Positions 1 to 26,489 of a DNA stretch of 26,489 nucleotides are shown here, in pieces. Source of the stretch: a virus; IMG/VR virus record IMGVR_UViG_3300009083_000129, positions 1 through 26,489 of that record; one strand, given 5' to 3'. The notes below the pieces were generated by a model. It had not been told where the DNA came from. It saw only the letters and a list, made by a program, of their open reading frames with translations, and made no database searches. The position numbers were made by a program, and so were the translations under genes. The number at the start of each line of letters is the position of its first letter. Within the stretch, counting starts at the first letter, position 1.

Positions 1-3000
1 AGATTGGCATATTCCTCCGCCTCATACAAATTGTTGATCTCGAAGATGCTGACCCGGCTGAAGATGTTGCCGTGATCCCGGACTTCCGCTGGATCTCTAC
101 GTTCGATTACTTCTCCACCTTCGACTAACACGCGTGTGAAGGGCGGCTCGATGCGGCTCTCCGAACCTGTGTACGCCCCAGTGTACGGCGACCAGTAGGC
201 GTTGATTTCCTTCCTTCTGCGGATCAAGCCCACGCCGCTCTCACCCTCGCTGATAAAGAAGCGTTTGTTGCCGATCAACTGCTGAATGAGAGACAGCGCG
301 TTCTTACCCATGTCCAGCACGAAGTTATCCACCCGCAAGCTGGCATCCGGAAAGTCCATCACGATGTGCTCCGTACATGTGCCGCGCACCGTGAAGTAGG
401 CGCCTGTTCTCGCGGCGTCCGCGTCGGTCAAAACAAACGTGTGAATGAGCTGCGCCCCAAGCCAGACCGAGATGTAGCGGTCAAATGCGCTGACCCGCAC
501 GCCGCGGGTATAGGAGAGGATCCCAGGGCTGACTGAGGAGACCAGCGTGGTTCCACTTAGATATTCGATCTTATCGAACCTGAAGCGGATAGTGATCTCC
601 CCGCTAAGATCGGCATCCGGCACATTCGCGGCCACACGAAAGTGCATGTCCACTGTTTTTAAGGCCAGGGGATCCGGAATGGAGAAGTTGAAGACACCCA
701 CCTTCTGTTTGATATACACGTTGTTTCCCAAAGGAACAACTTCCCCTTCCCACAACTTGTGCGGAGCGAACTGGGTCACTCCAGCGTGCCTGGCGATCTT
801 CCTGACCATATCCTCCAGGGACAAGTCCACATCCCCTGAGAAGTAGGCAAACTTATTCAGCAGCGCCATGGGGCCAACCCGGTAGACATCGATCTTACCC
901 GCCAGGTGGGGAACGGGAGCCGTTCGCGTGAGGTTGTAGAGCGCCGGCACAACAGAGAGCCTTGACGTCTCATCGATCATCGTTGCCATCTCCACATCCG
1001 TGTAGAACACGCAGGTGGCGGCACCATGGGCGTACTTTGTGATCCTCGCGCATGAGCCGATCCCAGACCCCGCTGTGACCACCAGTGCTTGATTGGTGTA
1101 GGCGTCTACCGCGGAAAGCAATGCGTCGTGATTGACGCAGACCGTCGGAACGGTGGGATCGGTATCCGCATAGGTGATGAATCTGAAGGCCAGCCCCTGG
1201 GAAGCGTGGGCGGTCCAGGCGTCGTTTGTGTCATTGAAGGAAGTGTACCGGACAGGATAGGCGCCGGCCTTGATGTTGTAGTAGTTCGTCGCGTTATCCG
1301 TACTGGAGCTTTCAAACGCCCGGGCGCGCATGATTGAGATCACATCCGCCGCGAGCATCTGCACCGGCCCGAAGAAAGTGAAGGTGTTCCAGCCGTTGAC
1401 AATTTCTTTGGCGGCGAGCGAGGCAGTGCTTTTCTTCATGCCGATGATGTTGTAGGTCTGGTCCGTGGTTGATACAGACAGTTCCAACCCGTTCAGCGGG
1501 TTGCCAACCTTCTCGACATAGATCTTCACCGCTTTGACATACAGGGTTCCGCCCAGGTTGGGGCGCTGCCGCAGAACCGCGATCGCTTTGGTCTGGTTGA
1601 GCGGCACATTGGTGGTCAGGTTGAGATTGGAAGCCACTTCTATTCCCAGGGCGCAGTTCAGATTGGGGATGGTCACATTGGCGGTCTTGGCGGCGTAGTT
1701 GATCAATTCGCTATCGACGATGATCTGTTCCGATGTCGGAACAAGAGTCACGCCCGCGCTCAAGGGCACAACCGTGCTGTTGGATTGGAAGGGATAGCAC
1801 TGCCCGGTTACAGTGGAGTTCTTCAGATATAGTCCAGCGCGACCTTCTCCAATATTCTTATAAGTGATGTGATCGCCGATCTTCGTAAAAACCTGTGTAT
1901 CGCTCGCCGCATAAATGCTGATGATCCCATTGACATAGTTTGCCATTAGATGAAACCAAACACCAGGCGCAACGGCATACGCGAAACCATTCATGGGCGT
2001 CAGCACCGAGGAGGCGATACTGTCGTAGTAGTAAACTTCGATCTGCTGAGATTGATCACTGTGCAGGATCAACCAGGCGCTCTTTCTACAGTCGTCTTCG
2101 GTCAACACAAGATCAGGAAGAACGTACCCATCTTGTGCAATTCCTGATATTTCCGTGGTTCTGCGAACTTTTGCTTCCATGAGAGTTTCTCTGGTGTAAC
2201 CGACTACCAATCCGACATAGGCATGATAATCGCCGGCCAAATGGATCATCCTGGCTCGAATGGAACCACTCGGCGTGGCTCTTTCCGTCATGTACAACAG
2301 GCCGTCCTCATTCAAGGTTTCCATCTGCAAAGATTGGTTGGGAGCCGTTCCGTAGGTTTTCCAGATTCCGTTGGAGCGCACCATCTTGGATAGATCGAAG
2401 GTATCTCCGTAGGTCTTTGTCTGGGACCAGTAATCGTAATAAGCGTCGCTCTCCCACATCCCCAGGTACTTCATGCGCGGGGAGGAACCCTGAACCGTGA
2501 GGGTCTGCCCGTTCTGGTTGAAGGAGCGGCTCACACTGTCGATCAGAAAGCGCTGCCGATAAGTACTGGCGTTGCATTTCAAGACCGCCACCAGGCTCAT
2601 GCCGGGTTCAATACCGCCGTACCTTTCCGGTGCGAGCTGCACGCTGATCGTATCGGGGGCGTTTGGGGCATAATTGATCTGGATCGCGCCCACCTTGTTG
2701 CCCTGCTCAACCTCGTTTGCCGGAGAATACATGTAGGGCGCGTTCGCAGAGAGCTTCTTATCCGCGGTCATGTACCAGAGCTGACCAGTGGAGAGCACAA
2801 ACATCTGGCTGTCGTTGAAATCCACCGGGGCCTCCGTAACGTAGTAGTCGAAACCGGATGTGAATTCGTTCTTGCCTACCATATAAACTGCCATCGAAGT
2901 GCCGTTCTTGCGCCCCACAATGCCCGTGATGTAGTCGTACTTGCTGCCGCCTGTGACCTTGAACGATTGGATGTCATCCAGACTGTCCAGTGTAACTAAC

Positions 3001-3671
3001 GGCTGAAATAAGTAGGATTGGAAATACCAGTTCAAGACACTGAAGTTGGGCGCTTGATTACCCAACTGGTATATAAGCACGTTATCGGTGCAAGCCAGGT
3101 TGATGCTAAATGTTCCCGAAACAATACTTGCTTTCGACAGGTAGCTGATACCGAGCGTCGTGTTCTTTCCCTTGATCTCGAACTGAAAACCCTCACTGAT
3201 CGCAATTGCCTGAGCGACGAAGAAGCACGCGTTGCAGGCTGCAAGTGAAGTGTAATTAGCGCTCACATCCGTTAGCACGGTGAATTCTGTGCCAAACGTA
3301 AGGGTCGCGTAATTGAAGAACATCATCGTGACGCTGATGGCATTTGCGAGGAACAAAACATCGCCACAGGCAATTTCAAAGATGCCGGATGTGAACGAAA
3401 ACACCCGTGTCCAATCCTTGACGAGCATGTAGCTGCCATTGCCGGATACGTCAACCACCTGGAACCAGACCTGCCCCGCATTATTCAGGCAGACCCGTAC
3501 GATCAGGCCGTTGCCATCGGTCATCGCGCTGAACGAAACGACGTTCGGAAGTTCCGGCATATAAACACTTTCGTACGGATAAAAAATAGCCCGGTTATCC
3601 AGGATATACACATCCGCGTCCAACTTTTTTGACTTGTCCAAAAAACCACTAAAATCACTGCCTGTTCTCAT
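1..3671 (-). CDS. Putative tail hub/fibre protein, partial (C-terminus off the left edge)
   Basis: The frame is open from an ATG at 3671 to the window edge, at least 1223 codons with no stop. The ATG overlaps the stop of the preceding small gene (ATGA), with GGAGG a few bases upstream. Nothing matches a named family with certainty. Seen in the translation: an N-terminal beta-rich part; residues about 420-630 that read like a LamG/concanavalin-type beta-sandwich (many G, Y, W, V); and near residue 950 a segment DLSLEDMVRKIARHAGVT, of the kind found in tail-hub proteins. The last visible part (SRVNIFEINNLYEAEEYAN) is also hub- or baseplate-like. Position after the tape measure and one small distal gene is where siphoviruses encode distal tail, hub and receptor-binding proteins, so it probably acts at the tail tip. 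It contains one copy of the dispersed 16-bp palindrome at 1727-1742. The role is inferred from position and general character. Confidence 0.75.
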   Translation of the reverse strand, partial: MRTGSDFSGFLDKSKKLDADVYILDNRAIFYPYESVYMPELPNVVSFSAMTDGNGLIVRVCLNNAGQVWFQVVDVSGNGSYMLVKDWTRVFSFTSGIFEIACGDVLFLANAISVTMMFFNYATLTFGTEFTVLTDVSANYTSLAACNACFFVAQAIAISEGFQFEIKGKNTTLGISYLSKASIVSGTFSINLACTDNVLIYQLGNQAPNFSVLNWYFQSYLFQPLVTLDSLDDIQSFKVTGGSKYDYITGIVGRKNGTSMAVYMVGKNEFTSGFDYYVTEAPVDFNDSQMFVLSTGQLWYMTADKKLSANAPYMYSPANEVEQGNKVGAIQINYAPNAPDTISVQLAPERYGGIEPGMSLVAVLKCNASTYRQRFLIDSVSRSFNQNGQTLTVQGSSPRMKYLGMWESDAYYDYWSQTKTYGDTFDLSKMVRSNGIWKTYGTAPNQSLQMETLNEDGLLYMTERATPSGSIRARMIHLAGDYHAYVGLVVGYTRETLMEAKVRRTTEISGIAQDGYVLPDLVLTEDDCRKSAWLILHSDQSQQIEVYYYDSIASSVLTPMNGFAYAVAPGVWFHLMANYVNGIISIYAASDTQVFTKIGDHITYKNIGEGRAGLYLKNSTVTGQCYPFQSNSTVVPLSAGVTLVPTSEQIIVDSELINYAAKTANVTIPNLNCALGIEVASNLNLTTNVPLNQTKAIAVLRQRPNLGGTLYVKAVKIYVEKVGNPLNGLELSVSTTDQTYNIIGMKKSTASLAAKEIVNGWNTFTFFGPVQMLAADVISIMRARAFESSSTDNATNYYNIKAGAYPVRYTSFNDTNDAWTAHASQGLAFRFITYADTDPTVPTVCVNHDALLSAVDAYTNQALVVTAGSGIGSCARITKYAHGAATCVFYTDVEMATMIDETSRLSVVPALYNLTRTAPVPHLAGKIDVYRVGPMALLNKFAYFSGDVDLSLEDMVRKIARHAGVTQFAPHKLWEGEVVPLGNNVYIKQKVGVFNFSIPDPLALKTVDMHFRVAANVPDADLSGEITIRFRFDKIEYLSGTTLVSSVSPGILSYTRGVRVSAFDRYISVWLGAQLIHTFVLTDADAARTGAYFTVRGTCTEHIVMDFPDASLRVDNFVLDMGKNALSLIQQLIGNKRFFISEGESGVGLIRRRKEINAYWSPYTGAYTGSESRIEPPFTRVLVEGGEVIERRDPAEVRDHGNIFSRVSIFEINNLYEAEEYAN
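1727..1742. repeat. Dispersed 16-bp palindrome, exact copy 1
   Basis: GTTCCGATGTCGGAAC has 7-bp perfect arms around a TG centre. It lies within the tail hub/fibre gene, where the minus-strand frame reads VPTSEQ. The same 16-mer, or its complement form with a CA centre, recurs at 8303, 9906, 14008 and 18567. Confidence 0.9.
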
Positions 3672-4042
3672 GCTGCCTCCGCTACTATTATGACTGGAAT
3701 ATAAATCGCGTTGCTGGCTCCATCCCACTTGGGCGAGAAGGATTTCTCCGGACCCGCATAAGCCGCGTGCGCGTGGTAGACCACTCCATCGTGATCCTCG
3801 AACTCCACAAAAGTTACCTTCGCAAGAGATATGCGCAGGTCGGCAATCGAACCGTACAGCGCCACGGGCGTCATGCGGGCGACCAGCGATCCGCGCCAAG
3901 TCTTGAAGATGCTGGGACCGTATGTAACCTCGATCCCCGCGCCCCAGGTGTAGCGGTAGCTCATCGGCTTCTCCGGCTGGATATCCCACATCTTGAAAGG
4001 GCAGGTATAACGAAACCCGTCAAAAACCACATATTTATTCAC
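3668..4042 (-). CDS. Small distal tail protein (hypothetical)
   Basis: This encodes 124 residues from a GTG start at 4042. The start overlaps the tape-measure stop by one base (TAGTG), with GGAGG six bases upstream. The stop TGA overlaps the next ATG as ATGA. The protein is rich in aromatic residues and beta-type segments (YVVFDGFRYTCPFKMW near the N-terminus, IYIPVIIVAEAA at the C-terminus) and has no signal peptide or membrane segment. I do not recognise a family by motif. Its place immediately after the tape measure and before the hub/fibre protein suggests a distal tail or tail-tip adaptor subunit. Translational coupling on both sides supports a structural role in fixed stoichiometry with its neighbours. 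Confidence 0.8.
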   Translation of the reverse strand: MNKYVVFDGFRYTCPFKMWDIQPEKPMSYRYTWGAGIEVTYGPSIFKTWRGSLVARMTPVALYGSIADLRISLAKVTFVEFEDHDGVVYHAHAAYAGPEKSFSPKWDGASNAIYIPVIIVAEAA

Positions 4043-7000
4043 TATCCGCCTCCAAAGTATTTAAGCATCTCGATCAACGTTCTGATTTTGTTCTCGTCCA
4101 TGTTCTTCAAGGCTACCGCCATGTTTTGAGTGGCGATAAGGCTGGAGGTGGGGATCTGGCTCATGGTCACCCCGGTTGCCGCCATCACGGCCATGAACAC
4201 CATGGCCGCCTCATACTTGGCCATGTCCGAGATCTTGCCCATGAATTCGCCTGCGCCCTTGTTGGCGTTTTGCAGGGCAAGCTCATAGGTTCGTTGATCT
4301 TTGATCGCTTGAGCCTGTATGCCAGCGGACATTGCCTGGCGTTCCAGTGACTTTTCTTCGTTGAGGCGGGTCAGTTCCACGATCTTTTCGCGCAAGTTGA
4401 ACTGCTCGTCCAGTTCCTTGCGCTTTCTTGCAAGGTCATCCACATCCAGCTTGTAAGTCTCAATGCGCTGGTTCTTGTTCAGCTCGAAGTTCTTGATCTC
4501 AAGCGAATTGAGCTCAATAGTGTATTCTTTCTGTTTCTTGTAGCGCTCATCCTCAAGCGCCCATATTTCTTCCGTACGCCCTCTCTCCTTGCCGATCTGC
4601 TCATCCTGGAGGTTGTAGTCCTGAACGAAGCGGTCCTTCTGGCGCATCAAGATACGCCGTTCGCGCCCTGAAGAGAAGCGGATGTTTTCGTTGAGATCCA
4701 CCAGTCCACGGTCCAACCCCAGTTCGCGGTTGGTGTCCTGGTACTGGTAGTCTTCCTGCGTCCAACCGCGCTGCTTTAGGTTCTGGTTGTAGTTGGTATC
4801 CATGCCCCACATGTTGTATTTCTGTGAGGCGCCCATGCCCTGCCATTGCAGGTTCTCGCGCTGGATGGCGTAGCGGTTGCCCATATTCATGCGGGTCTCG
4901 CTGACGTTCAAATCCGCTTCGCTAAAGGCGTGTTCCATCTGGTGCTGCTGGTCTTCGTAGCCCCAGGCAGAACCCGCGCCTGGGTTCTCGCGGGTGCCTG
5001 ATCCCATCAGGTAAGTTCTCTGAGCCGCGATCCCCATGAAGGTGACGCCGATGGAAGCCATGGAGCTGTTGTAGGACTTCTCAGCGGCGAGCTGGCGAAT
5101 GCCGAACATACCGCCTCTGTTATCTGTCCGCATAAAAGCATCAAGCGTTTCCTTGTCCGTGGTGTCGAGCATTCTGGAGGCGGTCTCGCGGTTGGAGGAG
5201 CTGTCCTTCAGCCAATCGAAGCCGGGTCCGATACCGCCCGTCAGAACGTTATCGCCCGCCCACTGGCGAGCCATGGTCATCGCGGCGTCGCCGTTGGTCT
5301 CGAAGATCGAGTTGCCGCCCGGCCCGTTGAACGCGTACTTAGAGAGACTTTCGTTGCCGGGTCGGTTGGCGACGTAGGACATGCCCTGCAAATCCCCGGA
5401 TTGGAACGTTCCGATGTCGGAAATTTGCTGAGCGGTGAAATTCGTATTGCTGGCGAAGTTCATCACCGCTTCGGCGTTGAACCCGGCCCGGTTGGCAACC
5501 TGCCCCATCGAGGAGACGAACGCCCCCTGCATCGGGCTTGAGGTGGCGGCAACCCGTCCAGCAAAGGCTTGCTGCTCAACCGAAAGCTCGCCCTTCTGGG
5601 CATAGGCCATCTGAGCGTTTACGGCTGTCCAGGTTGCGGCCTGCTGCTGTGTTTTTACACCGTACACCCGCCCGATGGTCTCGACCGTCTTCGCGTCCAG
5701 CGGGGAGGAGTACATCGCCGCTTGCGACGATAATTGGGAGTTTCTGGCGGAGACGGCATCCATGCCTTCGCGTACGGCCGGATCATTGGCAGCCCCATAA
5801 CTATCGCCGGCCGCTTTGAGCCCTGCCGACCCCGCTGCATAGCCCAACCCGGAGCCATACTGGGCCATTTGCCCAATAAGCCCGGCGCCGTACTTTGCGA
5901 TATTGGGACCGGCGGCGGTTACGGTGTCTTCTTCAAAGACCCGACCGAACGCCTTGAAGTAAGCCTGCGCTGCCTGGGTTTGGGCCGCAGCATCCATGTT
6001 GTACTGCGAGAGCATCCCGGCGTTCTTGATCGACTTCTTTACGTCCGGATCTTCTTCGCCGTAGGCGAATGCCTTTTCGATCGGCGTCATTACGCTTTGG
6101 ATGTCTGCGTCGCTTACATCCCGGCTGATGTTCTGGTTATAGCCGCCAAGGATCAAACCGTCAAAAAGGTTCTGGTTATTGAACTTGGTGTTCTCTTTGA
6201 GGAACCTGGCTTTTGCGCTTTCTTTAGCGCCGGTTTTTGCGGTGTTGGTTACGATGCTGGACCATGAGATTGGATCGGAGCCGGGGTTCATCATATTGAT
6301 GATTTCAAAGGCTGCGGTTCCGCCAGTAACAACGGCCGCCGCTGCCAACCCTGCTATCGGAAGACCCTTTGCCAAACCTGCGGAAAATTTGCCCATTGAA
6401 CTGCTGGCTTCATAAGCGTTCCCCATCTGGCCGGCGACTGCGCCAGCCAACATCGCTTCGCCGGCTACCGTAACGCCTACGCCCGCAGCCGCCTTGAACC
6501 TCGACGCGCCCTCTCCCATACCGGACATATAGAAATTGGCATCCGTAAATGCGCCGAACGCCTGGTAGGCGCCGCGGCCCGACCAGGTATCTCCGATTGA
6601 TTTTCTTCCTGCCGCGCCGGCTTCACCAGCGCCTAAAACGTCACCGTTCGCGTTTGATCCAAGGACACCCAGGTTGGAAGCATATTCCCCATACTTCTCA
6701 ATCTCCGCCCCCATCGGCCCCATGGCCATCGAGAGCATGCGTTTGGCCATGTAAGCGCCGTACAACGCTTGCACAACCGGGGAGCTGCGCATGTTGCCCA
6801 CCCGTTCCTGCCAACCGCCGCTGCCGCCTCTTTTTCTGCCATTGCCGCCCAACTGGAGCGACATCTCGCCATCTTCAATAAAGTTCATCTCGGAGGCAGG
6901 AGCGCTCAGTAGTTCGTCGAACGTCTTGCCGCTTCTCTCCGCCAGGTCATTTACCTTGCTGGCTACGCCCGGACGGGATGCCATGATATCTTCAAGGTCT

Positions 7001-10000
7001 TTGACGTTCGCGGGTCTCTGCGAACCAAACCTTACCTGGGCGCTATTTTTGACGGCAATACCAGATCCGGAAGTTTCCGAAAGTTCTCTTGCCCCGCCTT
7101 TTTGATACTGGCTAGCCTGATAGATCGCAGCATCCTTGATGCGCGTCGTGGCTTCGCCGATCTCCGTCTCGCTGGCACCCTGCTTTCGCATGGCTGTGGC
7201 GATGTTATCGACATGCTCCATAATGACCGCGTTGACACGCGACTTGATGGTTTCTGCGGCTGCCGCGGGATCACTTGAGGTCGGCGTAGAGCCGGCCTTG
7301 ATCAACGCGGCCTTGGCAATTGTCTCGGACATATCCACCATTTGAGGGGTGGAGGTGACTGTGCCATCGCGCTTGATGGTTGAGACCTGGCGCACCACGC
7401 CGTTGCCCATATCGACCTCCCCGGTGCTGAGATCTCCATGCTGGCTTGAATATCCCCCCAGGTATCCACCGTCGCCCCTGGCCTTTGCCGCTTCGAAGTT
7501 CGCTTCGATGGAAGTGGGTCCCATGCGCTTGTTGAAATTCGATGCGCCCTCAAGGGCAAATCTTCCGCTGCGAGTGGCGATTGCAAAGTCAAGTTTGTAG
7601 CTGCCTTCTACATTTTCATTGAGATACGCCTTGCCGCTGCCGTCCTTCGCTTCGGCGTCCATGTAGCCCTGGTAGAGAGATCCTGCCCGACTTCTCGCGC
7701 CGTCTTCGTCTCCGTCGAAATGATCATCGGCGTACCGGTCCATGAACGTACTTGCTACCTTAAAGAACTGCTTCTCGCCAGCGGCAACCGGATTGATCAC
7801 GGGAGAATAGTCGGGCGATCTTCTTGCCCCCCGATCCATGGCATCTCTGACCAATGCGTTCGGTCTTCCCGTTCTATTGCCGCCCGATCTGTCGGGCGCG
7901 GCCCCATTTTCCGTGTGATCTAACGGATTGCTTCCCGGCGCCTCCGCGTGCGCGTTGTTGATCGCATCCATGAAGAAGCCTCTGGCTTGATCAAGTTCTG
8001 CGTTTGTAGGATTTCTGCCAACGTGCAGCATCGCAAGGTATTCTTCACGGCCTTCATTCCTGCGCAGCCTTTGGGAGGCTATTGCCACGGCAGCGTCTCT
8101 TTCTGGACCATGAGGCAATCCCGTTGCCACGAGAAAATCATTTGTAATCCCAACACGCTGCTGATAAATATCTTCCGCTTGTTCGAGAATTTCGTCTGAA
8201 ACTACTGAGCTTACAACCCTTCTGGGCGCTTCGGTGGTGTGGCTCGAAGGAACGCCAACAGAATTTGCGGTAGTACGAACGGGCGCGCCAGGATCGACAG
8301 GCGTTCCGACATCGGAACCGTCTCCCGCAAATGGATCATTCCCAGGGATGTTGTCGGCACTACCTTGAGGACGCCTGCCATTCCCTCCAGTAGGAGGTGT
8401 TACATGAGGCACAGCCGTGGTGGTCGGAGGTACATTTCCGCCGTTGCCACCTCCACCGGCTCCGGCGAGCGGAGGAATACCACTGGCCGCGTTCGCCGCT
8501 GCCGCCGCACGAGCTGCCGCAGCACGCATGGCCGCCTCTCCAGCACCACCAGGGTTCGCCATGCGCACCGGAATGGAGGAGCTCTCAGCCAGCAGGTCAA
8601 CCCCTGTCTTGTCTCTGCTGCGCTCTCCATTGGTTTCGCTGATATGCAGAGAGCGTTTGGCGATACCTTTCACAGATATGGCGGGGCCGGAGCTTGAACT
8701 GACAACACGTTGGGTAGTTTGCATAGGTTTTCCATCTGGTCCGACTTTTCTAATATTCCTGGCTTGCCTGGGCGTTCTGAGGTTGTGCTGATCGACCTGT
8801 TCCCCGATATCACCGTAGTCGCCTGGATCACTGGGGGGCAGGCGCTCTTCGTTCATTGCCGCAATACTGGCTTCTTCGGTGTGATTGGCTTGCAGCATAA
8901 GCTGTTGTTTTTCGGATAAAGGCTTGGGCCTTGGGTTATTGATGGCGGCGAGTGCGGAATAAACACCCGCATTTCTCAGCGCAACAAATTCGGCCCTGGA
9001 TCTGGCTTGCTGATACGCCGGCATGTAGGCGGTGACGGCTTTTCTCCATCCATCCTTAATACCAGCCAGAGCGATTTGAGCCGAAACGTTGAAGCCTTCG
9101 TTCGCATAGTCGAGATCAATGGCGGCTGAAGCCACCACAGCGTTGTACGCAGTGCGCTCATTGCTGGCCGCCGCACCTTCCATGATGCTTTCGTCTGTGA
9201 TTTCATCCGAGGTAATCCCCATATCCAGGGCATTCCGCCTGGCGCTCAAAACTCTTTGCTCATCGGCAGCGAACCGACTTACCATCACCTGGTCCTGGGG
9301 ATCGGCACGCTCCGTCTCTGCTTCAAATTTTTCTTGAGGATTATGATCCCCCTGCACGAATACGACTTTTCCGTCGTCGTTTTTATAGCTGTAGCGGTAG
9401 GTCGAACTGGCTTTCAGCAGGTAAACAGGTGGGCCGCTTTTCTCATCGCCAGTATTGTTGTACCCACCCGGTACTTCTTTGCTGGTGCGCAAATCGTCGC
9501 TTGCCTCAAAGACCGTCTGAAGTCCAAGGCTGTCGATAAAGTTCCTTGCGGATGCCTGCCCCAGCGCAAATCCTCTCGCGTCTGCTCCAGATACGACATC
9601 GTGCAAATTCATGGAGCTCAGTACCCTGTTCTGTTCGCCCAATCCAAATCGAAGCCGATCATTATTCGGCTGAGGATACCCGGAAATACTGTTTGCTCTT
9701 GCAAGGGAAGTCATCAGGTTGCCAAGCTTGCTGCTGGTCAGGGCTCCCGCGCTGAAGATGCTGTCGTAGACCTGACCGTGAATGGGGTCACTTGTTCCGG
9801 CAGCGGCGGTCGCGGGATCGTAAATTCCAGTCGACTGAGGCAGTTGAAGCGCCTGCCTGAACTTCTCGATCTGCCTGGGAGCGGCAAGCGGGGAAATACG
9901 GCGCGGTTCCGATGTCGGAACAGGCGGCCACTGGGGAACGGGAATGCCAGAAGGGGATCTCTGGGACGTATCTCCTGTAAATCTTGCCTGTGCCAGTGCC

Positions 10001-11469
10001 ATCTTCTGCGGCAAACCGTTGAGCGGAAGTATCTTTCTTGGAAGACCCGCTACAGAGGGCGGCCATTGAGGAATGACCGCACCGGAACCTGTGACCCCGG
10101 CCTTTTGCTTCTTATAATATTTCCCGGTTGTGAGCGCGTCCTGGTGATTTCCGAAACCATCGTAGTGAAGTTCAGCGTCACCTGACGTTATTCCGAGATT
10201 TCTTGGCTCGCTCCGCGTTACGATCCTGTTCTGGTCGTTCATGCTGGCGTCGAAACGGTCAATGGCAGACAGTCCCTCAAGCCCTGAGATATACGCGGTT
10301 GCCACGGTTTTATTGACCGGCATCATGATCTTGACACCGCCAAACATGAAGTGCCCATGCTCTACGGCCTGAGCATCCAATGCCTTTCGCTCGCCGCTCT
10401 CACCGATCCGCCCGTTGTTTTTGAAACCGGGGATTTTATAAACATTGCCATCGGTTCCGGTCAGTTCAATCGGACCCCCGGTAATAAAACGCCTCAACAG
10501 CGCCTTCGTATCCTCAACGCCGCTGAAATCGATGCCCACGCCCTGCGGAATGCCGGCAGCCTCAGCCAGAGACCCGCCCTTGAATTCGGAGCCGGTTCCA
10601 CTGACAGAATAAGGCTGGATCGGGTCGAAGTTGTCGTTGATCCCACCGTCCGTGACGAAGCTTGAATTCACCGCGGCGCCACGGTCGTCCTCGCCGTTTA
10701 CGTTGTTCATATCGGCGTACGGGTTCTCTTCTTCCTCGTCCTCTGCGTAGGAGCGGTAGCTGGTCTTCGAGGAAATCAGTTTGTCAACATCCGTCTTCTT
10801 CTTGACGGCAAAAAATCCGGTCGATTGATTGAACCGGTCGTATTCTGCCATACCAGGAACGTAGTTTCCAAACCCCTCAAATTGGTTGAGGCGAAGCTCC
10901 TGCACGACATCCGCGAAGCCGCCGATCAACCCGCCGAAGTCTGTTCCCATGCCGGCCATGCGGGCCGCCTGAGCCACATGGCCCCGATCCTGAGCCGCCC
11001 ACAGCATACTTGTGACATCTGAAAGGGCGTTAGCCTGCTTCAGCAGCGGATAGAGATCGCCGATGGTTCCATTACCAAACTTAACATCGGTTATGAAGTG
11101 CAGGTCGACCGGAGCGGACATCAGGCCGGCCATAACGCCCTGGTTTTTCGTGATGTCGGCGACAAATGGGTTAGCTGAGCGGGTCTGGTCGTAGGCATTG
11201 CTGACCACCCAGGCAAGCGCCTTATTGACCGCGGGGGTGAAATCGTGGTTGGGCTGGCGGTTGGCTTCTTCAATGGAAAAACGAAGAATGCCGAACTGTC
11301 CAGAGAAGTCGGCTTCGGTTAGGACTTTATTGGACAATTCGCTGGGATGGGTTTCGCCGAAGTTCGCATCCACCCGGCTGGACAGGTTGGGCGTAACGGC
11401 CCGGATATTATCCGCCATGCGCGAGATAATGGATTTCTTGTTGAAAGCGGATACGAATTTTCCAGCCAT
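4042..11469 (-). CDS. Tail tape measure protein
   Basis: This gene encodes 2475 residues, starting at ATG 11469 behind a GAGGAG sequence. It sits after the frameshifted chaperone genes, the classic position. Tape measures set tail length and pass with the DNA into the host. Seen: a Pro-rich stretch with an imperfect repeat around residues 460-545; an Ala/Gly/Pro low-complexity linker around 960-1080; Gly/Ala-rich hydrophobic segments around 1640-1730 able to insert in membrane; a long charged coiled coil around 2250-2390; and a hydrophobic C-terminal segment. No lysozyme or peptidase motif was recognised. At the usual 1.5 angstrom per residue, the length predicts a tail of roughly 370 nm, far longer than lambda. 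Two exact copies of the dispersed palindrome (8303, 9906) lie inside it. Confidence 0.93.
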   Translation of the reverse strand: MAGKFVSAFNKKSIISRMADNIRAVTPNLSSRVDANFGETHPSELSNKVLTEADFSGQFGILRFSIEEANRQPNHDFTPAVNKALAWVVSNAYDQTRSANPFVADITKNQGVMAGLMSAPVDLHFITDVKFGNGTIGDLYPLLKQANALSDVTSMLWAAQDRGHVAQAARMAGMGTDFGGLIGGFADVVQELRLNQFEGFGNYVPGMAEYDRFNQSTGFFAVKKKTDVDKLISSKTSYRSYAEDEEEENPYADMNNVNGEDDRGAAVNSSFVTDGGINDNFDPIQPYSVSGTGSEFKGGSLAEAAGIPQGVGIDFSGVEDTKALLRRFITGGPIELTGTDGNVYKIPGFKNNGRIGESGERKALDAQAVEHGHFMFGGVKIMMPVNKTVATAYISGLEGLSAIDRFDASMNDQNRIVTRSEPRNLGITSGDAELHYDGFGNHQDALTTGKYYKKQKAGVTGSGAVIPQWPPSVAGLPRKILPLNGLPQKMALAQARFTGDTSQRSPSGIPVPQWPPVPTSEPRRISPLAAPRQIEKFRQALQLPQSTGIYDPATAAAGTSDPIHGQVYDSIFSAGALTSSKLGNLMTSLARANSISGYPQPNNDRLRFGLGEQNRVLSSMNLHDVVSGADARGFALGQASARNFIDSLGLQTVFEASDDLRTSKEVPGGYNNTGDEKSGPPVYLLKASSTYRYSYKNDDGKVVFVQGDHNPQEKFEAETERADPQDQVMVSRFAADEQRVLSARRNALDMGITSDEITDESIMEGAAASNERTAYNAVVASAAIDLDYANEGFNVSAQIALAGIKDGWRKAVTAYMPAYQQARSRAEFVALRNAGVYSALAAINNPRPKPLSEKQQLMLQANHTEEASIAAMNEERLPPSDPGDYGDIGEQVDQHNLRTPRQARNIRKVGPDGKPMQTTQRVVSSSSGPAISVKGIAKRSLHISETNGERSRDKTGVDLLAESSSIPVRMANPGGAGEAAMRAAAARAAAAANAASGIPPLAGAGGGGNGGNVPPTTTAVPHVTPPTGGNGRRPQGSADNIPGNDPFAGDGSDVGTPVDPGAPVRTTANSVGVPSSHTTEAPRRVVSSVVSDEILEQAEDIYQQRVGITNDFLVATGLPHGPERDAAVAIASQRLRRNEGREEYLAMLHVGRNPTNAELDQARGFFMDAINNAHAEAPGSNPLDHTENGAAPDRSGGNRTGRPNALVRDAMDRGARRSPDYSPVINPVAAGEKQFFKVASTFMDRYADDHFDGDEDGARSRAGSLYQGYMDAEAKDGSGKAYLNENVEGSYKLDFAIATRSGRFALEGASNFNKRMGPTSIEANFEAAKARGDGGYLGGYSSQHGDLSTGEVDMGNGVVRQVSTIKRDGTVTSTPQMVDMSETIAKAALIKAGSTPTSSDPAAAAETIKSRVNAVIMEHVDNIATAMRKQGASETEIGEATTRIKDAAIYQASQYQKGGARELSETSGSGIAVKNSAQVRFGSQRPANVKDLEDIMASRPGVASKVNDLAERSGKTFDELLSAPASEMNFIEDGEMSLQLGGNGRKRGGSGGWQERVGNMRSSPVVQALYGAYMAKRMLSMAMGPMGAEIEKYGEYASNLGVLGSNANGDVLGAGEAGAAGRKSIGDTWSGRGAYQAFGAFTDANFYMSGMGEGASRFKAAAGVGVTVAGEAMLAGAVAGQMGNAYEASSSMGKFSAGLAKGLPIAGLAAAAVVTGGTAAFEIINMMNPGSDPISWSSIVTNTAKTGAKESAKARFLKENTKFNNQNLFDGLILGGYNQNISRDVSDADIQSVMTPIEKAFAYGEEDPDVKKSIKNAGMLSQYNMDAAAQTQAAQAYFKAFGRVFEEDTVTAAGPNIAKYGAGLIGQMAQYGSGLGYAAGSAGLKAAGDSYGAANDPAVREGMDAVSARNSQLSSQAAMYSSPLDAKTVETIGRVYGVKTQQQAATWTAVNAQMAYAQKGELSVEQQAFAGRVAATSSPMQGAFVSSMGQVANRAGFNAEAVMNFASNTNFTAQQISDIGTFQSGDLQGMSYVANRPGNESLSKYAFNGPGGNSIFETNGDAAMTMARQWAGDNVLTGGIGPGFDWLKDSSSNRETASRMLDTTDKETLDAFMRTDNRGGMFGIRQLAAEKSYNSSMASIGVTFMGIAAQRTYLMGSGTRENPGAGSAWGYEDQQHQMEHAFSEADLNVSETRMNMGNRYAIQRENLQWQGMGASQKYNMWGMDTNYNQNLKQRGWTQEDYQYQDTNRELGLDRGLVDLNENIRFSSGRERRILMRQKDRFVQDYNLQDEQIGKERGRTEEIWALEDERYKKQKEYTIELNSLEIKNFELNKNQRIETYKLDVDDLARKRKELDEQFNLREKIVELTRLNEEKSLERQAMSAGIQAQAIKDQRTYELALQNANKGAGEFMGKISDMAKYEAAMVFMAVMAATGVTMSQIPTSSLIATQNMAVALKNMDENKIRTLIEMLKYFGGG
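8303..8318. repeat. Dispersed 16-bp palindrome, exact copy 2
   Basis: GTTCCGACATCGGAAC lies in the low-complexity linker of the tape measure. Here the gene frame reads GSDVGT, a different frame from copies 1, 3 and 4, so protein sequence does not explain the conservation. Confidence 0.9.
9840..10090 (-). repeat. Imperfect internal duplication in the tape measure
   Basis: Two neighbouring segments of about 40 residues resemble each other. The first reads IPQWPPSVAGLPRKILPL and the second VPQWPPVPTSEPRRISPL, and each is followed by a Q- and K/R-rich helix-like stretch. The units are about 45 residues apart. They differ most exactly where the second carries the 9906 palindrome. Confidence 0.6.
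9906..9921. repeat. Dispersed 16-bp palindrome, exact copy 3
   Basis: GTTCCGATGTCGGAAC lies in the tape measure, read as VPTSEP by the gene. It occupies the position of SVAGLP in the neighbouring copy of the internal repeat, with no change in length. Confidence 0.9.
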
Positions 11470-11511
11470 TGAACGCTCCTCACGAAAAAGGGGAAGTCAG
11501 GATGGGAGGCG

Positions 11512-12164
11512 TCACCCCAACTCCCCTTTACTTTGTGATTTTTCGATCTTTGCTTTCTCTTCCATTCCTTCCCTCACCCAGGGGAGAAGGTATCGCCGGT
11601 AGAAGGAGGGTTCATTTAGAACGCTCTGGTAAATCTCCCGCTCGGTCACAATGGAATTGATGATCAGCATCAGGATTTGGCTGAGGACGGGATCTTCATG
11701 CGCCTCCGCAACGATCTCGTCTTTAACCGCATCCTCTATTTCGGTGAGGAGCTCTTCGCGTTTGGGCGCTGCGGCCCCCAGGTCGGGACTGCGTCAGCAA
11801 TCGCGTCCCAGATTTCCGTCACCATCGGGTGCGGCATCTGCTTGAGCACGGCTTCGATCTTCTCAACCGTTACGCCGATCTTCACCACAGGCTCACCGCC
11901 ATCCTCAACCGACTTCTCGGCGTCCAGCGGGATGTTGGTCCCTGCGAATAACAGGGCGATCTCACGGTGGCAGATTTCCGCGTAGGTCGGGGGCAGCTCG
12001 CGGCGCACGCCGTCGGGGCCCAGTTCCACGCGGTTGATGGTCATGAACTTGGCGATCGAGAGTTCGTCGCCGCTGGTGGGTGGTTTGATCTTCCAAAACC
12101 AGTTGGGTTCTTTCTCAAACGAGTGAACCACTTCGTCAAAAATTGCGTAGGATCCGAATTTCAT
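11512..12164 (-). CDS. Tail assembly chaperone, -1 frameshift product (GT-like)
   Basis: This is the predicted long product of the chaperone gene. Reading starts at ATG 12164, continues for 130 codons to the G-run at 11780-11775, slips back one base, and continues for 87 codons to TGA at 11514-11512. The total is about 217 residues. The extension is acidic and helical (AAAPKREELLTEIEDAV, later YRRYLLPWVREGMEEKAK). It has no start of its own with a ribosome site and fills the gap up to the tape measure exactly. This is the lambda G/GT arrangement, conserved in siphoviruses, in which the long form binds the tape measure and the short form coats the tail tube during assembly. The open extension is directly seen; use of the frameshift is inferred from the conserved layout. 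Confidence 0.78.
11736..12164 (-). CDS. Tail assembly chaperone, short form (G-like)
   Basis: This is the 142-residue zero-frame product. I chose ATG 12164 (MKFGSYAIF) because AGGAGG lies six bases upstream; an in-frame ATG further upstream (12209) would begin inside the end of the tail tube gene. The stop is the TAG at 11738-11736. The protein is acidic and mostly helical and carries no catalytic motif. It sits between tail tube and tape measure, where siphophages encode gpG-type chaperones. The last twelve zero-frame residues after the slip site (PQRPNAKSSSPK) form a short disordered tail, as is usual for the unshifted form. Confidence 0.85.
   Translation of the reverse strand: MKFGSYAIFDEVVHSFEKEPNWFWKIKPPTSGDELSIAKFMTINRVELGPDGVRRELPPTYAEICHREIALLFAGTNIPLDAEKSVEDGGEPVVKIGVTVEKIEAVLKQMPHPMVTEIWDAIADAVPTWGPQRPNAKSSSPK
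11773..11780 (-). other. Candidate -1 ribosomal frameshift site TGGGGGCC
   Basis: In the zero frame the codons are TGG GGG CCG. A tRNA on GGG can re-pair one base back because the run has five Gs. Reading then continues GCC GCA GCG in the long open -1 frame. No canonical X XXY YYZ heptamer is in phase, so the mechanism would be P-site slippage on GGG. Confidence 0.6.
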
Positions 12165-12186
12165 TGTTTGCCTCCTGGAATATCGT

Positions 12187-13215
12187 TTAGTATGCGAGCG
12201 CGGTCGCATTGGTCAGTTCCACCGTGATCGGGGAACCTGCATCGGTCGCGAGGAACATGCCGGTCATGCTCATGATGATCTGGCGGCCGGCGCGAACCGC
12301 GATGGGGTCGGCTGACCAGACCACGTTATCCACCGTGGAATGGCCCTTGATGATCAGACTGGTGGGCACCGGTGTTCCAGTGCCGACCATCTTGTCGGCG
12401 TTGAATTGAAGCTTGAAGTGCGCTTCGCGGAACAGGGAAGCGGCCCAGGCGGAACCACCAGCGGGGTCGTACATCATCTTGCTGTAGAGCGTGGCGTCCG
12501 TGATCTTGACCACGAGCTGAATAGCAAAGGCGCGGGAAACGATATCGAAGGCATCCGGGCTGTAGGAACCCACCACCCACTGTTCGTCCATCGGGATCGA
12601 GTTGCCCGCGACGAAGGAACCCGCCAGAACCTTGAGCGCGGTCGCGGTCGGCAGTTCGATGCCGGCCATCACGGTCAGGAAAGGCACACCGCTGTCGGGG
12701 ATGGCGCCGGTCGGGGTAGTCACCTTGGAGGGCAGACCCCCTGAGACACCGAGCGTACCGCGCACGAAGTTGGCAGCACGCCAGTTCAGACCCAGAGCCG
12801 TCAGGCGGCAGTCCGCCAGTTGATCGCCCCACAGCCCGCCCGGAGCGTGGACCGAGGTGTAATAGTCCACATCGAACGGGTCGGTCTTGAAGTCGATGAC
12901 ATGCTTGAAGGCGCCGGTGGCGCTTGGCACTGCCGTCGAAACATCCTTGCCGATCACGCCGGTCAGGATCGTGCCGATGATGTCAGGCCGGGGGATGAAT
13001 TCCACCTGCCCGCCGCCAAAGACGCCGGTCTTGACCATGTCGCGGATCAGCGGGCTTGGCCCACCGACTTCTGTATCCAACGGCAGCACCACGTTGGTGG
13101 GGGCGAAGGATGCCTGGTTATAGAGCATGTACTTGTAATTGGCCGGGGTGATGTTGGGCACGCCCAACCCGGTTTGTTTCGCAAATCCGAGAACTGACTT
13201 GATAGCAGAGGTCAT
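12187..13215 (-). CDS. Major tail tube protein (putative)
   Basis: This encodes 342 residues from ATG 13215, which overlaps the upstream stop as ATGA and has GGAG eight bases before it. The product is soluble and beta-rich, with Gly/Thr/Val-rich strands and a C-terminal Ig-like-looking segment (AGSPITVELTNATALAY). The position directly upstream of the frameshifted chaperones and tape measure is where the tube subunit is found. It is longer than the smallest tube proteins (about 150-250 residues), so an added surface domain is likely. A second head or neck protein is the alternative, but gene order favours the tube. Its expression is coupled to the preceding gene by the overlap. Confidence 0.72.
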   Translation of the reverse strand: MTSAIKSVLGFAKQTGLGVPNITPANYKYMLYNQASFAPTNVVLPLDTEVGGPSPLIRDMVKTGVFGGGQVEFIPRPDIIGTILTGVIGKDVSTAVPSATGAFKHVIDFKTDPFDVDYYTSVHAPGGLWGDQLADCRLTALGLNWRAANFVRGTLGVSGGLPSKVTTPTGAIPDSGVPFLTVMAGIELPTATALKVLAGSFVAGNSIPMDEQWVVGSYSPDAFDIVSRAFAIQLVVKITDATLYSKMMYDPAGGSAWAASLFREAHFKLQFNADKMVGTGTPVPTSLIIKGHSTVDNVVWSADPIAVRAGRQIIMSMTGMFLATDAGSPITVELTNATALAY

Positions 13216-13757
13216 TGAGGTTTCTCCGTGGTCCAAATTTCAAACTTGATCTTGCTGTGGAAGTCGAAGGCATCCGGCGGACCCCCAGATTGAAGCGTTT
13301 CGGACTTGAGCAGGTAGGTCATAATGCCCTGCGAGACATATTCCGCTGCGGTTTCCACTCCAGCAAAATCGATATCGCGCAGCGTCTTTTCAATTCGTGA
13401 TCTCACCGTGGACGAGATATCTCTTGCCGCGGCAATTTCTTCGCGAGAGCTTTCCAGCAGGCAGCGAGCCTTGACCGAAAACTTGCGGCTCCAGGTGGCG
13501 CAGCCGTGCCCATCGCCCATTTCCATGTTGATGACTTCATCCTGCCAGATGCGCGTCCTGGCGACCCCACCCATGGAGCGGTCAGGGTCGTTCTCGTGAA
13601 TGGTGATTGAGATGCGTGCGACATCGGGGTCGGGATTGCCCTGCAAGGGGCCGATCATGATCACCCCGGCGCGGGTGGGATCGGTGATTAGTAGATCGTC
13701 AATGCAGCTCTTTTGCAGACAGGTGTAGATTTTGTGCAGAACAGCGTCATGGATCAT
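13212..13757 (-). CDS. Putative tail completion / head-tail connector protein
   Basis: This encodes 181 residues. The ATG at 13757 overlaps the adaptor stop (ATGA), and its own stop overlaps the tube-protein start (ATGA). The protein is mixed alpha/beta, starting with MIHDAVLHKIYTCLQKSCID, followed by a strand-rich middle (ARISITIHENDP) and a helical stretch rich in R and E. I cannot name the family from motifs. A gene of this size between adaptor and tube protein is typically a neck or tail-terminator protein that joins head and tail. Strict coupling with both neighbours agrees with that. Confidence 0.65.
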   Translation of the reverse strand: MIHDAVLHKIYTCLQKSCIDDLLITDPTRAGVIMIGPLQGNPDPDVARISITIHENDPDRSMGGVARTRIWQDEVINMEMGDGHGCATWSRKFSVKARCLLESSREEIAAARDISSTVRSRIEKTLRDIDFAGVETAAEYVSQGIMTYLLKSETLQSGGPPDAFDFHSKIKFEIWTTEKPQ

Positions 13758-14392
13758 TTCAACCGTCCTGAGCGGTACAGCTCAATCACCCCACCGCCCG
13801 TGCGCTCGGCGATCTTCTGGTAGTAAACCGCCATCAGATCGGCCACTTCGGGTTGCAGCGGGTTGTCATCCCTGGGGCCGGAGCCCATCTTGAAGCGGTC
13901 CAGCGCGGCTGACCTTGAGCGCATTTGCTCGAACACCTTGGCCTTCACGTACAGCCGGATCAGTTCCATATCCACATCCGGCACATCGAAGATGAAAGCG
14001 TCGTCCTGTTCCGATGTCGGAACGGACCTTGAGGAGTGGTAGGTCAGCAGGACTTCATCGGAGGGGGCTCCCAGGTAAAGGTTGCCGCCCTCCGTGAAGT
14101 AGTAGTTGGACCGTCTGAGCTTCGTTCCTGGTATCTCTTTCCTTCTCTCCAGATAAGTTCCTTTGGGGCTCTCGACTAAAATTTCCAATATGAAATCCAG
14201 CGGTAATACGAATGTCCCATTTAGGAGGCTCATCGCATAACGGTCGGTGCGTTTTGGAAACCAGGTCGAATAGTCTCTGATGCCATCCTTGGCATACAGA
14301 TAAAGGATCTTGCTTGTCCAACGCGGTGATGTTACCGACGTGTCCTGAAGATCAGTGCGAGTGTCCGTGAGGAACGAAGCCCAGGTCGTCAT
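13754..14392 (-). CDS. Head-tail adaptor protein (P22 gp4 / gp6-like, putative)
   Basis: This encodes 212 residues from ATG 14392. The start lies immediately after the stop of the zinc-finger endonuclease gene, with no spacer. The possible ribosome site GAAGG therefore lies within the end of that gene. The opening segment (WTSKILYLYAKDGIRDYSTWFPK), a central beta part with GGNLYLGAPSDEVLLTY and a helical C-terminal half match the general pattern of phage connector or adaptor proteins that bind under the portal. It is separated from the capsid gene only by the endonuclease gene, so in an ancestor without the insertion it would have followed the capsid gene directly. A copy of the dispersed palindrome lies at 14008. 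The family call is by pattern and position. Confidence 0.65.
   Translation of the reverse strand: MTTWASFLTDTRTDLQDTSVTSPRWTSKILYLYAKDGIRDYSTWFPKRTDRYAMSLLNGTFVLPLDFILEILVESPKGTYLERRKEIPGTKLRRSNYYFTEGGNLYLGAPSDEVLLTYHSSRSVPTSEQDDAFIFDVPDVDMELIRLYVKAKVFEQMRSRSAALDRFKMGSGPRDDNPLQPEVADLMAVYYQKIAERTGGGVIELYRSGRLK
14008..14023. repeat. Dispersed 16-bp palindrome, exact copy 4
   Basis: GTTCCGATGTCGGAAC lies within the adaptor gene, read by the gene as VPTSEQ. Confidence 0.9.
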
Positions 14393-15247
14393 TTAGATAG
14401 TTACCTTCAAAAAATCGTTCATTCGCTTCATTGTCGCTTCCTTATCTTTTTGTATTTCGCTTTGCATAACAATCAAACATTCGTAACCTGCTCTCTCAAA
14501 AACGTCTTTCGCGTCTTCTCTCGATTGACCTTCATGCCAGTAGTCACCCCATATTTCTATGAGTTTGTTAGAACCGGAGAGGATGAAGTCTGGACATTTT
14601 CTTTTTCCAGTGTCGATCCGTATCCACAACTTTCCATCTCCAACGTAAGTAAGAGAAGGAAAGATTTCCATGATGTACCGTTCTAGATTGTTCGGCAGGG
14701 TTCCGGCATCTCTTCTGTATTTCAGTAGCCTATCGCCGTATTCCTCGCTACCGGACCTGTACTTTCCAAGGTGGTCCATTGAGCAGAAAGAAAGTCTATC
14801 TCCGACCTTGAAGCTGCTTACGCTCCGAGTTATTCCACTTCCACAGTACGCGCAAAGAACCGTTTTCGGATTTGGCGGCCTCATAAGAGCCATGATTTCC
14901 GGGTCTTTGGATCTGCATGATCTTGAACAATGGTGTCTGCGGTCTGCTTTCGATGATAGGATCTCAAATTCGATCCCACACGTTTTACAGGCTTTGGTCG
15001 TGTACCCGGCTCTTCGTCCTCTCGCCTTCTCTTTTCCATTTAGGTGCTCGTGCTGCCTTTGACATTTTGACGAGCAAAATGATCTGGACGAGATAGATTT
15101 CGGAACCCGGCTGACCTTTCCGCAATTTTTGCAGGTTACTTCTGTTGATTTGGTAAGGTTCTTACAAGCGACTGAACAATATTTTCTCGGTTGAGAAGGA
15201 AAGGTTTCAATCATCTTCCCACATCCCTGGCAAGTAGTTTGCAGCAT
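14393..15247 (-). CDS. Free-standing Vsr-like homing endonuclease with zinc modules
   Basis: This encodes 284 residues from ATG 15247, with AGGAG six bases upstream. The N-terminal half holds repeated Cys modules: C6/C9 with C24/C28, C39/C42 with C58/C62, C87/C90 with C107/C111, and C132/C135 with a later C-x3-H. These are small treble-clef-like zinc folds for DNA binding. The C-terminal 90 residues contain CPDFIL, then LIEIWGDYWHEG and ERAGYECLIVMQSEI. This is the layout of the Vsr/EDxHD nuclease fold used by phage homing endonucleases such as I-Bth0305I. It likely cuts phage genomes lacking the insertion near this locus so that repair copies the gene. It is more AT-rich than its neighbours, has its own promoter and splits the head operon between capsid and adaptor. 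A domestic repair role is less likely in this context. Confidence 0.82.
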   Translation of the reverse strand: MLQTTCQGCGKMIETFPSQPRKYCSVACKNLTKSTEVTCKNCGKVSRVPKSISSRSFCSSKCQRQHEHLNGKEKARGRRAGYTTKACKTCGIEFEILSSKADRRHHCSRSCRSKDPEIMALMRPPNPKTVLCAYCGSGITRSVSSFKVGDRLSFCSMDHLGKYRSGSEEYGDRLLKYRRDAGTLPNNLERYIMEIFPSLTYVGDGKLWIRIDTGKRKCPDFILSGSNKLIEIWGDYWHEGQSREDAKDVFERAGYECLIVMQSEIQKDKEATMKRMNDFLKVTI

Positions 15248-15263
15248 TTCGAACTCCTGTATA

Positions 15264-15275
15264 GAACATTTGTTC
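15264..15275. promoter_or_regulatory. LexA-like operator palindrome GAACATTTGTTC
   Basis: This is GAAC-N4-GTTC inside a perfect palindrome of 8-bp arms and a 2-base centre (15261-15278). It fits the GAACRNRYGTTC core known for LexA/DinR of Gram-positive bacteria. It overlaps the -10 box edge and the expected start point of the endonuclease promoter, an effective repressor position. Confidence 0.55.
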
Positions 15276-15276
15276 T

Positions 15277-15305
15277 ATTATACTGCAAACTTAGCCAAGT
15301 TACAA
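15277..15305 (-). promoter_or_regulatory. Promoter of the Vsr-like endonuclease gene
   Basis: On the minus strand a TTGTAA box (15305-15300) is followed by a 17-base spacer and a perfect TATAAT (15282-15277), just after the capsid stop. The predicted transcript starts near 15270, inside the LexA-like palindrome, about 23 bases before the ATG. Confidence 0.7.
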
Positions 15306-15315
15306 CTACGTGGAA

Positions 15316-16584
15316 CTAATTCGAGGTGCCGGAAGTTTCATGGCACTCAATCCATTCCGGCCGAAACTGTTGGAATTTGAAGAAGCCGCGCCAGCCAATG
15401 CGGTTAACCATCATCAGGTCGTCCATCTTCGGGGGGAAGACGGGGGTAGGCCGTTCTGCGATGCCGTAGACTACGGCCGGGCCGCCCATGAAGATCGAGG
15501 CGTGGATCGGGATGCCCTTGGTGACCAGGTCGCCCGAAGCGTGTTCTTTCAGCAGCGGCTTGTCGAAGGAGATGTTGAGGCCGGCGATCGCCACGATGCG
15601 CCGAGTTTCCTGGGTGCCGTCGGTTTCGATCGGAGGCTTGGTCGCACCACCACCCACAAGAACGGAGTGAATAGTCACGGTGTCTCCGACCGCAAAACCA
15701 GTCGCCAGGGTAAAGGGAACCGTGCGGACCGATCCATTCTGGCCGGGACTGTAGACCATATCGACGGTCGCGGCAGCGCCCTGACCCTTGACGGTGGGGG
15801 CCGACAGGGTGGTCTGTTGGGTTACAGCGCCGTGGTTGAGCATGCGCAGGCGGTTGGTGCGGATGAAGCGCACGCCGTTCCAGGAGCCGACTTCGCCGGT
15901 GAATTTCTTTGTGGCGTCGTTGTACTGGTTGATGGAGAGCCAATTGGAAGCCGCGGCAGTGCGGATGTCGTGGATCACGCGGGGCGTGGTCACGCACACG
16001 ATGGTCTGCAGGTCGGTATCCTGGGTCGCGGCCACACCCGGCACTTCAGCTTCTTCCAGATGGGTGCGGGCAAGTTCCGCAATATCAGGCAGGAAAAGGT
16101 CGGTCGCGAGGATCGCCAGGCGGTTCGCTCGCAGCCCGCCGCCAAAGACTTTGCTGGGGTGAGCCAGGAAAGCGTTGCGCGCCAGGATGTCGAGGGTCTC
16201 AGTCACATTGACCCCGATCTTGTCGTTGACCAGGCCCTTGAAATCGCCCTTGTTCAGGTAGTTCAGGGCATCGGTGTAGTCCGAATACTTCAGCACATCA
16301 CCGTGAATTTCCAGGGCGAGAGACACCGAGCGGGTATCCAGATGGGTACCGGAGAGCCACAGGCTGTTTTCAGTCAGGGCGTTCCAGTTCGGGGAAGTGT
16401 CATAGACTTCCGAGAAGACCATCGTACCGGTGTCTTTAGCGCGGAAATCTTCCTTGATCTGGCAGAACGGCACCATGATCGACTTGGTGCGAATGGTATC
16501 CATCAGGACCCCTTCGTAATAGGTGCGCTGCCACGCGGGCATTGCACCGGACATTAAAGTACCAGTTTCGTAAGCGTTAGGCAT
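15316..16584 (-). CDS. Major capsid protein (N4 gp56-like, HK97 fold)
   Basis: This encodes 422 residues from ATG 16584, nine bases after the scaffold stop, with the GAGGT ribosome site overlapping that stop. The layout agrees with N4-gp56-type capsid proteins: an N-terminal arm (QRTYYEGVLMDTIRTKSIM), a beta hairpin region (DTGTMVFSEVYDTSPNW), and a long helical spine segment (GDVLKYSDYTDALNYLN through ETLDILARNAF). An inserted beta domain around residues 250-330 and a C-terminal part (FFKFQQFRPEWIECHETSG) complete it. It forms the shell around the packaged genome and follows scaffold in the usual order. No N-terminal protease or prohead-protease gene is seen nearby. The large plus-strand frame opposite it is an antisense shadow. 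The family is assigned by pattern and neighbours. Confidence 0.85.
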   Translation of the reverse strand: MPNAYETGTLMSGAMPAWQRTYYEGVLMDTIRTKSIMVPFCQIKEDFRAKDTGTMVFSEVYDTSPNWNALTENSLWLSGTHLDTRSVSLALEIHGDVLKYSDYTDALNYLNKGDFKGLVNDKIGVNVTETLDILARNAFLAHPSKVFGGGLRANRLAILATDLFLPDIAELARTHLEEAEVPGVAATQDTDLQTIVCVTTPRVIHDIRTAAASNWLSINQYNDATKKFTGEVGSWNGVRFIRTNRLRMLNHGAVTQQTTLSAPTVKGQGAAATVDMVYSPGQNGSVRTVPFTLATGFAVGDTVTIHSVLVGGGATKPPIETDGTQETRRIVAIAGLNISFDKPLLKEHASGDLVTKGIPIHASIFMGGPAVVYGIAERPTPVFPPKMDDLMMVNRIGWRGFFKFQQFRPEWIECHETSGTSN

Positions 16585-16592
16585 TATTTACC

Positions 16593-17204
16593 TCATGCAT
16601 ATTTCGAGGAGGCCCAGGTCCAGAATTTATCGTGAGCCGCCTGTCTTTCTTTCGAGCCGAGGGGCAGGCTGTCGATATGTTTGGCCCACTCCTCATCACT
16701 CGCCGGCAGGGAAACAACCGTTTGCTGCGAGTTGAAGGCCGGCGTAATGCCCGCTTTCAACTGCTTCTCGCGTTCGTTTGCCGCGTCGGTGGCGAATGCA
16801 GCTAAATTGGTGAACACAGTCTCGATTGCGGCCGCGTCCTGCATCGCCGGGATGCTGTCCATGACCTTCATCAGCCCAGGGTTGCCGAGCTTCTTGATCA
16901 CATCCAGCTTGATCTTCATCGCACGCAAATCATTCAGCTCGACTTGGGTAAGTCCTTGAGCCGCCTGGAACGACTGAATTTGCTTGTCTCGTTCCCCAAC
17001 CGCGCTGGTCTTCTCGACTTCCTTCAGGCTCAGTTGCGCACGCAGTTGTTCGACTTCCGAAGTCCGCGTCGCAAGCTGCTCCAGAGTGGAGCGATTATCC
17101 ATCGTCAGTTGCTCGACCTTACGTACCAGGCCGTCATACCGTGCTTTCCAATTTTCCTGCTGGCCAGAAGGTGCTTGCTGGTCAGGGGTGTTTTCTTCAT
17201 TCAT
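16593..17204 (-). CDS. Capsid scaffold protein
   Basis: This encodes 203 residues from ATG 17204, which overlaps the end of the preceding small reading frame by eight bases, with GAGGA upstream. Composition is typical of scaffolds: a disordered Q/P/N-rich start, a coiled coil over residues about 20-90 (VRKVEQLTMDN to VEKTSAVGERDKQIQ), a helical middle, and a short basic/aromatic C-terminal helix (AAHDKFWTWASSKYA) suited to docking on capsid subunits. It lies immediately before the major capsid gene. The role is to guide shell assembly and then leave. Translational coupling with the short coiled-coil frame suggests they act together. Confidence 0.82.
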   Translation of the reverse strand: MNEENTPDQQAPSGQQENWKARYDGLVRKVEQLTMDNRSTLEQLATRTSEVEQLRAQLSLKEVEKTSAVGERDKQIQSFQAAQGLTQVELNDLRAMKIKLDVIKKLGNPGLMKVMDSIPAMQDAAAIETVFTNLAAFATDAANEREKQLKAGITPAFNSQQTVVSLPASDEEWAKHIDSLPLGSKERQAAHDKFWTWASSKYA

Positions 17205-17408
17205 GCTTTAATTCCTCAATGGTCTTTCTCAGATGGTTGATAATTCTCTGAAGCTCAGAGATCGAGACATCCAATTTGGCGATCTTGCCCTCCAGGTTCA
17301 GCAGCCTTTCCTGGGCGTTTTTTCTCCGTTCTTCTCCATCCCAGACTTGGGGGCAATCTTGCCCTTCGGCACAATTTTGCTTTTCGCTTTTGGGTCGATC
17401 TTTTTCAA
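17197..17408 (-). CDS. Small Lys-rich / coiled-coil reading frame(s), possible -1 frameshift
   Basis: A strong AAGGAGG (17422-17416) stands seven bases before a TTG at 17408. That frame gives 36 residues rich in K, P, A and S (LKKIDPKAKSKIVPKGK at the start) and ends with TGA at 17300-17298. The next frame, one base back, is open from well upstream to 17197 and encodes a clear coiled coil (NLEGKIAKLDVSISELQRI) overlapping the scaffold start. Third-base G/C by hand count is high in the first frame before the A-run at 17323-17318 and high in the second frame after it. So coding seems to switch at the run. Options are a programmed slip, an indel in the sequence, or two overlapping small genes. 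An ATT codon at 17409 could start the second frame directly but its codon use is poor there. Confidence 0.45.
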
Positions 17409-17430
17409 TTGGGTACCTCCTTTCTGGGAA

Positions 17431-17465
17431 TAAAAAGAAGGCCGTTCCAGTTTCGGAACGGCCTT
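17431..17465 (-). terminator. Intrinsic terminator in the scaffold/capsid leader
   Basis: An 11-bp perfect stem (AAGGCCGTTCC, 6-base loop, GGAACGGCCTT) is followed on the minus strand by CTTTTTATT. It lies between a good promoter and the ribosome site at 17422, so it can control the genes downstream rather than only end the muramidase transcript. The stem includes a diverged copy of the dispersed palindrome (17444-17459). Confidence 0.85.
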
Positions 17466-17482
17466 CCGGTGTCGGAACGGCC
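17463..17482 (-). promoter_or_regulatory. Competing upstream hairpin (attenuator-like)
   Basis: On the minus strand GGCCGTTCCG (17482-17473) can pair with CGGAAGGCC just downstream, with one bulged G. Its sequence is identical to the 5' arm of the terminator, so it could also pair with the terminator's 3' arm, and CGGAAGGCC could pair with the terminator's 5' arm. Such mutually exclusive pairings are typical of attenuators. Confidence 0.5.
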
Positions 17483-17513
17483 AGCTTGCGCAAGGCGTTG
17501 CGTATTTATTACA

Positions 17514-17533
17514 ATTGTATCACAACTATTACA
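17514..17533. repeat. 20-bp repeat ATTGTATCACAACTATTACA, copy 1
   Basis: This is an exact match to 24764-24783. It contains the small inverted repeat TTGT-GAT-ACAA on the minus strand and spans spacer and -10 box of the capsid promoter. Confidence 0.85.
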
Positions 17534-17543
17534 GCGTTGTCAA
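17514..17543 (-). promoter_or_regulatory. Promoter for scaffold/capsid genes
   Basis: On the minus strand a perfect TTGACA (17543-17538) is followed by an 18-base spacer and TACAAT (17519-17514), the latter preceded by TGA (extended -10 form). It overlaps the last codons of the muramidase gene. It contains the 20-bp sequence that is repeated before the terminase gene. Confidence 0.75.
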
Positions 17544-17550
17544 ATGCTCA

Positions 17551-19419
17551 CTATTTCAGGCCGTCCACCAGAGTGCTGTACAGCAGTTCCAGTTTGGTTT
17601 GGATGCTCGTCACCTGAGCCTGCAAAGTGACGAGTTCCGGAATTGGCACCGGAGGAATAACCACAGGCGGGGGAGTGATCGTTGCGCCGAGTGACTTACC
17701 CATCTCAGAGGCCGTATCGCACCACACCGCGCTGGTGATGGGGGAGAGTGAGGCACCTGCGTAGAACGCGCTTTTGGCGAGGATACGCCCGAAGGAGTAG
17801 ACAAAGAACTGCATGTTGGCGGCCTTGGGGGAGTAGGGGTAGGCGAAGTCATTTCCAGGCACAAACGCCCAGGCTTCAGAGAGGGTCTCCAGCGGAGTTC
17901 CCATGGGAACTTCAGCCATCAACCCGGCTTGCGGTTTGCCCCACACGCGGGTGATGCCCATGCCGGCGAGCTGCCCGCTCGCGATCATCAATTCGGGCTT
18001 GAAGGTCTCATCGCCATCGTAGGTCTTGTAGAAGTCCCAACTGGCGGCGAGGTAGATCGGGACCAGCGGGATGTAGCCGCCGTCCATCAGGGTGCGCAGC
18101 ACCTTGGTGATGTCATCGATCAGCGCCGTCTGCCACATGCCGTTGACGCCTGTCCCGGTCTTGACATACGTGGTTGAGGTCATCAGCAGCACCAGGCCGG
18201 CCAATTTGTGCCAGCCGGTTGCGGAATTGATCTCCAGCTTCTTCGCGTCCCATTGATAGTAAGGAATTGCGACTGAACGCCACTGGTCGATGATGGCGCG
18301 AATGGTTTCATTGACCCACATAGTTCGGGCGGTGAACTTGTCTTTGTCGATCTCCTTGTTCCAGAACAGATTGGCGTCGAGTGTGACCACGCCCAGGCCC
18401 GGAACACTCAATCGGTCCACCCAGGTCGGGAAGGCCGCATCCTTTTTGACCAGCATCGTGCCGGTGGCTTGCGAGACCATGGCGAGAAAGACCGCATCGG
18501 ATGCAGCGCATACGCCGGCGATATCCACTTTCTTGTCCTCGTCCGAGAACCAGGTCAGCCTGCCGCGTTCCGACATCGGAACGGTGGTTTTGTAAGTTCC
18601 TGTCATGGGTACCTCAATCACGTTCGTACCAGTGTAGTCCAACCACTGCTGCTCGCTGCCGACCCATTGGTCGATATCGAGGTTGGAGCCGGGGGCAATC
18701 ATGCCGGTCGGGATTCCCTTGACGTAGGGCTTCGGGGTCGAGGTGCGCTGCCAGGCGATGATGTGGTCTCGCCGGACGCCTGCCGGCACGATGGGTCCGC
18801 CCAGGGTGTAGTTGGCGACGATCCACTTGTAGTTGCTCACCCAGGCCAGCTCGCTCGCCCGGCCGTTATCCAGCAGCAGTCTCGCGATAGGAGACCACCA
18901 CCAGTCCGCGCTGTAGATGTCCGGGCGGGCCCCGAACAGGCGCTCCACTTCCAGCAGGTATTTGTGGATGTGGGCCATGACCTTTGAGGCAAAAGCAATC
19001 GCCGCGTTCGCGGAGGCCGTGTCCGAATAGGTCAGGAAGCGCATGATGTAGGGATCTTCCAGATCGACCATCGGGTGAGAGAAAGTGAATCCATCGCACG
19101 ACTTGAAGAACGCTTGAGCCATGAGGGTCGGGTTGAGGATGTACCATTCCAGTTCCCCATCCGCGTCAATGTCCATGGGTACATGGTAGTAGTAGAAGTG
19201 GTAGGGCTGCACCGATAAGAAGCCCACGCTGCGGGCGCCGGCCACCTGGCGCTTGAAATCCGCGACCGGGTAGAAGTCCACGCTCTCGCCTTCGCTGGAC
19301 TTGATCCAGATCCCCTCGAAGTTCAAGGGATCGTCTTTCAATACCCGCCAGTCGATGAACCGCTTGAGACCTGGTTGTTCCTGGTAGTTGCTGATATCGA
19401 GCAAATTGTGTTCAGGCAT
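17551..19419 (-). CDS. GH25 muramidase-like protein with C-terminal coiled coil
   Basis: This encodes 622 residues from ATG 19419 behind AAGGAG. Residues about 5-260 follow the GH25 lysozyme pattern: LLDISNYQ at the start (D8), IKSSEG near 39, then QVAGARSVGFLSVQPYHFYYY, MVDLEDP with the D119/E121 pair, a helix with ERLFGARPDIYS, then NYKWIVANYT and HIIAWQRTSTP, and LDIDQWVGSEQQW. The likely reaction is cleavage of peptidoglycan glycan strands. Residues about 270-560 form a second, unrecognised alpha/beta domain. A Pro-rich linker (PPPVVIPPVPIP) leads to a final coiled coil. Gene placement between portal and scaffold, not next to a holin, is odd for an endolysin. It could be a virion-associated lysin anchored by the coiled coil, or the lysis enzyme itself. 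Catalytic fold confidence is good; role is uncertain. Confidence 0.8.
   Translation of the reverse strand: MPEHNLLDISNYQEQPGLKRFIDWRVLKDDPLNFEGIWIKSSEGESVDFYPVADFKRQVAGARSVGFLSVQPYHFYYYHVPMDIDADGELEWYILNPTLMAQAFFKSCDGFTFSHPMVDLEDPYIMRFLTYSDTASANAAIAFASKVMAHIHKYLLEVERLFGARPDIYSADWWWSPIARLLLDNGRASELAWVSNYKWIVANYTLGGPIVPAGVRRDHIIAWQRTSTPKPYVKGIPTGMIAPGSNLDIDQWVGSEQQWLDYTGTNVIEVPMTGTYKTTVPMSERGRLTWFSDEDKKVDIAGVCAASDAVFLAMVSQATGTMLVKKDAAFPTWVDRLSVPGLGVVTLDANLFWNKEIDKDKFTARTMWVNETIRAIIDQWRSVAIPYYQWDAKKLEINSATGWHKLAGLVLLMTSTTYVKTGTGVNGMWQTALIDDITKVLRTLMDGGYIPLVPIYLAASWDFYKTYDGDETFKPELMIASGQLAGMGITRVWGKPQAGLMAEVPMGTPLETLSEAWAFVPGNDFAYPYSPKAANMQFFVYSFGRILAKSAFYAGASLSPITSAVWCDTASEMGKSLGATITPPPVVIPPVPIPELVTLQAQVTSIQTKLELLYSTLVDGLK
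18567..18582. repeat. Dispersed 16-bp palindrome, exact copy 5
   Basis: GTTCCGACATCGGAAC lies within the muramidase gene, read by the gene as VPMSER. This is the region between the GH25 domain and the unrecognised domain. Confidence 0.9.
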
Positions 19420-19431
19420 AATTTCTCCTTT

Positions 19432-20166
19432 TCAACTGATGTATTCCTTCTCGCGCCACACCGCTCTGTTCCGACACCGGAACTTCATAATGGGCACCGG
19501 CTCAAAGGTGAGGCCGCGCTCATCCACCTCGAACAGCACGATCCCCTGCTGCCAATCCGGCCGGTCCACATATTCGGCCTCGGTTTTGCACAGGCAGAAG
19601 GCTTCCTGTCCCTGGATAATGCCGTTCCGAGTGGTGAACAGCACGCTGCCGCCTCTATGCGTGTGCCCGCTGAGCACGGACACCGCGTAGCGCTCCCGTT
19701 CGATCTCGGCTCTCACCGACTGCCCGGAGCCCCTGCGCACGATGGAACCGTGGCGGATGACCAGGTTGTGGATCTGGATCTCGCTGCCGTCGTCCGTGAT
19801 GCCGAATTCAGAGAGGCCCAACAGGTTCGGCAGACTGAGTGCGCTGATTTCGTATAGCTGTGGATTTCTCCACATGTAGCGGCGCAAGCGGTCCTCGTGG
19901 TTGCCGATGATCCAGCGCAGCTTCGCTCGTGGAGCGGCACTCTTCCATTCGCGCATGGCGGCTTTCCAACTATCGATCTCCTCCTGCAAGCCGGTCTTCA
20001 ACCGGTCGGGGTTCTTGTCAAAGCTGGACAGGCTGTAGAAGTCCAGCCCGTCCGAGCCGGTGATGATCAGGTCAGGCGCAAAGTTGCGCACGATCTCAAG
20101 CGCAACTTTGCGTGCGCCCTCATCCTGGTAGGGATGGTGCTCGTCGCTCACGAAAACGCCTTTCAC
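19432..20166 (-). CDS. Calcineurin-like metallophosphoesterase
   Basis: This encodes 244 residues from a GTG at 20166 overlapping the portal stop (GTGA). Metal-binding motifs appear in family order: D8-x-H10 (SDEHH), a GSDGLD segment at 37-42 in place of the usual GDxxD/GDhhD, GNHED at 88-92, RHGS in the middle, and GHTHRGG near 167-173. The family hydrolyses phosphodiesters using two metal ions. In phages such enzymes are linked to nucleic acid or nucleotide processing, but the substrate cannot be told here. Location between portal and muramidase in the head operon is unusual and implies late expression. The 3' end carries a one-mismatch copy of the dispersed palindrome, and the gene ends 12 bases before the muramidase start. 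Confidence 0.87.
   Translation of the reverse strand: MKGVFVSDEHHPYQDEGARKVALEIVRNFAPDLIITGSDGLDFYSLSSFDKNPDRLKTGLQEEIDSWKAAMREWKSAAPRAKLRWIIGNHEDRLRRYMWRNPQLYEISALSLPNLLGLSEFGITDDGSEIQIHNLVIRHGSIVRRGSGQSVRAEIERERYAVSVLSGHTHRGGSVLFTTRNGIIQGQEAFCLCKTEAEYVDRPDWQQGIVLFEVDERGLTFEPVPIMKFRCRNRAVWREKEYIS
19468..19483. repeat. Dispersed palindrome, variant copy (one mismatch)
   Basis: GTTCCGACACCGGAAC lies near the 3' end of the phosphoesterase gene, read there as FRCRN. The same variant centre (CACC) occurs at 21721. Confidence 0.75.
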
Positions 20167-21650
20167 TTGCTCGTTGCCTGGGGCATGGCCTTACCTTTCA
20201 GCCCTTCGGTGACCTTGTTGGAGGGTTCAGGCGCTGGAGGGTACAGCACCTTGTCGGCCAGCTCGCTCTTGATGCGGTCCACTTCACCGGCGCCACGGGA
20301 GAGGATCTTCTGGGAAGTCTCCAGCGAGATCGAAGGCGCGGGTTGGGTCGAGCGCAGTTTGAGCACTTCGTCCACAATCGCCTGGTGGTCCTTGGGCAGC
20401 ACATCCGCCAGGCTGGGCACGATCGAGCCGTCGATCAGTCTCGCGATCACCTTGCTCGAAATATCCGAATGTCCTTTCTGCTTGAGGATCTCACCGGACA
20501 TCTTCACGGCGCGAATGACGCCCTCGGCCAGATACGACCGGCTGCGGCGAATGCTCTTGACCAGCGACCACATGCGGATCTCCAAAGTCGTTCCCGATCG
20601 CTGCGAGCCTTCATCCTCACCAAAGGCAATCGCGGGGGTGGAAGAGGAAGTGCGGCCCCAGTCGTAGATGAACTGGATGTAGTCCATCACGCCCTGACCC
20701 ACCGCGGCTTTTGCTTCGAGCATGCCCACTTCAGGCGCAGGGGAATTGCCGATGGTCTTGCCCAGGTCCCACATGGCGTTGGGATCGATTGGGAAGTTCT
20801 TGGTGTTGAACCCCTTGGGCAGGTTGCGTCCCCAACGCACCGGATGGGCGTTGTAGTTGATCGCCTCGCCCACATCCGCAAGCCTTGCGTTCAGTTCATC
20901 CTGGATCGGCATCAGCTCGTCGGTCAGGGCGTCTCCAAACCAATCGGTGGTGCGCACGCGGGGGATGTAGGTGAAGGGCACGAAGCCCCACGGGTTTGCG
21001 CCTGAGAATTCCGGCATGGGCTTGTTGTCAATGGTGTTGACGTAGGTGCCTTTGGTCCAGTGCTCCACCCGCCACACGATATCCTTGCCGCCGCCGTCAT
21101 AACCGTAGGCCAGCCTGGCCTGGTCGCGGGTGATCTCGTACACGATGTAGACTTCCAGAAGTTTGTTCTCATCTTCCGGATCCCAGATCGGCATGAAGCT
21201 CTCGACCGGGGGCATCGACCACTTGATGTAGGGGTAGGTCAGCGTGGGCGTGATCTTCAGCGGCGCCCCTCGGAAGGCGTTGCGCATGAATTCCAGCTCC
21301 CAGAACATCGAATTGGCGCTGGAGGCGGACATGATGCTGTCCAGCAGTCCCGTGGCTTTCTTGGAGGTGTCATCGCTGTCGGCGCCATCTTTGACGACGT
21401 ATTTGAAGATCTGGTCTTCCCATTCCCCGAACATGCTGTCCGATTGCGCCTTTGCCATCATCTTGCACAGGTTCATCTGGAGCGGGTACATATCCGCCGC
21501 GTCTTCAGGGATGTTGGAGGGTACTTTCTCTTTGAAGACCTGCCCGGAGATGTAGTAGTAATATTCCTGTAGGATGGCCAGGTGCTGCTCCCACCCCGAT
21601 TTGGTGGAGGCTGAGACGTTCGACAAATCTGAAAATTCAGGAAAGTTCAT
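20163..21650 (-). CDS. Portal protein
   Basis: This encodes 495 residues from ATG 21650, with AAGGA upstream. The translation has the general portal plan: an N-terminal helical segment with aromatic residues (ILQEYYYYISGQVF), a wing region with beta strands (SFMPIWDPEDENKLLEVYIVYEITRDQARLAYGY in two blocks), PWGFVPFTYIPR before a helix, and GDALTDELMPIQDELNARLADVGEAI. It then has the long stem helices (SLVKSIRRSRSYLAEGVIRAVKM) and a Pro-rich C-terminal tail. Twelve copies form the DNA gate at the capsid vertex where terminase docks. Its stop overlaps the phosphoesterase start (GTGA). An intrinsic terminator lies just upstream, so portal transcription must read through it or start nearby. Confidence 0.88.
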   Translation of the reverse strand: MNFPEFSDLSNVSASTKSGWEQHLAILQEYYYYISGQVFKEKVPSNIPEDAADMYPLQMNLCKMMAKAQSDSMFGEWEDQIFKYVVKDGADSDDTSKKATGLLDSIMSASSANSMFWELEFMRNAFRGAPLKITPTLTYPYIKWSMPPVESFMPIWDPEDENKLLEVYIVYEITRDQARLAYGYDGGGKDIVWRVEHWTKGTYVNTIDNKPMPEFSGANPWGFVPFTYIPRVRTTDWFGDALTDELMPIQDELNARLADVGEAINYNAHPVRWGRNLPKGFNTKNFPIDPNAMWDLGKTIGNSPAPEVGMLEAKAAVGQGVMDYIQFIYDWGRTSSSTPAIAFGEDEGSQRSGTTLEIRMWSLVKSIRRSRSYLAEGVIRAVKMSGEILKQKGHSDISSKVIARLIDGSIVPSLADVLPKDHQAIVDEVLKLRSTQPAPSISLETSQKILSRGAGEVDRIKSELADKVLYPPAPEPSNKVTEGLKGKAMPQATSK

Positions 21651-21659
21651 GGAAATCCT

Positions 21660-21693
21660 TTTTAAAATAAAAGAAGGGTCCGGTTGGACCCTT
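21660..21693 (-). terminator. Intrinsic terminator between terminase block and portal
   Basis: On the minus strand the perfect 8-bp stem AAGGGTCC / GGACCCTT with loop AACC is followed by CTTTTATTTT. It lies between the small 94-residue gene and the portal gene, inside an otherwise continuous operon. Confidence 0.85.
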
Positions 21694-21696
21694 CGC

Positions 21697-21981
21697 TTAT
21701 GCGGTGGGGAACTTCGTTTTTTTCCGACACCGGAACCCGCGTGAGGCGAAGTCTTGCTCCGCGTACACAGGCTGGCTGTCGTGGATGGTCAGCACATCCA
21801 GGTATGGATTTCCGTCCAGGATGAAGCGAACCATATCGCGCTCGTTGTGTGAGACATCCATGATCGTCTCTGGGGTAGCCATGTTGAGCTCCACCCCGTA
21901 CATTTCACCATAACCGATCTCTCGGATCGTCTGGATCAGCTTTCCTACCGCTTGCGGCATCTGCATTTGTGATCTTAGCAT
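21697..21981 (-). CDS. Small hypothetical protein downstream of terminase
   Basis: This encodes 94 residues from ATG 21981, with GGAG five bases upstream; a second ATG lies five codons further. The sequence starts with a helix (VGKLIQTIREIGYGEMYGVEL), has a middle MDVSHNERDMVRFILDG, and ends in a basic tail (FRCRKKTKF). No family is recognised and no membrane segment is present. The start lies inside the 3' part of the Cys-rich gene before it, a 77-base overlap, which is long for this operon. It ends just before a terminator. A variant of the dispersed palindrome at 21721 encodes part of the basic tail. Confidence 0.65.
   Translation of the reverse strand: MLRSQMQMPQAVGKLIQTIREIGYGEMYGVELNMATPETIMDVSHNERDMVRFILDGNPYLDVLTIHDSQPVYAEQDFASRGFRCRKKTKFPTA
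21721..21736. repeat. Dispersed palindrome, variant copy (two mismatches)
   Basis: TTTCCGACACCGGAAC lies at the 3' end of the 94-residue gene, read as FRCRK. Like the 19468 copy, it has the CACC centre and lies a few codons before a stop. Confidence 0.6.
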
Positions 21982-22192
21982 TCCAACTCCGTAAAGTCAA
22001 ATTTACAACCGGATAATCAATATTACATTTCTCGCACTCGCAGCCACTCTGTTGAAACTGGTCGCAGTACCGATCCCCACGAAACGGCGCTGGAATTTGT
22101 TGGCCTGAGATTTCACAAAGTTCAAACTCGTGCTTGCCTTCCATGAAAGTCTGGCGGTGCCGGCATTGAGTGCAGGAAGCGCAGTGGATCAC
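21905..22192 (-). CDS. Cys-rich small protein (putative zinc-binding)
   Basis: This encodes 95 residues. The GTG at 22192 overlaps the terminase stop (GTGA), with GGAAGG five bases upstream, which is why I choose it over an in-frame ATG inside the terminase gene. The first 60 residues contain HCASCTQCRHRQTF, then FELCEI, DRYCDQF and GCECEKC, a pattern suited to one or two zinc sites. The rest, from about NLTLRSWNAK on, overlaps the next gene and looks less protein-like. The translated 3' part could be an artefact of a lost stop. Function is unknown; small zinc proteins next to terminases are sometimes DNA-binding or HNH-like, but no HNH motif is visible here. Confidence 0.55.
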   Translation of the reverse strand: MIHCASCTQCRHRQTFMEGKHEFELCEISGQQIPAPFRGDRYCDQFQQSGCECEKCNIDYPVVNLTLRSWNAKITNADAASGRKADPDDPRDRLW

Positions 22193-24744
22193 CTTCGCCT
22201 TCCGGACGTCCTGGCTTTGAAAGCCTGCCGGTAGTTTGAATGGCTCGGGACAAACGTCTCGCGTTCTTCGGTGGTCTCCGGGTTGTTGATATACCGCGCC
22301 AGGAAGGAAGCCTGGGCAATCGTCATCACGATATCCTGCGGCAGTTTCTTCAGCTCCACCTCGTCGCAGTAATTGTTCATCTGCTTGACCAGGCCCTTGA
22401 TCACCGGCCAGCAAATATTGTGATTGGAGACGTCGAGCGAAAGGGAATTGAGCATGCGCGCCTTGTCCTGCGAGAAGTTCAACCCGTCAATCGAAAGCCC
22501 CATGTTCTCGAAAGCCAGCTCGTCGATCGCCTTCTGGGTGCCGGTGGTGTCCATGCCCTTGAGGATGGGGCGGTACTTCTCCATCGCGTATTTGTAGGAA
22601 TTGAGGAACGGGTTGTAGGAGCCGCGTCCATCCACCCAATGGAAATACACGTTGCGGATCGGCTTCTGGGAGATGTCAAAGACCATCACCACGCCCGAAT
22701 TGCGGTGAGGCGGGCTGTCGGTGCCGGGATCTCCCACCGAGATGTAGCTCTTCCTGGGGTCAAAGGGCAGCTCGAATTTGGTGATGCCGTAACGGGGATG
22801 CTCCTCAACCACGTAGCCGCGCTTGGGAGCGCCTTTCTCCGGGTGCATCGCCTCGTACGCGGCGTCGTTCAGCGATTGATCCACGCAGGCTTGCAGGTGC
22901 GACTTGGGGAAGAAGCTCATGCCGTATTCGGGGAACTTCGCCCGCATTTCCACATCGATCATTTCATCGGTGTATTCGGCTTCCATCGCCTTGATCTGTT
23001 CGGGATCGAGCCGGGTGTTCTCGTAGGTGGTGGCGCGCAAACTGTAGAAATGATCGGGGTCGAATTTGTCCGAGGTTGGATCGCCTTTATCAAAGCGCTC
23101 CTTGAGCCACTGGGCATCAGTGGGGGAGGTGATCACATCCATGCGGGCCATGCGCTGCGAGCCGTCCGGTCTCACGCCTCGAAGCCGGCCTCTGAGGATC
23201 TTGATCGTTTCGCCGGTGTAGTCCAGGCCGGCCTCATCGTAATTGATGCGGTCGAATTCCAACCCGCGAATAAAGCGCCCGTCCTTGCCGGCTGTGCGGA
23301 AGACCCAGACCGAGCCGTTGAGGAACTTGATCGTGGGATAAGGACGAAGGGCGATATCCGCAATGAGATGCTGGAGCTTGTCGTTGCCCTCGATCCAGGG
23401 CATGACCATTTCGAATGGGATTTCAGCTTGCTTGGCGGTGACGGAAGTGTTCAGGGCGCGGAAGTTGGGGATGGTCAGGCAGTCGATCAGGTAGGAGGCG
23501 GCGACACTGACCGACTTGCCAGAATTGTGATTAATAATCCCGTTCCCAACGTAATTGTTGTAATCGGGAACGATCATGTCGTAGAAATTCCCAATTCTTA
23601 TGAATTCGATTTTTTTGATTTGCGCATATAGAATATTTGTACTATAATAAATACAACTTTTATGGAGGTTATTGTATGGCGACACACAAAAGTTGGTCGC
23701 ATTTGACAAAGGAGTTTCTTCTTGATCTTCGAGAAGAACTCGTGACGTGGAAGGCCGTAGGAGAGTTGCTGGGGATTGAACATGGCACTCTTGTTCAAGT
23801 TCGCAAGCGGCTTGGAATGAATATGCTTTCGTTTCCAGATCACACAAAACGCCGCTGGAGGGGAAGCCGCATGGATCGGTTTGAGGATCAGATCCGAGAG
23901 ATGGCCTACATAGGGAAAAATTGCGGGGAGATAGCTCGTTCCATTGGAGAGGACGATCCGGAAGTTGTTCGAGACTGGATGAGCAAGAGGGGAATTTCTC
24001 GTCTGAGTTCCGGGGCTCCTGCCGGTTCTCTGAACCCGAACTGGAAAGGAGGGCAGTCGATTGACGCGGATGGTTACATTCTTTCGGCAGCGAAAGGACA
24101 TCCGAACGCAACAAAGAAGGGGTACGTTCGGGTACATCGACTTGTGATGGAAGCAAAGCTTGGAAGATATTTAAATCCGAGCGAAGTAGTTCATCACATT
24201 GATGGAAATGTCCAAAACAACGATCCGGACAATCTTGAGCTGTTCGAGACCAACGGCCAGCACCTTCGACGAGAGTGGAGCGATCCCGAGTGGGCAGAAC
24301 ACCTACGAACGCTCCGACAGGAAGAAGGTCTAAGGCGACGTATCCGTCCCGTGTCAGAAACCGATGAGCCATTGTAGTCTTGATCTTATAGCCATTCGAT
24401 AACGTGATCTCGTATAAAGCATCTTGGCCTTTTAAAAAAGGTCGAGATGCTTTTACTTTCACAAAGCCATTTCCATCAAACGAAACCACATCAACTGGCT
24501 CGTTCTTCTCGGAAAGCTCTTTTATAGTTCTCTGGGTTCCGTCTGAGCGCAATATCAATGTATCACCGGACACACAAGCGATGCCAGCTAAAAATGTCGA
24601 GTTCCTCTGTGTCGCGTGATGAAATGCAGCCTGGTACGGCAGCGGATCAAAGCCAAAATACCACTGCGTTGCCAGGTGGAACCCACCTGTCTCGCGCATG
24701 GCGACTTTCAGCATGTATCGATCTGCATCCGTTAATACGCTCAT
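22189..24744 (-). CDS. terL: Terminase large subunit interrupted by an intein
   Basis: This encodes 851 residues from ATG 24744 with AAAGGA upstream; removal of the 351-residue intein leaves about 500 residues, a normal size. The N-extein ends FLAGIA and the C-extein begins SGKSVSVAASYL, which joined give the Walker A loop AGIASGKS. Walker B is INYDEAG near residue 500. The C-terminal RNase H-like nuclease is marked by ISVGDPGTDS near 670 and KGMDTTGTQKAIDEL near 733. The enzyme pumps DNA into proheads through the portal and cuts it. Without splicing the ATP site is destroyed, so packaging depends on the intein. The whole frame, including the stretch opposite the HNH gene, has no stop. No small subunit gene is seen next to it. 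Confidence 0.92.
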   Translation of the reverse strand: MSVLTDADRYMLKVAMRETGGFHLATQWYFGFDPLPYQAAFHHATQRNSTFLAGIACVSGDTLILRSDGTQRTIKELSEKNEPVDVVSFDGNGFVKVKASRPFLKGQDALYEITLSNGYKIKTTMAHRFLTRDGYVALDLLPVGAFVGVLPTRDRSTLVEGAGRWSRTAQDCPDRCFGHFHQCDELLRSDLNIFQALLPSQVDVPERTPSLLRSDVLSLPKECNHPRQSTALLSSSGSENRQEPRNSDEKFPSCSSSLEQLPDRPLQWNELSPRNFSLCRPSLGSDPQTDPCGFPSSGVLCDLETKAYSFQAACELEQECHVQSPATLLRPSTSRVLLEDQEETPLSNATNFCVSPYNNLHKSCIYYSTNILYAQIKKIEFIRIGNFYDMIVPDYNNYVGNGIINHNSGKSVSVAASYLIDCLTIPNFRALNTSVTAKQAEIPFEMVMPWIEGNDKLQHLIADIALRPYPTIKFLNGSVWVFRTAGKDGRFIRGLEFDRINYDEAGLDYTGETIKILRGRLRGVRPDGSQRMARMDVITSPTDAQWLKERFDKGDPTSDKFDPDHFYSLRATTYENTRLDPEQIKAMEAEYTDEMIDVEMRAKFPEYGMSFFPKSHLQACVDQSLNDAAYEAMHPEKGAPKRGYVVEEHPRYGITKFELPFDPRKSYISVGDPGTDSPPHRNSGVVMVFDISQKPIRNVYFHWVDGRGSYNPFLNSYKYAMEKYRPILKGMDTTGTQKAIDELAFENMGLSIDGLNFSQDKARMLNSLSLDVSNHNICWPVIKGLVKQMNNYCDEVELKKLPQDIVMTIAQASFLARYINNPETTEERETFVPSHSNYRQAFKARTSGRRR
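23620..23648 (+). promoter_or_regulatory. Promoter of the HNH gene inside the intein
   Basis: TTGCGC (23620-23625), a 17-base spacer and a perfect TATAAT (23643-23648) lie on the plus strand. They sit within sequence that codes on the other strand for the C-terminal part of the intein. The ribosome site GGAGG (23664-23668) follows, seven bases before the ATG. Confidence 0.65.
23676..24377 (+). CDS. HNH homing endonuclease encoded antisense within the intein
   Basis: This encodes 233 residues from ATG 23676, chosen for GGAGG seven bases upstream; an ATG 13 codons earlier lies within the -10 box region and lacks such a site. The N-terminal half has two helix-turn-helix-like segments (TWKAVGELLGIEHGTLVQV and NCGEIARSIGEDDPEVVRDW). 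Then come the NPNWKGG and DGYI elements usual before phage HNH domains, and the HNH core: VRVHRLVMEAKLGR, EVVHHIDGN, then DNLELFETNGQHL. It should cut intein-less terminase genes and so spread the intein. Its last four codons, including TAG, lie opposite intein block B, and its final 28 or so codons lie opposite the N-terminal splicing domain, so this stretch codes on both strands. Confidence 0.92.
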   Translation: MATHKSWSHLTKEFLLDLREELVTWKAVGELLGIEHGTLVQVRKRLGMNMLSFPDHTKRRWRGSRMDRFEDQIREMAYIGKNCGEIARSIGEDDPEVVRDWMSKRGISRLSSGAPAGSLNPNWKGGQSIDADGYILSAAKGHPNATKKGYVRVHRLVMEAKLGRYLNPSEVVHHIDGNVQNNDPDNLELFETNGQHLRREWSDPEWAEHLRTLRQEEGLRRRIRPVSETDEPL

Positions 24745-24755
24745 CCGTTCCTTTT

Positions 24756-24784
24756 ATTGTATTATTGTATCACAACTATTACAA
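24756..24784 (-). promoter_or_regulatory. Candidate promoter(s) of the terminase operon
   Basis: On the minus strand TTGTAA (24784-24779) with a 17-base spacer precedes TACAAT (24761-24756). A second TACAAT (24769-24764) preceded by TGA lies within the 20-bp repeat and matches the -10 of the capsid promoter. The second would leave a short leader that still includes the AAAGGA ribosome site and is therefore preferred. Confidence 0.55.
24764..24783. repeat. 20-bp repeat ATTGTATCACAACTATTACA, copy 2
   Basis: This is an exact match to 17514-17533, in the same orientation relative to the downstream minus-strand genes. It lies 20 bases before the terminase ATG. Confidence 0.85.
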
Positions 24785-25115
24785 TAAGGAAAGGAGGAGA
24801 CAATAACTGATGAAACATTGAGAAGCTAACTTTTTCCCAAATTACCGTTGGCCTTAATTAGGACAAATCAATGGAAAAACTGGGTTTTCATCTTCTCTTT
24901 CATTGTTCTGATAAAATTAGTGTACACTTATATTATCGACATTTTGTAGGGGGAATATCGCTAAATTGTCCATAGCGGGGTGGTTTTTCATAACAAGACT
25001 GTCTGCGTTATTATTTGAACAAACAAATTGCTAAAATTATTGGTTTCGCAGAAAGTCCACGCAATAACTTGGAGACCACATTTCATAGAATTATCAAAAA
25101 AAGGCAGGGAATAAA

Positions 25116-26003
25116 ATGAATAAATTCTTTTCTTTTCTTAAATTTTCTGCTCAAGCAATTATTATAGGTGTAATTCTATTATTGGCTATTCTTGCTTTTA
25201 CAAAAACTAATTTTTTGCAGGTATCACCAGGCGGCGCATTAGCAGCATATCCTCCTCCACAATCAACAGCAAATCGTGTTGGATACCCTGGACCAAGTAC
25301 TGCAACGATACCGCCCCATGGAGACCTTTCAACCTCGACCCCTCCAATTAAACCTGAAACAACAACTGTATATCAGGAAAACAAATCTAACCGACCGATG
25401 ACTGTATCTGAAAAGAGTGATCTTGCTACACAAATTGCACAAAAGAATAAGAATGCAAGCGAAGTTATTCCTTCGGCGATACCTTATCGTTTTGAGATTA
25501 GCTCTCCATCAAGTCTTGCCCAGATTATTCTAGGTGATCCATTATTAATAGGTCTTAGGGAGAATGAATCATCTTGTTTAAAGATAGCAAAACCTGGGGC
25601 CCCTTACCTTATTCATTCGCTCAATGATTATGGCGATTATTACATAATTGCGTTTTACAACAATAATAAAGTTTGTGGAAAAGCAATTATTCGAATTATT
25701 GATGGGGTAGGAGAAGTGGCCGGTTGGTCCGGAGCGCGTGAAACAATTTTTCCGCAAATAGGCGCGGAAGATGCGATCTATCAGGTAGAAAAAGAAACAC
25801 AGAAGAAAGCCATTAGTGATCCCCAACTTGTCTATCAGGATTATCCAGCTTTTTACACCGATCCTTTTAATCCTTATTGGCAAGTGGAAACAAGTGATGG
25901 AAATGTCTATTATGTAAGCTTTCGGAGAGTTTTATCTGAAGGTGGTAGCGAAAGTACAGTCATTCAAATAAAGAATGCAAATGATTTACATCCTGCAAAA
26001 TAA
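25116..26003 (+). CDS. Exported or membrane-anchored hypothetical protein
   Basis: This encodes 295 residues from ATG 25116 with CAGGGA upstream. A short basic start is followed by one hydrophobic segment (residues about 9-30, AQAIIIGVILLLAILAF), then a Pro/Thr/Ser-rich linker to about residue 100 and a soluble alpha/beta domain. No family is recognised. The hydrophobic segment may be an uncleaved anchor or a signal peptide, since ALAA follows near residue 44. The gene is visibly AT-rich compared with the phage module and lies on the other strand. A second exported protein starts 20 bases after its stop, so the two are likely one operon. It could be host envelope biology or an accessory phage gene. 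Confidence 0.8.
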   Translation: MNKFFSFLKFSAQAIIIGVILLLAILAFTKTNFLQVSPGGALAAYPPPQSTANRVGYPGPSTATIPPHGDLSTSTPPIKPETTTVYQENKSNRPMTVSEKSDLATQIAQKNKNASEVIPSAIPYRFEISSPSSLAQIILGDPLLIGLRENESSCLKIAKPGAPYLIHSLNDYGDYYIIAFYNNNKVCGKAIIRIIDGVGEVAGWSGARETIFPQIGAEDAIYQVEKETQKKAISDPQLVYQDYPAFYTDPFNPYWQVETSDGNVYYVSFRRVLSEGGSESTVIQIKNANDLHPAK

Positions 26004-26023
26004 CCTGAGTGGGGAATAGAAAA

Positions 26024-26489
26024 TTGTTAAAGAAAAATAAATATCGAATCTATTTCGTTTTTCTACTCATATTTGTGTTCACTATATTCAAATTTTCGGA
26101 CGCGTTCTCAATTACTCCACAATGGTATCCATTGTCGCCCATCCAACCAACCGTGTATGATCAGGGGCAACTAAATTGGTGTGGGCCCGGTGCATTGCAA
26201 TCGGTTATCCAATGGTCCGGGCAATATAATGATGGTACGCCAACTCCTGCTCCTACAATGATAACCAAAGCCGTATTATGGCAATTTATGAGAGATAATA
26301 CCTGTAAAGATATCGGAACAGGAAGGGATGTCGCTTTAGTAGGGCCTGTAGGTGATGGAGAGAACGATGTTAGGCGTCTCAATATTGCGTATGATTTTGG
26401 CGTTGATCCGCATGCATTAGCATGGACAATGTGGAGGAAGACTGGCCCTAATCATTTTTATCATTACTGGATATATTACAATTCAGCGG
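26024..26489 (+). CDS. Exported C39-like cysteine peptidase, partial (C-terminus off the right edge)
   Basis: The frame is open from a TTG at 26024 to the edge, 155 codons, with GGGGA eight bases before the start. The N-terminus is a clear signal peptide: basic (KKNKYR), a hydrophobic core (IYFVFLLIFVFTIF) and a likely cleavage after SDA. The mature part has VYDQGQLNWCGPGALQSVI, the catalytic Gln47/Cys53 pattern of C39-like papain-fold peptidases. The catalytic His would lie further on and is possibly beyond the window. Such proteins are often secreted peptidases or peptide-processing enzymes; the substrate is unknown. TTG is used because no upstream ATG is in frame with a ribosome site. It is likely co-transcribed with the gene before it. 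Confidence 0.72.
   Translation, partial: MLKKNKYRIYFVFLLIFVFTIFKFSDAFSITPQWYPLSPIQPTVYDQGQLNWCGPGALQSVIQWSGQYNDGTPTPAPTMITKAVLWQFMRDNTCKDIGTGRDVALVGPVGDGENDVRRLNIAYDFGVDPHALAWTMWRKTGPNHFYHYWIYYNSA

Follow-up and report, generated by a model that had tools for sequence, protein, structure and literature searches.

Antisense HNH endonuclease genes inside inteins of phage terminases: a proposed family of homing inteins with an inverted endonuclease

The DNA analyzed in this study (the window) is the viral record IMGVR_UViG_3300009083_000129, taken over its whole length of 26,489 nt. In the window, a gene resembling those of the phage terminase large subunit (TerL) is interrupted on the minus strand by an intein, and a gene encoding an HNH endonuclease lies entirely within this intein on the plus strand. 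We consider it very likely that the element is a homing intein with an inverted endonuclease, which is expressed separately from the antisense strand. The computed basis of this reading comprises the anatomy and fold of the intein, its precise insertion, selection in two frames, joint descent of the splicing (Hint) and HNH parts, and a presence/absence polymorphism, from which we infer splicing, antisense expression, cleavage specificity and homing. The arrangement, first proposed in a sequence-only reading of the window, is not confined to it: a search of viral and genome contigs for antisense HNH open frames associated with Hint domains showed that the core design generalizes to one family of at least 156 loci, all with a single relative phase of the two genes. 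The features of the window are as follows.

22189-24744, minus strand: TerL-like host gene, a continuous open reading frame (N-extein aa 1-56, intein aa 57-407, C-extein aa 408-851)
24577-24744, minus strand: N-extein, 56 aa, ending STFLAGIA; joined directly to the C-extein in 11 intein-less relatives
23524-24576, minus strand: intein, 351 aa, from C1 to the terminal HN, then S+1 (PF14890, TIGR01445, TIGR01443; AlphaFold2; Foldseek)
24277-24576, minus strand: Hint N-domain, about 100 aa, blocks A and B (domain models, AlphaFold2)
24364-24375, minus strand: TMAH motif (block B TxxH) of the Hint N-domain
23647-24276, minus strand: linker, the antisense translation of the HNH gene, predicted to be disordered (pLDDT; zero stops against 6.9 expected)
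23524-23640, minus strand: Hint C-domain, blocks F and G, ending IINHN (TIGR01443, AlphaFold2)
22189-23523, minus strand: C-extein, 444 aa, starting SGKS (11 intein-less relatives, 55-65% identity)
23676-24377, plus strand: HNH endonuclease gene, 233 aa, ATG at 23676, TAG at 24375-24377; wholly inside the intein, antisense
23664-23668, plus strand: Shine-Dalgarno sequence GGAGG serving the HNH gene, with 7 nt between it and the ATG
23620-23648, plus strand: candidate promoter TTGCGC-17-TATAAT, inside the Hint C-terminal half (from sequence)
24135-24236, plus strand: HNH motif HR/VVHHID/NNDPDNL (from sequence)

The minus-strand frame encodes 851 aa with no stop throughout. Residue C57 (24574-24576) is C1 of the intein and N407 (23524-23526) is its last residue, followed by Ser. 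Comparison with splicing-domain models revealed matches to PF14890 (E 1e-18) and, starting from C57, to the N-terminal region model TIGR01445 (E 8e-14), and a weaker match of the C-terminal splicing region to TIGR01443 (E 0.003). The coordinates previously proposed for the intein (minus strand, 23524-24576) proved exact. Among 42 members of the family Cys1 is nearly invariant, while the block B His (of TMAH in the window) and the terminal H350 and N351 (of IINHN, followed by S) are invariant. The AlphaFold2 model of the window intein has a Hint fold, with pLDDT values of 92-99 (mostly >95) for residues 1-90 and approximately 318-351, and mostly <50 for the linker (residues 100-310). The best PDB match of this model, identified with Foldseek, is the Ssp DnaB mini-intein (E 9.7e-9), which was also matched by sequence.

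The intein is inserted at FLAGIA^SGKS. The intein is absent from eleven IMG/VR relatives of the C-extein (55-65% identity), in which the site is an uninterrupted GIA/GIAx-GK(T/S), so the insertion in the window lies exactly within the Walker A motif of TerL. An alignment of 12 relatives contains Walker A, Walker B (DE) and TerL-type conserved columns. The C-extein by itself gave no Pfam match, its profile gave no match in the PDB, and a tblastn comparison of the whole TerL of the window with cultured phages gave no match. Identification of the gene as TerL is therefore based on its motifs, on the rest of the family and on gene order (a portal gene of the SPP1/phrog_64 type is the next large gene downstream, with capsid and tail genes beyond).

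The HNH protein of the window matches HNH_3 (PF13392, E 6e-11) and phrog_20891 (E 1e-25). The HNH_3 domain occupies aa 152-190, preceded by an N-terminal extension, and the motif residues are invariant. The stop codon of the gene overlaps the Thr codon of the TMAH motif. A perfect TATAAT box (23643-23648) precedes the ATG by 27 nt; the -35 sequence (TTGCGC, 17-nt spacer), however, is weak, and a strict promoter scan gave no call. Thus, of the complete plus-strand HNH gene described earlier, the gene itself, GGAGG and the stop codon stand, and the promoter does so only in part. Misassembly, which had been named as a possible refutation of the HNH gene, is excluded by independent contigs and by nine cultured phages. 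For the window, synonymous shuffling of the HNH gene predicts 6.9 stops in the intein frame, and none is present (P about 0.0001); no relative is close enough to the window for a codon-position test, and its two-frame evidence is this stop test. Since about 200 nt separate the end of the HNH gene from the intein N-terminus, the dual-coded stretch within the Hint blocks of the window is short.

The family was delimited by two independent scans. In the HNH-first scan, an HNH profile was compared with viral and genome contigs and Hint HMMs were then used to seek intein ends on the opposite strand; this yielded at least 84 loci (the window included), which form 60 clusters at 80% DNA identity. The layout is seen in 78 of the best 80 viral HNH relatives, of which 76 were recognized by the automatic screen and two by eye (L093, on a truncated contig, and L089); detection of members depends in part on an open antisense frame, though such a large fraction of these relatives qualifies. 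The second was a profile scan that started at the splicing C-terminus and made no use of HNH. Among the matches listed, 72 of the 75 complete inteins carry an antisense HNH gene and three are mini-inteins without HNH, and no sense-strand HNH was found in any of the 75. The total of 156 refers to loci and not to distinct viruses, since the scans overlap in some contigs; each scan kept 80 of a larger number of matches, and the family is larger than the set of loci examined. The three mini-inteins (L225, L230 and L233; 135, 152 and 146 aa, respectively) belong to the same family and reside in the Walker A motif of TerL, the antisense HNH gene having been wholly lost.

Most members interrupt TerL at Walker A. 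Of 57 C-exteins of the family (the window included), 29 match Terminase_6N and 24 match Terminase_3. The insertion sites are mainly of the form G^(S/T/C)GK(S/T), others being (i) GK^TT, (ii) Walker B, in L089 (2392-4809), where the antisense-HNH intein lies at ICLM^C...NQN^CFDELTS, and (iii) Walker A of an SNF2/helicase-type gene instead of a terminase, in L035 (2122-4395), the single helicase host. In the host open reading frame of L049 or L076 the C-extein also matches LAGLIDADG_3 and Hint, which probably reflects a second, classical intein. The terminase profile phrog_17415 (940 aa) matches the intein C-terminus, and its members thus seem to be intein-containing TerLs.

Nine cultured phages carry the element, namely Koroua, Amona, Ymer, Abuela, Sabo, Taid, Pappous and Setonix, which represent the Koroua-Setonix group of Pectobacterium/Dickeya phages, and Pseudoalteromonas phage PHS3; it was also found in one Acinetobacter genome. 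Among cultured phages, the HNH protein of the window is matched best in Pectobacterium phage Koroua, where the HNH gene lies antisense within a "hypothetical protein" gene just before the portal gene; this interrupted gene is a TerL gene with a Hint intein at AGFG^TGKS. The same layout is present in PHS3 and in the IMG/VR locus L002. The public annotation of PHS3 (KX912252; L024:2700-4826) lists a short "terminase large subunit" and an HNH gene, the intein having been missed, and in a paper on the Ymer genus the words intein and HNH are both absent. The HNH matches in Shagrat, Bella, BRkr and Silvergun proved to be ordinary genes, either same-strand or separate.

In all 156 loci codon position 1 of the HNH gene lies opposite codon position 1 of the intein. 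When the HNH core of 60 representatives is shuffled synonymously, leaving the protein and its codon counts unchanged, 304 stops are expected in the intein frame; none is present, versus 451 and 331 stops in the other two antisense frames of the same representatives. As controls, 61 free-standing HNH relatives were analyzed; 431 stops were found in them against 485 expected, and none was stop-free. In 70 close pairs the differences within the HNH core amount to 0.345 at HNH third positions versus 0.123 and 0.090 at the other two. Because HNH third positions coincide with intein second positions, where the differences fall, the linker sequence is free. Within the Hint C-domain of close pairs the pattern is that of the intein frame (0.327 at intein third positions versus 0.055 at second positions). 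Thus, purifying selection acts on HNH in its frame and on the Hint domain in its own.

In approximately 108 of 155 members the HNH gene reaches a point no more than 60 nt from the intein N-terminus and overlaps the Hint N-domain. In members with this overlap, intein residues 21-80 are constrained at all three codon positions (0.060, 0.103, 0.091), whereas residues 1-20, which lie mostly past the HNH stop, have a free third position again (0.319), and the free third positions adjoining the dual-coded stretch reach 0.32-0.34. This indicates that the overlap between the Hint N-domain and HNH is real two-strand coding. The C-terminal extension of the HNH protein of L106 (residues 170-230) was predicted by AlphaFold2 to be helical with pLDDT values mostly of 82-94, and nothing significant emerged from a fold search with this HNH model.

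Hint distances correlate more strongly with HNH distances (rho 0.53) than with extein distances (0.34), with partial values of 0.47 versus 0.20, and pairs whose exteins are only 13-19% identical have inteins that are about 60% identical. Intein-less alleles are represented by the 11 relatives of the window and, at the DNA level, by phage AL, whose TerL protein is 98.3% identical to that of PHS3 and which lacks exactly the 900-nt intein. The nearest intein-less TerL relatives of the window are only 55-65% identical, so a near-identical polymorphism is demonstrated in PHS3/AL only. The single phase in 156 loci across unrelated TerLs points to one old association of HNH and intein. We regard it as likely, at a lower level of confidence than for the nature of the window element, that this is an ancient intein family whose DNA specifies, on its two strands, two proteins that are both under selection, with approximately 60 codons shared in many members by the Hint N-domain and a conserved, confidently folded helical endonuclease domain, and that, by homing to DNA that encodes Walker A, it has spread among phage packaging motors unrelated to one another.

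A Shine-Dalgarno sequence of at least 4 bases precedes the first ATG of the HNH gene in 33 of 60 members, versus 29 of 218 internal ATGs, and promoter-like sites (≤2 mismatches) occur upstream of HNH in 14 of the 60, versus 1.1 expected from dinucleotide shuffles; both are consensus matches and not proof of expression. The separation of endonuclease expression from that of the host protein, also put forward in the sequence-only reading, follows from the strand and is supported by this enrichment.

Under the homing reading, the TerL precursor would be translated with the Hint splicing domain, whose middle part, encoded antisense to the HNH gene, is a linker of some 200 aa predicted to be disordered, and the intein would then excise itself and restore the Walker A motif of TerL. 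The opposite strand would be transcribed independently from a promoter inside the intein and, with its own ribosome site, would give rise to a free HNH endonuclease. This enzyme may cut the intein-less Walker A-coding DNA of a co-infecting phage, and repair would copy intein and HNH as a single unit. Selection would keep both frames open, since any stop or frameshift, on whichever strand, harms either the splicing of an essential protein or the endonuclease.

Other explanations were considered. The antisense HNH protein might be a packaging-associated nuclease of the HK97 gp74 type that aids the terminase and has no role in homing, the intein serving as its passive home. The location of most members in TerL is in line with this, and HNH proteins adjoining terminases can reportedly be packaging factors. 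However, intein and HNH are jointly absent from AL despite its 98% identical TerL, mini-inteins persist without HNH, L035 interrupts the Walker A motif of a helicase, and HNH tracks Hint rather than TerL, which makes this explanation highly improbable. It is also improbable that an existing mini-intein was joined by a free-standing HNH gene that is now a mere passenger, its product cutting elsewhere, while the intein moves by recombination of flanking TerL sequences. Mini-inteins do exist in the family and free-standing HNH relatives are common, but the one old association implied by the single phase, the joint descent of Hint and HNH, and insertion always at conserved motif-coding DNA argue against it.

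Least credible of all, and in our opinion almost certainly wrong, is the view that the TerL frame running through HNH is a fortuitous open frame or an assembly artefact, the host gene being split or dead. The annotators of PHS3 did call a short TerL and a separate HNH gene; against this stand the 304 expected stops of which none is present, the conserved Hint blocks and intein-frame codon bias, the viability of nine cultured phages, and intein-less alleles that join exactly at C1 and S+1. We therefore retain the homing intein with an inverted endonuclease as the explanation of the element.

Large homing inteins (LAGLIDADG/HNH) share with this family the Hint splicing domain, an endonuclease between blocks B and F, precise insertion into a conserved active-site motif and mini-intein derivatives without endonuclease. 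Their endonuclease is an in-frame domain, whereas here a distinct gene in antisense orientation, with a start, Shine-Dalgarno sequence and stop of its own, encodes it, and sense translation of the endonuclease region is predicted to yield a disordered linker; the position of HNH on the opposite strand in all 156 loci sets the family apart from this class. In fractured genes, split inteins are said to have a free-standing endonuclease gene between their halves. Such genes reportedly resemble our loci in having the endonuclease as a separate gene located between the two Hint halves, but differ in that the host gene consists of two open reading frames spliced in trans, in contrast to the single continuous 851-aa frame of the window.

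The ShiLan domain is an HNH hidden in phage methylase genes on the same strand (PMC11855218). It is similar in that an HNH gene lies in an insertion that is stop-free in the host frame, in phages and with a homing-like distribution, and the HNH protein of the window detectably resembles the ShiLan region. However, the ShiLan gene is same-strand and out-of-frame, without a splicing domain or a Shine-Dalgarno sequence (PMC11855218), whereas here the gene is antisense within a real intein with a Hint domain, which sets the window element apart from this type. Antisense homing endonuclease genes are known in nuclear rDNA group I introns, which likewise carry them inside a self-splicing mobile element, but these are eukaryotic RNA introns with a His-Cys box enzyme (PMC9548176) and, being RNA introns in rDNA, have no antisense protein frame to keep open. 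No description of an antisense endonuclease in an intein was found in searches of open-access full texts. The mobile intein with an antisense endonuclease is thus apparently a widespread and undescribed kind. Beyond what the sequence-only reading had proposed, the design is widespread and many members are dual-coding through the Hint N-domain.

This design constitutes a third way to pack an endonuclease into an intein, besides the in-frame position and that between split halves. Examples are frequent in phage terminases and have been overlooked or wrongly split during annotation, as in PHS3 and the Ymer genus. The arrangement would uncouple the timing of the nuclease from that of a late host gene. 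The overlap ties a selfish gene to an essential one, which may slow the decay of the former, and the dual-coded part offers a natural system in which to study how opposite strands can encode two folds. PHS3 and AL offer a ready-made genetic cross.

Two further genes of the window are worth mentioning. The gene at 14393-15247 (minus strand), located between structural genes, encodes a zinc-finger, HNH-associated nuclease-like protein (phrog_1271, E 1e-18) and is probably a second, free-standing homing-type endonuclease. The gene at 26009-26488 (plus strand), which is cut by the end of the record, resembles by eye a C39-like cysteine peptidase.
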